Assembly: GCA_030533085.1 (NCBI GenBank)
Contig: JAUNJZ010000004.1
Span: 1-64,000, forward strand
Direction of reading: 5' to 3'
Source of the DNA: Synergistaceae bacterium
Lineage (GTDB): Bacteria; Synergistota; Synergistia; Synergistales; Synergistaceae
Length of the DNA stretch: 64,000 nucleotides
Every line of letters starts with the position of its first letter. Positions within the stretch are counted from its first letter, which is position 1. A program made the translations under genes and the position numbers. A model generated the notes under the pieces. That model had not been told where the DNA came from. It saw nothing but the letters and a program-made list of their open reading frames with translations, and searched no databases. Of this stretch, positions 1 through 64,000 are shown in pieces.

Positions 1-2
1 GC

Positions 3-134
3 TACGGCAATCCCGGCAGGAGCAGCATATCATGGTTCGGCTCAGAAAGCGCCCCCGTCGGCAGCGGCGCTAAGCCTTTGACAAGATACTACTGGTACGA
101 CGGAAAGGTAACGGAGACGAACCGCAGGCAATAG
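3..134 (+). CDS. C-terminal fragment of an unidentified protein (5' end outside window)
   Basis: An open frame runs from the window edge to a TAG at 132-134, giving 43 residues rich in Gly, Ser, Tyr and Arg, ending in TETNRRQ. The stretch WFGSESAPVGSGAKPLTRYY is not a motif I recognise. It has no visible membrane segment. The frame is the only one of the three forward frames that stays open, and it ends shortly before a hairpin. Function cannot be assigned from this piece. Confidence 0.45.
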   Translation, partial: YGNPGRSSISWFGSESAPVGSGAKPLTRYYWYDGKVTETNRRQ

Positions 135-154
135 TTCGAGACGTTTCACAAAAG

Positions 155-195
155 GCAAAAAATAATGGGGCTGTCCCTCGCCGGACAGCCCCATT
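155..195 (-). terminator. Intrinsic terminator for the small secreted protein gene
   Basis: A 13-bp perfect stem (164-176 with 183-195) with a six-base loop is followed, on the minus strand, by a T-rich stretch. It lies directly after the stop of the minus-strand gene at 219. It may also stop + strand transcription from the partial gene at 3-134. Confidence 0.8.
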
Positions 196-218
196 CGTCT
201 TATTTCGCCGCTTTGTCT

Positions 219-572
219 TTAGTTTATCGTAATATCCTTTGCCAGCGAGCCCATGATGTTGCATGTAAGCTCTACCGTCAGCTTAGTGCCGGGCTTTACG
301 CCGTTCAGCGTTACCTTGTCGCTGAACCCCGCGTCGGTGGGCTGTTCAGTATATCTCTTCATCAGCAGCTGTTTGCCGTCGCCGTCCTTTACGATCATGG
401 TCATTATGAAATGCTTCGTCCTGTCGTTCACCTGATGGGCGGCGCTGACCGACAGCGCGCTTTCAGCGCCGTTCCAGCTCAGCGTCATATCCGAGGGAGG
501 CTGCGCGAAGGCCGCCGAAGCCGCCATTACAGCAACGAGTGAAATAAGCGCCAGTAATTTTTTTATCGTCAA
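219..572 (-). CDS. Small secreted protein of unknown function (117 aa)
   Basis: The product begins with a classical signal peptide: two lysines, a hydrophobic stretch (LLALISLVAVMAASAAFA) and an Ala-x-Ala cleavage site near residue 22, leaving a mature protein of about 95 residues. The mature part looks beta-rich and contains two cysteines-free halves apart from one late Cys. I chose the TTG start at 572 because GGAGGAG lies six bases upstream and this start puts the charged n-region at the N terminus; an in-frame ATG at 626 would add a charged extension before the signal peptide. A weak -10-like TATAAT sits at 631-636. It is monocistronic, ending in a hairpin at 164-195. Likely periplasmic; no family recognised. 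Confidence 0.6.
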   Translation of the reverse strand: MTIKKLLALISLVAVMAASAAFAQPPSDMTLSWNGAESALSVSAAHQVNDRTKHFIMTMIVKDGDGKQLLMKRYTEQPTDAGFSDKVTLNGVKPGTKLTVELTCNIMGSLAKDITIN

Positions 573-695
573 CGTAAACTCCTCCTTCTGCCGGAAGCTC
601 TTTTTTATTATCCTATCATCTTCCAAAGCTATTATACATGATAATTGTGGAGTTTATATGATGAGGAATTTGCCGTATTCAACGGAGCCGCGCCT

Positions 696-1730
696 TCATA
701 TCGACGCCATTACCCTCGGCAGCGCCGCCTTGACCACATCTATCCCGCGCAGGAATTCCTTTATCTCTATCTGTTCGTTCGAGCTGTGGTCGTACTTTGA
801 ATCGCCCGGCCCAAAGGCTCCCATCGGGCAGCCCCAGAGGGATAGGACGTTGAAATCGCAGGTCCCCTGCTTTGCCAGCACGCGCGGAGGCTCGCCGGTG
901 ACGTCGCGTATCGCGGCGCGGAAGGCGCGAACCACGGGGTCTGACTTGTGTACCTCGTGCGGCGGGACATATTCGATGATCTTCAGCCCTACGCCAAAGG
1001 CGGCGGCTGTCTCGCCGAGCATGAATTCAAGCTCCTCCTGACGCGCGCCGATGGGGGTGCGCAGATCCATCGTCACGGAGGCGGAGCGCTTCCCCTCTTC
1101 GCGCCCCTCCATCTCCATCACCGCTATTGAATAGCCGCTGCCCATGTTTTTCGTGATCTGCACCAGCGAGGAGGCCGCCATCACCGCGTCGGTCATAGGT
1201 CCGGGGCTGCCGGAGCGGTGCGCGCCGCTGTCCTCGCCGACGAGCGAAAAGAGGATGCGTCCGCGATAGGAGAGGGCGACGCCGTTGCTGCCGGTCGGCT
1301 CTCCGACGACAAGCGCCGCCGGGTCGTGCAGCGGCATACGGAAGCGCGCTCCGCGCGAGTCTATCTCTTCGCCTACGGCCGCTACGAAGGTTATTCTCCA
1401 GTCCTCCGGCACTTCGACCGCGCCGCCGCCGACCGCCAGAGCGCAGCAGGGGCTTTTTGCGTCCACAGAGCCGCGGCCGACGATGCGTTCCTCGTTGACG
1501 GACAGCTCCGGCCCGCCCGGAACTGTGTCGATGTGACTTAACAGCACAAGCTCCTTATCTCCGTTTCCGCGCGTCGCGATTACGGAGCCTGCGCCGTCCG
1601 TGTGCGACGTCTCCCAGCCAAACCGCGGCAGACGATCCGCGAGCATACGCGCGGCGTCCTCCTCGTAACCGGTCGGGCTGGCCACGGCGACGATATCGAC
1701 AAGCAGCCCCACGGATTCCGGCAGGCGCAC
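696..1730 (-). CDS. lysK: [LysW]-lysine / [LysW]-ornithine hydrolase
   Basis: M20-family metallopeptidase that releases lysine (or ornithine) from the LysW carrier protein, the last step of the LysW pathway. The metal-binding pattern is visible: H66-x-D68 in LSHIDTVPGG, D90 in GRGSVDAK, the E121-E122 pair in AAVGEEID and E144 in VVGEPTG. At 344 residues it has the family's usual length. The start is GTG at 1730, overlapping the lysJ stop by one base (TAGTG), so translation is probably coupled. It is the last gene of the operon lysW-lysX-lysY-lysZ-lysJ-lysK. Whether it serves lysine, arginine or both cannot be decided from sequence; assignment to LysK rather than ArgE/DapE rests on the operon. 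Confidence 0.93.
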   Translation of the reverse strand: MRLPESVGLLVDIVAVASPTGYEEDAARMLADRLPRFGWETSHTDGAGSVIATRGNGDKELVLLSHIDTVPGGPELSVNEERIVGRGSVDAKSPCCALAVGGGAVEVPEDWRITFVAAVGEEIDSRGARFRMPLHDPAALVVGEPTGSNGVALSYRGRILFSLVGEDSGAHRSGSPGPMTDAVMAASSLVQITKNMGSGYSIAVMEMEGREEGKRSASVTMDLRTPIGARQEELEFMLGETAAAFGVGLKIIEYVPPHEVHKSDPVVRAFRAAIRDVTGEPPRVLAKQGTCDFNVLSLWGCPMGAFGPGDSKYDHSSNEQIEIKEFLRGIDVVKAALPRVMASI

Positions 1731-2881
1731 TACGCCACCCCCTTCGCGGCAAGCAGCTCTTTCATCGTTCTCTCAAGAATGTCGATCCCCTCCGCGGCAA
1801 TCTCCTCTGTCGCGGCAAAGGAGGGAAGCAGCCGCACGACGCGCGGCCCCGCCGGAAGCGCCAACAGCCCGTTATTCTGCAAGCTCCTGACTATATCCTG
1901 CGACGGCAGCTCGCTCTCCGCGCCGATAAGCAGCCCATCGCCGCGCACGCCGTGAATGCCGGGTATGGCGCGCCTTTCTATCTCGCTGCGGATAAAACAG
2001 CCCAGAGCTTCCGCGTGGGAACAGAGCTTTTTCTCCTCTATCAGCTTCAGCGCGGCCAGCGATACCCGCGCGGTCAGCTCGTTGCCTCCGTAGGTGGAGC
2101 CGTGCGAATGTGGCGGGAAGTCGCCCAGCTCGCCGCGCCATATCATAGCTCCGGCGGGCAGCCCTCCGGCCAGCCCCTTAGCCAGCGCTATAATGTCGGG
2201 TCGGAGGCCGTGCCTAGGCGACGCGAAGAAGCTGCCGCAGCGCCCAAGGCCGCACTGTACCTCGTCGGCCGCAAGCAGCGCCCCATGCTCGCGGCAGCTA
2301 TCGCTTATAGCGCGGCCGACCTCTTCCGATATAGGATATACGCCGCCCTCTCCCTGTACCGGCTCGATAAATACTACGGCGGTATCGTCGCTGATTTTCG
2401 CGGCGATATCCTCCGGCGCGTAGTGCTTCACAGCCGGGATAAGCGATGCGAAGGGGGCGCGGTATTTCGGGTTGAAGGTGAGCCCCAGCGCGCCGCAGCT
2501 TCGCCCGTGAAAGCCGCGGCGGCAGGCGATCAGCTCGCTTCGTCCGCTCCGCAGCGAGACGGCAAGCTTCAGCGCCGCCTCTATAGCCTCCGTGCCGCTG
2601 TTGCAGAGAAAAACGCGCCCATCTCCCAGCCTGCCGCCGAGCGCGGCGGCCAGCTCCTCCCGCACCGGCGACTCGTAGCCTGCGCCGCAGCTCCACAATC
2701 CGGCGGCCGCCTCGCGCAGCGCGCCGGTCAGCTCCGGGTTCGCGTGGCCGAAAAGCGCCGCGCCGTGTCCGTTGAAAAAGTCGATATAGCGTCTCCCGCC
2801 GGCGTCCGTCACAAAGGCCCCGTCGCCCCCCGTGAGCGCAAGCCCGCGCCCTCCGTACAGCCTGCTCAGCGCGCCAGACAT
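1730..2881 (-). CDS. lysJ: [LysW]-aminoadipate/glutamate semialdehyde aminotransferase
   Basis: Class-III PLP-dependent aminotransferase of 383 residues. It transfers an amino group to the LysW-bound semialdehyde, giving LysW-lysine or LysW-ornithine. The cofactor residues are present: D206 in ALLAADEVQCGLG contacts the pyridine nitrogen and K235 in IALAKGLAGG forms the Schiff base. The phosphate-binding region CNSGTEAIEAALK is near residue 93. The ATG at 2881 lies inside the end of lysZ (16-base overlap) and the stop overlaps the lysK start, typical of a tightly packed operon. ArgD and GabT homologues share these motifs, so the LysJ name depends on the flanking lysW, lysX and lysZ genes. Confidence 0.93.
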   Translation of the reverse strand: MSGALSRLYGGRGLALTGGDGAFVTDAGGRRYIDFFNGHGAALFGHANPELTGALREAAAGLWSCGAGYESPVREELAAALGGRLGDGRVFLCNSGTEAIEAALKLAVSLRSGRSELIACRRGFHGRSCGALGLTFNPKYRAPFASLIPAVKHYAPEDIAAKISDDTAVVFIEPVQGEGGVYPISEEVGRAISDSCREHGALLAADEVQCGLGRCGSFFASPRHGLRPDIIALAKGLAGGLPAGAMIWRGELGDFPPHSHGSTYGGNELTARVSLAALKLIEEKKLCSHAEALGCFIRSEIERRAIPGIHGVRGDGLLIGAESELPSQDIVRSLQNNGLLALPAGPRVVRLLPSFAATEEIAAEGIDILERTMKELLAAKGVA

Positions 2882-3678
2882 GTCGAGCGCCCCTCCATGG
2901 CGTTTCTTACAGGCGAATCCGCCCTTCCGTCAGCCAGATAGACGCGGGGAACGGAAAGCTCCAGCGCCTCACGGCAGGCGACAAGCTTCCGCTTCATATT
3001 TCCGCGCGCGTAATGCTCCAATATATCCCACTGAGCGAGATTACCGCTCTCAATCAGCGAATCAGGGTCGTCAATATCCTTCATCAGGCCGGGGACGTTG
3101 GAAAGTATTATCAGCGCCTCTGCCCCGACAGCGCCGGCGATTTGCGCGGCGAGGCGGTCTCCGTCGATATTCAGCGAAAGGCCGGACTCCTCGTCGGAGG
3201 CCAGCGGCGGAACAGTGGGGATCTTCCCCGCGTCAAGCAGCGAAACAAGCGGCGCGGGGTCTATCTTCGTCACAGTGCCGCTGTAATTGCCGCGCAGGAT
3301 ACGAACGCGCCCATTTACGCTCTCGCGCAGAAAATCCTTCCGCTTCGCAAAAACGTAACGGACGGCCTCCGGGTCGGCCTGCTCCGCCTCCGCGCCGCGC
3401 GCCGCAAGCATATCCTTTATACGCGCGCCGTATGAGAGCGCGGCCTCGCGAAACAGCTCCCGTTCGGCCTCGCCGACAAAACGGCTGCGGAAGCCGCTCG
3501 GGCTTGTCACCATGCGCACCTCGACGCCGCGCGCCGCGCAGAGCTCGTCCATAACGCCGCTCGCGCCATGCACGACTATCCAGCGCTCGCCAGCCGCGCA
3601 TCTCGCGGCTATTTCGTCCGCCAGCGGCTCCAGCGCGTTGCCTGAAGCGCCGCCTATCTTTACTACTCCGATCATCAT
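2866..3678 (-). CDS. lysZ: [LysW]-aminoadipate/glutamate kinase
   Basis: Amino-acid kinase family (ArgB-like) protein of 270 residues that phosphorylates the side-chain carboxylate of LysW-bound aminoadipate or glutamate. The N-terminal nucleotide-binding motif VVKIGGASGN (K7, G9, G10), the substrate-loop motif WIVVHGASG and a later LSLNIDGDRLAAQIA stretch fit the family. AGGAGG lies five bases before the first of two adjacent ATG codons (3678 and 3675); either could be used. The ribosome-binding site overlaps the stop codon of lysY, and the 3' end overlaps lysJ, so the middle of the operon is translationally linked. Confidence 0.93.
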   Translation of the reverse strand: MMIGVVKIGGASGNALEPLADEIAARCAAGERWIVVHGASGVMDELCAARGVEVRMVTSPSGFRSRFVGEAERELFREAALSYGARIKDMLAARGAEAEQADPEAVRYVFAKRKDFLRESVNGRVRILRGNYSGTVTKIDPAPLVSLLDAGKIPTVPPLASDEESGLSLNIDGDRLAAQIAGAVGAEALIILSNVPGLMKDIDDPDSLIESGNLAQWDILEHYARGNMKRKLVACREALELSVPRVYLADGRADSPVRNAMEGRSTCLAR

Positions 3679-3687
3679 TTCATCCTC

Positions 3688-4737
3688 CTATGCGGGGTAA
3701 AGCGGCATCATATCCAGCCCCGCGCTCTCCTCAAGCCCAAACATAATATTGGCGCACTGCACGGCGGAGCCGGCCGCCCCCTTCATAAGATTGTCAATCG
3801 CAGAGGCGGCTATCATCCTGCGTCCGTCCTCCGCCAGCACGAAACCGGTCAGAACTCGGTTGCTGCCGATCACGAAGCGCGGATCCGGAATGCGGAAATG
3901 CGCCGGCTTCGCGGCTGTGAAGGATACGAAAGTCTCTCCCTTCCACGCGGCGCGGTACAGCTTCCAGATATCCGCCTCGCGCTGCTGACGGTTCAGCGTA
4001 AGATGAGCCAGACACTGAATACCGCGCACCATCTCCACCGCCGTGACACCCATCGTGAATGCCTGTCTGGGAACGGAAAGCTCCTGCTCCACCTCCGCCA
4101 TGTGGCGATGGACGAAGGGGCTGACCACGCGCAGCGCGCGGCTCCGCACGGCGTGAGCGGAACCTTCGTCCGCCCCCGCCCCCGACTCAGACGAACCGAC
4201 GCGGCACTCGATACGGGCGCTTTCAATCAGCCCCGCGCGCGCCAGCGGAAGCAAAGCCGTTATCGCGGCCGTCGCGTTGCAGCCGACCCCCGATATAAGG
4301 CGGGCATTAGCCATCTCCGCGCGGTGCAGCTCCGGCAGGCCGTAAACCGCCTCCGAGAGAAGCGACGGGGCGGGATGCTCCACGCCGTACCACTCCTGAT
4401 ACGCCTCAGCGCTGCGCAGCCTGAAATCCGCGGAAAGATCGATCACGCGCTCCCCCGCCTCCAGCCGCCGAAGCGCCTCACGCGCCGACGCGCGGTGCGG
4501 CAGAGCGAGAAAAGCCGCCGCCGGCGAAAGCCCCTCCGCATCCTCCGGCGAAATAAATGTCATATCGTTATAGACGTGGCGAAGCTGCGGATGAACCGCC
4601 CCGACCGCAACGCCCGCCTTTGAGCGAGAAACCGCCCCTATCACCTCAAAACGGGGATGGCGCGCGAATATCCTCAGCAGCTCCGCGCCGGCGAAGCCCG
4701 TCGCCCCCCAAATCGTTACCGGAATAGCCGTAGTCAT
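3688..4737 (-). CDS. lysY: [LysW]-aminoadipate/glutamate semialdehyde reductase
   Basis: ArgC-type NADPH-dependent reductase of 349 residues that reduces the LysW-bound acyl phosphate to the semialdehyde. The N-terminal Rossmann motif is IWGATGFAGAELL (residues 9-21), and the catalytic cysteine is C153 in SGVGCNATA. AGGAG lies eight bases upstream of the ATG. It follows a 230-bp interval containing a short ORF and a terminator, so expression of lysY and the genes after it may be controlled separately from lysW-lysX. ArgC of the acetyl-glutamate pathway is the alternative identity; the linked lysW, lysX and lysZ argue for LysY. Confidence 0.93.
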   Translation of the reverse strand: MTTAIPVTIWGATGFAGAELLRIFARHPRFEVIGAVSRSKAGVAVGAVHPQLRHVYNDMTFISPEDAEGLSPAAAFLALPHRASAREALRRLEAGERVIDLSADFRLRSAEAYQEWYGVEHPAPSLLSEAVYGLPELHRAEMANARLISGVGCNATAAITALLPLARAGLIESARIECRVGSSESGAGADEGSAHAVRSRALRVVSPFVHRHMAEVEQELSVPRQAFTMGVTAVEMVRGIQCLAHLTLNRQQREADIWKLYRAAWKGETFVSFTAAKPAHFRIPDPRFVIGSNRVLTGFVLAEDGRRMIAASAIDNLMKGAAGSAVQCANIMFGLEESAGLDMMPLYPA

Positions 4738-4800
4738 TTCAAAATCTCCTTTTTCAATATAGCCGCCTCAACGCCGCAAAAGAGGCTCTCCATACCCCAT

Positions 4801-4830
4801 AAAAAAAGCCCGCTTCCCCCGGAAGCGAGC
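4801..4830 (-). terminator. Intrinsic terminator inside the lys operon (possible attenuator)
   Basis: On the minus strand a ten-pair stem (one G-U pair) with a three-base loop is followed immediately by seven T residues. It stands between lysX and lysY, 26 bases after the stop of a Lys-rich short ORF. The 5' arm (4822-4827) is also complementary over six bases to 4851-4856, at that ORF's stop codon, so a competing antiterminator can be drawn. Confidence 0.85.
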
Positions 4831-4855
4831 CGTCCCCTTGCCCTTTGCGCCGCTT

Positions 4856-4966
4856 CTAAACCGGCGCGGCAAAAAAGCACGACTCGTCGGGCAACCGCTT
4901 AACCCCGCGCTTGCACTTATCCTCAGCCTTTTTTATCTCGTTAAAAAATACGGACAGCGCCGTCAT
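4856..4966 (-). CDS. Short Lys-rich ORF between lysX and lysY (36 aa; candidate leader peptide)
   Basis: The ATG lies one base after the lysX stop (TGAGATG) and has AGGAG eight bases upstream. The product is 36 residues with five Lys and two Arg between residues 12 and 24 (IKKAEDKCKRGVKRL). It resembles no protein family I know. It is followed by an intrinsic terminator and then the rest of the lysine pathway. This is the layout of an amino-acid attenuation leader, although here it is inside the operon. It could instead be a real small protein or a chance ORF. Confidence 0.5.
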   Translation of the reverse strand: MTALSVFFNEIKKAEDKCKRGVKRLPDESCFFAAPV

Positions 4967-4967
4967 C

Positions 4968-5804
4968 TCAGCCTCTCCTGCTCCACGCCGCCTCCACGAC
5001 CGCGCCGGGGATATCCTTTCCCGTCGGGGCTATGGAATTGCGGAACTCTCCGCCGTCGTTGACCTCGTTGACAAGCCAGCGGCCGCCGCTTTTGAAAAGA
5101 TCCACGGCGAGAAACTCTCCGCCAATGGCCGCGTGAACGGAGCGCAGCAGCGAAGCCAGCTCGCCGTCTACCTCCTTATTGGAGGCTGAGCCGCCGCGCG
5201 CCGTGTTCGTTATCCAATGCCCGCTTGTGCGCGCAATGGCGCAGAGCGGCTCCCCGTCAACGACGAAAGCGCGCACGTCGAAATTTCCCTTGTCAACGAA
5301 CTCCTGAATATAAAATGTATTGTGAATCGCCCCAAGCATCGACTTATGCTCAAAGACAGCCTCCGCGCTCTCCCTGTCGTTAAGCTTCGCCAGCAGCCGC
5401 CCCCAGCTTCCGCTCACCGGCTTGCAGACGGCGGGATAGCCAAGCTCCTCAACGGCGGCAAGAGCCGCCTCCGGCGTGAAAGCGACGAGATAGCGCGGCT
5501 GAGGCAGCCCCGCCTCCTCCAGAGCGGCGGAAGTGGAGAGCTTATTGCCGCATAGCTCCATCACCCGCGAAGAATTGACGACCCTGACTCCCTGCGTCTC
5601 GAGCATACGGGCCACCGCCTCATTCTGATTGTGCGAAACACAGCGGGAAAGAACGACGTCGTCAGCCGAGCAGAAAGGCGCTCCGCCGAAAACGCTGTCG
5701 CTCACATTCTGAAGCTCGCAGGGAATGCCAAGACGCTCCGCCGCTTCCTTCAGCAGCTTCTCCTCGGCGCGCAGCCTCGTGAAAAGAATACGCAGAGTCG
5801 CCAT
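4968..5804 (-). CDS. lysX: LysW-2-aminoadipate/glutamate ligase (ATP-grasp)
   Basis: RimK-like ATP-grasp enzyme of 278 residues that joins the amino group of aminoadipate (or glutamate) to the C-terminal glutamate of LysW, protecting the amino group for the pathway. ATP-grasp features are visible: the lid-region motif AVCKPVSGSWGR near residue 130, the segment FLAVDLFKSGGRWLVNEVN with its metal ligands near residue 240, and a final NSIAPTG motif. The ATG at 5804 overlaps the lysW stop (TAATG); a TTG at 5816 would sit too close to AGGAGG. It is the second gene of the operon. Confidence 0.93.
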   Translation of the reverse strand: MATLRILFTRLRAEEKLLKEAAERLGIPCELQNVSDSVFGGAPFCSADDVVLSRCVSHNQNEAVARMLETQGVRVVNSSRVMELCGNKLSTSAALEEAGLPQPRYLVAFTPEAALAAVEELGYPAVCKPVSGSWGRLLAKLNDRESAEAVFEHKSMLGAIHNTFYIQEFVDKGNFDVRAFVVDGEPLCAIARTSGHWITNTARGGSASNKEVDGELASLLRSVHAAIGGEFLAVDLFKSGGRWLVNEVNDGGEFRNSIAPTGKDIPGAVVEAAWSRRG

Positions 5805-5971
5805 TACTCGCCCCAATCCTCCTGAACCTGCGGAGCCTCCTCCACCGTAAGCGGCTCAAGAGAAACGACCTCAAGCTCCGTTCCGCAGTCGGGACAGATA
5901 AGAAGCTCCCCCTCGCAGCAATCCTGCGGGATGGTCACGTCGGCCTCACAAACGATACAAGTTGCGGTCAT
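5804..5971 (-). CDS. lysW: LysW amino-group carrier protein
   Basis: A 55-residue acidic carrier protein. Zinc-ribbon cysteines appear as CIVC (residues 5-8) and CPDC (26-29), and the protein ends in EDWGE, the conserved tail whose terminal glutamate carries the substrate through an isopeptide bond. This C-terminal signature is diagnostic. GGAGGT lies nine bases upstream of the ATG. It is the first gene of the lys operon, preceded by a strong promoter and a leader of about 185 nt. All later enzymes of the operon act on intermediates attached to this protein. Confidence 0.95.
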   Translation of the reverse strand: MTATCIVCEADVTIPQDCCEGELLICPDCGTELEVVSLEPLTVEEAPQVQEDWGE

Positions 5972-6162
5972 GATAAAATTACCTCCATTAAATATTTTTT
6001 TTAATTTTGAATCAAACGAATTTCTATTACCTTTATTATCTAATAATTTTATCTCCGGCTCCCCATCTGATGCGCCCCGCGCAATAGAAGTTCACAAAAT
6101 GAGGCGGATTTAACTATATAGATTGGATAAAGTAATAAAAAGTTCATTTATCCTGATGGGGT

Positions 6163-6190
6163 ATAATACACCTATATCTATATTTGTCAA
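6163..6190 (-). promoter_or_regulatory. Promoter of the lysW operon
   Basis: A perfect -35 TTGACA (6185-6190) and a -10 TATTAT (6163-6168) are separated by 16 bases on the minus strand, 5' of lysW. Transcription would begin near 6156, leaving an AT-rich leader of about 185 nt before the lysW ATG. I see no lysine-riboswitch core in that leader. Confidence 0.7.
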
Positions 6191-6227
6191 GGCGGGAAAT
6201 TTTATTGTAACGCGGCCCTCGGGAGAG

Positions 6228-7721
6228 CTATTTTTCAGGGCGCAGCCAGAGGTAGAAGAGCGTTTCGCCTCCGATTACTTTCTCTCCGCGGCTGTCGAGC
6301 GTTTCTGTCGATACGGTGTAGAGCCTCTTGCCGGGGGCGGCGGGCAGCTTTATTTCGTGGCGGAACTCATATATCGAGGGCGACGCCCATTTTTCATCGC
6401 GCGGGTCGTAGAAGCGTTCAAGGCCGGTGGGAAATTCAAGCTCTATCAGCTCGCCTAGGCTTTTTTCCTCCAAGCGGTATCTCACGCCGGCGATTCTGTT
6501 TTTTATCGTGAAGCTTCCGTCCCCATTCTCCTCCACATCGGAGAGCATCGGCTGTATCGGCGGCGTTACGCCGTACAGCGTCACGCTTTCGCCCGGACGC
6601 GCGGCGACTGAATCATATACATTCCAGTCCACGACGCCGGCATTCTCCGTCGGATAATAGCTTTTCGGCCTCGCTCCGACCTCCGCGCGAGTGAAGCGCA
6701 GCAGCTCTCCCTCTTCGAGCCGCGTCAGCTCCCCCTCTTTTGTGCGTTCGCCATCCCAGGCGGCATATTTCAGCGACGGCTCGCCGATATCGTAGCAGTA
6801 GAAAAATATCTCGTCGCCGCGGAAGAGACGCCCTTCGTAGGCTATCCGCCCAAGCTCCACCTCCTGCGCGGCGCAGCGCTCCTCCGGTATGTTGTAGAGC
6901 ATCGTATGGACGAAGCCGGACATATATTCAAGGCTGTCGTTTGCGCGCCAGCGGAGCGGTATTTCGCAGGGCCGCGGCAGAGCGGCGGACCAGTAGCCGG
7001 GGAATGGGTCGCGGTACACGCGCCAGCCTTTGGCGCGGGCCAGCTCCGTCGCCTTTTTCATATGCGCGGGGGGCGAGAAGCGGGAGAGCAGCTTGTCCGG
7101 CACGGAGCCGAACATAACGTCGATATAGCGCTCGTCCAGAAGCTCGCCGCGGCAGCGCGCGCTGACAGTGACGCGATAATAGCGCCAGCCTAAATCTTCG
7201 CCGTACAGCTCCCTGTAAGAGCTGTCATAATCCTTCGTGCAGCCGCCCTGAACCAGCGCCGCGTAGCCCCCTTCGGTGACGGCGGCCTTGACGCGCGGGT
7301 CGTAGAAAGAATCCGGGTCGCCGTGACGGTACACAAGATCAGGCGGCGGCGAGAGCGTCAGCTGCTCCGGCGTGAGCTTCGTCCACGGGGCCTTGCCCTC
7401 ATAGCGGAAATATATGTCGCGGCGCGGCGTTATTCCCGTCGCCGAATCCACGCGGCTCTCCACCACGCGCAGCGGCCTGCGGATATTGTCGCGCATCAGT
7501 CCGGCGTCTGCCACCTCGACGCGGATATCGACCGGCTGGTCGGCTGGGGAAATTCCCTCCCTGTCTATGCGCCCCGCCACGTAAAAGTCGCGTCCCGATT
7601 CCATTACGCTTTCTTCGACGGAGGGAATATCTATCGTTATTTTAAGCGCCTCAGCCCCGCGCGGCGCGGCGAGGGCGCAGAGGCATGTCAGCGCCGCCGT
7701 CAGTAATATTTTTCCTTTCAT
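6228..7721 (-). CDS. Large secreted protein of unknown function (497 aa)
   Basis: The N terminus is a signal peptide (MKGKILLTAALTCLCALAA, then RGAEA) with cleavage likely near residue 25. The rest is a soluble, mixed alpha/beta protein without membrane segments, rich in Arg, Glu and Tyr. Residues 27-75 (ITIDIPSVEE, then DFYVAGRIDREG) look like an immunoglobulin-type beta domain. I recognise no enzyme motif. AGAGG lies eight bases before the ATG, and a TATAAT-like -10 stands at 7758-7763. There are several cysteines, possibly disulfide-bonded in the periplasm. It is a single-gene unit between the lys operon and the GLUG surface protein gene. Confidence 0.7.
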   Translation of the reverse strand: MKGKILLTAALTCLCALAAPRGAEALKITIDIPSVEESVMESGRDFYVAGRIDREGISPADQPVDIRVEVADAGLMRDNIRRPLRVVESRVDSATGITPRRDIYFRYEGKAPWTKLTPEQLTLSPPPDLVYRHGDPDSFYDPRVKAAVTEGGYAALVQGGCTKDYDSSYRELYGEDLGWRYYRVTVSARCRGELLDERYIDVMFGSVPDKLLSRFSPPAHMKKATELARAKGWRVYRDPFPGYWSAALPRPCEIPLRWRANDSLEYMSGFVHTMLYNIPEERCAAQEVELGRIAYEGRLFRGDEIFFYCYDIGEPSLKYAAWDGERTKEGELTRLEEGELLRFTRAEVGARPKSYYPTENAGVVDWNVYDSVAARPGESVTLYGVTPPIQPMLSDVEENGDGSFTIKNRIAGVRYRLEEKSLGELIELEFPTGLERFYDPRDEKWASPSIYEFRHEIKLPAAPGKRLYTVSTETLDSRGEKVIGGETLFYLWLRPEK

Positions 7722-7811
7722 CCCAGAACCTCTTTTCCGCCAGAAATCTTCCGCACCATTATAACGCGAGAAGAGCGAGGGGGAACAGCCGCGCCGCCGC
7801 GCATACGAAGA

Positions 7812-7858
7812 CCGCCCGAAGCTTTTTCCGCTTCGGGCGGCTTTGTTTGTTTTTTTTA
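7812..7858 (+). terminator. Stable hairpin with T tract on the + strand
   Basis: Eleven perfect base pairs (7812-7822 with 7830-7840) and a seven-base loop are followed on the + strand by a 17-base T-rich tract. Both neighbouring genes are on the minus strand, where only TCTTCG follows the stem. It therefore looks like a + strand terminator with no + strand gene before it, or a weak minus-strand one. Confidence 0.5.
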
Positions 7859-7874
7859 CTCTTTGTTTATTGCC

Positions 7875-9587
7875 TTACTTTTTTCTTCTCCGCAGCGCAA
7901 ACGGCAACAGCGCGAGCAGCGCCGTTGCTCCTATGCCGGCGGCGCAGCCGCCGGAAGAGCCGCCTGACGGCGTCGGGGTCGGAGTCGGCGCGCCGTTTAC
8001 CGTTACGGCACAGGTTGCCGTGAAAGCGCCCTCTTCGGTCGTTACCGTTATCGTCGCCGTGCCGGCGGCTATTGCCGTTACAAGGCCGTTCGCGTCTACC
8101 GTGGCGACGGCGCTGTTGTCGCTTGACCAGCTCACATTCCGGTTTGTCGCGCCGGCTGGCAGCACTGTCGCGGTGAGCTGCGCCGTGTTCGAGCTGCCGG
8201 CGGTCAAATTAAGCTCCGTGGATGAGAGCGTCACGCCGGTAACTGCTATTGGCGGTACGACGGTTACCGCGCAGCTCAGGTCGGCAGATATGCCTGGCGT
8301 TACAGCGCTGCCGATGCTGGCGAAGTTTGTCGCCTTTATTTCAACGTTGGCCGCCGTCAGCGTCGCTCTGCCATCGGCGATTCCCGTCAGCCTGTACGGC
8401 CAGCTGTTGTCGATGCTGGCAATGTCGGGGGAAATGCTGGTCGAGGTTACGGAGAAGTAACCGCTCATATCCGCCGACGTGCCAGGGTAGGAGGCGAAGG
8501 CCGCCACTCTGCCGTTCAGGCTGACCGTGATATTGCGCTCTTTCGGGAGGACTGTCGTTACGACCATATTCTTTTGCGTCTGGTCGAGCGATACTACGTG
8601 GGTGGGGTTGCTGCCGCTGTTATCGCCGACAGCATTAAGACCCGCGTTGATATCACCGGAGACGAGCCAGCCGCAGTTCGTTATCGTGCCGTTGCTGCCG
8701 TTATACCCCGCGACGCCCCCAGCGTAGTTGCTGCCGGAGCCGGAGGCCGTGACAACGCCGAGGCTCGCGCAGTTCGTTATCGTTTGGGCGTTATACCCCG
8801 CGACGCCGCCCGCGTGGTTTTGGCTGCCGCTGTCGGAGGCCGTGACAGCGCCGGCGCTCGCGCAGTTCGTTATCGTACCGTTGCTGCTGTTCGACCCCGC
8901 GACGCCCCCAGCGTAGTTGCTGCCGGAACCGGAGGCCGTGACATCGCCGAGGCTCGCGCAGTTCGTTATCGCGCCGGATAAGTTATTCCCCGCGACGCCG
9001 CCCGCGTAGATGCCGTTGCCGCTGGAGCCGGAGGCCGTAACAGCGCCGCCGTTCAGGCAGTTCGCTATCGTGCTTTCGTTCTGCCCAGCAACGCCGCCCA
9101 CGTTGCTGGCGCCGCCTACGCCTCTGGCAGAGGCTCTGACAGCGCCTCTGTTTTCGCAGTTCGATATCACGCCTAGGTTATCCCCCGCGACGCCGCCCGC
9201 GTATAACATCCAGTCTTCGCCGCCGTCGACGTTTATATCGCCGCTGACGGTGAGATTGCGCACGTCGCCGCTCGCGGCTATCAGGCCAAAGAGGCCGGCG
9301 TAGTAGCTCCTGTATCCATTCGAAGTAAGGTCATTTGAGGTTATTGTGTAGCTGCTGACTGTGTGGCCGCCGCCGTCGAATTTGCCGGCGTACCGAAGGT
9401 TGCCGTTGGCGATGGGAATCCAGTTCGCGCCGCCGAGGTCTATATCGGCGGTGAGCTTCGCGTCAGATGAGATTGGGATACCGCCGCTGTTTATGCTATC
9501 GCGGAACCATATGAGGTCGCCGCTTGCGGCTATCAGATAAGTTCCGTTCGCATCCCGCTGCGGCGCTGTCGCCGCCCGCGCCGGCAC
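7875..9587 (-). CDS. Cell-surface protein with GLUG repeats, Big2 domain and Synerg-CTERM tail (signal peptide out of frame)
   Basis: The readable part is 570 residues: GLUG-type repeats (ITNCASLGDVTASGSGSNYA and variants, about residues 120-310), an intermediate beta region, a bacterial Ig-like Big2 domain (residues ~445-530, with SWSSDNSAVATVD) and a C-terminal Gly/Ser-Cys, hydrophobic helix, RRRKK tail typical of Synerg-CTERM sorting signals. The frame from the GTG at 9587 starts inside the signal peptide: the open frame upstream reads VYFALLSLLLLISLFAFAV before it but has no ATG, GTG or TTG. A well-placed start at 9717 with AAGGAG and a promoter lies one frame away across a run of ten G/C. 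The intact protein is therefore expected only when that run changes length. Confidence 0.8.
   Translation of the reverse strand: MPARAATAPQRDANGTYLIAASGDLIWFRDSINSGGIPISSDAKLTADIDLGGANWIPIANGNLRYAGKFDGGGHTVSSYTITSNDLTSNGYRSYYAGLFGLIAASGDVRNLTVSGDINVDGGEDWMLYAGGVAGDNLGVISNCENRGAVRASARGVGGASNVGGVAGQNESTIANCLNGGAVTASGSSGNGIYAGGVAGNNLSGAITNCASLGDVTASGSGSNYAGGVAGSNSSNGTITNCASAGAVTASDSGSQNHAGGVAGYNAQTITNCASLGVVTASGSGSNYAGGVAGYNGSNGTITNCGWLVSGDINAGLNAVGDNSGSNPTHVVSLDQTQKNMVVTTVLPKERNITVSLNGRVAAFASYPGTSADMSGYFSVTSTSISPDIASIDNSWPYRLTGIADGRATLTAANVEIKATNFASIGSAVTPGISADLSCAVTVVPPIAVTGVTLSSTELNLTAGSSNTAQLTATVLPAGATNRNVSWSSDNSAVATVDANGLVTAIAAGTATITVTTEEGAFTATCAVTVNGAPTPTPTPSGGSSGGCAAGIGATALLALLPFALRRRKK
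8660..9180 (-). repeat. Intragenic repeats encoding GLUG units
   Basis: Imperfect copies of a roughly 80-110-bp unit recur, sharing a core near 8740, 8848 and 8931 (GAGGCCGTGACA, then CTCGCGCAGTTCGTTATCG). They encode the repeated GGVAG...ITNC...G.V.AS motif of the surface protein. Such repeats can change in copy number by recombination. Confidence 0.7.
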
Positions 9588-9645
9588 GGCGAAGGCAAAT
9601 AGCGAAATGAGCAGTAAGAGCGATAATAAGGCGAAATAAACCTTA

Positions 9646-9717
9646 TTACAGCTTATGGGGGGGGGGCGTACCTTTGTTCAGCAAATTGTCATAGCTCTCC
9701 GTTTTCTCTTCCAACAT
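9646..9717 (-). other. Separated 5' end of the GLUG surface-protein gene
   Basis: The ATG at 9717 has AAGGAG ten bases upstream and lies about 90 nt downstream of a strong promoter. It encodes MLEEKTESYDNLLNKGTPPP and then, with ten C residues, HKL and a stop. With nine C residues (or twelve) the frame would join the signal peptide and the rest of the surface protein. As it stands, the gene reads as an OFF state of a phase-variable locus, or a homopolymer sequencing error. Confidence 0.6.
9657..9666. repeat. Homopolymer of ten G (ten C on the coding strand)
   Basis: A mononucleotide run at the junction between the start region (9717) and the main frame (9587 and below) of the surface-protein gene. 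The two differ by one base modulo three, so loss of one base restores a continuous reading frame. Long G/C runs in this position are typical contingency loci. Confidence 0.85.
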
Positions 9718-9813
9718 TTTTATCCGACTCCTTAAAGCTTTGAATTTGAGCGGCCTCGCGGCGCGGCGGACAGAAAAAAGACCCTCCGAGCGTATATAGC
9801 CGTCCATGAATGT

Positions 9814-9842
9814 ACAATATAAGCTTTTCGCGGTACTGTCAA
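9814..9842 (-). promoter_or_regulatory. Promoter of the GLUG surface-protein gene
   Basis: The -35 TTGACA (9837-9842) and -10 TATTGT (9814-9819) are 17 bases apart on the minus strand. Transcription from about 9807 would give a 90-nt leader to the ATG at 9717, which supports that start rather than the GTG at 9587. Confidence 0.7.
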
Positions 9843-10081
9843 GCGGCGGATTTTGTTTTTTCCGCGGGGAGCGGCGCGGGGCTCTCTCTTCCCTTTCAGC
9901 GTAAAAGGCCGCCGTCACAGCGAAAAGGCGGATGACGGGCGGTTCGCTATCGGTTAATTTGTTTTTCACGAAATAACGACTTCCGCGAGAAGCGCGGCGG
10001 GATTTTCTCTTTGTGCTGCGGCTCGGAGGCGCCTTTTCTGCGGCGGCTTTCGGGTCTTTTTTATCACGGAGCGGCGAAAGG

Positions 10082-12745
10082 ATGTGTTTTCAGATGAAGA
10101 TGAAGGAGCCAGCCCCATATCAGGAGAGCGCGGAGGAGACTTTGCGCCGTCTGGGGACGGATGCGCGCGAGGGGCTGAATGAAGGTCAGCTGCGCAGGAA
10201 CAGGGAGCTTTACGGCGTGAACAGCTTTACGCGCGAGAAGCCTGTCTCGCTGATTAGGCGGGCAGCCGAGGCGCTGCGGGAGCCGATGATGATTTTGCTG
10301 CTTTTCGCCGCATTTGTCACGCTGGCGGTGAATGTCGCCCGCGCGCTGACGGGAGAGGCGACGGATTTCATAGAGTGCGCGGGGATCTTCGCGGCTGTTT
10401 TTCTTTCCGTGACTATTACGGTGGTGATGGAGGGGCAGAGCGCGAAGGCCTTCGAGGCGCTGAACCGCGCGGCGGAGAAGGATGAAGTAAGGGTGCTGCG
10501 CGAGGGGGCGGTTGTGCTTGTGCCGCGCGAGGGGGTCGTTGTAGGCGATATCATTCTGGTCGAGACGGGGGATAAGTTTCCCGCGGACGCGCGGCTTATT
10601 GCCGCCTCTTCGCTGATGGCGGACGAGTCGGCTCTGACCGGGGAGAGTATGCCTGTCCTGAAGGAGGCTGACGTCGTCCTGCCGGATGAGGATACGCCGG
10701 CGGCGGAGCGCGCGAATATGATATATTCCGGCTGTTTCGCCGCGGGGGGCAGCGGGAGGGCGGTGGTCACGGCGGTAGGAGACGCGACGGAGTTTGGGAA
10801 GATAGCCGGAGCGCTGTCGTCAACCGAAAAAACAAGCACGCCGCTTCAGGAGAAGCTGGCGAAGATGGGCGGGAGGATAACTATTCTCGGAGCGGCCGCC
10901 GCGTCGCTGCTATTTTTTATCCAGCTCGCGCGTCTTGCGAATGCAGGCGAGGCGAACTGGGAGAATATTTCGCAGGCCTTTATCACCGCGATCGTGCTTA
11001 TTGTCGCCGCCGTTCCGGAGGGGCTGCCGACGATCGTCGCGGCGTCGCTTGCCATAAATATAATCAGGATGTCGCGCCAGAAGGCGCTGGTCAAGAAGCT
11101 GGCGGCCTGCGAGACTATAGGCGGGGTGGATGTGATTTGCTCGGATAAGACGGGGACGCTGACGGAGAACCGCATGACTGTGACGGAGCTTTTCAGCGGC
11201 GGAGGCCGCCGTGGGGCGAATGAGCTGACGGAGGGGGCGCTGCTGGATAATTTCGCCCTCAACGGCACGGCCGACCTGCGTTTCGAGGATGGGAAGAGGG
11301 AGTTTATCGGCAATCCGACGGAGTGCGCGCTGCTGGCCGCCGCGCATGAATCGGGGTACGATTACCGCCTGCTGCGCGAGGCGAACAGGATTCTTCACAG
11401 CTTTCCTTTCTCGTCGGATACGAAGAATATGACTACGATCGCCGATAGGGATGGGCATATAACGGCTTACACGAAGGGCAGCCCCGAAAAGGTGATTTCG
11501 ATGTCAGATATGACGCCGGAGGAGCGCGCGGAGGCGGAGCGGGAGATAGCCGCGCTCCAGGGCGAGGCGCGCCGCGTTATAGCTTTCGCCCATAAGGAGC
11601 TGAAGGAGGCGGGGAACTATGAAGAGCGGCGCGGGGAGATCGAGTCGGGTATGAAGTTTGACGGCTTTGTCGCCATCTCGGACCCGCTGCGTCCAGACGT
11701 TTTCGAGGCGCTTGAGGGCTGCCGCGATGCCGGTATCGACGTCAAGATGCTGACGGGGGATAATCTGGTCACGGCCTCCGCGATAGCGAAGGAGCTGGGG
11801 ATGCTTGAGGAGGGGCGGCTTGCCGTCGAGGCGCGGGAGCTTGAGAAGCTGAGCGACGGCGAGCTGGCGGAGCGGCTGCCGTCAATTCGGGTCATCGCGA
11901 GAAGCACGCCCGCGATAAAGATGCGGGTGGTGAAGGCGCTGAAGGCGCTTGGCAGCGTGGTCGCCGTGACTGGGGACGGCATTAACGACGCCCCCGCGCT
12001 GAAGAACGCGGATGTCGGGATAGCTATGGGGATAGCCGGCACGGAGGTCTCAAAGGAGGCCAGCGACATCGTGCTGCTCGACGACTCTTTTTCCACTATC
12101 GTGAGGGCTGTGCGGTGGGGGCGCGGGATTTACGAGAATTTCCAGCGTTTCATACAGTTTCAGCTTACGGTCAATCTTTCTTCGGTGCTGGTGGTGCTGA
12201 TTTCGGTGATCGCGGGCTTTCCGGCTCCTTTTACCGCTTTGCAGATATTGTGGATAAATATAATCATGGACGGCCCTCCCGGGCTGACGCTGGGGCTGGA
12301 GCCGATAAGCGGCGACCTGATGGCGCGGAGGCCGGTAAGGCGCGGCGCCTCTATCGTGACGCGGCCGATGATGCGTCATATAGCGGTGAACGGCCTCTAT
12401 ATCACGGCGGCGGTAATGGCGCAGCGTCTGGCGAATTTTCTCGGCGTGACGGAGGCGCAGACGCCGACGGCGCTGTTTACGCTGTTTGTGGTTTTTCAGC
12501 TCTTTAACGCCTTTAACAGCAGGGAGACTGGGGACGCGGCTGGGAGGCTCGGCGGCAACAGGCTGATGCTTGCGGTTTTCGCGCTGACTTTCGCCCTCCA
12601 GTTTCTGATAACGCAGTACGGCGGGCGGCTTTTCGATACAGTTCCGCTTCCGGCCGCCGTCTGGCTCAAAATATTGGCGGCGGGGGCGACGGTGCTTCTG
12701 CTTCCCCGGCTGATAAGGGCGGCGAGGGGAAGCTCCCGCGGCTGA
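10082..12745 (+). CDS. Calcium-transporting P-type ATPase (PMCA-like)
   Basis: P2-type cation ATPase of 887 residues in the inner membrane. The phosphorylation motif SDKTGTLTEN has its Asp at residue 355; ALTGESMPV (actuator), MLTGDN and GDGINDAPALKNADVG are all present. The M4 motif AAVPEGLPTIV and the M6 motif WINIIMDGPPGLTLG match calcium pumps, the latter closer to the plasma-membrane (PMCA) type than to SERCA. An N-terminal cation-ATPase domain precedes M1 (LRRLGTDAREGLNEGQL). Starts at 10082 (GGAG ten bases upstream) and 10094 are both plausible; the longer frame from 10013 adds a segment not seen in the family. It is a single-gene unit closed by a terminator. Ca2+ export is inferred; Mn2+ cannot be excluded. 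Confidence 0.9.
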   Translation: MCFQMKMKEPAPYQESAEETLRRLGTDAREGLNEGQLRRNRELYGVNSFTREKPVSLIRRAAEALREPMMILLLFAAFVTLAVNVARALTGEATDFIECAGIFAAVFLSVTITVVMEGQSAKAFEALNRAAEKDEVRVLREGAVVLVPREGVVVGDIILVETGDKFPADARLIAASSLMADESALTGESMPVLKEADVVLPDEDTPAAERANMIYSGCFAAGGSGRAVVTAVGDATEFGKIAGALSSTEKTSTPLQEKLAKMGGRITILGAAAASLLFFIQLARLANAGEANWENISQAFITAIVLIVAAVPEGLPTIVAASLAINIIRMSRQKALVKKLAACETIGGVDVICSDKTGTLTENRMTVTELFSGGGRRGANELTEGALLDNFALNGTADLRFEDGKREFIGNPTECALLAAAHESGYDYRLLREANRILHSFPFSSDTKNMTTIADRDGHITAYTKGSPEKVISMSDMTPEERAEAEREIAALQGEARRVIAFAHKELKEAGNYEERRGEIESGMKFDGFVAISDPLRPDVFEALEGCRDAGIDVKMLTGDNLVTASAIAKELGMLEEGRLAVEARELEKLSDGELAERLPSIRVIARSTPAIKMRVVKALKALGSVVAVTGDGINDAPALKNADVGIAMGIAGTEVSKEASDIVLLDDSFSTIVRAVRWGRGIYENFQRFIQFQLTVNLSSVLVVLISVIAGFPAPFTALQILWINIIMDGPPGLTLGLEPISGDLMARRPVRRGASIVTRPMMRHIAVNGLYITAAVMAQRLANFLGVTEAQTPTALFTLFVVFQLFNAFNSRETGDAAGRLGGNRLMLAVFALTFALQFLITQYGGRLFDTVPLPAAVWLKILAAGATVLLLPRLIRAARGSSRG

Positions 12746-12764
12746 GGTACGGCGATAATGTCAG

Positions 12765-12796
12765 GGGGAGGCGCGCGGGCGGCCTCCCCTTTTTTT
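12765..12796 (+). terminator. Intrinsic terminator after the P-type ATPase gene
   Basis: An eight-pair GC stem (12765-12772 with 12782-12789), nine-base loop, then seven T residues, 20 bases after the stop codon. Confidence 0.88.
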
Positions 12797-12826
12797 CGCC
12801 TCCGCGCCGTCGCGCGGTGAAAAAAC

Positions 12827-12855
12827 TTTTCCGTCCCCTTATCGTGGCTTATAAT
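12827..12855 (+). promoter_or_regulatory. Possible promoter of the alcohol dehydrogenase gene
   Basis: A perfect -10 TATAAT at 12850-12855 is preceded 17 bases upstream by a poor -35 (TTTTCC). The position, about 50 bases before the start codon, fits, but the -35 match is weak. Confidence 0.4.
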
Positions 12856-12904
12856 CATAATATGAAGCGCGGCAGAGCGATAACGAATGAAGGGAATGGT
12901 CGTC

Positions 12905-14086
12905 ATGATGAGGAATTTTACATATTACGCGCCGACTAAGGTGGTTTTCGGCAGAGGGGCGGAGGCGGAGGCCGGCCGGCTGGTCAGGGAGCAGGGGGCG
13001 AAGAAGGTTCTGCTGCATTACGGCGGCGGCAGCGCGAAGCGCTCCGGTCTGCTGAGCCGCGTCGCGGCTTCGCTCGCGGCTGAGGGTGTGGAGTGCGTCG
13101 AGCTGGGCGGGGTGGTCCCGAATCCGCGTCTTTCGCTCGTCTATAAGGGTATAGAGCTTTGCAGGGCGGAGGGGGTCGACTTTATTCTGGCCGTCGGCGG
13201 CGGCAGCGTCATAGATTCCGCGAAGGCTATCGGCTACGGCGTCGCCTGCGGCGGAGATGTCTGGGATTTTTACGCGAGGAGGCGAAAGGCCGAGGGCTGT
13301 CTGCCTATCGGAACGGTGCTGACTATCGCGGCGGCGGGGAGCGAGATGAGCAGCTCTTCCGTGATAACGAACGAGGATGGCTGGATAAAGCGCGGCTATA
13401 ACACGGATTTCTGCCGCCTGCGCTTCGCCATTCTCAATCCGGAGCTGACGATGACTCTGCCCGCCTATCAGACGGCCTGCGGCTGCGTGGATATCCTGAT
13501 GCACACTATGGAGCGATATTTCAACGGCGGGGAGCGTATGGAGCTGACGGAGGCGGTGAGCGAGGCGCTGATGCGCACGGTGATGAGGAACGCGAGGATT
13601 TTGCTTTCCGAGCCGGATAATTACGAGGCGAGGGCCGAGATTATGTGGGCGGGAAGCCTTTCGCACAACGGCCTGACGGGCTGCGGCACGGACGGCGGCG
13701 ACTGGGCTTCGCATATGCTGGAGCATGAGGTCGGGGCTATATTCGACGTCGCGCACGGTGCGGGGCTCGCCGCGATATGGGGAAGCTGGGCGCGCTATGT
13801 TTACAGGGATGCGCCGGAGCTTTTCGAGAGGTTCGCGCTGCGCGTGATGAATGTCGCCCCCGGCGCGTCGGCGGAGGAGACGGCGCTTCGCGGCATTGAG
13901 GCGATGGAGGATTTTTACCGCGAGATGGCTATGCCTCTGTCGCTGCGCGAGCTTGGCGTGGAGCCGAGCGAGGAGGATATCGTCAATATGGCCGAAAAGT
14001 GCGCCCTCAAGGGGGGCGGCGCGGCAGGCGTCGTGAAGAGGCTGACGGCGGCGGATATGGCGGAGATTTTCAGGGCGGCAAGGTAG
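12905..14086 (+). CDS. Iron-containing alcohol dehydrogenase (BDH-like)
   Basis: Group III metal-dependent alcohol dehydrogenase of about 393 residues, oxidising or reducing alcohols/aldehydes with NAD(P). The nucleotide-binding motif AVGGGSVIDSAKAIGYG and the iron ligands are visible: Asp and His in CGCVDILMHTMERYF, His in MLEHEVG and His in DVAHGAGLAAIWGSW. The closest group by motif appears to be butanol dehydrogenase-like enzymes, but the substrate cannot be read from sequence. I chose the ATG pair at 12905/12908 because AAGGGA lies upstream; starts at 12887 or 12896 lack a usable ribosome-binding site. It is a single-gene unit with its own -10 element and terminator. Confidence 0.88.
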   Translation: MMRNFTYYAPTKVVFGRGAEAEAGRLVREQGAKKVLLHYGGGSAKRSGLLSRVAASLAAEGVECVELGGVVPNPRLSLVYKGIELCRAEGVDFILAVGGGSVIDSAKAIGYGVACGGDVWDFYARRRKAEGCLPIGTVLTIAAAGSEMSSSSVITNEDGWIKRGYNTDFCRLRFAILNPELTMTLPAYQTACGCVDILMHTMERYFNGGERMELTEAVSEALMRTVMRNARILLSEPDNYEARAEIMWAGSLSHNGLTGCGTDGGDWASHMLEHEVGAIFDVAHGAGLAAIWGSWARYVYRDAPELFERFALRVMNVAPGASAEETALRGIEAMEDFYREMAMPLSLRELGVEPSEEDIVNMAEKCALKGGGAAGVVKRLTAADMAEIFRAAR

Positions 14087-14119
14087 GGAGCGCCGCGAAT
14101 AGACAAGGCAAAGTCAAGG

Positions 14120-14167
14120 GCCGCGGCCGCGCTTATCCGCGCGGGGCGGCTCTTTTTCTCTTTTTTC
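14120..14167 (+). terminator. Intrinsic terminator after the alcohol dehydrogenase gene
   Basis: A GC-rich hairpin (inner stem 14127-14132 with 14139-14144, extended by 14120-14124 with 14146-14150) is followed by two T-rich runs up to 14167. Confidence 0.75.
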
Positions 14168-14224
14168 CTCCGCGCGCGGGGAATTTTCTCGTGTTTGCCG
14201 GAGCTTTTCCAATTTGAAATTTTT

Positions 14225-14253
14225 TTGTGCTGCCGCCCTCTTCGTGGTAGAAT
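14225..14253 (+). promoter_or_regulatory. Promoter of the HD-GYP sensor gene
   Basis: The -35 TTGTGC (14225-14230) and -10 TAGAAT (14248-14253) are 17 bases apart. Transcription from about 14260 excludes translation starts upstream of that point and supports a start at 14288 or 14294. Confidence 0.6.
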
Positions 14254-14293
14254 TTATATGAAATTTACGCTTTTTATCTTATGGGGTATGGAT

Positions 14294-17254
14294 ATGAGAA
14301 GAAGATTTTTCCGCGTTTTCGTTTTTATTCTGGCCTTCCTCTTTCTGCGCTGCGAAACGGCTCTCGCACTTGATAAGACTTTCCTGTCCAATTACGCGCA
14401 GACGCTTTTTAACGCCGACAGCGGCATGGGGGCGAATGAGGCGAATGACGTGCTTCAGACGCGCGACGGCTATATATGGGTGGCGACCTACAGCGGGCTG
14501 CTGCGCTACGACGGCGCGCGTTTTCACCGCTACGGCTCCGGCGGCGACGGCTTCAGCGCGAAGAGCGCGACTGTGCTGCACGAGGACGGCAGGGGGCGGC
14601 TCTGGGTAGGCACGAATGACGAGGGGCTTTTCCTGCACGAGAATGGAAAGTTCCGCCGGATACCCGACACTACTGACGGCTTTTTCAGCACGGTGCGTTC
14701 GATCGCTGAGGATTCAGCCGGAAATATATATTTCGGCTCAAGCGGCGGCATCGGGCGCGTTACGGAAGAGGGAATGGAGCGTATCCCGCTTGGCGACTAT
14801 GACACTTCCTTCGTGCAGAGCATGGCCTGCGACGATATGGACAGGATCTGGGGGGTAACGCGCACCGGGGAGCTGATCATCGCCTCAAAAGAGGGGCTGG
14901 AACGCCTGATGACCGAAAAGGATATGGGCGGGCACAGCGCGCGCTGCGTCGCGAGGGTGAACGGCGGCATTTTTTTATCAATATCCGACGGCGCGATTCT
15001 CGCATTCTCCGGCAAGGGGAGAGAGCTTTCATTTGAACGCCGCGATACTCCGGGGATAACGGATATCAATGAGATTTACGAGGATAAGGCGGGGCGCGTG
15101 TGGGTGTGCGGCGATAACGGCGTCGGCTGCTTTGACGAAGAGCTCTCCTCTTTCACAAAGATAGGCGGCTCGCTTGTAGACAGCTCAGTTGAAGAGATGA
15201 TTCAGGATTACGAGGGAAATTACTGGTTCACATCTTCGCGTCAGGGGCTGCTGCTGCTGACCAGAAACAAGTTCGTTGACGTGAACTTCGCAGCCGGGAT
15301 ACCGCGCGGCGTGGTGAACGCCGCCGTAGTGTCGGATAAAAAGCTGTATGTCGGAACGGACGGCGGGCTTTATATCAGCGATTTGGCAAACGACTTCAAG
15401 CCGGTGCGCAACGAGCTTACAAAGGCGTTGGAGGGGAAGCGCGTGCGCTGCGTGATGAAGGACTCGTCGGAGCGGCTGTGGATAAGCACTTACGCGGACA
15501 GCGGCCTCATCTGCTATGAGCGCGGCGGTAAGATAAGCAGCTATACGATGAATGAGGGTATGCCGGAAAATCAGACGCGCCTCACCTTTGAGCTGACGGA
15601 CGGCTCGATAGTAGCCGGCACGATACAGGGAGCGGCGATAATCCGCGGCGGGGCCGTCGTCGATGTGATAGACGACGATGACGGCCTGACTAATCTGACG
15701 GTGCTTTCGATGTGTCAGGATAATGCCGGCGTTCTGTATATCGGAACGGACGGCGGCGGCATTTTCGCCCTGAAGGACGGAAAGCTGACGAACTACACGC
15801 GTCGCGACGGGCTGAAATCCGGCGTCATTCTGCGCATGATGTACGACGCGGCGAACGACGGTATATGGATAAGCGCCGGAAACGGCCTCAGCTTTATGGA
15901 CTCCGGCAGAAAGATACGTGAGATAGAGGTCGACGCCCCCATCACCAGCGGTATTTTCGACATAAAGTATTGGCTGGACGGTAGACTCATGCTGCTCGCG
16001 GATACCGGCGTCCACATCGCCGACCCCGACAGGCTGCTGCGCGGCGAAAAGGTCGAGTGGGTATCGTACACCCGCAGAGACGGATTAAACTCAACTGTAA
16101 CCGCCAACTCCTGGAGCAATTACGATAAGGCGGGAGATTTCTTCCTGTGCGGCACGCGCGGCCTCTATATCATCAACGATATGAGCGTGCGCAAGAACAT
16201 GAATAAGCCCAAGCTCGCCGTCAACCGCGCCATCGTGGACGGAACTGTCTACGAGAATCCGACGAAGCTCGCGCTGCCGCGAAGGGCGAAACGCCTCACG
16301 CTGGAGCTTTCCGTGCTGAGCTTTACGAACCGCGCCTATAACAGCGGGGAATATTTCCTCAAGGGCTTTGATAAAGAGGTAAACCGAGTCGCGGCAAACA
16401 TGCTGGGCAACGTCAGCTATACAAACCTCAAAGGCGGAAATTACACGCTCATCTTCAACGCCGAAAACAGCGACGGAATAAAAAGCGAAAGCCCGATCGT
16501 GCTGCCGATAGAGAAGGAAAGGGCTCTTTACGAGGAGCCGGCCGTTATAGCTCTCCTGCTGGCCGCCGCCGCGGCGCTCATCTTCCTTTCCACGCGCTGG
16601 TACTATCGCCGCCGCAGCCTTGAGCTGGAGCGGAGGCAGGAGGAGCTGCGCGCGATAACGGGACAGGCGCTCTCCGCCATAGCCGACACGATAGACGCAA
16701 AAGACCCCTACACGCGGGGACATTCGTCGCGCGTCGCGGAATACTCGACGGCCATAGCGAAAAAGCTTGGCTTCACAGGGCAGAAGCTTGACAACCTCTA
16801 CTACACGGCGCTGCTCCACGACATCGGCAAGATAGGAGTGCCGGACAGCATTCTCAACAAGCCCGGACGCCTCACCGACGACGAATACGAGATAATGAAG
16901 CAGCACGCGGAGCGCGGCGGCTATATTCTGCGCAACATCACGATAATAGACGAAATAAAGGACGGCGCGGCCTATCATCATGAAAGATACGACGGAAAGG
17001 GCTACAACTGCCGCCTGAAAGGCGAAGAAATACCGCTGATAGCGCGGATAATAGCCGTAGCGGATTCAGTAGACGCGATGGCAAGCACGCGCCCCTACAG
17101 GACGCGCCGCACAGATGAATATGTCATATCAGAGCTGGAAAAAAATTCCGGCAGCCAGTTCGACCCCAAAATCGCGCAGGTAATGATAGAGCTGATAAAA
17201 AGCGGCGAGCTGGAGCTGTTCCACGAAGGAAACAAGGGCGGCGAAGGGGATTAG
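14294..17254 (+). CDS. Membrane sensor: beta-propeller, Y_Y_Y domain and HD-GYP phosphodiesterase
   Basis: A 986-residue sensor resembling the two-component-regulator propeller family, but with an HD-GYP output. After a signal peptide (RRRFFRVFVFILAFLFL) come many Reg_prop-type repeats (for example GYIWVATYSGLLRYDG, GRLWVGTNDEGLFLHENG, GVLYIGTDGGGIFALKDG), a Y_Y_Y-like beta domain, one transmembrane helix near residue 750 and a cytoplasmic HD-GYP domain. The HD pair is H842-D843 in LLHDIGKIGVPD and the second His motif is HHERYDGKGY at about 895. The 'GYP' triad reads GYN here. Probable function: hydrolysis of c-di-GMP (or a related dinucleotide) in response to a periplasmic signal. GGGG lies seven bases upstream of the ATG at 14294. 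Single-gene unit. Confidence 0.88.
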   Translation: MRRRFFRVFVFILAFLFLRCETALALDKTFLSNYAQTLFNADSGMGANEANDVLQTRDGYIWVATYSGLLRYDGARFHRYGSGGDGFSAKSATVLHEDGRGRLWVGTNDEGLFLHENGKFRRIPDTTDGFFSTVRSIAEDSAGNIYFGSSGGIGRVTEEGMERIPLGDYDTSFVQSMACDDMDRIWGVTRTGELIIASKEGLERLMTEKDMGGHSARCVARVNGGIFLSISDGAILAFSGKGRELSFERRDTPGITDINEIYEDKAGRVWVCGDNGVGCFDEELSSFTKIGGSLVDSSVEEMIQDYEGNYWFTSSRQGLLLLTRNKFVDVNFAAGIPRGVVNAAVVSDKKLYVGTDGGLYISDLANDFKPVRNELTKALEGKRVRCVMKDSSERLWISTYADSGLICYERGGKISSYTMNEGMPENQTRLTFELTDGSIVAGTIQGAAIIRGGAVVDVIDDDDGLTNLTVLSMCQDNAGVLYIGTDGGGIFALKDGKLTNYTRRDGLKSGVILRMMYDAANDGIWISAGNGLSFMDSGRKIREIEVDAPITSGIFDIKYWLDGRLMLLADTGVHIADPDRLLRGEKVEWVSYTRRDGLNSTVTANSWSNYDKAGDFFLCGTRGLYIINDMSVRKNMNKPKLAVNRAIVDGTVYENPTKLALPRRAKRLTLELSVLSFTNRAYNSGEYFLKGFDKEVNRVAANMLGNVSYTNLKGGNYTLIFNAENSDGIKSESPIVLPIEKERALYEEPAVIALLLAAAAALIFLSTRWYYRRRSLELERRQEELRAITGQALSAIADTIDAKDPYTRGHSSRVAEYSTAIAKKLGFTGQKLDNLYYTALLHDIGKIGVPDSILNKPGRLTDDEYEIMKQHAERGGYILRNITIIDEIKDGAAYHHERYDGKGYNCRLKGEEIPLIARIIAVADSVDAMASTRPYRTRRTDEYVISELEKNSGSQFDPKIAQVMIELIKSGELELFHEGNKGGEGD

Positions 17255-17267
17255 GAGGATTCAATAA

Positions 17268-17294
17268 GCAGCCTCCGCCTGCGGCGGAGGCTGC
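17268..17294 (+). terminator. Hairpin after the HD-GYP gene
   Basis: Twelve perfect pairs (17268-17279 with 17283-17294) with a three-base loop, 13 bases after the stop codon. No clear T run follows, so it may protect the 3' end or act together with the next hairpin. Confidence 0.55.
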
Positions 17295-17303
17295 GCTTGT
17301 TAT

Positions 17304-17340
17304 GAAAGAGGCGTATCCCGCGGTGGGATACGCCTCTTTC
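17304..17340. terminator. Bidirectional hairpin between convergent genes
   Basis: A 16-pair perfect stem (17304-17319 with 17325-17340) and a five-base loop between the HD-GYP gene (+) and nifJ (-). The stem itself carries an AAAG/CTTT end, giving short U tracts in both directions. Confidence 0.7.
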
Positions 17341-17354
17341 GGATTTGCTTTGCT

Positions 17355-20300
17355 TTACTGATTTTCTTCCATATGTTTGTATTTCGCGTATCTTTCCGCG
17401 GCCTCTCTGCTGCCCTCTTTGAAGTATTTTTTCGCGTTTTCCGGGAAGGTGCGTTTCAGCGCGGAGTAGCGTACTTCGCCGTCCAGAAATTCTTCGTATT
17501 CCATCGTCAGGGCTTTGGAGTCGAGCGTCAGCGGCTTTTCTTTGCGCGGGTCGTAGCGGTAAAGGTTCCAGTAGCCCGCCGCGACGGCGCGCTTCATCTC
17601 TTCCTGAGCGCAGCCCATGCCGCGTTTGAGGCCGTGGGCGAGGCAGGGGGTGTAGGCGATGATGACGGAGGGGCCGTTGTATTCCTCGGCTTCGCGCAGC
17701 GCCTTCACGAGCTGGTTCATGTCCGCACCCATCGCCACCTGCGCGACGTAGATGTTGCCGTAGGTCATGAGCATCGCGCCGAGGTCTTTTTTCGCGACCT
17801 TTTTGCCGCTGATGCAGAATTGCGCGACCGCTCCTATCGGCGTTGATTTTGAGGACTGGCCGCCTGTGTTGGAGTAGACTTCTGTATCGACTATCAGCGC
17901 GTTGACGTTCTCTCCCATCGCAAGCACGTGGTCGAGGCCGCCGAAGCCTATGTCGTAGGCCCAGCCGTCGCCTCCGTACATCCAGAAGCTTTTTTTCGAT
18001 AGCTGTTCTTTGTTGGCGAGCATTTCGCGCGCCGTTTCCGCGGCGCTGTCAGCGAGGCGCGCCGTCTCCAGCTCCGCTATAAGTTTTTTCGCCGCGGCGG
18101 CGGAGCCGTTGAAGTCGTCGAAGGCGTCCAGCCATTCTTTCAGGGCGCTTTTCAGCCCCTCCGGCAGCTTCGCGCCGAGCAGCTTTTCAGCGCGCAGCCT
18201 TTGCGCCTCGCGCTGCTGTTTGACGGAGAGGAACATGCCGAGGCTGAATTCCGCGTTGTTTTCAAAGAGCGAGTTTGACCAGGCCGGCCCTTTGCCCTCT
18301 TTGTTTTTCGTATAGGGGATGCCGGGCATCGCGCCGCCCCACGCCTGCGAGCAGCCGGTCGCGTTCGCCCAGTAGACGCGGTCGCCGAAGAGCTGGGTCA
18401 TGAGCTTCGCGTAAGGGGTCTCTCCGCAGCCGGCGCAGGCCGCCGAGAATTCCAGCAGCGGCTGGCGGAATTGACTGCCTTTTACCGTCCATGGGTCGAA
18501 TTTTCCCTCTTTATCAGAGATGGAAAGGCCGAATTCCCATTCTTCGGGGAGCGATTTTGACTTCTCTATCGGAACCATGACGATCGCTTTTTCTTTGGCG
18601 GGGCAGACTGTTACGCAGCTTCCGCAGCCTGTGCAGTCGTCGCGGCTCACCTGCATTGAGAAGTACAGCTCCTTCTGTCCTGTCGCCGGAGCTGTGAGGA
18701 AGCCGGCCGGCGCGGCCTTTTTTTCTTCCTCGTTCAGCAGGTAGGGGCGGATGACGGCGTGCGGGCAGACGTAGGCGCAGCGGTTGCACTGTATGCAGAG
18801 CGAGGGATCCCACTCCGGAACGCTTGTCGCTATGGCGCGCTTTTCAAAGGCGGTCAGCCCCAGTTCTACGGTGCCGTCTTCGTAGCCTTTGAAGGCGCTG
18901 ACGGGGAGGCTGTCTCCCTCCTGGCGGTTGATGGGGACGAGCAGCTTTTCAACGATGGCGGGTGCTCCGGCGCGGCGCGGCTTCGGCTCATCCTTCGCTT
19001 CGAGCCATGAATCCGGTATTTCTATTTTCACCAGCATCGCGCCGCCGTCGTCTATGGCGGCTATGTTGCGGTTCACCACTTCGTCGCCTTTCGCGAAGAA
19101 GGTCTTTTTTACCGCCTCTTTCATGTATTTTTTGGCCTCTTCGATCGGTATCAGCTCAACGAGGTGGAAGAAGGCCGATTGCAGCGGAATGTTGACGTGG
19201 CTGCCGAGGCCGTGTTTTTCGGCTATCTTTGTCGCGTTGATTATGTAGAGCTTCGCCTTTTTTTGCGCCAGTTTGCGGCGTATGTCGGCTGGGATCTTTT
19301 CTTCAAGCTCTTCCGGCTCCCAGGGGCAGTTGACGAGCAGCGTGCCGCCCTCTTTCAGTTCGCTCACTATGTCGTAGTTCTGGATATATGTCGGATTGTG
19401 CGCCGCGACGAAGTCCGCGCGCTTGACGAAATATGAGGAGCGTATCGGAGCGTCGGAGAAGCGCAGATGCGAGATAGTGACGCCGAAGGATTTTTTCGCG
19501 TCGTATTCAAAGTAGGCCTGACCGTATTTGTCCGTGTAGCTGTTGATTATGTCGATGGTGTTTTTGTTCGCGCCGACTGTGCCGTCGCCGCCCAGCCCCC
19601 AGAATTTGAAGGAGAGCTGGCGCGCGCCGTCGGGATTGACGCGCGGGCCGAGCGGCAGCGAAAGGTGCGTTACGTCGTCAGTGATGCCTATCGTGAAGTC
19701 GTTTTTCGGCTTCTCCTTCGCGAGGTTGTCAAAGACTGCGATTATCTGCGTCGGGTCAGCGTCTTTTGATGAAAGGCCGTAGCGTCCGCCGACTATCGTC
19801 ACGTCGCGTCCCGTTCCCGTGAGCGCCGTGCAGATATCCTGGTAGAGCGGCCCTCCGTTGGAGCCCATTTCTTTGCAGCGGTCGAGCGCGGCTATTTTTT
19901 TCACTGTCGCGGGGAGGACGGCGAAGAGATGTTTCAGCGAGAAGGGGCGGAAGAGATGTACCTGTATGAAGCCGGTCTTTCTTCCCTGCGCGTTGAGGTA
20001 ATCGACCGCCTCCTCTACCGTGCCGCTGACGGAGCCCATCGCGATTATCAGCTCTTCGGCGTCCGGCGCGCCGTAGTAGTTGAAGAGGCGGTAATCGCGT
20101 CCCGTTACGGCGCTGATTTTCGCCATATAGTCCTCTACTATGCCGGGCAGCGCGTCGTAGAAGCCGTTGTTGGCCTCGCGCACCTGGAAATATATGTCCG
20201 GGTTCTGCACTGTGCTGCGCATCATCGGCCGCTCCGGATTCAGCGAGGCGGCGCGGAATTCCGCGAGTGCCGCGCGGTCGAGCAGAGAGTCAAGGGTCTC

Positions 20301-20867
20301 GTAGGGCATTTCTTCTACCTTGTTTATCTCGTGCGAGGTGCGGAAGCCGTCAAAGAAGTGCATAAAGGGGATACGGGATTTTATCGCCGCCAGATGCGCC
20401 ACTCCGGCGAGATCCATTATTTCCTGCACGCTGCCTGTGGCCAGCATGGCGAGGCCGCACTGGCGGCAGTTCATCACGTCGGAGTGGTCTCCGAATATCG
20501 AAAAGGCGTGCGTGCCGACGGTACGCGCCGCGACGTGCAGCACGCCGGGGTGACGCTGTCCCGAAAGACGGTGAAGCACGGGAATCATCAGCATCAGCCC
20601 CTGCGAGGAGGTGAAGGAGGTCGCCAGCGCGCCTGTCTCAAGCGCGCCGTGAACGGCCGCCGCCGCTCCGGCTTCAGACTGCATCTCTATCAGCGAGACT
20701 GTTTGACCGAAGAGGTTTTTTTTGCCCTTCGCCGACCAGGCGTCTGTCTTTTCCGCCATAGGCGAAGAGGGCGTTATAGGATATATAGCCGCGACCTCGG
20801 TAAAGGCGTAGGCGATATAGGCCGCCGCCTCGTTGCCGTCCATTGTTACAAGTTTTTTCTCACTCAT
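17355..20867 (-). CDS. nifJ: Pyruvate:ferredoxin (flavodoxin) oxidoreductase
   Basis: Single-chain PFOR of 1170 residues, converting pyruvate and CoA to acetyl-CoA, CO2 and reduced ferredoxin. Domain order fits the family: pyrimidine-binding domain I (IYPITPSSPMAEKTDAWS), domain II, the gamma domain, a 2[4Fe-4S] segment (CIQCNRCAYVCPHAV and CTGCGSCVTVCPAKEKA), then the TPP domain beginning at CAGCGETPYAKLMTQLFGD with the ATGCSQAWG motif and a third set of cluster ligands. The ATG at 20867 has AGGAG eight bases upstream; the longer frame to 20936 adds residues absent from the family. Single-gene unit. A cytoplasmic core enzyme of an anaerobic 2-oxo-acid metabolism. Confidence 0.96.
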   Translation of the reverse strand: MSEKKLVTMDGNEAAAYIAYAFTEVAAIYPITPSSPMAEKTDAWSAKGKKNLFGQTVSLIEMQSEAGAAAAVHGALETGALATSFTSSQGLMLMIPVLHRLSGQRHPGVLHVAARTVGTHAFSIFGDHSDVMNCRQCGLAMLATGSVQEIMDLAGVAHLAAIKSRIPFMHFFDGFRTSHEINKVEEMPYETLDSLLDRAALAEFRAASLNPERPMMRSTVQNPDIYFQVREANNGFYDALPGIVEDYMAKISAVTGRDYRLFNYYGAPDAEELIIAMGSVSGTVEEAVDYLNAQGRKTGFIQVHLFRPFSLKHLFAVLPATVKKIAALDRCKEMGSNGGPLYQDICTALTGTGRDVTIVGGRYGLSSKDADPTQIIAVFDNLAKEKPKNDFTIGITDDVTHLSLPLGPRVNPDGARQLSFKFWGLGGDGTVGANKNTIDIINSYTDKYGQAYFEYDAKKSFGVTISHLRFSDAPIRSSYFVKRADFVAAHNPTYIQNYDIVSELKEGGTLLVNCPWEPEELEEKIPADIRRKLAQKKAKLYIINATKIAEKHGLGSHVNIPLQSAFFHLVELIPIEEAKKYMKEAVKKTFFAKGDEVVNRNIAAIDDGGAMLVKIEIPDSWLEAKDEPKPRRAGAPAIVEKLLVPINRQEGDSLPVSAFKGYEDGTVELGLTAFEKRAIATSVPEWDPSLCIQCNRCAYVCPHAVIRPYLLNEEEKKAAPAGFLTAPATGQKELYFSMQVSRDDCTGCGSCVTVCPAKEKAIVMVPIEKSKSLPEEWEFGLSISDKEGKFDPWTVKGSQFRQPLLEFSAACAGCGETPYAKLMTQLFGDRVYWANATGCSQAWGGAMPGIPYTKNKEGKGPAWSNSLFENNAEFSLGMFLSVKQQREAQRLRAEKLLGAKLPEGLKSALKEWLDAFDDFNGSAAAAKKLIAELETARLADSAAETAREMLANKEQLSKKSFWMYGGDGWAYDIGFGGLDHVLAMGENVNALIVDTEVYSNTGGQSSKSTPIGAVAQFCISGKKVAKKDLGAMLMTYGNIYVAQVAMGADMNQLVKALREAEEYNGPSVIIAYTPCLAHGLKRGMGCAQEEMKRAVAAGYWNLYRYDPRKEKPLTLDSKALTMEYEEFLDGEVRYSALKRTFPENAKKYFKEGSREAAERYAKYKHMEENQ

Positions 20868-20967
20868 CGAGCGAACTCCTTTCAAACTTCCCAGAAAATT
20901 TATCCTGCCGTATGCCGTCAATCGCCGTGAAATCAAAGCTTATTTTATAGATTCTATCACAATATCC

Positions 20968-21030
20968 CCGGCGATAATAAGCTCGCGCGCAGACTGGGGC
21001 GCGAAGCTTCCGGCTTATCGCCGGTTTTTT
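20968..21030. other. Large inverted repeat between the ligase-fusion gene and nifJ
   Basis: Ten perfect pairs (20968-20977 with 21015-21024) enclose further short pairings. A run of six T follows on the + strand, not on the minus strand where both flanking genes lie. It begins right at the stop codon of the upstream minus-strand gene, so a 3'-end or processing role is possible. Confidence 0.5.
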
Positions 21031-23566
21031 AAGCGGTTTTGACGGAGGCCGCCTTTTCCAGTCCGTATTTCTTCACCGCGTCTTCACGCATTTTGTATTT
21101 CAGTATCTTCCCCGCGGCGTTCATCGGAAATTCCGTGACGAAATCTATATAGCGCGGACATTTGTGGCGCGCCATCTGCGAAAGGAAGAACTCTTTTATC
21201 TCCGCCTCGCCAGCCTCTTCGCCCTCCCGGAGAATCACGCAGGCGCATATCTCCTCGCCCAGCGCCTCGTCAGGAACTCCTATCACCTGCACATCCTTTA
21301 CCTTCGGGTGCGTGTAGAGAAATTCCTCAAGCTCCTTGGGGTATATATTCTCGCCGCCTCTGATTATCATGTCTTTCAGCCGTCCGGTGATACGGTAATT
21401 GCCGTCGGCGGTGCGGCAGGCGAGGTCTCCCGTGTGAAGCCAGCCGTCGGCGTCGATAGCCGCCGCCGTGGCCTCCGGCATCTTGTAATATCCCTTCATG
21501 ATGTTATAGCCGCGCGCCACGAACTCGCCGGTCTCCTCGTCCGGCAGCTCCTCGCCTGTCTCCGGATCCACCACGCGGCACTCTATCTCCGGCAGCGCGT
21601 GGCCGACAGTCTCGACGCGCACTTCAAGCGAATCGCCGGTGTCGCTCATCGTGCAGCCGGGCGAAGCTTCCGTCTGCCCATAGACTATGACTATTTCCTT
21701 CATATTCATCTTATCGACGACATCCCGCATTTTCGATATCGGGCAGGGACTTCCGGCCATGATGCCGGTGCGCATGTAGGAGAAGTCTGTCTTATCGAAG
21801 TCTTCATGCTCCATCATTGCGATGAACATCGTAGGCACTCCGTGGAAGCAGGTTATGCGCTCCTGATTGATGCAGGCGAGAGAGGCCTTCGTCGAGAAAT
21901 ACGGCAGCGGTGAGAGCGTGGCGGCGTGCGTCATAGAGGCGCTCATAGCCAGCACCATACCGAAGCAGTGGAACATAGGCACCTGTATCATCATCCTGTC
22001 CGCCGTCGATAGATCCATACGGTCTCCGATGCACTTTCCGTTGTTGACGACATTATAATGCGTCAGCATGACTCCCTTTGGAAAGCCCGTCGTGCCGCTG
22101 GTGTACTGCATGTTGCATACATCGTGGATGTTGACGGCGGCGGCGAGGCGGCGAACCTCCTCGATCGGCGTCATATGAGCGCGCGCGACGGCCTCCTCCC
22201 ATGTGAGGCAGCCCTTCATTTTGAAATCGACCGTTATCACATTGCGCAGGAAGGGGAGGCGGCGGCAGGCAAGCGGTCTGCCGGGGACGGCGCTTTCCAG
22301 CTCGGGGCAAAGCTCCTTTATTATCTCGTCGTAATGCGAGTCGCGGAAGCCCTTTATCATCACCAGCGTATGAGTGTCGGACTGGCGCAGCAGATATTCC
22401 GCCTCGTGTATCTTATAGGCGGTGTTGACTGTCACAAGCACCGCGCCGATTTTCGTCGTTGCCCAGAAGGTTATATACCACTGCGGCAGATTCGTCGCCC
22501 ATATCGCGACATGACTGCCGGGGCCTACGCCGAGCGATATCAGCGCGCGCGCGAACTCGTCCACATCGTCGCGGAATTCCGAATAGGTGCGGGTATAATT
22601 CAGCGTCGTATACTTAAAGGCGTACTGATCCGGAAATTCCTCTACGACGCGGTCAAGGACCTCGCCGAAGGTCTTTTCTATAAGCTTGTCCTTCTGCCAG
22701 GGGAAAAGCCCTGTGCCGCGCCTGTTCTCATAGAGGCGCTTTGACTTCACCATACGCGCGGGGCTGTCAAAGCGGTTCATCGTGTTCACGAAATGCAGCG
22801 ATATCAGCTCGATGCTCTCGATATCCGGCATCCAGCGCGGATCCCACTCCATGGAGATGAAGCCGTCGTAATTCAGCGAATAGAGGGCGCGCATCATAGC
22901 CGCTATGGGCAGGCTCCCTTCGCAGACGAGGCGGTACTCCACAGTTCCCTCCTCCTTCACGACAGAATCCTTGAGGTGGACATGTTTGATATAAGCCCCC
23001 AGATTCTTCACCGTCTTTTCCGGCGTCTCTCCCGCGTCGCGGAAGGTATGCTGCATATCCCAGAGCGCGGCGAGGTTGTCGCAGGAGAAGGAATTAAGCA
23101 TGTCGCAGAGCCTGTCCGTATCCGAATAAATGCCTATCGTCTCTATCAGCAGCGTCACACCGGCCTCCTGAGCGGCGGGAAGCATACGCTTCAGCACCGC
23201 CGTCACGGCCGCCTCCTCTTCCTCCCGCGAGCCGCCCGTCTCTTTCGCGCCGATGCGCACGTAGGGAATGCGCAGATTCTTCGCCGTACTGATATAATCG
23301 GCGATCTCGGCGCAGTTTTCCTCAAAGGCCGCGCCGTCGGCTATATTATGCCAGGCGTCGATACAGGGGATAGACAGCCCCGCCTCCGTCATCTCACGGT
23401 GCGTCGCGTTGGCCGTCGCCGGGTCAAAGAGGCGGTTCTTCTCCGAAAGCCTTGGGTCGTGGATATTGTGTACCTCTATCCCCGCAAAGCCGCCGTCAAG
23501 GGCGACGGCGCAGAACTCCTCCCATGTGTGGTCATGCCATCCGAATGTCGAAAAAGAAAGCTTCAT
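21029..23566 (-). CDS. Fusion protein: xylose-isomerase-like TIM barrel + acyl-CoA synthetase
   Basis: An 845-residue two-domain protein. Residues 1-~265 match sugar-phosphate isomerase/epimerase (AP endonuclease 2-like) TIM barrels: LSFSTFGWHDHTWEEF at the N terminus, then LLIETIGIYSDTDRLC, DMQHTFRDAGETPEKT and YIKHVHLKDS with the usual metal-site acidic residues and His. Residues ~290-845 are a complete acyl-CoA synthetase: MQYTSGTTGFPKGVML (ATP-binding, ~485-500), YGQTEASPGCTMSDT, WLHTGDLACRTADGNYRITG and the late AAGKILKYKMRE lysine. It overlaps the upstream gene's stop by one base (TAATG), so the two are translated together under a T-box. Substrate unknown; a medium- or branched-chain carboxylic acid is only a guess. 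Confidence 0.85.
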   Translation of the reverse strand: MKLSFSTFGWHDHTWEEFCAVALDGGFAGIEVHNIHDPRLSEKNRLFDPATANATHREMTEAGLSIPCIDAWHNIADGAAFEENCAEIADYISTAKNLRIPYVRIGAKETGGSREEEEAAVTAVLKRMLPAAQEAGVTLLIETIGIYSDTDRLCDMLNSFSCDNLAALWDMQHTFRDAGETPEKTVKNLGAYIKHVHLKDSVVKEEGTVEYRLVCEGSLPIAAMMRALYSLNYDGFISMEWDPRWMPDIESIELISLHFVNTMNRFDSPARMVKSKRLYENRRGTGLFPWQKDKLIEKTFGEVLDRVVEEFPDQYAFKYTTLNYTRTYSEFRDDVDEFARALISLGVGPGSHVAIWATNLPQWYITFWATTKIGAVLVTVNTAYKIHEAEYLLRQSDTHTLVMIKGFRDSHYDEIIKELCPELESAVPGRPLACRRLPFLRNVITVDFKMKGCLTWEEAVARAHMTPIEEVRRLAAAVNIHDVCNMQYTSGTTGFPKGVMLTHYNVVNNGKCIGDRMDLSTADRMMIQVPMFHCFGMVLAMSASMTHAATLSPLPYFSTKASLACINQERITCFHGVPTMFIAMMEHEDFDKTDFSYMRTGIMAGSPCPISKMRDVVDKMNMKEIVIVYGQTEASPGCTMSDTGDSLEVRVETVGHALPEIECRVVDPETGEELPDEETGEFVARGYNIMKGYYKMPEATAAAIDADGWLHTGDLACRTADGNYRITGRLKDMIIRGGENIYPKELEEFLYTHPKVKDVQVIGVPDEALGEEICACVILREGEEAGEAEIKEFFLSQMARHKCPRYIDFVTEFPMNAAGKILKYKMREDAVKKYGLEKAASVKTA

Positions 23567-24984
23567 TATCTGTGATTCTCCTCGTACGCTATTTTATTCA
23601 GCGCGTTGAAATAAGCTCTTATACTGGAACCGATGATATCCGTTGAAATGCCGTTGCCCGAATAAAGCCTGCCGTTAGAGCGCAGCTTGACAAGCGTCGA
23701 GCCCATGGCCTCGCGCCCCTCCGTAACGGCCTGTATCTGGAAATCGTCCAGTTCGTAATGATGTCCCGTTATCTGTTCTATGGCGAGGAAGGCCGCGTCG
23801 ATAGGGCCGTCGCCGACCGCAAGCCCCGAAAGATCCTCCCCGCGCCTGCGGCAGTGAATATTCGCCGTGGCGTTGATGATATTGCCGCTGTTGATTACGA
23901 AGCTCACCAGCTCATATGTCGGCGGAACCTGCAAGGCGCTTGTGGCGATGATAGCCTCAAGCTCCTTCGTGCCGACCGATTTTTTCTTGGCCACATTTAT
24001 AAAAGTATCGTAAACCTTGGTCATATCCTCCTCCGAGAGGTCATAACCGAGACGCGAGACCGCCGTTGACAGCGCCTCAATATCGTCGTTGGCGTCCAGC
24101 AGCACGTCTGAGCCGCCGGAGATAGACAGCCCCGTGTCAAAAGCGCTCGTCTTGCTGCGCTGCGTGCGCGTTATCCAGTTCATCTGGGCGATAGAGCGGT
24201 GCAGCTCCGTATACTTTATCCCGCTGTAATAGCCGCAGTCGTCGCCGCGAGTGCGGATGATATGCGCCGCCGTCTCCAGCTCCGGCGCGCAGCGGCCGCT
24301 GACGGCCACGTCCACCTCCGACGCTCCGGCCTTCACAGCCGACACGGCGCAGGCGGCTGCCATCGCCAGCTCGTCGGAGCATTTCACCCCCAGCGCCGCC
24401 TCCCTCAGCTCCGGCACATTGGCATATATATCCTTGATAAAAGAGTTGAACTCATAAGGCATCATAGTGCCGGCGGAATCACAGACTGTGACTGTCGTCG
24501 CTCCTGCCGCCAGCGCGGTGCGTATGGCCTTGTACAAAAATTCCGGCTCGCTGCGCGTCGCGTCAACCGCCGCGAACTCCACATCGGGGCAGAGCGCGCG
24601 GGCGCGCCTGACCAGCCTGTCCGTCATTTCGATCACACCCTCCGGCTTCTTATGGCAGACAAATTCCATCTGCACGGCGGAAAGGGGCGCTTCGACATAG
24701 AGGCGCGGATGAGCCGCCTCCGCGACGGCGTTCCACGCAACGTCCACCCCCGCCTCCGAAAACCCCACAGGAATCGAAAGCGCGCTCTTCCTGACGGCGG
24801 AAGCCACAGTGCGCACCAGCAGAGAGTCTATCTTCTCGTTGACTATCGGCGCGAGGCTGATAACGTCCAGCTTGAGCTTATCCAGGATCTTGGCCATCTC
24901 TATAATCTCTTTGAAAGAAAGCGCCCCGTCGCCTCCGCGCGCTACCTCGCGCAGCGTAATATCCGTAAACTTAATTTCCTTCAT
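23566..24984 (-). CDS. LeuA-family (2-isopropylmalate synthase-like) protein with altered catalytic residues
   Basis: A 472-residue protein with the two-part layout of 2-isopropylmalate/homocitrate/citramalate synthases: a DRE-TIM barrel (residues ~1-290) and a C-terminal LeuA allosteric/dimerisation domain (~365-470, with GDGPIDAAFLAIEQITGH and SGNGISTDIIGSSIRAYFNA). Key barrel residues differ from the family. The usual TLRDG reads D8-ITLRE-V (Asp to Glu at 13), and the metal-binding His-x-His-Asn-Asp segment reads K201-CSDE. Canonical Claisen condensation is therefore doubtful, although the fold looks intact. The ATG at 24984 has AAGGGG eight bases upstream. It is the first gene of an operon with the TIM-barrel/ligase fusion, controlled by a T-box leader. 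A divergent aldolase/synthase is an alternative reading. Confidence 0.8.
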   Translation of the reverse strand: MKEIKFTDITLREVARGGDGALSFKEIIEMAKILDKLKLDVISLAPIVNEKIDSLLVRTVASAVRKSALSIPVGFSEAGVDVAWNAVAEAAHPRLYVEAPLSAVQMEFVCHKKPEGVIEMTDRLVRRARALCPDVEFAAVDATRSEPEFLYKAIRTALAAGATTVTVCDSAGTMMPYEFNSFIKDIYANVPELREAALGVKCSDELAMAAACAVSAVKAGASEVDVAVSGRCAPELETAAHIIRTRGDDCGYYSGIKYTELHRSIAQMNWITRTQRSKTSAFDTGLSISGGSDVLLDANDDIEALSTAVSRLGYDLSEEDMTKVYDTFINVAKKKSVGTKELEAIIATSALQVPPTYELVSFVINSGNIINATANIHCRRRGEDLSGLAVGDGPIDAAFLAIEQITGHHYELDDFQIQAVTEGREAMGSTLVKLRSNGRLYSGNGISTDIIGSSIRAYFNALNKIAYEENHR

Positions 24985-25032
24985 ATCAGACACCCCTTTT
25001 AATTCTTTCGCCGGAACCGTCCGGCGCGCCAA

Positions 25033-25300
25033 TAAAAAAGCCCCCGAGGCACATAAGTGCCTCAGGGGCGAAAATACAAATATCCGCGGTACCACCCTGA
25101 TTGCCGCGTAACAACATAAAAAGCGGCCTCTCATTGGGGCCTGTAACGGGGCCTCCCGTAATCCCTTAACAGCAAAGCCTTAGGGGATTCCGCTCAGGAG
25201 CGAGACCGTATCGCGCATCTTCAACCTCGGCTCTCACCTGCGTGCCGATTCTCTGTAATTTCAGATGTCGCAAACGTAACTCCGTCTTAGCGTTTTCCAA
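25033..25300 (-). promoter_or_regulatory. T-box riboswitch leader of the LeuA-like operon
   Basis: On the minus strand the T-box sequence GGGTGGTACCGCGG is at 25084-25098, preceded by an extended Stem I region and followed by a terminator (13-pair stem 25040-25069, then six T). Uncharged tRNA binding would favour the antiterminator and allow expression. The Stem I base can be drawn by pairing GGAG with CUCC, which places a CUC (Leu) triplet at 25202-25204 next to it. Leucine specificity would suit a LeuA-like gene, but I could not fold the specifier loop with certainty; GUC or ACG nearby are alternatives. Confidence 0.92.
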
Positions 25301-25418
25301 TATTTAGTTTTTCATACTGCAAGACCAGCCGACTCACACAAAACAGAAAAACGCTGTTTTGGTTCGCTGGAGATGCACCGCAATCGCGACAATCCGTAAA
25401 TCGCGACTGCATTTTTTA

Positions 25419-25448
25419 ATAATATTACCATTATGGCGAAACTGTCAA
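25419..25448 (-). promoter_or_regulatory. Promoter of the T-box operon
   Basis: The -35 TTGACA (25443-25448) and -10 TATTAT (25419-25424) are 18 bases apart on the minus strand. The start near 25412 leaves about 110 nt of additional leader before Stem I, containing two hairpins. Confidence 0.65.
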
Positions 25449-25526
25449 GAGGTGCGAAAGTCATTTATGCGGCTGACCTGTTATACGCCACCGCCGCGCG
25501 CGAAGAGAGGCCGCCGCGATTTTTTC

Positions 25527-25555
25527 TTGACTTTTGAGCCTCGCGGGGATATTTT
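25527..25555 (+). promoter_or_regulatory. Promoter of the CsoR-type repressor gene
   Basis: The -35 TTGACT (25527-25532) and -10 TATTTT (25550-25555) are 17 bases apart, about 28 bases before the start codon. Confidence 0.6.
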
Positions 25556-25582
25556 TAACAGGTTACGGAAGGAGGGGCAGCG

Positions 25583-25858
25583 ATGAAAGAATGTATAGAA
25601 TCAAAAAATCTGCATCTGCGGCTGAGGAAAGTCGCGGGGCAGGTGAACGCCGTCGAACGGATGATAGACGAGGATGTCCCGTGCGAGGATATCCTTATAC
25701 AGATAAACGCGGCGAAGAACGCGCTGCATAAGATCGGACAGGTCATACTTGAGGGGCATCTCAGACATTGCGTGCGGCGCGGCATAGAGCAGGGCGACGC
25801 TGAAAAAACTATCTCCGACTTCATAAAGACGCTCGAACATTTTTCACGTATGTCATAA
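25583..25858 (+). CDS. CsoR/FrmR-family metal- or thiol-sensing repressor
   Basis: A 91-residue all-helical DNA-binding repressor (DUF156). The family core LRKVAGQVNAVERMIDED is followed by the sensing residues C34 (VPCEDIL), H59 and C63 (GHLRHC), matching the Cys-His-Cys pattern of copper-sensing CsoR rather than the pattern of formaldehyde-sensing FrmR. AAGGAGG lies seven bases before the ATG. No copper transporter or chaperone gene is adjacent, so its target is not evident; autoregulation is possible. A persulfide sensor (CstR-like) is the main alternative. Confidence 0.88.
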   Translation: MKECIESKNLHLRLRKVAGQVNAVERMIDEDVPCEDILIQINAAKNALHKIGQVILEGHLRHCVRRGIEQGDAEKTISDFIKTLEHFSRMS

Positions 25859-25919
25859 TATCCGCTTCGCCTCCGCGGCAAGATGGACGTCTTTGCCGGA
25901 GCAATTTTCAAAACCGGGG

Positions 25920-25948
25920 TTGACAATCGCGCCTTTTCTGTCTACAAT
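25920..25948 (+). promoter_or_regulatory. Strong promoter of a short leader transcription unit upstream of paaK
   Basis: A perfect -35 TTGACA (25920-25925) and -10 TACAAT (25943-25948) are 17 bases apart. Transcription would start near 25955 and meet a terminator at 26147-26183. Confidence 0.7.
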
Positions 25949-26001
25949 CTCAGCCGTTGGTTGGAAGCAGTTGATATTTCAGCAAAAGGAGGCGCAGGGA
26001 C

Positions 26002-26103
26002 ATGACAAAGAAAATAAATACAGGCTCGGAATACGTTCGTGTCACACGCTTCTCCTTTACCGGCGCGGGTCCTCTTCACGGGATCTGCGCGGCGTCTGCA
26101 TGA
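26002..26103 (+). CDS. Short ORF in the paaK leader (33 aa)
   Basis: The ATG is preceded by AAGGAGG at nine bases, an excellent ribosome-binding site. The 33-residue product starts MTKKINTGSEYVRVTRFSF and ends in CAASA. It lies about 45 bases downstream of a consensus promoter and 44 bases before an intrinsic terminator, followed by paaK. It may be a leader peptide or an independent small protein. A GC-rich hairpin can be drawn within the 3' half of the ORF. No family recognised. Confidence 0.5.
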   Translation: MTKKINTGSEYVRVTRFSFTGAGPLHGICAASA

Positions 26104-26146
26104 TTCATAAAGAACTTTAGAATCGCATACCGCGTATTTGTCGTTG

Positions 26147-26183
26147 AAGCAGGGCTCGCATTTTTGCGGACCCTGCTTTTTTT
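26147..26183 (+). terminator. Intrinsic terminator between the short ORF and paaK
   Basis: An eight-pair outer stem (26147-26154 with 26171-26178), a short internal CGCA/TGCG pairing, and seven T residues. It precedes paaK by about 75 bases, so paaK expression must either read through it or start after it. Confidence 0.85.
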
Positions 26184-26259
26184 GCCCTTTTGCGGCAATA
26201 AAAAATTTTAAAAAAGCATTTTGCCGCTGGCGAAATGCGGAAGAAAGGAAATGGATGTA

Positions 26260-27567
26260 ATGGAAAAACAGAACTACTATCAGCCGGAAATCGAATGCGC
26301 GCCGCGCGAAGAGATCAGGAAATGGCAGAGCGAGGGGCTTGTCAGGACGGTCAGGCACGCCTATGAAAACTCGGCCTATTACCGGAAGAAGATGGACGAG
26401 CACGGAGTAAAGCCGGAGGATATCAGAGGGCTTGAGGACATTCACAAGCTGCCCTTCGTCTCCAAAAACGACCTGCGCGAAGCCTACCCCTACGGACTGC
26501 TCTGCAAGCCGCTCTCCGAGTGCGTGCGCATCCAGTCCACCAGCGGAACCACCGGCAAGCGCGTCATAGCCTTCTACACACAGCACGACATAGACGCGTG
26601 GGACGACTGCTGCGCGCGCGCCATCGTGGCGGCCGGCGGGACAAAAGACGACGTCGTGCATGTCTCCTACGGCTACGGCCTCTTCACAGGCGGCGCGGGG
26701 CTTAACGGCGGCTCTCACAAGCTCGGCTCCCTTACCCTCCCCATGTCCTCCGGCTCTACGGAGCGCCAGATACAGTTCATGCAGGACCTTGGCTCGACAA
26801 TACTCTGCTGCACCCCTTCTTACGCCGCCTACCTGGGCGAAACGATAGTCGAGAAGGGGCTTCAGGATACGATAAAGCTCAAGGCGGGGATCTTCGGCGC
26901 GGAGGCGTGGAGTGAAGAAATGCGCCGCGATATCGAAAGCAAGCTCCGCATCAAAGCCTACGACATCTACGGGCTGACGGAGCTGGAAGGCCCCGGCGTC
27001 AGCTACGAGTGCTGCGAGCAGCATGGGATGCACCTCTGCGAAGATCAGTTCATCGCCGAGATAATCAATCCAAAGACGGGCGAGATCCTGCCGGACGGGG
27101 AAAAGGGAGAGCTGGTATTCACCTCCATAAACAAAGAAGCCTTCCCGATGATACGCTACCGCACCCGCGACATCTGCGTCCTCTCGCATGAAAAATGCTC
27201 CTGCGGCCGCACCCACGTGCGCATGGCGAAGCCGATGGGACGCAGCGACGACATGCTTATCATCAAAGGGGTCAACGTATTCCCCTCGCAGATAGAGACC
27301 GTGCTCATCGACAACGGCTACTCTCCCAACTATCAGCTCATCGTGGACCGCGTGAACAACAGCGACACGCTTGACATCAACGTCGAAATGACGCATGAGA
27401 GATTCAGCGACACGCTGGGCGAGATAACCTCGCGCGAAAAGCAGCTTGTCAACGCCCTCAAAGGCTTCCTCGGCATCTACGCGAAGGTGCATCTCGTAGA
27501 GCCTAAGAGCATACCGCGCAGCGAAGGCAAGGCGGTGCGCATCATCGACAAGCGCAAACTGTATTAA
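26260..27567 (+). CDS. paaK: Phenylacetate-CoA ligase
   Basis: An adenylate-forming ligase of 435 residues, the usual PaaK length, converting phenylacetate or another aryl acid to its CoA thioester with ATP. Typical motifs: YRKKMDEHGVKPEDI at the N terminus, QSTSGTTGKR near residues 93-102, YDIYGLTELEGPGVSYEC and the C-terminal MGRSDDMLIIKGVNVFPSQI. AAAGGA lies ten bases before the ATG at 26260. It is followed at 110 bases by an ACT-domain gene, a pairing common in anaerobes that ferment aromatic amino acids. In that setting the ligase is usually thought to make ATP from aryl-CoA or to scavenge aryl acids; the direction cannot be read from sequence. Confidence 0.92.
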   Translation: MEKQNYYQPEIECAPREEIRKWQSEGLVRTVRHAYENSAYYRKKMDEHGVKPEDIRGLEDIHKLPFVSKNDLREAYPYGLLCKPLSECVRIQSTSGTTGKRVIAFYTQHDIDAWDDCCARAIVAAGGTKDDVVHVSYGYGLFTGGAGLNGGSHKLGSLTLPMSSGSTERQIQFMQDLGSTILCCTPSYAAYLGETIVEKGLQDTIKLKAGIFGAEAWSEEMRRDIESKLRIKAYDIYGLTELEGPGVSYECCEQHGMHLCEDQFIAEIINPKTGEILPDGEKGELVFTSINKEAFPMIRYRTRDICVLSHEKCSCGRTHVRMAKPMGRSDDMLIIKGVNVFPSQIETVLIDNGYSPNYQLIVDRVNNSDTLDINVEMTHERFSDTLGEITSREKQLVNALKGFLGIYAKVHLVEPKSIPRSEGKAVRIIDKRKLY

Positions 27568-27677
27568 GAAGCCGCGCCCACAATAACCATGCGGTATAAA
27601 ATCGTAAAATATCAGATAAAAAAGAAAAATTTGATTATAATAGAGGGAGGAATCACCCAATGAAGGGGGAAAAAAAT

Positions 27678-28115
27678 ATGACAGTCAGGCAGATTTCCGT
27701 TTTCTTAGAGAATAAGCCGGGAAAGCTCGCGGAGTTTGTAGAGCTGCTGCGCAGCCACGGCATAGACATGAGGGCGCTCTCGCTCGCGGAAGCGGCGGAT
27801 TTCGGCGTACTGCGCACGATAGTTGACGACCCGGAGAAGGCTCAGCGCGTGCTCAAAGAGGCGGGCAGCATATCCGCCGTGACCCCGGTGCTCGCCGTAG
27901 AGGTCTCCGACAAGCCGGGGGCGCTCTATGAAATACTGGACATACTGAAAGACGGGGAGATAAATCTGGAATACACCTACGCTTTCACTGCGCGCAAGGA
28001 TGAAAGCGCCTACATGGTATTCCGCGTCGCGGACAAAAACATCGACAAAGCGGTGGAGCTGCTCGCCGCAAAAGGCGTCGGCATCGTCGCGCAGGAGGAC
28101 ATCTACGGGCTGTAA
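27678..28115 (+). CDS. ACT-domain amino-acid-binding protein
   Basis: A 145-residue protein made of two ACT domains: residues 1-~68 (MTVRQISVFLENKPGKLAEF, then LRTIVDDPEKA) and ~72-143 (VLAVEVSDKPGALYEILDIL). Tandem ACT domains usually bind an amino acid and regulate a partner. Proteins of this length stand next to paaK in many anaerobes. The start at 27678 has GGGGG eight bases upstream; the ATG at 27660, also with a ribosome-binding site, would add MKGEKN. A TATAAT-like -10 lies at about 27637. It probably senses an aromatic or branched amino acid, which is inference from context only. Confidence 0.85.
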   Translation: MTVRQISVFLENKPGKLAEFVELLRSHGIDMRALSLAEAADFGVLRTIVDDPEKAQRVLKEAGSISAVTPVLAVEVSDKPGALYEILDILKDGEINLEYTYAFTARKDESAYMVFRVADKNIDKAVELLAAKGVGIVAQEDIYGL

Positions 28116-28176
28116 GCCGCCTTATAGCAATGCGGAAGGCGCGGCGCGAAATATAATTGATCGAAAGGGCTTATAC

Positions 28177-28208
28177 AATACAGGCCTCCCGCGCGGGAGG
28201 CCTGTATT
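28177..28208. terminator. Perfect 32-base palindrome between convergent genes
   Basis: Sixteen bases on each side (28177-28192 with 28193-28208) are perfectly complementary, between the ACT gene (+) and the beta-helix gene (-). A TTTCTG stretch follows on the + strand. It probably works as a bidirectional terminator, backed by the hairpin at 28223-28241. Confidence 0.7.
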
Positions 28209-28222
28209 TCTGTGTGGTATGG

Positions 28223-28241
28223 AAAGGGGAGGCCCCTTTTT
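28223..28241. terminator. Second short terminator-like hairpin
   Basis: A seven-pair stem AAAGGGG/CCCCTTT (28223-28229 with 28233-28239) with a three-base loop ending in five T on the + strand. It lies 12 bases beyond the stop codon of the minus-strand surface protein gene and could serve both convergent genes. Confidence 0.6.
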
Positions 28242-28252
28242 ATGCCGTCCTG

Positions 28253-29809
28253 TTATCTCTTTCTGAAAATGACCGCCGCTCCGCCGAAGGCCAGCAGCAG
28301 AAGCGGAAAGGAGGCCGTGCTGCATCCGCTGGAAGAAGATTCGCTCCTCTCGTAAGCGCCGGCGTCGCCACCTGCCACCTGCGGGCGGGACTCGCCGCGC
28401 GCGTCTGTCTTCGGCATCCACGCAGTGCCGGATGGAATAAGCTCCAGCGCCGCGCTGTTATCGGCGAGCGCCACTGTATGCACCTTGCCGCCATTGTCCT
28501 TAAGCGATGGTACGCCCGCCTCGTACAGAAGAACATTCGCCGCAGCCGCGTCTCTGACGTCATTGGAAGTCAGGGTGATTGTCACGTCGGCCGACACGCC
28601 CTCAGGCTTCGTCAGGTCAACCTGACCGAGAACATTATAGCCGCCGCTGACAAAGTTGCCGTCGTAACGGGCGACCCATGGGCCAAGATTAGGATTAGGG
28701 TCTTTGTCCGTGTTGGGGGAGTAGTGAACGCTCACATCCTGTGCCGTTCCATCCGCAAGCCGGTTGCCGACGATGACGCAGCCCATAAAGTCAGCTTTTC
28801 CAACGGCCTTCATCGTATCGTCGGAATGCGACCCGTCGTGCGCGTAGAGCCCGCCGCCGCCCTCCGTCGCCACATTATCAGCCATCGTACAGTTCACGAT
28901 CTTTATCTGAGAGACAACGTCAAGGATGAAACCTCCGCCATATCTTGCCTTGTTTCCAATGATCGTACAGTTCGTCAGCTCAGCGTTCGCATTGTAAAAG
29001 AGAATACCGCCGCCGTTGCCGATACTGTTATCTGAAACGTCGTTGTTGGCGATTGTACAATTTTCGAAGACGTTGAGCGTCTCATTCTCGGCGTTCACAT
29101 AAACACCGCCGCCGCGGCCGCCCTTGTTGCCGCTGATCGTGCAGTTGTACATTTTGACATTTCCGCCCCACTCGCCGCCGCGCTCCGGCGACCTGTAACC
29201 CGGATCGACATAGAGACCGCCGCCGCGCGAGCCGCCGGTGTTATTTATAATTTTAGTATTGGTAAAGACCGCGTTGCCGCGCATATAGATGCCGCCGGCC
29301 CTGTCCTTCCCTGTATTTTCGGAGATTTCGCAGTCCGTGAAGGTCACATTGGCCTTTGAATCGACAAAAATCGCCGCTCCGCCGTCGCGGGTGTGAACGC
29401 CTCTTTCTGTGCCGCATTTGGTTATTTTGACATTCTCAAAGGCAACGGCAAGAGAGCGCGCGATATGGATGCCGCCGCCGCTTACCGTCGAACCGCCCTT
29501 AGTTATCGTAAGATTCTTAAAGGCGACATCGGTGCTAGTTACCTGAAATACGCGCACTACCCCCATCGCGTCAACCGTATGGCCGCCGCCGTCGATCGTC
29601 AGCGCCTTGCCGACCTGGATACCGTCCTCCGGGATCGCCGTGTCAGCCGATATGTCGTAGCTATAATCCTCTGACAGGACAAGCTGCGAGCCTGCCGCGG
29701 CGCCGTCTATCAGCGCCTGCAATTCGCTGAAATTCCCCGCCTCCGCCGCGCCGGTAAACAAAAGGGCGCACAACAACAGTACAAAAAACCGTCCGGTAAT
29801 TCGCTTCAC
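28253..29809 (-). CDS. Secreted right-handed beta-helix protein with Synerg-CTERM tail
   Basis: A 518-residue surface protein. It has a signal peptide (KRITGRFFVLLLCALLFTG, cleavage near AEA at 24), then a parallel beta-helix with repeated rungs such as NCTISGNKGGRGGGVYVNAE, NCTIANNDVSDNSIGNGGG and NCTIIGNKARYGGG (residues ~90-340), a region of the type found in polymorphic-outer-membrane-like proteins, and a C-terminal Ser-rich SSSSGCST motif, hydrophobic helix and RKR. The last element matches the Synerg-CTERM sorting tail also present on the GLUG protein at 7875-9587. AGGAGG stands eight bases before the GTG start, and a consensus promoter lies 55 bases further upstream. Adhesion or cell-wall role is inferred. 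Confidence 0.82.
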   Translation of the reverse strand: MKRITGRFFVLLLCALLFTGAAEAGNFSELQALIDGAAAGSQLVLSEDYSYDISADTAIPEDGIQVGKALTIDGGGHTVDAMGVVRVFQVTSTDVAFKNLTITKGGSTVSGGGIHIARSLAVAFENVKITKCGTERGVHTRDGGAAIFVDSKANVTFTDCEISENTGKDRAGGIYMRGNAVFTNTKIINNTGGSRGGGLYVDPGYRSPERGGEWGGNVKMYNCTISGNKGGRGGGVYVNAENETLNVFENCTIANNDVSDNSIGNGGGILFYNANAELTNCTIIGNKARYGGGFILDVVSQIKIVNCTMADNVATEGGGGLYAHDGSHSDDTMKAVGKADFMGCVIVGNRLADGTAQDVSVHYSPNTDKDPNPNLGPWVARYDGNFVSGGYNVLGQVDLTKPEGVSADVTITLTSNDVRDAAAANVLLYEAGVPSLKDNGGKVHTVALADNSAALELIPSGTAWMPKTDARGESRPQVAGGDAGAYERSESSSSGCSTASFPLLLLAFGGAAVIFRKR

Positions 29810-29863
29810 GATGATTCCTCCTGAGTTTTTTTATTGGCAATTTCGCAATCCGGTTGCAAGAAA

Positions 29864-29891
29864 ATTATATCAATTACCTGTACGCTGTCAA
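29864..29891 (-). promoter_or_regulatory. Promoter of the beta-helix surface protein gene
   Basis: Perfect TTGACA (29886-29891) and TATAAT (29864-29869) boxes 16 bases apart on the minus strand, about 50 bases before the GTG start. This is one of the best promoters in the window. The remaining ~150 bases to 30048 show nothing further. Confidence 0.78.
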
Positions 29892-30047
29892 TTTTTGTTC
29901 ATTAAAGAATTCTATAAACTGTTAATCGCAAAAAGTGAACGCAGCGTCGACTTTGACAAGATTTTGCGGAAGCTGAGGCTGCGTCCGCCGCCGCAGGCCG
30001 CGTTTACTTTTGCAATTCAGGGAAGAATAACAGGCCGGAGCTAGAAC

Positions 30048-30076
30048 TTGACGCATTCGTCTATTGCGTATATCTT
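30048..30076 (+). promoter_or_regulatory. Promoter of the etfB-etfA-glcD operon
   Basis: The -35 TTGACG (30048-30053) and -10 TATCTT (30071-30076) are 17 bases apart, about 35 bases before the etfB start. Confidence 0.55.
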
Positions 30077-30114
30077 TTTACAATATTTTATATTCCTCAA
30101 GGAGGAAAGAAATT

Positions 30115-30927
30115 TTGCGTATAGCTGTACTTGTGAAGCAGGTTCCCGCTGTGGATACGGTAAAGATAGACGAAACGACGGGCACGATGATACGCGACGG
30201 CGTGGAGGCGGAGCTGAATCCGCTCGATTTGCACGCCGTCGAGGCGGCGGTGCGGATAAAGGAGTCCCGCGCGGCGGGTGAGGTCGAAATCACCGCCGTT
30301 ACGATGGGACCGCCGGCGGCGCGGAAGGCGGTCAAATACGCGATAGCGATGGGCTGCGACCGCGGGCTGCTGCTCTCCGACAGAAAGTTCGGCGGCGCGG
30401 ATACTCTCGCCACGGCGAGGACGCTGTCGCGCGCGCTGCTGAAGGCCGGCCCCTTCGACCTTCTTTTCGCCGGCGAGCGCGCCACGGACGGAGAGACGGG
30501 ACAGGTCGGCCCCGCCTGCGCGAAGCTGATGGGCGTTTCCGTCCTCTCATACGTCAGCGCCATCGACGATCTGACAGATGAAAGCATTCGCGTCGTCCGC
30601 GCGGTAGAGGGCGGCCACGAGACGGTGGAAGCGCCGCTTCCCGCTATCGTGATACCGGTGAAGGAGATGAACATTCCCCGTCTCTGCACGCTGAGCGGAA
30701 AGCTCAGGGCGAAAACGGCTGAGATTCCCCTTGAGACTGCGGAGGGGCTTTTCATGGCTGAGGAAGAGACCGGGCTCAAAGGCTCCGCAACGCAGGTCGT
30801 CAACGTCACCTATCCCAAGGTGACGCGGCAGGGACGCCGGGTAGTCGCCGCGGAGGGGCTGGAAAGGGCCGTTGAGGCAGTGATGGGGCTTCTTGAAGAA
30901 AAGAACGCTTTGGAGGAGGCGAAGTGA
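30115..30927 (+). CDS. etfB: Electron transfer flavoprotein beta subunit
   Basis: A 270-residue EtfB. The conserved N terminus RIAVLVKQVPAVDTVKID, the LNPLDLHAVEAAVRIKE segment and the signature VVRAVEGGHETVEAPLPAIV are present. It binds AMP or FAD with EtfA and passes electrons from the adjacent dehydrogenase. The TTG at 30115 has AAGGAGG nine bases upstream and matches the family's N terminus; the longer frame from 30064 adds an unrelated leader. It is the first gene of etfB-etfA-glcD; its stop overlaps the etfA start (TGATGA). Confidence 0.93.
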   Translation: MRIAVLVKQVPAVDTVKIDETTGTMIRDGVEAELNPLDLHAVEAAVRIKESRAAGEVEITAVTMGPPAARKAVKYAIAMGCDRGLLLSDRKFGGADTLATARTLSRALLKAGPFDLLFAGERATDGETGQVGPACAKLMGVSVLSYVSAIDDLTDESIRVVRAVEGGHETVEAPLPAIVIPVKEMNIPRLCTLSGKLRAKTAEIPLETAEGLFMAEEETGLKGSATQVVNVTYPKVTRQGRRVVAAEGLERAVEAVMGLLEEKNALEEAK

Positions 30928-31928
30928 TGAGCTCTGGCGAAGTCTGGACTCTTGCGGAGGTGCGCGGCGGAAGGATTCATCCCGTCTCGCGCGAGCTGCT
31001 GGCCTGGGGACGGGAGCTTGCCGACGAGCTCGGCGCGCCGCTGGCCAGCGTGGTTATCGGCAGCGGCGTAACGGAGCAGGCGGCCTCTCTTATCGCCTTC
31101 GGCGCGGATAAGCTCTATATCGCAGACGAGGCGGAATTTGAAAATTTCAAGGCCGATATCGAGCTTTCCGTCCTCTCCGATATGATAGAAGAATATAAAC
31201 CGACGATATTGATAGCTTCCGCGACCACTCAGGGGCGCACGCTGATGCCGATGCTCAGCGCCGCCCTCGGCTGCGGACTGACTGCGGACTGCACGGAGCT
31301 GGCCATCGACCCCGCGTCGAAGCGGCTGATACAGACGCGCCCCGCGATAGGCGGCAATGTGATGGCGGATATCAGGACGAAGGGGCGCGACCCGCAGATG
31401 TGCACCGTGCGCCCGAAGTCGAAGCGGCCGCTTCCCGCCGATGAGAGCCGCCGCGGCGAGGTCGTCGCCTATAAAGCTGAAAAGGATATGCTGCGTTCGC
31501 TGATAAAATTTATCGGCTTCGACCCTGAGCGGAGCGTCGGACTGCCCTTGCAGGAGGCGGAGATAATCGTCTCCGGCGGCAAGGGGATGAAGAACGCGAA
31601 GAACTTCGCCCGCCTCGAGGAGCTTGCGGGGCTGCTGGGGGGCACTGTCGGAGCCTCGCGGATGGCTGTGGATCTCGGCTGGGCCCCCTATTCGGCGCAG
31701 GTGGGACTGTCGGGAAAATCTGTCACGCCGCGCATTTATCTGGCTTTCGGCATCTCCGGCGCGGTGCAGCATATAGCGGGCATGTCCGGAGCTGAGACTA
31801 TAATAGCCGTCAATCAAGACCCCGAAGCGCCTATATTCCGCGTCGCGGATCTCGGCATTCAGGGCGACGCGATGGAAATCCTGAACGCTCTGATCGACGC
31901 GGTCAGGAGATACAAAGGCGAAAAGTGA
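30927..31928 (+). CDS. etfA: Electron transfer flavoprotein alpha subunit
   Basis: A 333-residue EtfA with the C-terminal FAD-binding domain intact: GASRMAVDLGWAP, then SVTPRIYLAFGISGAVQH and IIAVNQDPEAPIFRVADLGI. The N-terminal domain has no added ferredoxin-like cysteine motifs, unlike EtfA subunits that carry an extra 2[4Fe-4S] domain. The ATG overlaps the etfB stop; GGAGG lies seven bases upstream. The FAD in this subunit receives or donates electrons to the FAD dehydrogenase encoded next. Confidence 0.93.
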   Translation: MSSGEVWTLAEVRGGRIHPVSRELLAWGRELADELGAPLASVVIGSGVTEQAASLIAFGADKLYIADEAEFENFKADIELSVLSDMIEEYKPTILIASATTQGRTLMPMLSAALGCGLTADCTELAIDPASKRLIQTRPAIGGNVMADIRTKGRDPQMCTVRPKSKRPLPADESRRGEVVAYKAEKDMLRSLIKFIGFDPERSVGLPLQEAEIIVSGGKGMKNAKNFARLEELAGLLGGTVGASRMAVDLGWAPYSAQVGLSGKSVTPRIYLAFGISGAVQHIAGMSGAETIIAVNQDPEAPIFRVADLGIQGDAMEILNALIDAVRRYKGEK

Positions 31929-33355
31929 TGGAGCGCTACGGGAGGGTAACTAAGGAGATATACGACGAGCTGCTTGCCCTGCTTGGGCGGGGCGGCGTCG
32001 TTATGAACGACGCGGAGGCGCTGGACAATTACGCCTGGGATCAGGCGGGGCGTATCTGGGGGCGGATGCCGGAGGCTGTTGTGAAACCGGCTGACAGCGC
32101 GCAGGTCGCAGCCGTGATGAAGATAGCGAGCCGCGAACGGATACCGGTGACGCCGCGCGGCGCGGGCAGCGGCCTCAACGGCGGCGCGGTGCCGCTGGCG
32201 GGCGGCATTGTGCTGTCTCTGGAACGGATGAACAGGATTCTGGAGATCGACCCCATCAACCGTGTCGCGGTGGTGGAGCCTGGGGTCGTGACGAACGACC
32301 TCTGCCGCGCCGTCGCCGAGCATGGCTTTCTCTATGCAGGATATCCGATGAGCACGGAGACGAGCTTCATCGGCGGCAATTTCGCGACGAACGCCGGGGG
32401 CGGAAAGGTGATACGCTACGGCAATACTCGCCGCCACGTCCTCGGAGTAGAGGCCGTGCTGCCGAACGGAGAAATAATAGAGCTTGGCGGGCGCTTCCGC
32501 AAGGATACCTGGGGCTACAGCCTGCTGAGCCTGCTGGCGGGGAGCGAAGGAACTCTCGCGGTCGTCACGAAGCTTATCGTCAATCTTGAGCCGGCCCCCG
32601 GCAAGACGGTGAATCTGCTCGCCTGTTATCCGACGCTGGAAGAGCTCGTCGAGAGCGTGGCGAAGGTGATAGGCTCCGGCAGGCGGATAATCTCCTGCGA
32701 GTTTATGGACAGGAATCTCGTAAAGTATACGACAGAATATCTCGGCTGTTCTCTGCCGGAGCAGGAGCGGAGCGAAGGCTATCTGCTGATTCAGATAGAG
32801 GGCGACACGGAGGCGCAGCTTGAGGACGGCTATGAGACGGTCGGAAAGATATGCCTTGAATGCGGAGCCTTTGAGGTCTTCGTCGCGGAGAGCCGCACCG
32901 ACTCCGCCGCGATGTGGAGCGTGAGGCAGAACGGACTTGAGGGTATGCGCGCGCGCGACCCGCACGCCTGCGCCTCCGGCGACCTTATGGTGCCGCTTTC
33001 CGCCGTGCCTGAAATGATAAGGCGTATAAAGAAGATAAGCGAGGAATGGAAGGTCGAGATCGGAATAATCTCACATATCGGCGACGGCAATATCCACCCG
33101 ATACCGCTCAAACCGGAGGGAATGACCCCCGAAAGATGGGCCGTCTACGCGGAGGAGTTCTTCGCCGTGCTGATAGGCGAGGCTATAGCTCTGGGCGGCG
33201 TCGGCAGCGGCGAACATGGCGTCGGGCATGTAAAGCAGAAGATTCTGACTGAGAGCAAGAGCGCGGCGGAGCTTGAAGTGCTGCGCGGCGTAAAGCGCGC
33301 CTTTGACCCGTTGGGGATAATGAATCCCGGAAAGATGTTCTCACCTCTCGACTAA
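31928..33355 (+). CDS. FAD-linked 2-hydroxy-acid (lactate/glycolate-type) dehydrogenase
   Basis: A 475-residue GlcD/LctD-type flavoprotein. The PCMH-type FAD domain is clear: RIPVTPRGAGSGLNGGAVP (~70-90), VEPGVVTNDLCRAV and GGGKVIRYGNTRRHVLGVEA. The C-terminal substrate domain ends with the HGVGHVKQK and NPGKMF motifs. Gene order etfB-etfA-glcD matches operons of ETF-linked lactate dehydrogenases, where lactate oxidation with NAD+ is driven by co-oxidation of reduced ferredoxin. Substrate could be D- or L-lactate, glycolate or 2-hydroxyglutarate. Its ATG overlaps the etfA stop (TGATG). A terminator follows. Confidence 0.88.
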   Translation: MERYGRVTKEIYDELLALLGRGGVVMNDAEALDNYAWDQAGRIWGRMPEAVVKPADSAQVAAVMKIASRERIPVTPRGAGSGLNGGAVPLAGGIVLSLERMNRILEIDPINRVAVVEPGVVTNDLCRAVAEHGFLYAGYPMSTETSFIGGNFATNAGGGKVIRYGNTRRHVLGVEAVLPNGEIIELGGRFRKDTWGYSLLSLLAGSEGTLAVVTKLIVNLEPAPGKTVNLLACYPTLEELVESVAKVIGSGRRIISCEFMDRNLVKYTTEYLGCSLPEQERSEGYLLIQIEGDTEAQLEDGYETVGKICLECGAFEVFVAESRTDSAAMWSVRQNGLEGMRARDPHACASGDLMVPLSAVPEMIRRIKKISEEWKVEIGIISHIGDGNIHPIPLKPEGMTPERWAVYAEEFFAVLIGEAIALGGVGSGEHGVGHVKQKILTESKSAAELEVLRGVKRAFDPLGIMNPGKMFSPLD

Positions 33356-33387
33356 AACCGCGGAACCGCAGGAAGAGAGAAAAATTT

Positions 33388-33421
33388 CGGGGCGCTTCGC
33401 TGAGAAGCCCCCCGTTTTTTT
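33388..33421 (+). terminator. Intrinsic terminator after the etf-dehydrogenase operon
   Basis: CGGGG/CCCCG and GCTT/AAGC pairings form a hairpin with one internal mismatch, followed by seven T residues. It sits between convergent units. Confidence 0.8.
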
Positions 33422-33425
33422 GTTT

Positions 33426-34142
33426 TCAGCCTCGGTACAGCATCGCCGCCGCCGCGCATGAAGCGGCGACCGCCGTGCTGGCGCGCATTATGCGCGCTCC
33501 CAGCGATACCGGCTCAAAGCCTTCGGCTATAAGGCGCCCGCTTTCGCGCGGAGACCAGTCCCCCTCAGGCCCTATGGCTATGGCCAGCTCTTCGGATATC
33601 TCCACGCCGCGCAGAGGCTTTGTATCTTTCGTCAGCATTGCCGCCAGACGCTGAGCGGGAAGCCCCGAAAAATCGAAGCCGTCAAAGCGCGTTGGCTCCG
33701 CAAGGCGCGGCGCGGCGGCGGCTCCGGCCTGTTTTGTCGCCTCGTCTAGTATTTTGCGCCAGCGCTTCATCTTCTCCGCAAGCTTCGCCCCGTCGCAGCG
33801 GGGGACGCTTCTCTCGCAGAAGAGCAGCTGTACCTCATAGACGCCAGTCTCGGCGCAGAAGCGCAGCGCGTCGTCGAGCTGGTCGTTTTTCAGCAGCCCC
33901 AGCAGCAGCACGACCCTGGGGCGGCAGGAGCTTTCGGCGCTGCGGGATATCTCCCTCGCCCTCACGCTCTCCCCCTCGCACTCAAGGCGCAGCTCTATCT
34001 TTTCCCCGTTAAGCAGCCCCTCGACAAGCGAGCCGCTGTAGCAACGGCGGACGCGGACGAGATGATGAGCCTCCTCCGCGTCTATAGTCCATATACCGTT
34101 CTCGCAGGAACAGCGCTCAAGCCTTAACCTTGGCAGCGACAC
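33426..34142 (-). CDS. rsmE: 16S rRNA (uracil-1498-N3) methyltransferase
   Basis: A SPOUT-fold methyltransferase of 238 residues that methylates U1498 of 16S rRNA with SAM. The N-terminal PUA-like domain contains DAEEAHHLVRVRRCYSG, and the C-terminal knot has AIGPEGDWSPRE and LGARIMRASTAV, in place of the usual LGPRILRTETA. The start is a GTG at 34142, overlapping the end of prmA by 26 bases, with GGTGGG just upstream. The prmA-rsmE pairing is widespread in anaerobic bacteria and supports both names. Confidence 0.9.
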   Translation of the reverse strand: MSLPRLRLERCSCENGIWTIDAEEAHHLVRVRRCYSGSLVEGLLNGEKIELRLECEGESVRAREISRSAESSCRPRVVLLLGLLKNDQLDDALRFCAETGVYEVQLLFCERSVPRCDGAKLAEKMKRWRKILDEATKQAGAAAAPRLAEPTRFDGFDFSGLPAQRLAAMLTKDTKPLRGVEISEELAIAIGPEGDWSPRESGRLIAEGFEPVSLGARIMRASTAVAASCAAAAMLYRG

Positions 34143-34989
34143 CCCACCAGTCTCCCTTTACGAGCTCGTCGGCGGCCTCCATCTTCGCGTCGGCCAGCGC
34201 TTTGAGGAACACAGGCTTTTCCGTCTCAAGCATACCGGAGAATATCGCCGTTCCATCTCTCCCTATAACGGCTGGAACCTCCGCCACCATAGTCGTAAGC
34301 GGGTCAAGCAGAATATTCGCGGTGAGAATGTCGGCGCTTCGGCCAAAGTCCTTCAGAAGATCGCCTGTCGCAAGCTCGCTCTTTTCCGCGTCAAGGCCGT
34401 TCAGCTCAAAATTCTTGCGAACCTCTTCTATAACGGCGGGGTCGATATCGCGGGCATAGACCATCGACGCCCCCAGCTTCAGCGCCCCTATCGCGAGAAT
34501 GCCGGAGCCTGTGCCGATATCGGCCGCGACGTCTCCCTCTTTGATATATTTTTCCAGCAGCTCAAGGGCTATCTGAGTGCTTTCATGATATCCGGTGCCA
34601 AAGGCGCTGCCCGGATTGATGTAGAGCGCCGTCTTTCCCTCCGGCTCCGTTCCCTTATGCCACGGCGCGAGAACGACAAGGCCGCGTCCGACCGGAAGCG
34701 GCGGAAAGGCGTCCTGCGCGGCGACATGCCACGGCTGGTTTTCTATCCTGCCCCAATCCTCTATCGTCACTCCTGGAAACTCTCTCATCGCGGCAAGCAG
34801 CTTGTTCTTCCAGTAAGAAAGCTCCTCGCCGCTTCTGTAATACATGCGAAGCCTGCATCCGCCGTCAGGCAGCTCCTGCAGCTCCGTCCCAATACTTTCC
34901 GATATGTCGGCGAGTGAGAAAAGGTTGTCCTCCTGCCCCGCTTCAGCGTTTATCGTTATATACCACCAATAGCCGTCGTTCACGCTCAT
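34117..34989 (-). CDS. prmA: Ribosomal protein L11 methyltransferase
   Basis: A 290-residue class I SAM methyltransferase that trimethylates ribosomal protein L11. The N-terminal domain begins GYWWYITINAEAGQEDN; the catalytic domain has the NPGSAFGTGYHESTQIALE motif, the SAM motif AADIGTGSGILAIGALKLGA and the post-I acidic motif YARDIDPAVIEEVRKN, and TANILLDPL. AAGGAGG lies nine bases before the ATG at 34989; the frame extending to 35112 is not needed. First gene of a two-gene unit with rsmE. Confidence 0.92.
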   Translation of the reverse strand: MSVNDGYWWYITINAEAGQEDNLFSLADISESIGTELQELPDGGCRLRMYYRSGEELSYWKNKLLAAMREFPGVTIEDWGRIENQPWHVAAQDAFPPLPVGRGLVVLAPWHKGTEPEGKTALYINPGSAFGTGYHESTQIALELLEKYIKEGDVAADIGTGSGILAIGALKLGASMVYARDIDPAVIEEVRKNFELNGLDAEKSELATGDLLKDFGRSADILTANILLDPLTTMVAEVPAVIGRDGTAIFSGMLETEKPVFLKALADAKMEAADELVKGDWWGVAAKVKA

Positions 34990-35112
34990 ACCGTAACCCC
35001 TCCTTACGTCGCAATATGGATATTGTACCCCAATATGACGGCCAGCGGCAGGGATTATCAACGAGATGAAGACACAGGCAAAAGAAATTTCCCCGCTCCC
35101 AGCAAAAAGCAT

Positions 35113-35145
35113 AAAAAACAGACGCCGGCTGTTTGCCGCGTCTGT
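35113..35145 (-). terminator. Intrinsic terminator after the secreted protein gene
   Basis: An eight-pair stem ACAGACGC/GCGTCTGT, extended by GGC/GCC, followed by six T on the minus strand. Confidence 0.85.
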
Positions 35146-35177
35146 CGAAAAGGTATTCGGACGATAAAGCGCCCGTA

Positions 35178-35861
35178 TCAGTAGGGCATCTTCATCTCCT
35201 GATAGCCGGAGGGTACCTTAAAGAGCGCGTCGTCCACCTTCGCGCCGTATTCCAGGATTTCTATAAGCTTGTCTGACATCGCGCTGTTGAGCCAGTACTT
35301 CCACTCGTCGGTCATCACGTTGAAATAGAAGCTCTGAGGCTCGCTGTCCTTCTCGATCAGCTTGTCATAGTCGTAAATTTTGCCGCCTATATCCTCGCTG
35401 CCGGCGCTGTAGCTCGGGGCGGAGCTTTTAGCTTCCTCGCCCCCCTCCGTCGGTTCGCCGAATACCGGCAGCTTTATCGGAGAATCCTTCATCTTCATAT
35501 ACATCTTGTCGCCGTGCATTATCAATGTGTGAGAATGATCGCCGGCATCGCTTATCACGCTCATGTGCTGCGCCTTTGACTCCATCTCCAAAAAGGTTAT
35601 ATTTCCCTTCATTGCCAGCGTACAGAGAGTCATGAGCTTTTCTCCGTCCATATCCATCTCCGCCCTGTACTTTAGAAAGACGGGATGCTTCGTCTTATTG
35701 AGGACGTCAAAGATAATGTGCCGCGCCCGCTCTCCGACCTTCGGCGGATCCTTCTCGTCGTAGACTTTGGCCGACGCGCCGACAGACATAAACGAGACTG
35801 TCATAAGCATGACGGCGGCAGCCGCCATAAATTTGCGCCGTATATGCCCCGCAAATATCAT
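35178..35861 (-). CDS. Secreted protein of unknown function (227 aa, DUF4412-like)
   Basis: The signal peptide is RRKFMAAAAVMLMTVSFMSV with cleavage near ASA (residue ~31). The mature protein is Met- and Lys-rich with alternating beta strands (MSVISDAGDHSHTLIMHGDK, MYMKMKDSPIKLPVF), a linker of Gly, Glu and Ser, and ends KVPSGYQEMKMPY. This beta-sheet pattern and the VPSGY ending resemble periplasmic DUF4412/LolA-like proteins, which is a tentative comparison. AGGGG lies eight bases before the ATG. It is monocistronic, with an extended -10 element upstream and a terminator downstream. Confidence 0.65.
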   Translation of the reverse strand: MIFAGHIRRKFMAAAAVMLMTVSFMSVGASAKVYDEKDPPKVGERARHIIFDVLNKTKHPVFLKYRAEMDMDGEKLMTLCTLAMKGNITFLEMESKAQHMSVISDAGDHSHTLIMHGDKMYMKMKDSPIKLPVFGEPTEGGEEAKSSAPSYSAGSEDIGGKIYDYDKLIEKDSEPQSFYFNVMTDEWKYWLNSAMSDKLIEILEYGAKVDDALFKVPSGYQEMKMPY

Positions 35862-35904
35862 TTACCTTACCCCTTTCACAAAATAGTCAATAACTCATGT
35901 CAAC

Positions 35905-35913
35905 AGTATATCA
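35905..35913 (-). promoter_or_regulatory. Extended -10 promoter element
   Basis: On the minus strand TGATATACT combines a TG extension with a TATACT -10, about 45 bases before the start of the secreted protein gene. The -35 is poor (GAGACA at best). The remaining ~350 bases up to 36262 are AT-rich and show no other element I can support. Confidence 0.4.
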
Positions 35914-36262
35914 TGCTGAATCAGAAAATGTCTCAAACAAAAATAGCTTTCGCGGGCAAGAGCTGTAAAAAACGGCCAAAGGGAAAATTGCCGCTGTATC
36001 TGCTTTACGATGCATATTTTTGTACATGGCCCTATGATATATTTTTACTGTCCTTCTATGATGCGGAGTAACAGCTGAGCCTCCCGCCTCTGACATGTCC
36101 GCGCACCATGACAATTAAATATTTGCCTGCAAATAAATCAAAAAACCTTGAGCTTGACATAAGCCTCCCCCTCCGCTTTTTCGAAGCAGCTGAAATTAAG
36201 TATTTTTGCGTACGGAAAGTTTTATTTGATTAATCATTATTGGCCTGTACCGGAGGTTGCTC

Positions 36263-38173
36263 ATGAATGAATCTGTAGAATTTTATCTTATTGAAACAAA
36301 GGCTCTTACGGAGGAAGAGATTAGCTACTACGCTGAAAAGGCGGGGGTCATCTACGGATGCAGCCGCTATAACAGAGAGCTGCTCATGCCATATTACGGC
36401 GCGGAGGCTAAAGACAAAAGCTGCTTCGTATGTATTAAGCAGGAGGATGACGATGACACTGACGAACATACTATAAACAATACTGTGCAAGAACTTAAAG
36501 CGTTTTTCGGCAGAGACGCGGTCGTTACAAAGGCCGATTATTTATCTTTCCAGGACGACCCGCAGATACGTAACGCCCAAAGGACATTATCGTTCCCAAC
36601 ACCGCGCGGCCGCAGAAGATTCCGCTGGCACAAAAAGACGGTTGATGATGTTCTTGCAAAAGTGAACGCCTTAACCGGTTTTGAAGAATTCAAATCCGGT
36701 CTTGAAAGGCTGAGGATATACATAGAAAACACCAAGAGCTGGAAAAAGCGCCCAAAATACAATGTCGTCATCGTTGACGACACGAAAGGTGACGTAACGC
36801 CTTTTGTGGACGCCGTCTATGATCTTTACCTGTCAAGCGGCGTCATCCTCGCTCCTGAGTTCATCTCAGGCTGTCTTGAAGAAGCAAGCGGAACCGTGGT
36901 TGATTCAGCGTTTTTTTACTCTATAGTTGAAAACTGGGGCTGCGGCGCATTCGGCAGATTCCGATCTCGGACGCCGCAAAGCAGCCAGCTCCGGGAAATC
37001 TCAAAGCGCAGCTCGGTATATATCACATCCACGAGCGCCGAGTCGTATGAGTTTCTGAAAGACGACTCAGATTTTGCATCTTTTTTCCCATTTGCTCTTT
37101 ATGTCAAGGAACCTGCCGCGAAAGAAAAGCTGGCGTACCTTCAAAAGGAGGCGGCCGAATTTGGTTTCAGCGTACAGGCGGCAGAGAATGCCGAGAAAGT
37201 ATTGGCATCGTATCCTATAACGAAAATCAAGACCGCCGTCTCCTTGGCGGCGTATAAAAGACTATCTGAAATCCCGAGCGGCAATACGCTGAGCTTTGAC
37301 GAGATAATAAAGCTGAAGCCCAACGCGTGTCAAGGCGCCGGTAATGACAGAAAGAGCGCGCAAGAGGAGCTGGACGAGCTTGTGGGGCTTGACAGCGTGA
37401 AAAAACGCGTGCGGGAGATAATCGCCTTTGCAAAAGCAAGAGGCACTGATGCGCTGCCTACCCTGCACATGGTTTTCAAAGGAAATCCCGGCACGGGCAA
37501 AAGCACCGCGGCAAGGATAATCGGAAGAATTTTCGCAGAGTCAGGGCTGCTCAAAGATGAAGGGAAGTTTATAGAGGCTGACAGGAACAAGCTTGTATCC
37601 GTCTATCTCGGAGGAACAGCGGAAAGGACTCACAGCGTAGTGGAAGAAGCGCTCGGCGGAATCCTGTTCATAGACGAAGCATATTCGTTATACGCCGGGG
37701 ACAGACGCGATTATGGCAGCGAGGCGATCGCGACGCTCGTAAAAATGATGGAAGACCACAGGAAAGAATTTGTCTGTATACTCGCCGGATATACAAAAGA
37801 AATGGACAGTATGCTCAACATGAACCCGGGGCTTCGCGGAAGGGTGCAGTTCTATCTGGACTTTGAGGATTACAACGCGCGCGAAATGACACAGATATTC
37901 GAAAAGATGTGCTCCGAAAATTCATACGTCATTGAAGAGAGGGCGCGGGCACGTCTCAATAATGAATTTGAGAAGATATATAAAAACCGAAACAGCAACT
38001 TTGCAAACGGCCGCACAGTCAGGAACATTTTTGAGCGCGTAAAGATGAAGCAGGCTCTGCGCATCAGCGATTCAGACATTATTGCTGAAAGGGACATCGC
38101 AGATGCACTTGAGGAAAGAGACATAGTAAGACAGCTTTTCGAAGCCGACAGAAAACAGGCGATTGGATTTTGA
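36263..38173 (+). CDS. CbxX/SpoVK-type AAA+ ATPase with a degenerate first AAA domain
   Basis: A 636-residue protein. Residues 1-~110 are an unrecognised, acidic region. Residues ~120-330 look like a first AAA domain that has lost its Walker A (VVIVDDTKGDVTPFVDAVYD stands where the P-loop should be). Residues ~360-636 form an active CbxX-type AAA+ domain: ELVGLDSVKKRVREIIAFAK, Walker A FKGNPGTGKST (G407 onward), Walker B ILFIDEAYSLY (~468-477), sensor LAGYTKEMD and arginine finger NPGLRGR. GGAGG lies six bases before the ATG. Base composition is more AT-rich than its neighbours. The gene is followed by a WYL regulator. Relatives work in sporulation, type VII secretion and rubisco activation; function here is unknown. 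Confidence 0.85.
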   Translation: MNESVEFYLIETKALTEEEISYYAEKAGVIYGCSRYNRELLMPYYGAEAKDKSCFVCIKQEDDDDTDEHTINNTVQELKAFFGRDAVVTKADYLSFQDDPQIRNAQRTLSFPTPRGRRRFRWHKKTVDDVLAKVNALTGFEEFKSGLERLRIYIENTKSWKKRPKYNVVIVDDTKGDVTPFVDAVYDLYLSSGVILAPEFISGCLEEASGTVVDSAFFYSIVENWGCGAFGRFRSRTPQSSQLREISKRSSVYITSTSAESYEFLKDDSDFASFFPFALYVKEPAAKEKLAYLQKEAAEFGFSVQAAENAEKVLASYPITKIKTAVSLAAYKRLSEIPSGNTLSFDEIIKLKPNACQGAGNDRKSAQEELDELVGLDSVKKRVREIIAFAKARGTDALPTLHMVFKGNPGTGKSTAARIIGRIFAESGLLKDEGKFIEADRNKLVSVYLGGTAERTHSVVEEALGGILFIDEAYSLYAGDRRDYGSEAIATLVKMMEDHRKEFVCILAGYTKEMDSMLNMNPGLRGRVQFYLDFEDYNAREMTQIFEKMCSENSYVIEERARARLNNEFEKIYKNRNSNFANGRTVRNIFERVKMKQALRISDSDIIAERDIADALEERDIVRQLFEADRKQAIGF

Positions 38174-38295
38174 GCAGGCGTATACGAATCCAAAAGCAAC
38201 ATTTGAGATAAAGGGCGGACTTCAATCATTTGCGGAGGCAGGCTCCCAGGAGAGAATGAAAGAGCCGCGTCGTGGATTAATATCCTAGTTGATGT

Positions 38296-38312
38296 TATAA
38301 TTGTTTAAACAA
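38296..38312 (+). promoter_or_regulatory. -10 element with overlapping 12-base palindrome upstream of the WYL regulator
   Basis: TATAAT at 38296-38301 runs directly into TTGTTTAAACAA (38301-38312), a perfect palindrome located 17 bases before the WYL gene. The palindrome would cover the transcription start and is a good candidate operator, perhaps for autoregulation. Confidence 0.5.
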
Positions 38313-38328
38313 GCAAAATAAAGGCGGG

Positions 38329-39324
38329 ATGGAAATGTATACTAACAAAGCGAACGCCATCTGTCTCCTGAACGTTCTCCGTGAATTTTCCGATGAGAGC
38401 CACATCATGCCAATGCGCGAGATATTGGCAAAAATGGCCTCTCTGTATGACGTGACCCCCGACAGACGCACCGTATACAGCGCTATCGACACGCTTGCAT
38501 CGATGGGCTTCGACATATCCTCCCCCTGCGACAACAACAAAGGCTACTATCTGAGAAGCCGCGAGATCAGCAGGGAGGAAGCGCGGCTTCTCATGGACGC
38601 GGTTTATTCATTTCCCTTTATTTCCCAAAAGGAGACAGCCTCGCTGATTAAAAAGCTCCAGCAGCCGCTGAGCGTCTATGACCGAAAAAAATACAAACAT
38701 CTCTCCATTGTCCGCGAAGATAAAAAGAGCCAGAACAGAGAAGTATTCCGCAACATTGACCTGCTGGACAGTGCGATATCCGACAAGGTGAAGGTAAGCT
38801 TTTCCTATCTCAGATATGACGTCGACAAGGCGCTGAAGCCAAGGCGCAAGGAAAAATACACTGTCAACCCGTACGGCATGATCTACACAAACGAACACTA
38901 TTACCTCATCTGCATAATGAGCGGCATGGAAAAGACAAGCCTCTACAGGATAGACCGAATGGCGGAGCTTGCCGCTTCCGAAGAACAAATCGACCAGCCG
39001 CCGCACGGCTTCGATTACAGGCGGGAAGTAAAAGACGCTTCATATGCCCATGCCGGAAAGCCGGAGCTGATATCCATGCGCTGTTCAAGACAGATACTAA
39101 GCGATGTGATAGACAGATTCGGAACAGGGATCTGGGTAAAGGAGCAGGACGAAGAGACGATTCGCGTCCGCTTTACGGCCCCGCCGCGCGGCGTGAAATA
39201 TTGGGCGCTCCAGTATATCGAGCACGTGGAGATAGTGGAGCCGGAATGGCTGAGAAATGAGGTGATAAGGGCGATCTCAAAAAACCGTTACGGCAGCAGG
39301 CGAAGGGACGGCGCGGGGAGTTGA
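38329..39324 (+). CDS. WYL-domain transcriptional regulator
   Basis: A 331-residue regulator. The N-terminal winged helix (residues ~8-75) contains LLNVLREFSDESHIMPMREI and VTPDRRTVYSAIDTLASMGF; the WYL domain (~145-220) includes VKVSFSYLRYDVDKALKPRR, YTVNPYGMIYTNEHYYLICI and LYRIDRM; the C-terminal WCX extension ends with VEIVEPEWLRNEVIRAI. WYL proteins often sense nucleic-acid-like or nucleotide ligands and control defence or stress genes. It follows the AAA+ gene at 155 bases and may regulate that module. The composition is intermediate between the AAA+ gene and the chromosome. Confidence 0.88.
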   Translation: MEMYTNKANAICLLNVLREFSDESHIMPMREILAKMASLYDVTPDRRTVYSAIDTLASMGFDISSPCDNNKGYYLRSREISREEARLLMDAVYSFPFISQKETASLIKKLQQPLSVYDRKKYKHLSIVREDKKSQNREVFRNIDLLDSAISDKVKVSFSYLRYDVDKALKPRRKEKYTVNPYGMIYTNEHYYLICIMSGMEKTSLYRIDRMAELAASEEQIDQPPHGFDYRREVKDASYAHAGKPELISMRCSRQILSDVIDRFGTGIWVKEQDEETIRVRFTAPPRGVKYWALQYIEHVEIVEPEWLRNEVIRAISKNRYGSRRRDGAGS

Positions 39325-39330
39325 AGGTGA

Positions 39331-39367
39331 AAAAAACAGGGCGGCATGGGGTACGTTATGCCGTCCT
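39331..39367. terminator. Terminator shared by the WYL gene and the liv operon
   Basis: A ten-pair stem AGGGCGGCAT/ATGCCGTCCT (one G-T pair; 39338-39347 with 39358-39367). On the minus strand it ends in seven T, making it a proper terminator for the livF side. Confidence 0.75.
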
Positions 39368-39413
39368 GCAACATTATAGAATCACTTTTTAGCCTGCTAT
39401 CGCCTTCTCAGCG

Positions 39414-40145
39414 CTATTTTTTCTTTCCGCCGAGGTAGGCTTCTTCGATCTCCGGGTTGTGGAGCAGGTCGTCCGATTTGCCTTCCATGATTATCGTTCC
39501 GGTCTGGATGACGTAGGCGCGGTGCGAGAGCTGCAGCGCCTTTTTCGCGTTCTGCTCGACTATCAGTATCGTCATTCCGAGCTGTTTGTTGACCGCGGTC
39601 AGCTCTTTGAATATTTCGTTGATGATGATAGGTGCCAGGCCAAGAGACGGTTCGTCAAGCAGGAGCACGCGCGGCTGAGCCATCATGGCGCGGCCGATGG
39701 CGAGCATCTGCTGTTCTCCGCCTGAAAGCGTTCCGGCGTATTGATCTTTGCGTTCCAGCAGCCGCGGGAAGAGGTTGAATACCTCTTCTTTCTGGCGCTC
39801 TATCTGGCTTCTGTCTTTGAGCGGGAAGGCTCCCATATCGAGATTTTCCAGCACGGTAAGCGGAGCGAATACCTTGCGTCCCTCCGGCGACATGCTCACT
39901 CCAGAGGAAACGACCTGGAAGCTCTTCGACGGCAGCGCTTTGCCTTCGAGCAGTATTTCACCGGAGGCGCGCGGCACGCTTCCCATGATGGCGTTCATCA
40001 TCGTCGATTTTCCGGCGCCGTTGGCTCCGATGACCGCGACTATCTCTCCTGAGTAAACGTCGATGGAGGCGCCTTTGAGAGCCTGAATGGCGCCGTAGTT
40101 GACGACGAGGTTTCTGACGGAAAGGATGGGTGTATTATCTGCCAT
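39414..40145 (-). CDS. livF: Branched-chain amino-acid ABC transporter ATPase LivF
   Basis: A 243-residue ATPase of a high-affinity leucine/isoleucine/valine importer. Walker A is VIGANGAGKSTMM (residues ~35-47), the signature LSGGEQQMLAIGRAM and Walker B VLLLDEPSLGLAP. The short NYGAIQALKGASIDV N-terminal strand is typical of LivF. AGGAGG lies nine bases before the ATG at 40145. It is the last gene of livK-livH-livM-livG-livF, four bases after livG. Confidence 0.93.
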   Translation of the reverse strand: MADNTPILSVRNLVVNYGAIQALKGASIDVYSGEIVAVIGANGAGKSTMMNAIMGSVPRASGEILLEGKALPSKSFQVVSSGVSMSPEGRKVFAPLTVLENLDMGAFPLKDRSQIERQKEEVFNLFPRLLERKDQYAGTLSGGEQQMLAIGRAMMAQPRVLLLDEPSLGLAPIIINEIFKELTAVNKQLGMTILIVEQNAKKALQLSHRAYVIQTGTIIMEGKSDDLLHNPEIEEAYLGGKKK

Positions 40146-40149
40146 TGCC

Positions 40150-40917
40150 TTATTCCTCCTCTCCAAGATATGCCTTGAGCACTTCTGGATTGCTCTGTAT
40201 TTCGTCGGGCGTCCCTTCGGCGATCTTCGCTCCGAAGTTCATGCAGACGATGTGCGGGCATATCGCCATCACAACGTCCATGTGGTGCTCTATGAGCAGT
40301 ATCGTCAGCTTGAAGTCCCTGTGGATGTTTGTGATGAGGTCGTTAAGCTGTACCACCTCGTCGGCGTTCATGCCGGCGGCCGGCTCGTCCAGCAGCAGCA
40401 GCTCAGGCTGAAGCGAAATGGCGCGCGCTATTTCCAGGCGGCGCTGCAAACCGTATGGAAGCGTTCCCGCCGCCTGGTTTGCGCGGTCGGCCAGCCCGAC
40501 GCGCTCAAGAAGCTCCATGCTCTCTTTTCGCGTGGCGGCCTCTTTGGCTTTCCAGCGTCCGAGATGCGAGACGGCCTCGAAGAAGCCGTAGGGATAATGC
40601 TGCTGCGCCGCCGTCATTACGTTTTCGAGAACGGTGGAGGCGGCGAAGAGTCTGAGGTTCTGGAATGTGCGCGCTATGCCGAGCGATATGACCTGAAAGG
40701 TTTTGAGTTTATTTATATTTTTTTCTTTAAACTCTATCTCACCGCTCGTCACATCGTAGACGCCTGTGATAAGGTTGAATATCGTGGTCTTGCCGGCTCC
40801 GTTGGGGCCTATGAGCCCGGCAAGCTCACCTTTCTGTATCACAAAGCTCATATCGCGCACGGCCTGAACTCCGCCGAATGCCTTGTTTACATTTTTAAGT
40901 TCAAGTACTGTGCTCAT
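40150..40917 (-). CDS. livG: Branched-chain amino-acid ABC transporter ATPase LivG
   Basis: A 255-residue ATPase partner of LivF. Walker A is [17 protein letters not shown], the signature region [17 protein letters not shown] (the Y-G form typical of LivG), Walker [13 protein letters not shown], and [11 protein letters not shown] after the Q-loop. The ATG at 40917 overlaps the livM stop (TGATG), so the two are translationally coupled. Confidence 0.93.
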
Positions 40918-41801
40918 CAGCGCGCTCCCTCCTCTGCGGCCTCTGATTTCTTGCCGCGTGAAAAGAGTCTCTTTACATATTGTGGCGTAAGTTCGTTTGT
41001 TCCCATTATGCCCTCAGGACGCAGCACCATGACCAGCACCAGCACCAGCCCGTAGATGAGCATGCGGTACTGCGATATCGGACGGAAGAGCTCCGTTACC
41101 AGCGTCAGGATGGTCGTGCCTATCAGGCTTCCGCTCATTGAGCCGAGCCCTCCGAATACGACGACGGAGACAAGCTCCGTTGATTTCGCCATGTCGAACA
41201 TCACGGGCTGGATGAATGACATGTAGCCCGCGAGCAGAGCGCCCGAGACCCCGCAGTAGAAGCCTGAGATGGCGAGGCTGAGGACGCGGAAATGGGCGGT
41301 GTTGAAGCCAAGCAGCGAGGCTGCCACATAGTCGTCGCGGCAGGCTTTGAAGGCGCGTCCGTAGGAGCTGTTCACAAGAAAGAACATCGCCACGGCCAGC
41401 ACGATGAAGAAGCCGACGGCCACAGGCATCGTCGTATAGCCGTCGATGCCGGGATATCCGCGCGCGCCGCGCGTGACGCTGTTCCAGTTTTCAATGATGA
41501 GCCTGATGGCTTCGCCAAGTCCGAGTGAGACGATGGCGTAATAGTCGCCGACCAGCTTCAATGTCGGCAGCCCTATCAGGTAGGCGATGATCATCGCCAG
41601 GATACCGCCAGCCACGATGGCCACGGTAAAGTGAACGCCGTATTCGACGGTCAGGATTGCCGCGGTATAGGCTCCTATCGCCATATAACCGGCGTGGCCG
41701 AGCGTAAAGACGCCGGTGAAGCCGGTGAAGAGAGAGACTCCGAGTGCGGCGACACTGTTGATCGCAAGCAGGGTGATGACGCCAACGGCATAACCTTCCA
41801 T
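40917..41801 (-). CDS. livM: Branched-chain amino-acid permease LivM
   Basis: A 294-residue inner-membrane permease with eight to nine hydrophobic helices. The family motifs are visible: LFTGFTGVFTLGHAGYMAIGAY near the N terminus in parts, SLGLGEAIRLIIENW, and the EAA-like loop NSSYGRAFKACRDDYVAA, LLGFNTAHFR. It pairs with LivH as the membrane channel. The ORF is shorter than the ~350-residue LivM of the second cluster, mainly for lack of an N-terminal helix pair. Confidence 0.9.
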   Translation of the reverse strand: MEGYAVGVITLLAINSVAALGVSLFTGFTGVFTLGHAGYMAIGAYTAAILTVEYGVHFTVAIVAGGILAMIIAYLIGLPTLKLVGDYYAIVSLGLGEAIRLIIENWNSVTRGARGYPGIDGYTTMPVAVGFFIVLAVAMFFLVNSSYGRAFKACRDDYVAASLLGFNTAHFRVLSLAISGFYCGVSGALLAGYMSFIQPVMFDMAKSTELVSVVVFGGLGSMSGSLIGTTILTLVTELFRPISQYRMLIYGLVLVLVMVLRPEGIMGTNELTPQYVKRLFSRGKKSEAAEEGAR

Positions 41802-41814
41802 CAGTATCCCCCTC

Positions 41815-42696
41815 CTATACTTTCTCGCCGACGGATTTTCCGAAGAGCCCCGTCGGGCGCACTATCAATGTGACGATGAGGATTCCGAAGACGACGAGGT
41901 CACGGAACTGGCTGGATATGAATCCCGCCGTCAGCATTTCCGCAAGTCCCAGTATCAGGCTGCCGACGACCGCTCCGGGGAGCGAGCCGAGGCCGCCTAT
42001 GACCGCCGCTACAAAGGCTTTTGTCGTGATCATGCCAAGCTGCGGGTAGAGCGTGTAGCGCACGGAGAGGAATATTCCGCCGACTCCGGCGAGCAGCCCC
42101 GCCACGAAGAAGACGATCGCTATCAGTCTGTTGACGTTGACCCCCATCAGACCGGCCGTCTTCAGGTTGTAGGAGGCCGCGCGGATGGCGAGTCCCCATT
42201 TTGTTTTTACAAGGAATATCTGCAATCCGACGAGGAACACTACCGCCGTGACGAGCGAGAGGATGTCAAAGGCGCTGGTCGTCGCCAGACCGAAGAAATT
42301 TACCGGATTCGTCGGAATTACCGGCGGCAGCGCGCGGAAGCGGCCCCCTACCGTAACGACGAAAATATTCTCGATAACGATGCTCATACCCATCGAGGCG
42401 ATGAGCATATAGAGTGTGATGGGCGTGCGTTCCCTGATGGGGCGATAGGCGAGACGTTCCACAACGATGGCGGAGAGTCCGGCTCCGACCAGCGCCGCTA
42501 TGGAGGCCAGCCAGATATTCATTCCGAGAGTACGGAGCGCGAAATAACAGATGTAACCGCCAATTACAAGAAATCCGCCGTGGGCGAAGTTCGAAAACAG
42601 GAGAACTGAGTAGACGAGCGAATAACCGACCGCGATAAGGGCGTATACCGAACCCAGCGACAGCCCGTTAATAAGCTGCTGAATGAAGGTCTCCAA
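41815..42696 (-). CDS. livH: Branched-chain amino-acid permease LivH
   Basis: A 293-residue permease with eight predicted helices. It begins LETFIQQLINGLSLGSVYAL and carries the family motifs VYSVLLFSNFAHGGFLVIGG and the cytoplasmic loop KWGLAIRAASYNLKTAGLMG, followed by GGLGSLPGAVVGS. I chose the TTG at 42696, which has GAGGTG seven bases upstream; a TTG at 42711 starts just before this ribosome-binding site. A terminator stands between livK and livH. Confidence 0.92.
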   Translation of the reverse strand: METFIQQLINGLSLGSVYALIAVGYSLVYSVLLFSNFAHGGFLVIGGYICYFALRTLGMNIWLASIAALVGAGLSAIVVERLAYRPIRERTPITLYMLIASMGMSIVIENIFVVTVGGRFRALPPVIPTNPVNFFGLATTSAFDILSLVTAVVFLVGLQIFLVKTKWGLAIRAASYNLKTAGLMGVNVNRLIAIVFFVAGLLAGVGGIFLSVRYTLYPQLGMITTKAFVAAVIGGLGSLPGAVVGSLILGLAEMLTAGFISSQFRDLVVFGILIVTLIVRPTGLFGKSVGEKV

Positions 42697-42752
42697 ATTG
42701 CAACACCTCAATCTTTCCTTGCCAGATAAGCAATTTAGCGTATTTTTGAGAG

Positions 42753-42787
42753 AAAAAAGCCCAAGGCTCGGCGAAGAACCTTGGGCT
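42753..42787 (-). terminator. Terminator between livK and livH
   Basis: A nine-pair stem AGCCCAAGG/CCTTGGGCT (42758-42766 with 42779-42787) and six T on the minus strand. Partial read-through would yield more binding protein than permease. Confidence 0.85.
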
Positions 42788-42800
42788 GCCTGTCAGATGT

Positions 42801-43949
42801 TTATTTCGGTTCAACCTTCTTGTAGAAGTCCGTCCTGAGGTCGTCTCCGACTTTCAGGATGATGCCGGCCTTGTTGAGCGGGTTGTGGGTCGCGGGGTCG
42901 ATCGTGAGCGTCGCGTGATGCAGCGCAAGTCCCTTTGTCTCTTCGAGAGCCTTCGCTATCGCTACGCCGTCGGCTTTGCCGGCGCGTTTGATAGCGTCTA
43001 CAAGCCAGTACATCGCGTCATAGGCCATCGTTCCGTTTACGAACTCTTTGCAGTCGTCCTTGTAGACTTCCTTATAGCGCGCGAATATCGGAGCCATTCC
43101 GGGGTCGTCGAGGTATGTGTGATTCACCCAGTAGGTTCCCTTCATAGCGTCTCCTGCGATTTCGTTCATGAATTCGCCGTAGCCGTCGCCTCCGATGACT
43201 GTGACGTTAAGTCCAAGCTCCTGAGCCTGTTTGATGGCGAGCGCCATGTCTTTGCCCATGCCGGGGAGGAAGAGGAGGTCTGCGCCGGAATTCTTGATCT
43301 TCGTCAGCTGAGCGCGGAAGTCGACGTCCGTCTCGCGGAAGCCTTCGTCAGCGACTATCTTTCCGCCGAGCTTCTCATAGTTGGAGATGAAAAATTCGCG
43401 GAGTCCGTGGGCGTAGTCAGAGCCTACGTTGTAGAGGATAGCGGCCTTTGTCTTTTTGAGGTCGTTGTAGGCGAGGTCTGCCGCGAGCGCTCCCTGATAG
43501 GGGTCGGTGAAGCAGATACGGAAAGAGTAGGGACGGACTTTGCCCTTGTTGTCAACCGTTACGAGCGGGTTTGTCCCAACCGTTGATATCTGCGGGGTCT
43601 TGCCCTTGTCAACTATCGGCGCCGTGGCGATGTTGATGCCGCTGGAGTTCGCTCCGACGATGGCGCAGACTTTGTCGTTCTCAATCATGCGGCGGACGGC
43701 GTTCACCGCGTCTTCGTTGCGCGTCTTTGTGTCATAGGGAATCAGTTCGATCTGACGGCCGAGAAGTCCGCCTTTGGCGTTGATGTCGTCAACAACGAGC
43801 TTCGCCATGTTCACTTCGGTGATCCCGTACTGGGCGTAGTCCCCGGTGAGAGCCGCGAGATAGCCGATTTTGATAGGTTCCGCCGCAAATGCGCTTCCCG
43901 CCGCGAAAACCACAACCATGAGTGCCAGTAGAGCCAGTACCTTCTTCAA
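42801..43949 (-). CDS. livK: Branched-chain amino-acid periplasmic binding protein
   Basis: A 382-residue type-I periplasmic binding protein. The signal peptide is KKVLALLALMVVVFAAGSAF with cleavage at AFA-AEP (residue ~22). The mature domain begins IKIGYLAALTGDYAQYG; the ligand-binding loop IVGANSSGINIATAPI fits leucine-binding proteins. The start is TTG at 43949, with GGAGG nine bases upstream. It is the first gene of the liv operon, with its own promoter and a terminator after it. Ligand preference among Leu, Ile and Val or another amino acid cannot be read. Confidence 0.93.
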   Translation of the reverse strand: MKKVLALLALMVVVFAAGSAFAAEPIKIGYLAALTGDYAQYGITEVNMAKLVVDDINAKGGLLGRQIELIPYDTKTRNEDAVNAVRRMIENDKVCAIVGANSSGINIATAPIVDKGKTPQISTVGTNPLVTVDNKGKVRPYSFRICFTDPYQGALAADLAYNDLKKTKAAILYNVGSDYAHGLREFFISNYEKLGGKIVADEGFRETDVDFRAQLTKIKNSGADLLFLPGMGKDMALAIKQAQELGLNVTVIGGDGYGEFMNEIAGDAMKGTYWVNHTYLDDPGMAPIFARYKEVYKDDCKEFVNGTMAYDAMYWLVDAIKRAGKADGVAIAKALEETKGLALHHATLTIDPATHNPLNKAGIILKVGDDLRTDFYKKVEPK

Positions 43950-43999
43950 TATAGTGCACCTCCATATTGTATTGTGTATCAGTTGTTGCTCTGTTATTT

Positions 44000-44028
44000 A
44001 TTGTATAGTTTTCTCTGCGATATGTAAA
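44000..44028 (-). promoter_or_regulatory. Promoter of the minus-strand liv operon
   Basis: The -35 TTTACA (44023-44028) and -10 TACAAT (44000-44005) are 17 bases apart on the minus strand, about 45 bases before livK. Confidence 0.6.
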
Positions 44029-44201
44029 GGTTTTTTGCCGCCTTTAATTTAGTTAATTAAAAATTTTGAATTGAACGCCGAGCCGAGTTCATTTTTTTGA
44101 AATATGGGAGCCCTCCTTTTCGCGGAAAGCTCCCCTTTTGGCCTTTTCTCTCGTTTGTATTTATGAGGCTCCGAATGAACCGGGCTGATTCGATTTATAT
44201 C

Positions 44202-44220
44202 AAAAGCCCGCGGGGCAGGC
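44202..44220 (-). terminator. Terminator after dnaJ
   Basis: On the minus strand a six-pair stem GCCTGC/GCGGGC (one G-U) with a CCC loop and four T residues, 15 bases after the dnaJ stop. A short but plausible terminator. Confidence 0.55.
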
Positions 44221-44234
44221 CGCCTGTCTTTTCT

Positions 44235-45374
44235 CTAAGCGTTTACCTGCTGGCCTGTCTCTTTCGCGAGCTCTTTCAGCAGTTCGCGTTCTTTCGATGT
44301 CAGCGTTTTGGGCACTTTTACCTTGACGAGGATGTTCATGTCTCCGCTGCCCTTGCCTTTGAGCCGCGGCATCCCGCGTCCCTTGATGCGGAGCTTTGAG
44401 CCGGCCTGTGTTCCGGCCGGTATATCCAGCTTTTCTACGCCGTCGAAGGTATCGACTTTGACTTCGCATCCCAGAGCTGCCTGCGGGTAGGATATTTCAA
44501 CCGTAGTGTTGAGGTCGTCGCCTTTGCGCGTAAATCTGCTGTCCGGCAGCACCTCTGTCAGAATGAAGAGGTCTCCGGCCGGGCCGCCGTTCACTCCGGC
44601 CTCGCCTTTGCTGGATACGCGCAGCCTCGTGCCGTTGTCCACGCCGGCCGGTATCTTGATTTCGACGCTCTGGACGCGCTTGACGCGCCCTTTACCCCGG
44701 CATTCCGTGCATTGTTTGTCTATTATCTTTCCCTTGCCGCCGCAGCTGCTGCATGTCACCGTCTGCTGCATCTGGCCGAATGGGGTGTTGACGACTTCAT
44801 GCGTCTGCCCCGTCCCGTGGCAGGTGGGACAGTTTTCGACCCTGCTGCCCGGCTCCGCGCCGCTGCCGCCGCAATGTTTGCATGTATCGAGGCGCGGTAT
44901 TTCAAGTTTGCGCTTCACCCCTTTATAGGCCTCTTCGAGCGTCACTTTTACAGTGGCTTCGAGATCCGCCCCGCGCCGCGGCGCGTTGGGGTTGGCGCTG
45001 CGTCTGCGTCCGCCGAAGGAGCCGCCGCTGAAGAGGTCGCCGAATATGTCTCCCAGATCTTCCTGAGTGAAGGTCTGTCCCTGGCCTCCAAAGCCGCCGA
45101 AACCTCCGAAGCCGCCCGCTCCGCCGAATCCGTCAGGAGGAACGTCGCCGACATAGCCGAACTGGTCGTACTGTGCGCGTTTTTTGGGATCGCTCAGCAC
45201 CTCGTTCGCCTCGTTTATTTCCTTGTATTTTTTCTCCGCCTCGGCGTTGCCCGGGTTTGCATCGGGGTGATATTTCCGCGTTAAAGCACGGTAGGCCTTT
45301 TTAATTTCGTCAGCCGATGCTCCCCGGCTAACACCCAATATTTCGTAATAGTCTTTTTTCCCGGGAGCAGCCAT
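44235..45374 (-). CDS. dnaJ: Molecular chaperone DnaJ (Hsp40)
   Basis: Class A DnaJ of 379 residues that delivers substrates to DnaK and stimulates its ATPase. The J domain (residues 1-~70) has [15 protein letters not shown] and the HPD motif in KYHPDANPG; a Gly/Phe-rich stretch follows ([15 protein letters not shown]). The zinc domain has all four CxxCxGxG units: [24 protein letters not shown] and CTECRGKG. The C-terminal substrate domains complete the protein. AGAGG lies ten bases before the ATG. It is the last gene of the heat-shock cluster and has its own promoter, with an inverted repeat across the -10 box. Confidence 0.95.
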
Positions 45375-45461
45375 CAGCGCTTCACCTCTCAATAGAGTTT
45401 AAGTCCGGCGATTATTGTCTGATATTTATTTTATAATATTAAAATCGCCGTTTTAATATTC

Positions 45462-45499
45462 GCCGCACAGGATTATACTCCTGTGCGGCTATTTGTCAA
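45462..45499 (-). promoter_or_regulatory. dnaJ promoter embedded in an inverted repeat
   Basis: On the minus strand TTGACA (45494-45499) and TATAAT (45472-45477) are 16 bases apart. The ten-base arms GCCGCACAGG (45480-45489) and CCTGTGCGGC (45462-45471) flank the -10 box exactly, so the whole repeat could be a repressor site. A second pair of eight-base arms (45406-45413 with 45443-45450) lies downstream in the leader. Confidence 0.7.
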
Positions 45500-45527
45500 G
45501 ATTAGTTAAAAATCTCGCGCCCCGTTC

Positions 45528-45749
45528 TTAGCCGAGTTTTGCCATCTCGTCAAGAACAAATCTGGCTTCGATTTTAATAGATGTTGCGTCGTCGCCCTTG
45601 GCTTTTTCTTCGAGCTTCGCAAGGCGCTCTTTGAGCTTCGCGATTACGTCGGGCGTACCTTTTCCGCCGGCGAGGGCCGCGTTGGCTTTCGCGATTACTT
45701 CCTGCGCCTCGGCGCGGGCTTCTTTGAGATCCGCTGCTTTATCCATCAT
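45528..45749 (-). CDS. DnaK-lid-like small protein, single unit (73 aa)
   Basis: A 73-residue, highly charged all-helical protein encoded between the two-unit homologue and dnaJ. Its residues from DLKEARAEAQEVIAKANAAL to DATSIKIEARFVLDEMAKL align with the C-terminal helical lid of the DnaK encoded upstream ([19 protein letters not shown]) and with both halves of the 157-residue neighbour (DATSIKVESKFVLDALAML). It has no signal peptide, membrane segment or cysteine. AAGGA lies ten bases before the first ATG. It contains no ATPase or beta-sandwich domain. The likeness to the DnaK lid is seen directly; a role with DnaK is inferred from the operon. Confidence 0.85.
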   Translation of the reverse strand: MMDKAADLKEARAEAQEVIAKANAALAGGKGTPDVIAKLKERLAKLEEKAKGDDATSIKIEARFVLDEMAKLG

Positions 45750-45885
45750 TTTTATTTCATCCTTTCAAAGCAAACCGCTTGCCGCGGCTGCGAAGTGTGC
45801 TATAATCTAACTATTCGTTTAAGGGGCTGTATTCGAAGCGCTGGGTGGTTCTTCGGATATGGCCTTGTTTCTTTCCCGTCCATTA

Positions 45886-46359
45886 CTATTTCAGCATCGC
45901 GAGAGCGTCGAGAACGAACTTCGACTCGACTTTGATTGAGGTCGCGTCTGTTCCGGCCAGCTTCTCTTTAAGATGCGCTACGCGGGTGATGAGCTTCGCT
46001 CTCACCGCGGGATTTCCTGCGTTCGACTTGAGGGCCTTCTCCGCCTCCGCGAGGACTTTTTCTCCCTCCTGAACGGCCGTGGGGAAGTCCTCCGCCTTTG
46101 CCACGGCACGCGCCGCGACATGTTCCGCGAGGAGGTTGAGGGCGTCTACGACGTAGCGGGCCTCATCTTTTATCGAAGCGGCGTTTTCCCCTTCGAGCTT
46201 GCGGGAGAGCTTCGCGACTCTCTCCATTACCGTAGCCTGTTCCGGCTTGTCTGTGTTTCCTGCCGAAGCGAGGTATTTCTTCGCTTCCGCCAGTACGGCT
46301 TCGCCCATCTGGCGGGCCGCGGCGAGATCCTGAGTCTTCATTTCTGCATCCATGGTCAT
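45886..46359 (-). CDS. DnaK-lid-like protein with two tandem units (157 aa)
   Basis: A 157-residue charged helical protein made of two homologous units, residues ~11-79 and ~91-157. Unit 1 ends NAASIKDEARYVVDALNLL and unit 2 ends DATSIKVESKFVLDALAML; both match the lid of the adjacent DnaK (residues ~503-570, ending [19 protein letters not shown]). The spacing of the ERVAKL / TRVAHL / ERIGKL helix before the signature is also conserved. No ATPase, peptide-binding beta-sandwich or secretion signal. AAGGA stands four bases before the first ATG and ten before the second (46353). It lies 110 bases after dnaK and 136 before the 73-residue homologue. It probably arose by duplication of the dnaK 3' end; function unknown. 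Confidence 0.85.
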   Translation of the reverse strand: MTMDAEMKTQDLAAARQMGEAVLAEAKKYLASAGNTDKPEQATVMERVAKLSRKLEGENAASIKDEARYVVDALNLLAEHVAARAVAKAEDFPTAVQEGEKVLAEAEKALKSNAGNPAVRAKLITRVAHLKEKLAGTDATSIKVESKFVLDALAMLK

Positions 46360-46413
46360 TACTTCCTTTCTTTACCCGCCTCGGCGGGAGTCGTTTATGT
46401 TACTCTCTTTTAG

Positions 46414-46447
46414 GCGCGATTCACGGGCTTTCGCCCGTGAATCGCGC
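46414..46447. other. 15-bp perfect hairpin with GNRA loop after dnaK
   Basis: A perfect 15-pair stem (46414-46428 with 46433-46447). As minus-strand RNA the loop is GAAA, a very stable tetraloop. No T tract follows on the minus strand, so it is not a normal terminator; it may shield the dnaK message or be a processing site between dnaK and the lid-like genes. Confidence 0.75.
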
Positions 46448-46469
46448 TTCCAATTCGGAATTGCGGAGA

Positions 46470-48302
<1,833 letters not shown>

Positions 48303-48503
48303 TCATTCCACCTTTACCGTTAGGTATATTTATTCTTTCTCTTCGTTTGGCATATATTTTTCTATATATGCCCTCCTGTTGCTTCCGTTTTATTGCCTAA
48401 TAATTGCTAAGCATATAATCTGCATCTTTTAAGCGCATTTCATGGGTATTTTATAAATATTTTGCGTTGTTTACTTTAAAAATACCCCGCGCAGTGACGC
48501 CTC

Positions 48504-49076
48504 TTATCCGCCGTATCTGCCCACGCGCACCTGCGGCGCTTTGAGCACGCGCCCCGCCAGCTTGTAGCCGCGGCAAAGAGCTCCGATTATATGTCCGTCC
48601 TTTGATTCGTCGTCGATAGCTTCCATTGAAACGGCTTCGTGGAGCGCCGGGTCAAATTTTCCCTCAACGGGAATGAATTCCAGCCCGAGACGGCAGAGGC
48701 CGTCGCTGAACTGCTTTATGACCATTTCCATCCCCTTTGCGAGGCTGCTTTCCGGCTCCTTGACCGCCGCCGCTATCCTCTCAAGATTCTCCAATACCGG
48801 CAGCATCTCGTTTATCGCCTGTTCCGCCGCGAGCTTCGCGTTGCTCTCGCGGTCGCGCTCCATTCTGGTGCGGAGGTTGAAGTAATCGGCTCTTGAACGG
48901 GCGACTTCTTCTTTCAGCTTTTTTATCTCTTCCCTCTGTCTCTCCGTCTCTTCCGTCAGCGCCGCCAGCTCCGCCGCGTCAGGCTGCGAAGCGCTCTCTT
49001 CGGCGGGGGCCTCGCTTACCGGCTCTTCGTTTACCTGCGGCTCTTCGCCGCGGGCCTTCTTCTCATGGTCGCTCAT
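48504..49076 (-). CDS. grpE: Nucleotide exchange factor GrpE
   Basis: A 190-residue GrpE that releases ADP from DnaK. An acidic N-terminal region (EEPQVNEEPVSEAPAEESAS) precedes the long dimerising helix (EETERQREEIKKLKEEVARS) and the C-terminal beta domain with GMEMVIKQFSDGLCRLGLEF and ALCRGYKLAGRVLKAPQVRV, the family signature near the C terminus. The ATG follows the hrcA stop directly (TAAATG), with GAGAGG upstream. Second gene of the CIRCE-controlled operon. Confidence 0.95.
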   Translation of the reverse strand: MSDHEKKARGEEPQVNEEPVSEAPAEESASQPDAAELAALTEETERQREEIKKLKEEVARSRADYFNLRTRMERDRESNAKLAAEQAINEMLPVLENLERIAAAVKEPESSLAKGMEMVIKQFSDGLCRLGLEFIPVEGKFDPALHEAVSMEAIDDESKDGHIIGALCRGYKLAGRVLKAPQVRVGRYGG

Positions 49077-50096
49077 TTATTCCTCTCCTCTTTCGCCTGA
49101 TTCGGAGTCCAGCTTGCGCAGCACCCCGTCGATCGCCGTTATTACCTTTTCGTAGTCCATTCTTTCAGGGCCGATGACGCCGACTACGGCCTTCTGTCCC
49201 CCCGCCTCTCCGGTCGCCGCCACCAGCGCCGAGCGTTCCATTCCCGGCAGCTCGTTCTCGTCGCCTATCATAATGTTCATCTCATCTATCGAGCAGCGGT
49301 CGACGAGCTTTTCCATATTCTCTTCCTCTTCGAGGAATGAGCAGAGCGCCTTTATGCGGCCAAGATCCTGAAAGTCCTGCAAATTCATGATATGGCTGAA
49401 GGAACCTGTAAAAATCTTTGTCTGCGGAGCGCCGAGCATCGCGTCTATCTCCAGCACGGCCTTTGAACATTCCTCGTGATAGCGTCCGATCTCGTCGAGC
49501 AGCTTGCCCTTCAGCGTCTTTTTTATCTCGCTCCACGCGCGGCCGGAGAAGCGGTTCAGCTTTGAGGCCAGCTCGTCAAGATCCTCCTGCGTCATATCGA
49601 CCGGCATGTCGATGAACTTCTGATGGACGAGCCCTCCCTGAAGAACCACCAGCAGCAGGACCTGCCTCTCGCACATCCGAACGAAGCTCACATGGTGAAA
49701 GCGTACCGTGTCGAGCGGCGTTATGGCCGCGATCCCGACGTAATCCGACACGCGGCTCAGCATCTCCGAGGCCGATTCCAGCACCTTCTCAAGCCCCTGC
49801 CTGTGCTCCATCATCTTTTTTAGTAATTTTACAGACGGGCCGGCGCTGTTCACACGTTGAAGTACCGAATTAACGTATAGTCTATATCCCTGAGTTGTGG
49901 GAATTCTGCCTGACGACGCGTGCGTCTGCCGGAGGAAGCCCAGATCCTCAAGGTCGGACATTTCGTTTCGGATCGTCGCTGAGCTGCGCCCCGTAAGGTA
50001 ACGGCGTGAAACAGTGCGCGAACCGACCGTCTCTCCGCTCTTGATATATTCATAGACTACGGAGAGGACGACTTCCAACTGTCTTTCTGTAATCAT
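49077..50096 (-). CDS. hrcA: Heat-inducible transcription repressor HrcA
   Basis: A 339-residue repressor that binds CIRCE. The winged-helix N terminus contains MITERQLEVVLSVVYEYIKS, GETVGSRTVSRRYLTGRSSA and the family motif ATIRNEMSDLEDLGFL, followed by HASSGRIPTTQGYRLYV. The C-terminal domain has the usual PERMDYEKVITAIDGVL ending. It is the first gene of the operon and sits just downstream of a CIRCE element, so autoregulation is expected. HrcA normally depends on GroEL for activity; groESL is not in the window. Confidence 0.95.
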   Translation of the reverse strand: MITERQLEVVLSVVYEYIKSGETVGSRTVSRRYLTGRSSATIRNEMSDLEDLGFLRQTHASSGRIPTTQGYRLYVNSVLQRVNSAGPSVKLLKKMMEHRQGLEKVLESASEMLSRVSDYVGIAAITPLDTVRFHHVSFVRMCERQVLLLVVLQGGLVHQKFIDMPVDMTQEDLDELASKLNRFSGRAWSEIKKTLKGKLLDEIGRYHEECSKAVLEIDAMLGAPQTKIFTGSFSHIMNLQDFQDLGRIKALCSFLEEEENMEKLVDRCSIDEMNIMIGDENELPGMERSALVAATGEAGGQKAVVGVIGPERMDYEKVITAIDGVLRKLDSESGERGEE

Positions 50097-50131
50097 GATG
50101 ACTCACCCGTCATTTCAGTCTCCTGCCTTTG

Positions 50132-50158
50132 TTAGCACTCAATGGGCACGAGTGCCAA
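50132..50158. promoter_or_regulatory. CIRCE element (HrcA operator)
   Basis: TTAGCACTC, nine bases, then GAGTGCCAA: the CIRCE inverted repeat with one difference in one arm. It lies between the hrcA promoter and the hrcA start, about 35 bases before the gene. Confidence 0.93.
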
Positions 50159-50176
50159 TACCTTAATAACGGATAA

Positions 50177-50205
50177 ATAATAATCGTCATAAAGCCGTTT
50201 GTCAA
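50177..50205 (-). promoter_or_regulatory. Promoter of the hrcA-grpE-dnaK operon
   Basis: Perfect -35 TTGACA (50200-50205) and -10 TATTAT (50177-50182), 17 bases apart on the minus strand. The CIRCE element follows the transcription start. Confidence 0.75.
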
Positions 50206-50389
50206 TACAGGTCAAAGAATTACCGCTAATCGCGTGAAAAAAATATTTATCCTCCGAAGATTAAAGATAATGCGCCGGCAGCCTCATAATGTATAATAAT
50301 AGTTCGTTTGGCGCGGCGGGGCGGAAGGCTTTTCGCGAAGCCCGGCGCGTCTCAGGAATTATTTTTGCAGGCAGCAGGAGTGAAGCAAT

Positions 50390-51037
50390 ATGAAAGATGA
50401 TAAGACGACCATATACCTCATCCGTCACGGAGAGTGCGCGGGCAACAAGGAGAAGCGCATACGGGGCTGCATGGATTTCCCGCTCAACGACAATGGCGTA
50501 AAGCAGGCGCATGCGCTCGCGGATGCGATGAAGGATAAGAATATCGAATATATATACACCAGCCCGCTGTCGCGCGCGACCGCGACGGCAAAGATCCTTG
50601 GCGACGCCCTCGGGCTTCCCTATACGGCGCGGGAGGGCTTCTGCAACATTCATCTCGGGCCGTGGGAAAACAGGATCAAGGCGGAGCTGGCCGTCGAAGA
50701 GCCGGAAAAATGGCAGACCTGGCTCGACCAGCCGGAGGAGCTTGTCATCGATGGGGGCGAAACGCTCGATCAGGTACGCGACCGCGCGCTGGCGGAGCTG
50801 AACAGCGTGATAGAAGAGCATCGCGGCGCAAATATCGCGCTGATAGCGCACCGCGGCGTGCTGAAGCCGCTGATGGCCGGAGCGCTCGGCGTTCAGCGGC
50901 CAAGCTACTGGAGGCTTCATGTGGACACAGCCTCCTACAGCGTTCTCACATTCGACAGCCTTCACGGCTACTGTCTGATGGGGCTGAACTTCACGGAGCA
51001 TCTGGCGGGGCTGGATATCATACAGGAATTTGATTAA
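50390..51037 (+). CDS. Histidine phosphatase superfamily protein (phosphoglycerate-mutase-like)
   Basis: A 215-residue histidine phosphatase. The catalytic RHGE motif is in IYLIRHGECAGNKEKR (His at ~12); a second Arg is in SPLSRATATAKILGDALG, and the second catalytic His in LIAHRGVLKPLM. It may be a cofactor-independent phosphoglycerate mutase-like (GpmB) or an alpha-ribazole phosphatase (CobC-type) enzyme, which cannot be decided. AGGAG lies eight bases before the ATG. It stands three bases before folP, and could dephosphorylate dihydroneopterin phosphate, a speculative link to folate. Confidence 0.85.
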   Translation: MKDDKTTIYLIRHGECAGNKEKRIRGCMDFPLNDNGVKQAHALADAMKDKNIEYIYTSPLSRATATAKILGDALGLPYTAREGFCNIHLGPWENRIKAELAVEEPEKWQTWLDQPEELVIDGGETLDQVRDRALAELNSVIEEHRGANIALIAHRGVLKPLMAGALGVQRPSYWRLHVDTASYSVLTFDSLHGYCLMGLNFTEHLAGLDIIQEFD

Positions 51038-51039
51038 AG

Positions 51040-52257
51040 ATGAAGGCGCATCTTATAAAATTCGCCGACGAAGCGGAGCTTGCGCGGGCAATCGAGGGCA
51101 TAGGCTGCAATATGGAGTCGCAGCCCTTCTTTGAGGCGAAACGCGAGATGCTGCAAATATATCTCAGAGAAGTTCCATCTCCGGCCGCCTCCATCATCAA
51201 GCAGGAGCTGCTGGCGCGCGGCGGCGACGCCGCTACCCACGCGCGGGTCATCACCTGCGGCGTCGATAAGAGCGACGTTATTCTTTTCGGCACGGCAAAG
51301 CAGCTCGGCTATCTGGCGGAGAAGCTGAAAAAGATGCCCTGGTGGGGGCTTGAGGGCTGCGCGGAGGAGATAATCGCGCTCACGGCCCCGCGCAGACCAC
51401 GCGCCGCCGCCCTTCCCTGCGGTGCGGAGCTGGTCTTTGGAGAGAGAACGCTGCTGATGGGTATAATAAATCTGACGGACGACTCCTTTTTCGTCGGGAG
51501 CAGAAGCTTCGGCGACGGCGAAAAGGCGCTTGCCGCCGCGCTGAGAATGGCGGATGAGGGGGCGGACATTCTCGACCTGGGAGCGGAATCGACACGCCCA
51601 GGCTCGGAGCGTACGCCGGAGAAGCAGGAGCTCGAACGCATGACGGCCGCAGTAAAAGCCATACGCCGCGAGCTGCCGCGAATGCCGCTGTCAATAGATA
51701 CGACCCGCTCCGCGGTCGCCCGCGCGGCTCTCGACGAAGGGGCCGATATCATAAACGACATATCCGGCCTGCGCTTCGACGAGGATATCGCCGCCGCCGC
51801 GGCCGAATACAGAGCGATGCTGGCGCTTACCCACATGCGCGGAACAACCGCCGATATGATGGAAAGATGCAAGTACGACAACCTCCTTTCGGAGATATGC
51901 GAATTTCTTAAGGAAGCGGCGGAAAAGGCGCGCTCTTACGGCGTGGCGGAAGAAAGTATTATAATAGATCCCGGTATCGGCTTTGCCAAGAATCAGGCGC
52001 AGAATCTCGAACTGCTGCGCCACTGCGAGAGCTTCAAGTCGCTGGGCTACCCGCTGCTCGTCGGAGCTTCGCGAAAGGGCGTGGTCGGCTGGGCGACAGG
52101 GCGCGAAAGGGCGGAGGAGAGGCTTTACGGCACGCTGGCCGTGACCGCGGCCTGCTGCCGCCAGCGGGCCGATATAATAAGGGTACACGACGTTCGCGCC
52201 AATAAAGAGGTGCTGATGATGACAGAGGCTATATGGAGAGCGGACTATGCCGGATAA
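51040..52257 (+). CDS. folP: Dihydropteroate synthase with N-terminal extension
   Basis: A 405-residue protein. Residues 1-~125 are an N-terminal domain of unknown role; the C-terminal ~275 residues are DHPS, joining p-aminobenzoate to dihydropterin pyrophosphate. Motifs: LMGIINLTDDSFFVGS (usual form MGIVNVTPDSF; here Asp replaces Pro), LGAESTRPGSE, INDISGL, and the C-terminal GASRKGVVGW. Long DHPS forms with such an N-terminal domain occur in several anaerobes. It follows the histidine phosphatase and overlaps folK by 11 bases. Confidence 0.92.
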   Translation: MKAHLIKFADEAELARAIEGIGCNMESQPFFEAKREMLQIYLREVPSPAASIIKQELLARGGDAATHARVITCGVDKSDVILFGTAKQLGYLAEKLKKMPWWGLEGCAEEIIALTAPRRPRAAALPCGAELVFGERTLLMGIINLTDDSFFVGSRSFGDGEKALAAALRMADEGADILDLGAESTRPGSERTPEKQELERMTAAVKAIRRELPRMPLSIDTTRSAVARAALDEGADIINDISGLRFDEDIAAAAAEYRAMLALTHMRGTTADMMERCKYDNLLSEICEFLKEAAEKARSYGVAEESIIIDPGIGFAKNQAQNLELLRHCESFKSLGYPLLVGASRKGVVGWATGRERAEERLYGTLAVTAACCRQRADIIRVHDVRANKEVLMMTEAIWRADYAG

Positions 52258-52747
52258 GAAGATATATCTCTCGCTGGGCTCCAATCTTGGAGACCGCCTG
52301 CTGATGCTTAAATCGGCGCTTAAAGCGCTGATATCGGGCGGCCTTACGATCGAGGCCAAGAGCCGCGTCTGGGAGACGAAGCCCTGGGGCGTTACGGAAC
52401 AGCCGCCCTTTCTCAACATGTGCGCGGCGGCGCGCACCGAGCTGGAGCCATTTGAGCTGCTGCGTCTTGTGAAGGCGGCTGAGGCGGAGGTAGGGCGTTC
52501 TGAAAATATACGCTGGGGGCCGCGCGAGATAGATATCGACATCATATTGTACGACTCGCTCATCCTCGACGACCCAAAGCTCACAATCCCGCACCGGAAT
52601 ATGCATGAGAGAGGCTTTGTGCTGAGGCCGCTCGCGGAGATAGCCCCGCGGGAGCTTCACCCGCTGATGAAAAAGAGCGTCGCCGAGCTGCTTGCCGCGC
52701 TGCCTCCGGCAGAGCGGGACGGAATGGTCTGGATAACCGCGATATGA
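52247..52747 (+). CDS. folK: 6-hydroxymethyl-7,8-dihydropterin pyrophosphokinase
   Basis: A 166-residue HPPK, the enzyme just before FolP in folate synthesis. YLSLGSNLGDRLLMLKSALK at the N terminus, WETKPWGVTEQPPFLNMCAA and WGPREIDIDIILYD (the PRxxDIDI signature with catalytic Asp pair) plus IPHRNMHERGFVLRPL identify it. It overlaps folP by 11 bases and the next gene by four (ATGA), so the three are translated as one unit. Confidence 0.95.
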   Translation: MPDKKIYLSLGSNLGDRLLMLKSALKALISGGLTIEAKSRVWETKPWGVTEQPPFLNMCAAARTELEPFELLRLVKAAEAEVGRSENIRWGPREIDIDIILYDSLILDDPKLTIPHRNMHERGFVLRPLAEIAPRELHPLMKKSVAELLAALPPAERDGMVWITAI

Positions 52748-53556
52748 ATATAACGGAGAGCGCCGGCCTGCTCAGAGGCTGGTCTAGAAAAAGGAAATTC
52801 AAAGCCGCGATGCTGGCCGTGCCGCTGCTGGCGGTCATCGCCGCGCTCATTCTCATTCTGATGCCCGTAGCTGAGATAGACAGAAAAAAAATCAGCATCA
52901 GGACGCTTGAGATACCGGCCTTTCCGATAATAGTAGTTCTTGAGCAGGAGGGAGGAAGCGTGACCTCCGCCTGGCTGCGCACGCCGGCCGGAGCGCGCCG
53001 TCTTGACCGGCTGGAGGGGCTTTCCTTCATATCGAGCGAGCCGATAATAACGCGGGTAGACCAGGATTCAAAGGATGACCTGCTCTGGCGGCTATCTTTC
53101 ATGAACATAGACGGCGAGGGGCTGAACCTCTGGCTGGGGATGACCACATGGGCGCCGCGGGTATTCATCGCCTGCGCCCCGTTAAACTATACAAGGTGGC
53201 ACGCACTTCCAGCCAAGGTAGAGGTGCCGAAGGGAACCAGCATTTACATCGCTCCGGCCGCGCCGCTCTATCAGAATCTCGATAAGCAGTTCCGCGGCAA
53301 GGACAGCTATTCCTTCATCTACACGATGATGCTCACGCCGGAGGGGCTTAACTTCGTGCCTGTGCCGTCGGTATATAAACAGCTCTCTGTGCTGTTGCAG
53401 GCCGGAATGCGCGGCGAAAGCTCCCCGCAGAAGCGGCTCGCCTACGTGCGTATGCTGACCGAGTTCAACCGTCTGGCTGACGGCAAAGCCCCGCAGGCGG
53501 ACACGCTGCTCAATTTACAGGTAGAAAGGCTCGACACCCTCAGCTGGAAGAGATAG
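52744..53556 (+). CDS. Single-pass membrane protein of unknown function (270 aa)
   Basis: A short cytoplasmic stretch (WSRKRKFKAA) is followed by one transmembrane helix (AMLAVPLLAVIAALILILM, residues ~22-40). The remaining 230 residues are expected outside the membrane, soluble, with no motif I know. Tryptophans and prolines suggest a beta-rich fold. The ATG overlaps the folK stop by four bases (ATGA), so it belongs to the folP-folK operon, although folate function is not implied. A terminator follows at 53608. Confidence 0.7.
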   Translation: MNITESAGLLRGWSRKRKFKAAMLAVPLLAVIAALILILMPVAEIDRKKISIRTLEIPAFPIIVVLEQEGGSVTSAWLRTPAGARRLDRLEGLSFISSEPIITRVDQDSKDDLLWRLSFMNIDGEGLNLWLGMTTWAPRVFIACAPLNYTRWHALPAKVEVPKGTSIYIAPAAPLYQNLDKQFRGKDSYSFIYTMMLTPEGLNFVPVPSVYKQLSVLLQAGMRGESSPQKRLAYVRMLTEFNRLADGKAPQADTLLNLQVERLDTLSWKR

Positions 53557-53607
53557 CCCTTTAAGGAGCGGCGCGTATAATAGGCGGCTCCACGACGCAA
53601 AAACCGC

Positions 53608-53650
53608 AAAGAGACCCCGCCGACGCCTTGGCGCGCGGGGCCTCTTTTTG
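53608..53650 (+). terminator. Intrinsic terminator after the folate operon
   Basis: AAAGAG and CCCCGC pair with GCGGGG and CTCTTT around a 12-base loop, with one bulged base, then T-rich sequence. Shared between convergent units. Confidence 0.75.
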
Positions 53651-53670
53651 ATTTTTCTTTCCGGCGGCGA

Positions 53671-54537
53671 TTAGTATTTCAGGCCGAAAATCGGGTGGAA
53701 TATCCTCTCGTCATGCAGGAACTGCGCCTGTTCGTCGAAGGACTTTTTCGCTTCGACGCCGAGCGACACCGCGAGCGACGAGGTGAGGACATGCGTGAGG
53801 AATATCGGGCCGATGGTGCTGCTGCCGAAGGTCGGGCTGTTGGCGGAAACGTTGAGCTGAAGCTCCGCGAAGCGGCAGACCGGCGCGGCCGCGCTATCCG
53901 TCATCGATATGATTTTCGCCCCGTTCCTGTGGGCTATCTCAACCGACTCCGTCACCTCGACCGCGTAGCTCGGAAGCTCGCAGACGATCACCACGTCGCC
54001 CTTGCGCACGCTGCGCATCTGCTCCCAGAGGGAGAGTCCTCCGCGGCGGCAGAGAGTCGCGCGGCAGCCCATGATTGTCAGGCGCATCTGCATAAGCTCC
54101 ATCACCAGCGACGATATACCCCAGCCGACACAGTAGATGTTGTTGGCTCCGAGTATCAGATTGTTGAAGCGATCGACGCTTTCAGTGGCGAGCTGCGCCA
54201 TCGTGTCGTCAAGATTCGCGTGCTCGGCCTTGAATACGCTCTCCGGGAATGAATCGTTTGAGCTGACGGCGCGCGCGAGCAGAGCGGCGGGGTTGATCTG
54301 CTCGAGTATCGTCTTTTGCAGGCACGATTTAAGCTCCGCGTAGCCCGTGAAGCCGAGCATCTGCGCGACTCTCACAAGCTGCGCCTTGGATACCTTCAGC
54401 TCGTCGGCGATGTCGCCGATGGAACGGAAGGAGGCCTCGCGCATATTGGCGAGGAGGTATTCCGCCACGCGGCGGGCCTTGTTCGGCATCGTATGCGCCT
54501 TTTCCATCAGAAGATTCTGTAACTGACTGCTGTCCAT
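53671..54537 (-). CDS. RpiR-family transcriptional regulator
   Basis: A 288-residue regulator with an N-terminal HTH_6 domain (residues ~1-80: RVAEYLLANMREASFRSIGD, then ELKVSKAQLVRVAQMLGF) and a C-terminal SIS sugar-phosphate-binding domain (~125-265: NNIYCVGWGISSLVMELMQM, and VVIVCELPSYAVEVTESVEI). RpiR proteins sense phosphosugars, but no sugar gene is close by. AGGAG lies eight bases before the ATG, and a promoter sits at 54596-54624. Divergent to nrdR, so it might affect that unit; this is unsupported. Confidence 0.88.
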   Translation of the reverse strand: MDSSQLQNLLMEKAHTMPNKARRVAEYLLANMREASFRSIGDIADELKVSKAQLVRVAQMLGFTGYAELKSCLQKTILEQINPAALLARAVSSNDSFPESVFKAEHANLDDTMAQLATESVDRFNNLILGANNIYCVGWGISSLVMELMQMRLTIMGCRATLCRRGGLSLWEQMRSVRKGDVVIVCELPSYAVEVTESVEIAHRNGAKIISMTDSAAAPVCRFAELQLNVSANSPTFGSSTIGPIFLTHVLTSSLAVSLGVEAKKSFDEQAQFLHDERIFHPIFGLKY

Positions 54538-54595
54538 CTAAATACACTCCTTAGAAATTATGCTTTTTATAAATTTCAGCAAAAATCTTCAAAGG

Positions 54596-54624
54596 AGTTT
54601 AATTTCTTTTCGCTTAACTGTCAA
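54596..54624 (-). promoter_or_regulatory. Promoter of the RpiR regulator gene
   Basis: TTGACA (54619-54624) and TAAACT (54596-54601) 17 bases apart on the minus strand. The interval 54625-54819 up to the nrdR promoter shows nothing else I can support. Confidence 0.6.
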
Positions 54625-54819
54625 CATCTGTCCACTTTATTTTATGCAGGTTCATGAGGGAATATTAGCCGCCAAAGCAACCGCGGGCGGTATTTTCTCA
54701 AATTCGCGTTTATTTCGGCAAAAATTCCGCATCACGATTGTGAACCGCGGCGACGCCCAAAGCAGGGCAGGCCGCCGGGCAGAAAAAATTTATCTCCGCG
54801 GATAGCGTCAAAATATCTG

Positions 54820-54846
54820 TTGCAACACCATATATAGTGTTATAAT
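54820..54846 (+). promoter_or_regulatory. nrdR promoter with an NrdR box
   Basis: ACACCATATATAGTGT at 54825-54840 fits the NrdR-box pattern (ACAC-TATATA-GTGT) and sits between a TTGCAA (54820) and a perfect TATAAT (54841-54846). The spacer is only 15 bases. Binding of NrdR here would block transcription of nrdR-nrdD-nrdG when deoxynucleotides are plentiful. Confidence 0.8.
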
Positions 54847-54885
54847 CATCTGACCGCGCACTTGCGGCAATGGAGGAGTTCGTTT

Positions 54886-55362
54886 ATGAGATGTCCTGTT
54901 TGCGGCGCGCCGGAGACGAGAGTGATTGAAACGCGCAGTTCGGATGAGGGGCGGGTGAACCGCCGGCGGCGGGAGTGCCCCGAATGTCAGAGCCGCTTTA
55001 CGACGTACGAGCGGCTGGAGGAAAAAAGTTATCTCTGGGTCGTGAAGAAGGACGGCCGCAGGGAGGCTTTTGACCGGGATAAGCTCATCCGCGGCTTTCA
55101 GCATGCCTGCGAGAAGCTGCCTGTGGCGCTTGATACGCTGGAGGCGGCGGCGGCGCGCATCGAAGAGAGGGTGCGTGGCTCCGGACAGGGCGAGGTCGCG
55201 ACGACGGCGCTTGGAGAGATGGCGGCGGAGGAGCTGCGAAGGATAAATAAGGTCGCTTATGTGCGATTTGCCTCGGTATATCGTGAATTTACCGATGTAT
55301 CGAGCTTTACGAACGAGATAGCGAGGCTTTTGGACGATAAGGAGGCAGGCCATAATGGCTGA
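54886..55362 (+). CDS. nrdR: Ribonucleotide reductase repressor NrdR
   Basis: A 158-residue repressor. The zinc ribbon MRCPVCGAPETRVIETRSSD and ECPECQSRFTTYERLE is followed by an ATP-cone (~48-138: VVKKDGRREAFDRDKLIRGF, then VAYVRFASVYREFTD). GGAGGAG lies seven bases before the ATG at 54886. It overlaps nrdD by eight bases, and an NrdR box stands at its promoter, implying feedback control of itself and the reductase. Confidence 0.96.
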   Translation: MRCPVCGAPETRVIETRSSDEGRVNRRRRECPECQSRFTTYERLEEKSYLWVVKKDGRREAFDRDKLIRGFQHACEKLPVALDTLEAAAARIEERVRGSGQGEVATTALGEMAAEELRRINKVAYVRFASVYREFTDVSSFTNEIARLLDDKEAGHNG

Positions 55363-57475
55363 GGATTTTATCAATAATTTCGGCAGGCAGGGACATTTAT
55401 TTGATAAGGGCGAATCCACGGATCTTGCCCTGATGGTGGACGCGCTGGCGCAGGAGGAGCGTTCTCCGTGGGACGCGAGCAGGATACGCGACGCGCTTAT
55501 CGTTGAGGCGGGCGTTGACCCGGCGACGGCGGAGGGGATCGCGCTGGAGGTCGAGGAGGAGCTGCTCAGACATGGGCGTTCCAATGTTACAACTTCCATC
55601 ATCCGCGAGATGGTAAATGTAAAGCTTTTCCAGCGCGGGCTGGAGGCGAAGCTTGCGGACCACTCGCGCATCGGTCTGCCGGTTCACGACCTCGAGACGA
55701 TGATGTTCAATAAGAATAAGGAAAACAGCAATACGAGCCATAATCCAGAGTCGATAAACCTTTCCATAGCCGAGATGGTGCTGAAGGAGTACGCTCTGAC
55801 GAAGGTATTCACGAAAGATATCGCGGACGCGCATCTGAAGGGCGATATTCACCTTCACGACCTCGGCATGGTGAACCGCCCCTATTGCTCCGGCCAGAGC
55901 GTCGCCTATACCGCGCGCTACGGCCTTAATATCCCATCGATCACCAGCGTTTCCAACCCGGCGAAGCACGCCGACGTGCTGTTGGCGCACATGCTGAAGA
56001 TGACGAGCGTCTTGCAGAATCATTTTGCCGGAGCTATCGGCTGGGACGCGGTGAATATGTTCTTCGCCCCCTATACGGTCGGCTGGAGCTACACGCAGTA
56101 TTTGCAGCTCGCGCAGCAGCTGATTTTCGAGTTCAACCAGCTCGCGGGCGGCCGCGGCGGACAGGTGGCCTTCACCGACATCAACCTTTATTATGAGATT
56201 CCGAATCATTTCCGCGACGTTCCGGCCATCGGCCCCGGCGGTAAGTTTACCGGGAAGTGCTACGCCGATTATTCCGCTGAGTCAAAGATGTTCCTGCGCG
56301 CCCTCTTCGACGTTTACATGAGGGGAGACAGCCGCGGCCAGCCATTCTTCTTTCCGAAGCCGCTGCTTCACATTACGGACTTCTTCTTCAAGGAGGAGGG
56401 CTGGGAGGACTTCCTCAATCTGGCCTGCACGCTCTCTTCGGAGAAGGGGAGCACTTACTTCGTCTTCGACCGCGGCGGAGTGGCGAAGCTCTCGGAGTGC
56501 TGCCGTCTTTCATTCGAGCTGACGCCTGAGGACTTGGAGGAGGCGAAGCATCCCTGGAAGATGCGCTACTGCGCGCTGCAAAATGTGACGCTGAATCTGC
56601 CGCGCGCAGCCTATAAGGCGAACGGCGACGACGAGATGCTCTTTGATATTATCGACGCGGAGATGGAGCTTGCGGCGAAGGCTCATTTGCAGAAGAGAGC
56701 CTTTATCAAGAGTATTCTGGATCTGGGCGAGAGGGGGCCGCTCGCTGCGCTTTGCGTGTCGCACGATGACGAGCCGTATCTGCGTATGCGCAAGGCGAGC
56801 CATCTGATAGGCATTCTCGGCCTCAACGAGATGGTACAGGCGATGACCGGCTGCGAGCTGCACGAGAGCGAGGAGGCGGCGACGCTGGGGCGCGCCGTGA
56901 TTCAGTATATGGATCTCAAATGCCAGCAGCTTTCCGAGCGTTACGGCCTCAAGATAGTGCTCGAGCAGACGCCCGCGGAGAGTACGGCGCTGCGTTTCGC
57001 GAAGCTGGATCTGCGCGCCTATCCTGAAATCGCGAAGAAATATATCAAGGGCGATATGGACAGCGGCGAGATCTATTACACGAACAGCACGCATCTGAAT
57101 TACAAGCTGGCGCAGGACCCGATAGACAAGGTGACGCGGGAAGGGGAGCTGCACCCGATGATCAAGGCGGGGGCTATTACTCACGTCTGGATGGGCGAGC
57201 ATAAGCCGGACCCCAAGGCTCTTGCCTCCTTCGTCATCAAGACCTTCAAATATTCAGAGAACGCGCAGGTCGCCTTCAGCCCAGAATTTACGATCTGCAA
57301 CGAGTGCAGCCACATGGAGCGCGGCCTCTCCGACCACTGCTCCGTCTGCGGCTCGGAGGATGTGGACGGCATTACGCGGGTGACGGGCTATTTCACGCGT
57401 ACCTCCTCGTGGAACGCCGGTAAGCGCGGCGAGCTGAAGGATCGCGCCCGCCGTCCGGTGACGATGCCGGCGTAA
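55355..57475 (+). CDS. nrdD: Anaerobic ribonucleoside-triphosphate reductase
   Basis: A class III glycyl-radical reductase of 706 residues that makes deoxynucleoside triphosphates without oxygen. An N-terminal ATP-cone-like region (~15-95) is followed by NTSHNPESINLSIAEMVL, HLHDLGMVNRPYCSGQS and GRGGQVAFTDINLYYEIP. The C terminus has the zinc pattern CNECSH...CSVCGS and the radical-loop motif TRVTGYFTRTSSWNAGKR (Gly of the G-Y pair carries the radical). AAGGAGG lies nine bases before the ATG. It is followed immediately by the activating enzyme. Confidence 0.96.
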   Translation: MAEDFINNFGRQGHLFDKGESTDLALMVDALAQEERSPWDASRIRDALIVEAGVDPATAEGIALEVEEELLRHGRSNVTTSIIREMVNVKLFQRGLEAKLADHSRIGLPVHDLETMMFNKNKENSNTSHNPESINLSIAEMVLKEYALTKVFTKDIADAHLKGDIHLHDLGMVNRPYCSGQSVAYTARYGLNIPSITSVSNPAKHADVLLAHMLKMTSVLQNHFAGAIGWDAVNMFFAPYTVGWSYTQYLQLAQQLIFEFNQLAGGRGGQVAFTDINLYYEIPNHFRDVPAIGPGGKFTGKCYADYSAESKMFLRALFDVYMRGDSRGQPFFFPKPLLHITDFFFKEEGWEDFLNLACTLSSEKGSTYFVFDRGGVAKLSECCRLSFELTPEDLEEAKHPWKMRYCALQNVTLNLPRAAYKANGDDEMLFDIIDAEMELAAKAHLQKRAFIKSILDLGERGPLAALCVSHDDEPYLRMRKASHLIGILGLNEMVQAMTGCELHESEEAATLGRAVIQYMDLKCQQLSERYGLKIVLEQTPAESTALRFAKLDLRAYPEIAKKYIKGDMDSGEIYYTNSTHLNYKLAQDPIDKVTREGELHPMIKAGAITHVWMGEHKPDPKALASFVIKTFKYSENAQVAFSPEFTICNECSHMERGLSDHCSVCGSEDVDGITRVTGYFTRTSSWNAGKRGELKDRARRPVTMPA

Positions 57476-57496
57476 GATATGGAAGGCATGGAAAAG

Positions 57497-58168
57497 ATGA
57501 GGGCGGGGGGCTATCTCCCCGCCTCTTTTTTAGACTGGGACGGCCATGTCGCCGCCGTGATATTCACCAGCGGCTGCAATCTCCGCTGTCCGTGGTGTCA
57601 TAATGGCGCGCTGGTGAGCGCCGAGGCCGGCGGCCCCGCCTTCGGCGATATCATCTCAGATATAAGGCGGCGGGCGAAATTTCTTGACGGCGTTGTGATA
57701 AGCGGCGGCGAGCCTACGCTTTTTCCCGCCATCATTCCGCTGCTGACGCTTTTCAGGGAGCTGGGGCTTCCCGTCAAGCTCGATACGAACGGCACGAACC
57801 CGGAGCTGCTGCGCCGCGTTATCGCGGAGGGGCTGGCCGCCCACATAGCGATGGATATCAAGGCGCCGCTCGACGCAGCCTCATATGAGCGGCTTGCCGG
57901 AGCCGCTGTCGATATCGAAAAGATAAAGGAGTCGGTGCGGATCATCAGGGAATCCGCCGCATCATATGAATTTCGCACGACCTTTGTCCCCGCTCTTCAC
58001 AGCCGCGGCGACCTGACGGAGATAGCCGCGCAGCTCGACGACGACGCGCACTGGGTCGTGCAGTGTTTCAAGCCCGCGGGCTGTCTTGACGGCGGCTTTC
58101 TCGAAAAAGAGGCTGCGCGCCCCGAATTTATCAGAGAAATTTTTCCGAATATTAAAATTCGCGGCTGA
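57497..58168 (+). CDS. nrdG: Anaerobic ribonucleotide reductase activating protein (radical SAM)
   Basis: A radical-SAM enzyme of about 223 residues that installs the glycyl radical on NrdD. The cluster motif CNLRCPWCHN (CxxxCxxC) lies near residue 27, preceded by VAAVIFTSG; VVISGGEPTLFP and KLDTNGTNPELLRRV follow. I chose the ATG at 57497, ten bases after GGAAGG and matching the family start 'MxxGGxxP'; ATGs at 57479 and 57488 lack a proper ribosome-binding site. It sits directly after nrdD and belongs to the NrdG2-type group of pyruvate-formate-lyase-activase relatives. Confidence 0.9.
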   Translation: MRAGGYLPASFLDWDGHVAAVIFTSGCNLRCPWCHNGALVSAEAGGPAFGDIISDIRRRAKFLDGVVISGGEPTLFPAIIPLLTLFRELGLPVKLDTNGTNPELLRRVIAEGLAAHIAMDIKAPLDAASYERLAGAAVDIEKIKESVRIIRESAASYEFRTTFVPALHSRGDLTEIAAQLDDDAHWVVQCFKPAGCLDGGFLEKEAARPEFIREIFPNIKIRG

Positions 58169-58237
58169 TAATTATATAAATATACTGTATAATTTCTTCT
58201 GTGTTTATCTAAAAAAGAAAAGAAGAGGTGCGGAGAA

Positions 58238-59377
58238 ATGAAATTGGCAAAGAAACTTGTAGTCGCTTTTTCGTTGGTTCTCGTCATGGCCGGCATGGCC
58301 CTGGCGGCTGATACGGTGAAGATTGGCGTATATCTTCCCATTACCGGCGGCAACGCTATTGGCGGACAGCTCGAGCTGGACGGCGTGAAGCTTGCCCACG
58401 CGCAGTATCCCACGGTGGATGGAAAAAAGATCGAGCTTGTAATCGTTGACAACAAGAGCGACAAGGTCGAATCGGCGAACGCCGTCAAGCGTCTGATCGA
58501 AAAGGACAAGGTAAACGCTATCATCGGAACCTACGGCTCGTCGCTGGCTATGGCGGGCGGCGAAGTCGCTGAAAAGGCCGGAGTCCCGATGGTGGGCACA
58601 TCCTGCACGAATCCGCTTGTCACGCAGGGCAAGAAGTATGTCTTCCGCGTCTGCTTCATCGACCCCTTCCAGGGAGCCGGAGCGGCGGATTACGCCCTTA
58701 AAGAGCTGAAGGCGAAGAGCGCCGCGATGCTTATCGAAGTAACGGAGGATTACAGCGTCGGCCTCGGCAACTTCTTCAGGCAGAACTTTGTGAAGAACGG
58801 CGGCAGCGTCGTCTCCGTGATGAATTACCAGAAGGGCGACCAGGACTTCACCGCCCAGCTGACGGAAATCATCAGCAAGAACCCCGACGTTCTCTATATC
58901 CCCGCCAACTTCGCGGAGGGTGCGATAATCATGCGTCAGGCGCGCGAGCTGGGAGCGAAATTCAGCATCCTTGGCGGCGACGCGATGGACAACCCTGAAA
59001 TAGTCAAGATCGGCGGAGATTCCGTCGAAGGCTTCAGCTATACCTCCTTCGCATATTCGCCGAACATGCCGGAAAAGCTTATGAGCCCGATTCAGAAGCA
59101 GTTCACCGAGCAGTGGCGCAAGGCCTACCCCGGTAAAGACCCGGCGGCTCTCACAGGCTGCGGCTACGACGCCTATCTTCTGATCTACAACGCTATCAAG
59201 AACGCGAAGAGCGACGACCCCGAAAAGATCACCGCCGCGATAGCCGCGACGAAGGATATGCCCGGCGTTACCGGGACGACGACCATAAACGCGACGCACG
59301 ATGCGGAGAAGTCTGTCGGAATCATCAAGATTGAAAACGGCAAGCAGGTATTCCACGCCATCGTTGACCCCAAATAG
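58238..59377 (+). CDS. livK: Branched-chain amino-acid periplasmic binding protein (second system)
   Basis: A 379-residue periplasmic binding protein with signal peptide KLAKKLVVAFSLVLVMAGMA and cleavage near residue 23. The mature part begins DTVKIGVYLPITGGNAIGGQ; the ligand-loop motif GTYGSSLAMAGGEVAEKAGV resembles amide/BCAA-binding proteins. It is only distantly like the livK at 42801-43949 by eye, so the two probably differ in ligand. GGAG and AGAGG stand upstream of the ATG, and a TATAAT-like -10 is at 58188. A terminator follows, then livH-livM-livG-livF. Confidence 0.92.
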   Translation: MKLAKKLVVAFSLVLVMAGMALAADTVKIGVYLPITGGNAIGGQLELDGVKLAHAQYPTVDGKKIELVIVDNKSDKVESANAVKRLIEKDKVNAIIGTYGSSLAMAGGEVAEKAGVPMVGTSCTNPLVTQGKKYVFRVCFIDPFQGAGAADYALKELKAKSAAMLIEVTEDYSVGLGNFFRQNFVKNGGSVVSVMNYQKGDQDFTAQLTEIISKNPDVLYIPANFAEGAIIMRQARELGAKFSILGGDAMDNPEIVKIGGDSVEGFSYTSFAYSPNMPEKLMSPIQKQFTEQWRKAYPGKDPAALTGCGYDAYLLIYNAIKNAKSDDPEKITAAIAATKDMPGVTGTTTINATHDAEKSVGIIKIENGKQVFHAIVDPK

Positions 59378-59387
59378 TCACTGACGC

Positions 59388-59419
59388 GCCGCCGGCGCAT
59401 TTCGCCGGCGGCCTTTTTT
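59388..59419 (+). terminator. Terminator between the second livK and livH
   Basis: A perfect ten-pair stem (59388-59397 with 59403-59412), five-base loop and six T. As in the first liv operon, it allows the binding protein to be made in excess. Confidence 0.9.
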
Positions 59420-59510
59420 CGTTCTTATAAAGGCCCCATTTCCGGTTTCCGGAAAAAGCGGGGCAAAAATTCCTTTCCCTTTTAACGCAGGGGAGCAGAG
59501 GGGTAATCTT

Positions 59511-60404
59511 ATGACATTCAATATGATGGTCCAGCATTTTTTCAACGCGCTGATGCTGGGGAGTCTCTATGGACTCATCGCCATAGGCTATACGATGGTC
59601 TACGGTATTTTGCGCCTTATCAACTTCGCCCACGGCGACATTTTCATGATCAGCACCTATTTTGTCTTTATCGGCATCACGATGATCAATCTGCCGTGGA
59701 TTCCAGCAGTCATTCTCGCCATAGCCGCCACGGCGCTCTTCGGCGTTATGATAGACCGCGTGGCCTACAGGCCGCTGCGCAGCGCCCCCAGAATTTCGGC
59801 TCTGATATCGGCCATCGGCGTCTCCTTCTTCATAGAAAATCTCTGCCTCGTCATCTTTACCGGCGTGCCGAAGCCGATGCCGCGCTTTGAGCCGCTTGTG
59901 AAGGTGATGACGCTCGGCGGCGCGAGGATTCTTCCGCTTGCCATATTCGTGCCGGTGATCTCCTTTATGCTCGTCGGCGCGCTGCTCTGGATGCTCTACC
60001 GCACGAAGCCGGGGCTTGCGATGCGCGCGATATCGCGCGATATCGAGACTACGCGGCTGATGGGAGTGAAGGTCGACCGGATAATCGCCCTTACCTTCGC
60101 CATCGGCTCCGCCCTCGCCGCCTGCGCCGGCATCATGTGGGCGCTCCGGTATCCGCAGATACATCCTTTTATGGGGGTATTCCCAGGGCTCAAAGCCTTT
60201 ATCGCGGCGGTGCTGGGCGGTATAGGCTCCGTGCAGGGGGCTATGATCGGCGGCCTGCTGCTCGGCTTCATGGAGATAATGCTGATCGCCTTTTTCCCCG
60301 CGCTGTCGGGCTACCGCGACGCATTTGCCTTCGTGCTGCTTATTCTGATTCTTTTCTATAAGCCGACCGGGCTGATGGGCGAGAAGCTGGAGGACAAGAT
60401 ATAA
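59511..60404 (+). CDS. livH: Branched-chain amino-acid permease LivH (second system)
   Basis: A 297-residue permease with about eight helices. Motifs: ALMLGSLYGLIAIGYTMVYG, LRLINFAHGDIFMISTYF, the loop TKPGLAMRAISRDIETTRLM and AVLGGIGSVQGAMIGGLLLG. It follows a terminator and starts the four-gene permease-ATPase unit; its TAA overlaps the livM ATG (TAATG). Paralogue of the gene at 41815-42696. Confidence 0.92.
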   Translation: MTFNMMVQHFFNALMLGSLYGLIAIGYTMVYGILRLINFAHGDIFMISTYFVFIGITMINLPWIPAVILAIAATALFGVMIDRVAYRPLRSAPRISALISAIGVSFFIENLCLVIFTGVPKPMPRFEPLVKVMTLGGARILPLAIFVPVISFMLVGALLWMLYRTKPGLAMRAISRDIETTRLMGVKVDRIIALTFAIGSALAACAGIMWALRYPQIHPFMGVFPGLKAFIAAVLGGIGSVQGAMIGGLLLGFMEIMLIAFFPALSGYRDAFAFVLLILILFYKPTGLMGEKLEDKI

Positions 60405-61465
60405 TGAAAAAATCCACGAAAACCGTGCTGAATATTCTCTGCCTCGGCTTGCTGGCGCTCTTCCTCCACTGGGCGCAGGGCAGCCTCGACGGCTACAAGA
60501 TACAGGTGCTCAACCTGATAGCCGTCAACGCGATACTTGCGGTAAGCCTTAATCTGATATACGGCTTCACCGGCATGTTCTCGCTCGCGCACGCGGGCTT
60601 TATGGCTATCGGGGCCTACGTGACGGCCATTCTCATCCTGCCTGCGGCGCAGAAGCAGATGATGTATATCCTGGAGCCTATGATATGGCCATTCTCCGTG
60701 ATGCACGCCCCCTTCTTCATCGCCGTGGTCGCCGGAGGGCTGGCCGCCGCGCTGGTGGGGCTTTTCATGGCTCTACCCTGTCTCAAGCTAGGCGGAGATT
60801 ATCTCGGCATAGCGACGCTCGGCTTCGGCGAGATAATCCGCGTGCTCTTCACAAATATGACCCCCGTCACCAACGGCGCGCTCGGGCTGAAAGGCATACC
60901 GGCCTACGCCAACCTTGGATGGAACTATTTCTGGTGCGTGCTCACCTTTTACGTGATAATCAAGCTGCTTTCCAGCAACTTCGGCAACACGCTTCGGGCG
61001 GTGCGTGACGACGAGGTGGCGGCAAAGGCGATGGGAATCAACACATTCCGCGCGAGAACGATATCCTTCGTCGTCGGCGCCTTCTTCGCCGGCGTCGGCG
61101 GCTCGCTGATGGGCAGCCTCATTACGACCATAGACCCCAAAATGTTCAACTTTCAGCTTACATTCAACATCCTGATGTTCGTCGTCGTCGGCGGCCTTGG
61201 CTCCATAACCGGCTCGCTGGTCGGCACTGTGGTCATCACAGTGCTGCTTGAATGGCTGCGCTTCGTCGAGGACTCGATAGAATTCGGCTCGTGGGTATTC
61301 CCCGGCATTCCGGGAATGAGAATGCTCATATTCTCAATTCTGCTTCTTTTCATAATCCTTTACCGGCGCGAGGGCATCATCGGCGGCTATGAATTCAGCT
61401 GGGACGGAGCGGCGCGCCTTTTCCGCCGTCTCGCGGGAGGAAAGGGAGGGCGCTCCAATGGCTGA
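60404..61465 (+). CDS. livM: Branched-chain amino-acid permease LivM (second system)
   Basis: A 353-residue permease with an extra N-terminal helix pair compared with the other LivM here. LIYGFTGMFSLAHAGFMAIG, LGIATLGFGEIIRVLFTNMT, SSNFGNTLRAVRDDEVAAKA and VVVGGLGSITGSLVGTVVI are typical. Its ATG overlaps the livH stop by one base, and its end overlaps livG by eight bases. Confidence 0.92.
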   Translation: MKKSTKTVLNILCLGLLALFLHWAQGSLDGYKIQVLNLIAVNAILAVSLNLIYGFTGMFSLAHAGFMAIGAYVTAILILPAAQKQMMYILEPMIWPFSVMHAPFFIAVVAGGLAAALVGLFMALPCLKLGGDYLGIATLGFGEIIRVLFTNMTPVTNGALGLKGIPAYANLGWNYFWCVLTFYVIIKLLSSNFGNTLRAVRDDEVAAKAMGINTFRARTISFVVGAFFAGVGGSLMGSLITTIDPKMFNFQLTFNILMFVVVGGLGSITGSLVGTVVITVLLEWLRFVEDSIEFGSWVFPGIPGMRMLIFSILLLFIILYRREGIIGGYEFSWDGAARLFRRLAGGKGGRSNG

Positions 61466-62258
61466 TATTATCCTTAAAACCGAGGACGTGATGATAAAAT
61501 TCGGCGGCCTTACAGCCGTCAGCGGCTTCACGACGGCGCTTGAACGCGGCTCGATAACCAGCCTCATCGGCCCGAACGGAGCCGGCAAGACGACCGCCTT
61601 CAACATCATCACAGGCTTTTACAAGCCGACCTCAGGGCGCGTGATCTTTGAAGGCGAGGATATCACGCAGCTGGAGCCGCATCTGGTCTGCAAGCGCGGC
61701 ATAGCGCGCACCTTCCAGAACATCAGGCTTTTCGCTGGCGGCACAGTCCTTCAGAATGTGATGACGGCCTGCTGGGTGCGCCAGAAATCCCCGTGGTGGA
61801 GCGCCCCTTTGCAGCTTCCGCTCTTCCGCCGCGAGGAGCGTGAGATAGTCGAGCGCTCGATGGAGCTGCTGAAAGCCGTCGGCCTTGAAAAATATGCCTC
61901 CGAGGTGGCGACAGGGCTGCCGTACGGAGCGCAGCGCCGCCTTGAGATCTCTCGCGCGCTGGCGACGCAGCCGCGCCTGCTGCTGCTCGATGAACCGGCG
62001 GCCGGCATGAATCCGCAGGAAAGCCTGGAGCTGATGGATTTCATCAGAAGCATACGCGAGAGATTCAAAGTAACCATATTGATGATAGAGCATGATATGA
62101 AGGTCGTCATGGGCGTTTCGGAGTGGATCCGCGTGCTGGACTACGGAGAGCTGATAGCCGAAGGAACGCCGGAGCAGATACGCTCCAATCCGAAAGTGAT
62201 AGAGGCCTATCTTGGCAAAGAGGCCGCGGCGAACAGAGGCGGTGGAAAAGATGCTTAA
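61458..62258 (+). CDS. livG: Branched-chain amino-acid ABC transporter ATPase LivG (second system)
   Basis: A 266-residue ATPase. Walker [20 protein letters not shown], signature LPYGAQRRLEISRALATQ, Walker [19 protein letters not shown] and IARTFQNIRLF are all present. I chose the ATG at 61458, eight bases after AAGGGAGG; the frame from 61389 adds 23 residues without a family match. It overlaps livM and livF, giving an unbroken coupled operon. Confidence 0.93.
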   Translation: MADIILKTEDVMIKFGGLTAVSGFTTALERGSITSLIGPNGAGKTTAFNIITGFYKPTSGRVIFEGEDITQLEPHLVCKRGIARTFQNIRLFAGGTVLQNVMTACWVRQKSPWWSAPLQLPLFRREEREIVERSMELLKAVGLEKYASEVATGLPYGAQRRLEISRALATQPRLLLLDEPAAGMNPQESLELMDFIRSIRERFKVTILMIEHDMKVVMGVSEWIRVLDYGELIAEGTPEQIRSNPKVIEAYLGKEAAANRGGGKDA

Positions 62259-62955
62259 AGTAAGGGAGCTCTCCGTCAGCTACGGAGGCATTCAGGCGCT
62301 GCGCGGCATATCGCTGGATGTGCCGGTGGGAAAAATAGTCACGCTGATAGGGGCGAACGGCGCTGGAAAGAGCAGCACGCTGCGCGCGATCGCCGGACTT
62401 GTGAGAAACAAAAGCGGCAGCGCGACGTGGAAAGAAAAACATCTGCTCGGCCTGCCGCCCGAAGATGTGCTTGCGCGCGGCGTCGCGCTCTGCCCCGAGG
62501 GACGGAGGATATTCCCCCACCTCACAGTGCTTGAAAATCTCAGGCTGGGCGGCTACAGCTGCAAAAACAAAGCCGAAGAAGAGGCCGGCATAGAAAGAGC
62601 ATTCGCCCTCTTCCCGCGTCTTCGCGAACGCTCGTGGCAAAAGGGCGGCACGCTCTCCGGCGGCGAACAGCAGATGCTTGCCGTAGGGCGCGCGCTGATG
62701 AGCGACCCGGAGCTGATAATGTTCGACGAACCCTCGATGGGACTTGCGCCGATACTGGTCGAAGAGGTATTCGACATCATCGGGCAGATCAACAAAGAGG
62801 GAAAGACCGTGCTGCTTGTAGAGCAGAACGCCTTTGCCGCGCTTAAAATAGCCGACTACGCCTATGTGCTTGAAGTGGGAGAAATAACGCTGCAAGGCCC
62901 CGGCGAAAAGCTGCTGACCGACCCAAGGGTAATCAGCGCATACCTCGGCGGATAG
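62251..62955 (+). CDS. livF: Branched-chain amino-acid ABC transporter ATPase LivF (second system)
   Basis: A 234-residue ATPase that begins MLKVRELSVSYGGIQAL, with Walker A TLIGANGAGKSSTLRAIAG, signature LSGGEQQMLAVGRALMS and Walker B LIMFDEPSMGLAPILVEE. The ATG at 62251 overlaps livG by eight bases; GGTGG lies just upstream. Last gene of the second liv operon, followed by a terminator. Confidence 0.93.
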   Translation: MLKVRELSVSYGGIQALRGISLDVPVGKIVTLIGANGAGKSSTLRAIAGLVRNKSGSATWKEKHLLGLPPEDVLARGVALCPEGRRIFPHLTVLENLRLGGYSCKNKAEEEAGIERAFALFPRLRERSWQKGGTLSGGEQQMLAVGRALMSDPELIMFDEPSMGLAPILVEEVFDIIGQINKEGKTVLLVEQNAFAALKIADYAYVLEVGEITLQGPGEKLLTDPRVISAYLGG

Positions 62956-62964
62956 CAATAAGCA

Positions 62965-62996
62965 ATAAAAAAGACGGGCTTTCGCCCGTTTTTTTA
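62965..62996. terminator. Bidirectional terminator between livF and the PucR-type gene
   Basis: ACGGGC/GCCCGT stem (62974-62979 with 62984-62989) with a TTTC loop; A-rich on the left and seven T on the right make it work in both directions for the convergent genes. Confidence 0.88.
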
Positions 62997-63015
62997 TTGC
63001 TTCCGCCGCGTCGTG

Positions 63016-64000
63016 TCAATAGCGATATTTATCTTTGTTTTTATAGATCATATAGGCAGTGATGATTGAATGCCTTTCTGACTGATTAAAATAATCAAGC
63101 CCGCATATATTTTTTATTTTTTGCAGCCTGTAACGGATAGAATTAACATGTACATTCTGCTCTTGCGCGGCTTCTTCCAAACCAGCATTCTCAACTACGC
63201 TTGAGAGCGTATGCAATATACAATCATTATGCCGTCTGTCATGTTCTACCAAAGGCATGATCGTTTCTTTCAGAAAAAACTCGCTTTCTCCCGATCCCGC
63301 TCCTCCGAGCAGCGCGAATTGCATAAGATTTTCCTTGTAATACACGACATTCGAACTTTCTCTGTTTTTAAACAGGAAAGAATTTATTGCCATCCTGATA
63401 CTGACGCGTAAATCAGAGAGCAATGTGACCGCGGGACCTATTGAGACATATATTTCTCTGTAATTTTCTGATATTTTTGTCACATTATATAAAAATCCGC
63501 GCAGTAAATCTTCTTCGTCTTCTTCACGGCTCTGACCGTCCACCAGGAGCGTAAATGAATCGGCGGCCTTATCCCATATATACAAAAGATTTGGCTTGAT
63601 GGCCATTAAATCAATAAGGAAACGCTGAACTACAGAAAAGTTGACTTTCGCATTGCTCTTCTTAGACTTGCTGTATTTTAATTGAATAGCCCGTATGCCG
63701 GAAGCGACGTCTATGGACTTTTTATTCAAGAACTGTATTATCTGTTTCTGATCTCGTTCAGGGCTGTTCATAATCATATCCAGCAAAGAGAGCAGAGAGT
63801 CGTTTTCCTGCTCCTGCCTGTCAAGCCACTTTATCGTTATAATATTGACCAGTTGCGTGATATACAGCCGCTGGCGATCCGATAAGGCGTCCGCGCTCAA
63901 CACGACGAGATAACCGTAACAATAACCGCGAGCGATACAGGGGAAAACGTGATATTCGTTCTCACAAAAATATTCCACACGGCTGGAGCTTGATTTGATG
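63016..64000 (-). CDS. PucR/CdaR-family transcriptional regulator (N terminus outside window)
   Basis: The open frame continues to the right edge of the window, so at least 328 C-terminal residues are visible. The C terminus carries the PucR-type helix-turn-helix: LEEAAQEQNVHVNSIRYRLQ, then KIKNICGLDYFNQSERHSII. The preceding region (SVVQRFLIDLMAIKPNLLYI, and SIGPAVTLLSDLRVSIRMAI) resembles the GGDEF-like domain of these regulators. The sequence is AT-rich relative to the liv operon. It faces the liv operon (convergent), so a regulatory link to it is possible but not shown. A GTG at 63978 is an internal codon rather than the true start. Confidence 0.8.
   Translation of the reverse strand, partial: IKSSSSRVEYFCENEYHVFPCIARGYCYGYLVVLSADALSDRQRLYITQLVNIITIKWLDRQEQENDSLLSLLDMIMNSPERDQKQIIQFLNKKSIDVASGIRAIQLKYSKSKKSNAKVNFSVVQRFLIDLMAIKPNLLYIWDKAADSFTLLVDGQSREEDEEDLLRGFLYNVTKISENYREIYVSIGPAVTLLSDLRVSIRMAINSFLFKNRESSNVVYYKENLMQFALLGGAGSGESEFFLKETIMPLVEHDRRHNDCILHTLSSVVENAGLEEAAQEQNVHVNSIRYRLQKIKNICGLDYFNQSERHSIITAYMIYKNKDKYRY

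Follow-up and report, generated by a model that had tools for sequence, protein, structure and literature searches.

The lysWXYZJK operon of a Synergistaceae bacterium, found in the 64,000-nucleotide stretch of DNA analysed here (the window), appears to contain an internal, ribosome-mediated transcription attenuator between lysX and lysY, a reading to which we give a probability of about three in four. The source genome (G000; phylum Synergistota, family f1 in the numbering of this analysis) has Candidatus Caccocola faecipullorum as its nearest named relative, with a LysX identity of 87%. All features of the unit lie on the minus strand, in the order lysW (carrier protein, 5804-5971; NCBIfam TIGR01206, 60.9 bits, cut-off 53.2), lysX (LysW:amino-acid ligase, 4968-5804; TIGR02144, 276.3 bits, cut-off 275.6), a 36-codon ORF, a terminator and then, as the first gene past it, lysY (argC-like, 3688-4737; TIGR01850, 320 bits, cut-off 233.6). 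The operon continues with lysZ (LysW-aminoadipate/glutamate kinase type, 2866-3678; NF010659, 210 bits, below the cut-off of 223), lysJ (argD-like aminotransferase, 1730-2881; TIGR00707, 338 bits, below the cut-off of 410) and lysK (LysW-lysine/ornithine hydrolase type, 696-1730; TIGR01902, 227 bits, cut-off 163). Its likely promoter is TTGACA-16-TATTAT at 6163-6190, identified purely as a consensus match (11 of 12 positions). The same strand carries, at 7875-9587, a surface-protein-like ORF of 570 residues with GVAGYN-type repeats, an Ig-like stretch and the C-terminal sequence GIGATALLALLPFALRRRKK.

The lysX stop codon (4970-4968) is followed after a single base by the leader ORF (4966-4856; MTALSVFFNEIKKAEDKCKRGVKRLPDESCFFAAPV), which runs for 36 codons plus TAG, carries the motif KCKRGVKR, has five Lys and two Arg among codons 12-24, and matches no NCBIfam family. 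Its ribosome-binding site, AGGAGAGG at 4979-4972, lies within the 3' end of lysX just 5' of the ATG, and the unit has the short ORF with start codon and ribosome-binding site that is looked for ahead of an attenuator's terminator. The intrinsic terminator itself (4831-4801) is formed by arms 4831-4821 and 4817-4807, a stem of 11 pairs, 7 of them G-C, with a T-rich tail whose U run extends to 4801. The initial annotation had placed the ORF, the ribosome-binding site and the terminator correctly and had counted the codons correctly; the 26 bases it gave between stop codon and terminator become 24 under the stem definition used here. A terminator scan finds 19 candidates in 14 kb against 13.7 expected, so that the window terminator is unremarkable by the scan alone, and its significance comes from its conservation across the family. 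A mimicry of the terminator by AAGCGGGTTT of the ORF, seen by eye in L018-L022, is absent from the other groups and was dropped.

A consensus fold obtained with MAFFT and RNAalifold from 22 family loci with 21 distinct sequences, L023-L026 being excluded as deep members, consists of two compatible parts, a hairpin termed H1 and an antiterminator with a nested inner hairpin, P2. H1 (4914-4891; arms 4914-4907 and 4898-4891) covaries, with 86.6% of cells paired and five pairs changed on both sides, and it coincides with the codons of KCKRGIKR, the family form of the motif. The 5' strand of the antiterminator, R2 (CGAGTCGT, 4886-4879; family consensus GGGYCGT), lies inside the ORF, and its 3' strand, R3 (ACGGCTCG, 4833-4826; family consensus ACGGCYC), sits at the start of the terminator 5' arm and overlaps it; the R2:R3 helix is paired in 91.0% of cells. 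P2 (4867-4847; 4867-4862 with 4852-4847) holds the ORF's TAG (4858-4856) in its loop and is weaker (69.8% of cells paired), and by eye a different inner helix takes its place in L009, L011-L013, L015 and L016. Antiterminator and terminator are both conserved and mutually exclusive. The terminator helix is 93.1% paired, with no covariation beyond that of shuffles, and on the alignment that includes it (A1) RNAalifold by default returns the terminator plus an H1 core instead, as expected for mutually exclusive folds.

On A1, H1, R2:R3 and P2 together have 84.1% of cells paired and double changes in 12 of 25 pairs, and the number of double-change cells (46) compares with a shuffled mean of 21.0; none of 500 shuffles matches the paired cells, the double-change cells or the covariation score, and sliding the structure by one to three columns lowers pairing to 28-42%. 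L010 pairs poorly, and L125, which lies outside the sample, supplies a new compensated R2:R3 pair (GGGCUGU with ACAGCCC). Across loci the R2 consensus GGGYCGT is read as G-S-W (L002), x-G-R (L009) and W-V-V (L023, L033), that is, in all three frames of the ORF, which argues that R2 is constrained as RNA and not as protein. The Ile codon of KRGIKR, which falls in the H1 loop (GTT at 4904-4902 in the window), is ATA in nearly all f1 sequences, an odd choice for GC-rich genomes; exceptions are GTT in L001 and ATG in L010.

The mechanism proposed from this arrangement is as follows. A ribosome that initiates on the leader directly after lysX would meet the Lys-Arg codons lying in H1 and, if Lys-tRNA and/or Arg-tRNA were short, would stall there, leaving R2 free to pair with R3 with P2 nested inside; R2:R3 would then occupy the terminator 5' arm and lysYZJK would be transcribed. 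Were the codons read at speed, the ribosome would arrive at the stop codon, which the P2 loop contains; P2 could then not form, R2:R3 would fail, and the terminator would end the transcript after lysX. In families f2 and f10 the same segment would be met as the C-terminal tail of LysX. Translation of the ORF, stalling, the direction of control and the amino acid sensed are what we infer from the sequence, with lysine plus arginine as the first choice for the last of these and lysine alone as the second.

Equilibrium folding with the ribosome footprint blocked out, a model that leaves kinetics outside, gives the window a simulated antiterminator probability of 0.89 for free RNA and 0.98 for a stall at either motif Lys; a ribosome at the stop codon lowers it to 0.04, with the terminator at 0.97. 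The corresponding means over 21 loci are 0.39 free, 0.42 and 0.56 at the two stall sites and 0.08 at the stop. In 18 loci a ribosome at the second Lys leaves the antiterminator more probable than one at the stop does, in two the values are equal and in one the order is reversed. Under a stall at the second motif Lys the terminator still wins in 7 of the 21 loci (antiterminator below 0.2), and in L016 the antiterminator persists with the ribosome at the stop. The earlier proposal of an operon-internal attenuator with a translated leader, in which stalling gives read-through and completion gives termination, is supported; the antiterminator that it named, 4851-4856 with 4822-4827, fails. Its segments GAAGCG and CGCTTC are complementary in the window, but the pairing is not conserved (55.6% of cells among 21 relatives, with 498 of 500 shuffles as good), and it was rejected on this comparative evidence; R2:R3, H1 and P2 reach 84.1% (0 of 500).

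A terminator parser was run on 39 loci, L041 being excluded for its undetermined bases; it found no terminator in L033, L036, L037 and L043, and 35 loci were scored. In 33 of the 35, sequence upstream of the stop codon pairs with the terminator 5' arm while the 3' arm has yet to be made, and the two negatives, L042 and L051, are those where the parser's choice of terminator is doubtful. L042 and L043 lack a good U run, and in L036 and L037 the ORF continues through the terminator. The duplex energy of the R2 region with R3 clearly beats shuffles (rank 10 or better of 200) in only 12 of the 35 loci, and the window, at rank 94 of 200, is not among them.

Counts on the peptide rest on 35 distinct ORFs, with start codons picked by the analyst and kinship among the ORFs ignored; L017, identical to L016 in the gap, and L035, a copy of the L034 peptide, were left out. 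The reading frame is retained in all 35 loci, the other two frames holding 63 and 52 stops in 30 and 24 loci. Lys is threefold above expectation from shuffled letters (152 against 51, z 16), Arg is at its expected level (146 against 149), and KR dipeptides, present in 34 of the 35, number 63 against 17. The synonymous share of changed codons is 25.5% against 19.4% under random placement, a value reached in 2 of 200 trials, which suggests a weak constraint at the protein level; weak purifying selection on the peptide is what a leader-peptide role would lead one to expect.

A LysX orthologue at E below 1e-100 is present in 26 of 52 genomes of the family, and in every one of the 26 loci, with lysX and lysY both mapped, an ORF and then a terminator follow lysX; relative to the end of the lysX stop codon, the ORF starts no more than 8 bases upstream and no more than 12 bases downstream. 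At the level of the phylum LysX is found at E 1e-50 in 73 of 185 genomes, and leader ORFs also occur in four families beyond that of the window (f4, f5, f8 and f9). In families f3, f6, f7 and f11 lysX and lysY are adjacent or nearly so, save for two f6 loci with gaps of 98 and 121 bases, which contain no leader ORF. None of 33 LysX loci from outside the phylum has a comparable Lys/Arg-rich tail, and a covariance model of the unit gave no match in five of these loci with wide gaps. Within the phylum, 22 family genomes (21 used in training and one identical copy) each have a single site, scoring 73-111 bits, and the model finds the same site weakly, at 24-26 bits, in G001 and three f5 genomes; L125, independent of model building, scores 79 bits and has a leader with KR three times. 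Elsewhere in the 185 genomes no score exceeds 22.3 bits, although the strict filters may lose weak matches, and no second strong site indicates a regulon that would name the amino acid. The observed succession of ORF and terminator is real and far from chance. Rfam has no family at threshold in the window, lysine riboswitch and T-box (RF00230) included, and a literature search, mostly at record level, found no description of a lysX-lysY leader/terminator unit.

Two departures from the usual layout were seen. In L045 the pair lysW-lysX occurs twice in tandem, and the leader follows the first lysX, ahead of the second lysW, and does not precede lysY. In L079-L082 about 1 kb separates the leader terminator from lysY, containing a short ORF that ends in GHLGRDGEWW and another with the motif GFGHRVHR...DPR, which we take to be citrate-synthase-like; these extra ORFs could bear on how those genomes make the pathway substrate.

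Families f2 and f10 keep the terminator and have no ORF between lysX and lysY, which is literally the situation that the initial annotation had named as evidence against a leader. They do not contradict the leader idea, because LysX itself there ends in a Lys/Arg-rich stretch. The four readable tails, RRMKEEKRGEKRGAKRSAPSCGSSSSGS (L038), GLMKRDKRGEKRGVKRSAPESGASSPGE (L040), SLLKRKPSKTGRNKPACKIAEHRGPEVTNLH (L039) and DIKIKRTKCGIKKDKRAPYKGSGLDEHTES (L044), have 28-31 residues with 4-7 Lys and 2-5 Arg (that of L041 could not be read through undetermined bases); tails in other LysX copies have 0-17 residues, and that of the window ends in SRRG with no such stretch. In L038, L040 and L039 the P2 loop holds the stop codon of LysX itself, and in L044 this codon falls within a wide antiterminator loop. 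Mapped onto the LysX tree, the labels leader, tail and none require 5 changes against a shuffled mean of 28.8. We tentatively propose, at slightly less than even odds, that one Lys/Arg-rich segment serves in some lineages as a separate leader peptide and in others as a C-terminal tail by which completing LysX translation decides transcription of the operon, that its KR pairs read lysine and arginine together, and that the unit is a phylum-specific class of attenuator.

The other lysX copy of f2, whose tail of 6-14 residues contains no more than one Lys and one Arg, precedes a T-box-like leader located between the two lysX copies ahead of lysW (L038, 2461-2710; L040, 5605-5854; L041, 5538-5787) and scoring 30-35 bits with RF00230, below the gathering threshold of 93; its specifier codon is ambiguous in the alignment and was not used. 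L040 also has, at 6984-7081 and upstream of its first lysX, a long and nearly perfect inverted repeat that is matched by plant microRNA models, surely by shape only.

The amino acid read by the attenuator is bound up with the product of the operon. Homocitrate synthase, expected as the source of aminoadipate in a genome with an alpha-aminoadipate lysine operon, exceeds the TIGR02146 cut-off in none of the 185 phylum genomes and in 2 of 14 control genomes. At E 1e-60 nothing matches in G000 (best 80 bits, cut-off 413.55), and a gene could be missing from this genome, which is 95.5% complete; 10 of the 26 family genomes with lysX have no match at that level, in G011 apparently because of a split gene, and 400-residue relatives in some f8-f11 genomes may be homocitrate synthases. 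Among the same 26 genomes argJ is absent from all and lysA is above cut-off in 18, G000 included, and argH is matched in all 52 genomes of the family. With no homocitrate synthase, no argJ and lysA present, ornithine/arginine is more likely than lysine as the product in the genome of the window. The dapL gene is above cut-off in none of the 52 genomes and G000 has no ddh, an absence that leaves room for lysine made through LysJ and LysK shared with the DAP pathway. The active-site stretch HWITNTARGG of the window LysX equals that of Thermus LysX. A five-residue LysX signature is described in PMC10433800; these residues were set aside as proof, the window's VNEVNDGGEF differing from the solved LysX and ArgX sequences.

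That the attenuator senses lysine only and the operon makes lysine, as first annotated, would explain why Lys codons are the only ones strongly enriched and why both motif Lys are retained in several loci where the first motif Arg has become His or Pro, and it fits the Thermus-like active site; the lack of homocitrate synthase, the presence of lysA and a DapB-like gene in G000 (118 bits, cut-off 122) speak against it, and we consider it rather unlikely. The label of a lysine operon is thus doubtful even though the Lys codons of the leader are enriched. Sensing of both amino acids through KR pairs, the preferred reading, would reconcile a Lys-rich leader with a product that is more likely arginine.

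A somewhat less likely explanation is that the RNA is blind to amino acids and gauges only whether a ribosome closely follows the polymerase, in the manner of E. coli rph-pyrE, the Lys/Arg codons serving H1 or slowing the ribosome. Coupling of this kind needs no special codons in the LysX-tail version, and it finds some support in the geometry of the RNA: there are no indels from the H1 3' half to R2 in any of the 21 sequences, R2 ends in U in 20 of them and is followed by G in 15, and this succession of hairpin, fixed 10-12 bases and U followed by G may resemble a hairpin pause site. It leaves unexplained the Lys enrichment across families whose H1 sequences differ. Sensing of arginine alone, as the likely product formed via LysW-glutamate, draws on the missing argJ and homocitrate synthase, on argH and on Arg adjoining Lys in 34 of 35 ORFs, but is improbable given that Arg codons do not exceed composition and are constrained by the H1 stem anyway, and that the first motif Arg gives way to His or Pro in several loci. 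Least probable is a riboswitch-like H1 that binds a protein or small molecule beside an incidental ORF, since its covarying stem and its loop GGRAUAAAG, conserved in most of f1, are set against a loop sequence not kept in f4 or f5, a frame kept in 35 of 35 loci, fusion in frame to LysX in two families and the lack of an Rfam match in the window.

The attenuator proposed here, read by a ribosome on Lys-Arg codons, has partial counterparts among known systems. The lysine cluster of Thermus thermophilus is reportedly controlled by leader-peptide attenuation, as Tsubouchi and colleagues are said to have described in 2005, with the leader upstream of the first gene of the cluster; LysW-pathway genes, a Lys-codon leader and a terminator are shared, whereas the leader in the window is placed after lysX and before lysY, shares sequence with H1 and in some relatives forms part of LysX. 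Enterobacterial trp and his attenuators have control codons in a hairpin, an antiterminator opposed to a terminator and a short leader ORF, all of which recur here. Unlike in that type, the first hairpin does not sequester the antiterminator 5' strand: R2 lies outside H1, so that there is no 1:2 protector, and the consensus fold accommodates H1 together with R2:R3. Moreover, R2 lies inside the ORF, the stop codon lies in a hairpin nested in the antiterminator, and the predicted outcome with no ribosome is read-through or a mixture rather than termination. The rph-pyrE attenuator of E. coli, which according to work attributed to Bonekamp and colleagues (1984) senses UTP through coupling, shares the principle that the end of translation of an upstream gene controls a terminator before the next gene, but has no Lys/Arg-rich tail. 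T-box leaders (RF00230) share control of a terminator by amino-acid supply; the T-box-like leader before lysW in f2 scores 34.7 bits (gathering threshold 93), whereas the unit of the window has no T-box match.

If this reading is correct, the unit would represent a class of attenuators absent from Rfam and, in the genomes examined, confined to Synergistota, in which a switch inside an operon exists in two forms, as a free leader and as a leader built into an enzyme. It would offer a testable case for the origin of leader peptides by splitting from, or fusing to, an upstream gene, and an instance of one attenuator reading two amino acids, and it calls into question the label of lysine attached to this operon in Synergistaceae.

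Follow-up and report, generated by a model that had tools for sequence, protein, structure and literature searches.

Free-standing relatives of the distal DnaK lid encoded between dnaK and dnaJ in two genera of Synergistaceae

Gene order and expression signals at the dnaK-dnaJ locus

We analyzed a stretch of 64,000 nucleotides from a Synergistaceae bacterium (contig JAUNJZ010000004.1, positions 1 to 64,000; hereafter the window), in which two small genes are located between dnaK and dnaJ. The order on the minus strand, read 5' to 3', is CIRCE, an hrcA-like gene, a grpE-like gene, dnaK, a long lid gene, a short lid gene and dnaJ. An earlier sequence-only reading of this DNA had placed two genes for proteins of 157 and 73 residues on the dnaK strand at this site, and their coordinates were reproduced here. 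The features of the locus are as follows:

45886..46359, minus strand: long lid gene, 157 aa, made of two tandem DnaK-lid units only
46123..46341, minus strand: lid unit 1 of the long protein (profile match, E 1.1e-33)
45889..46098, minus strand: lid unit 2 of the long protein (profile match, E 9.7e-33)
45528..45749, minus strand: short lid gene, 73 aa, a single DnaK-lid unit
46590..46808, minus strand: DnaK's own lid (distal helix B, helices C and D), the parent domain
46470..48299, minus strand: dnaK, 609 aa, the sole full-length Hsp70 found in the genome
44235..45392, minus strand: dnaJ, 385 aa, assigned by family scan
48504..49076, minus strand: grpE-like ORF, 190 aa, named from its position and by eye
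49077..50096, minus strand: hrcA-like ORF, 339 aa, named from its position downstream of CIRCE and by eye
50132..50158: CIRCE operator, TTAGCACTC-N9-GAGTGCCAA, one mismatch, upstream of hrcA
46414..46447, minus strand: 15-bp perfect hairpin directly 3' of dnaK (z -5.8)
45472..45499, minus strand: dnaJ promoter TTGACA-16-TATAAT, kept in relatives without lid genes
45462..45489: palindrome GCCGCACAGGA-N6-TCCTGTGCGGC, covering the -10 element of the dnaJ promoter

The long protein contains nothing beyond its two units, which are linked by approximately 10 residues. A ribosome-binding-like sequence, AAAGGAAG, is located immediately upstream of the long lid gene, and another, AAAGGATG, upstream of the short one. 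Both lid genes were also found at the same place in a second genome (G020) that belongs to another genus of the same family, with identities of 85% and 75%. This genome and that of the window (G000) have one full-length DnaK each.

The CIRCE element that the sequence-only reading had assigned to this cluster was found upstream of hrcA, which supports heat-shock control of the operon downstream of it. For the lid genes themselves, CIRCE control or heat-shock co-transcription is no more than plausible, given the strong hairpin 3' of dnaK and the separate consensus sigma-70 promoter of dnaJ. Hairpins of different sequence occupy the same place after dnaK in relatives. In some of them a terminator-like run of T follows, which is not the case here, and read-through into the lid genes, perhaps at a reduced level, is plausible. 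No Rfam family matched the hairpins. In addition, a strong hairpin is present between the lid genes of G020, with a weaker counterpart in the window (45750-45885), and in both genomes it is followed by a ATTATAGCA element. The palindrome over the dnaJ promoter, allowing at most one mismatch, was detected in G000, G020, G015 and G029, in each case at this site and nowhere else, and was absent from G026; it is possibly a dnaJ-specific operator or an RNA hairpin.

Relationship of the units to the DnaK lid

Sequence comparisons confirmed that the two proteins are free-standing relatives of the distal DnaK lid, comprising the second half of helix B and helices C and D. Each unit could be aligned with the lid of the adjoining DnaK with a score of 128-155 (BLOSUM62), compared with at most 72 for shuffled sequences (2000 per unit). 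When the lid was compared by BLAST with the 487 stop-to-stop ORFs of the window, the units of the long protein were recovered at E 5e-15 and 5e-13 and the short protein at E 3e-12, and the best ORF besides both lid proteins and DnaK had an E-value of 4.2. A chance likeness due to helical composition was ruled out by the shuffles and by this search. The profile-profile comparison with the Hsp70 lid, which had been proposed as a check, gave a probability of 98% (hhalign, E 2.1e-13) when the profile of all six units from the two genomes was set against DnaK lids taken solely from other genera, so as to avoid circularity. Searches against the PDB were less sensitive: the top matches of a combined profile were residues 528-585 of E. 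coli DnaK, each of them weak (E 0.13-0.5), and single-sequence searches returned chance matches only. In Pfam and NCBIfam, no family, PF00012 (Hsp70) included, reached its threshold with either protein; the NCBIfam DnaK model gave a weak match to the long protein only (E 0.032), far under the cut-off.

The unit corresponds to residues ~497-570 of DnaK in the host genome, equivalent to ~525-598 in E. coli. The sequence-only reading had described a helical unit of ~65 residues aligned with DnaK ~503-570; the repeated unit, its match to the lid and the signatures quoted near the unit ends were all correct, and its length (about 70-73 residues) and the DnaK range had to be adjusted. As had also been proposed, an ATPase is absent, both proteins being made up of lid units alone, and so is a peptide-binding beta-sandwich, the predicted models of both proteins being all-helical. 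Helix A and the hinge to the beta-sandwich are missing as well, since the units begin at approximately E. coli position 525.

The predicted structures are consistent with the sequence comparisons. The model of the short protein (pLDDT 89.7; helices 3-28, 33-50 and 55-70), whose underlying alignment contained DnaK lids, had DnaK or HscA lids at all of PDB ranks 1-11, with TM-scores of 0.82-0.88 and rmsd of 1.2-1.6. Because Foldseek E-values are weak for such a small bundle (0.1-0.4, as expected for 73 residues), more weight was given to the TM-score and to the consistency of the match list. The model of the long protein, built from two lid-protein sequences only, had DnaK at PDB ranks 2-11. The units therefore match E. 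coli DnaK lids in the structure-based check as well, and they have the three-helix bundle, homologous to DnaK ~525-598, of the Hsp70 lid domain (SBD-alpha).

The residues by which the lid contacts the substrate domain have a different fate. The latch of E. coli DnaK is formed by D431-H544 and R467-D540, and the N537-M404 bond is a further lid contact (PMC8215388). D526, N537, S541 and Y544 (E. coli numbering) are present in 16 of 16 DnaK lids of the phylum and in none of the six units, in all of which position 544 is Ala. Position 540 is acidic in the 16 aligned DnaKs and, among the units, in the long protein only. Thus, the five latch or conserved helix-B positions of SBD-alpha (526, 537, 540, 541 and 544) are not preserved as a set in the units, and the replacement of lid-contact residues means that the groove-closing face has been dismantled. 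In the DnaK of the host genome, both partners of the latch, D431 and R467, are still in place (TAADNQ and PAPRG). At the same time, the positions of the bundle core and the helix-D motif SIK-x-E-x-x-[FY]-V-x-D are kept in the units, and the identity of units to their own DnaK is 0.22-0.36 in helix B and 0.48-0.57 in helix D. It is this combination, latch positions lost in all six units with the core and the helix-D motif retained, that is new.

We also observed that S583, [YF]590 and V591 are common to the units and the DnaK of the same two genera and are absent from the DnaK of other genera; the DnaK of these two genera has Y at position 590. This sharing may reflect common descent, gene conversion, co-evolution or a shared surface.

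Distribution, selection and origin of the lid genes

A survey across the phylum, suggested earlier as a check on conservation, did not reveal broad conservation. Two profiles were run against 188 genomes of the phylum; the second one matched a lid in 174 of them, and no further free-standing lid was found. Lid genes are thus present in 2 of the 63 genera searched. Searches of genome contigs, viral contigs and phage records, from which near records were possibly left out, detected no relatives of the lid proteins. Weak profile matches to short frames elsewhere were judged, as a group, to be DnaK pieces at contig edges, parts of larger frames or matches with near-chance E-values.

Between the two genera, dN/dS was 0.080 for the long gene, 0.095 for the short gene, 0.075 for dnaK and 0.078 for dnaJ; these values, from two genomes only, are approximate because dS is high (0.9-1.9, synonymous sites near saturation). 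Such ratios, about the same as those of dnaK and dnaJ, support the maintenance of the lid genes by purifying selection, bear out the earlier view that the genes are real, and rule out that the units are degenerate duplicates.

The phylogenetic tree of lids united the six units in a single clade (94/94) and joined this clade to the DnaK lids of their own two genera (98/97); unit 2 of the long protein and the short protein were sisters (89/83). Based on 81 columns, the tree is not strong beyond these groupings. In eight relatives without lid genes, dnaK is followed by a hairpin, a conserved block with the dnaJ promoter and then dnaJ, with a dnaK-dnaJ spacing of 168-239 bp. The conserved block ends in TAATCTTGACAAA (TAATATTGACAAA in one of them) and TATAAT of the dnaJ promoter. 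In other relatives, dnaJ starts almost immediately after dnaK. In the two genera that have them, both lid genes sit between the hairpin 3' of dnaK and the dnaJ promoter. Given where the tree places the units, the lid genes probably go back to a local tandem duplication of the dnaK 3' end that took place in an ancestor shared by both genera. The simplest history would be one such duplication followed by a further duplication.

Possible roles and comparison with known systems

Judging from the residue changes, the units probably do something other than serve as spare lids, since these lid copies are altered at the very positions used for clamping. According to the part of PMC8215388 that cites Mashaghi 2016, a cut of the lid in the middle of helix B abolished the stabilization of folding intermediates by DnaK, and weakening of the groove had little effect on this protection. 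Considering that the lid can contact clients itself and that the latch is lost in the units, we tentatively favor an ATP-independent, lid-derived module that would associate with incompletely folded proteins or with a shared chaperone partner, as a holdase or adaptor. The units would form stable small three-helix bundles, single or paired in tandem, which would act without ATP alongside DnaK. With the latch face toward the substrate domain gone, they would no longer close the peptide groove, and the binding of partly folded proteins or a partner under stress would fall to what is left of the bundle surface, chiefly on the side of helices C and D. The net effect would be additional lid surface, i.e., a lid-derived holdase or adaptor. 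The lid by itself is not known to act as an efficient holdase. The idea that the units replace absent Hsp20 or ClpB is unsupported: the presence of Hsp20 in G000 and of ClpB in both genomes leaves no obvious gap to fill (no Hsp20 match was found in G020, which is 99% complete).

Ranking close behind this module is a possible, somewhat less likely role as an adaptor, in which the conserved face of helix D binds either the DnaK lid, giving hetero-oligomers, or another partner, DnaJ for example, and the two-unit protein serves as a bridge. Helix D is the best-kept part of the units, their tandem pairing suggests bivalency and the genes are placed between dnaK and dnaJ. The residues common to the units and the DnaK of the same genera but not of others (S583, [YF]590 and V591) would fit such a surface, although recent common descent also predicts them.

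It is unlikely that the duplicated bundle, being stable, has become a small structural or regulatory protein with a non-chaperone role, whose location reflects local duplication only. The strong divergence of helix B, the loss of the defining latch and the narrow distribution would agree with this; however, the genes have been kept beside dnaK in both genera under dnaK-like constraint.

Even more doubtful is that a free unit docks in trans on the beta-sandwich of DnaK, capping it or competing with the tethered lid and thereby tuning substrate release. The predicted lid fold of the units, the adjoining sole dnaK, the latch partners D431 and R467 retained by DnaK and the acidic residue at 540 of the long protein are compatible with such docking. 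On the other hand, N537 and the side chain at 544, lid contacts according to PMC8215388, are replaced in all six units, as are the invariant D526 and S541; moreover, the units have no helix A or hinge, and a free unit would have the tethered lid as a competitor. The loss of latch residues argues against such trans-capping, and the first of the roles suggested by the sequence-only reading, in which the units would cap the substrate domain of DnaK or compete for it, is weakened by the replacement of the contacts at N537, 544 and, in part, 540. Finally, a non-functional leftover of the dnaK 3' duplication, with which the narrow distribution would agree, is strongly disfavored by the open frames with ribosome-binding-like sites, the dN/dS of 0.08-0.10 and the retention of both genes in the two genera despite their high synonymous divergence.

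With regard to known systems, the E. coli DnaK lid (SBD-alpha; 1DKX, 4R5L) has the same distal helix B-C-D bundle and is related to the units in both sequence and fold, whereas the units have no beta-sandwich or ATPase attached to them, lack helix A, the hinge and the C-terminal tail, and have replaced latch residues. The lid of HscA (1U00) shares the predicted bundle fold, and its latch is weakened and without the N537-type contact (PMC8215388). HscA itself, however, is a complete Hsp70 that has both an ATPase and a groove. The small heat-shock proteins Hsp20/IbpA would be similar in action should the units prove to hold clients independently of ATP, but their fold is an unrelated beta-sandwich and the host genome has a separate Hsp20. 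A precedent for one part of Hsp70 as a protein of its own is STCH/HSPA13, a truncated eukaryotic Hsp70 consisting of the ATPase only. In contrast to the lid proteins, it represents the opposite end of Hsp70, is eukaryotic and has an ATPase.

The lid domain of Hsp70 is well known; its free-standing arrangement is not. In agreement with the sequence-only reading, no described system with separate lid proteins was found in the open-access literature (subscription papers were not covered). We consider the chances about even that these proteins represent an undescribed class of bacterial stress proteins, in which a freed Hsp70 lid with a lost latch acts as a one- or two-lid ATP-independent chaperone or an adaptor of the DnaK network. 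Whether the lid itself has a client-binding role, apart from groove closing, is difficult to examine as long as it is attached to DnaK, which is its normal state. In these genomes, the lid has been separated naturally, its latch removed and the rest kept under selection. The lid proteins could therefore show directly what a lone lid does, and could serve as natural DnaK-modulating tools.
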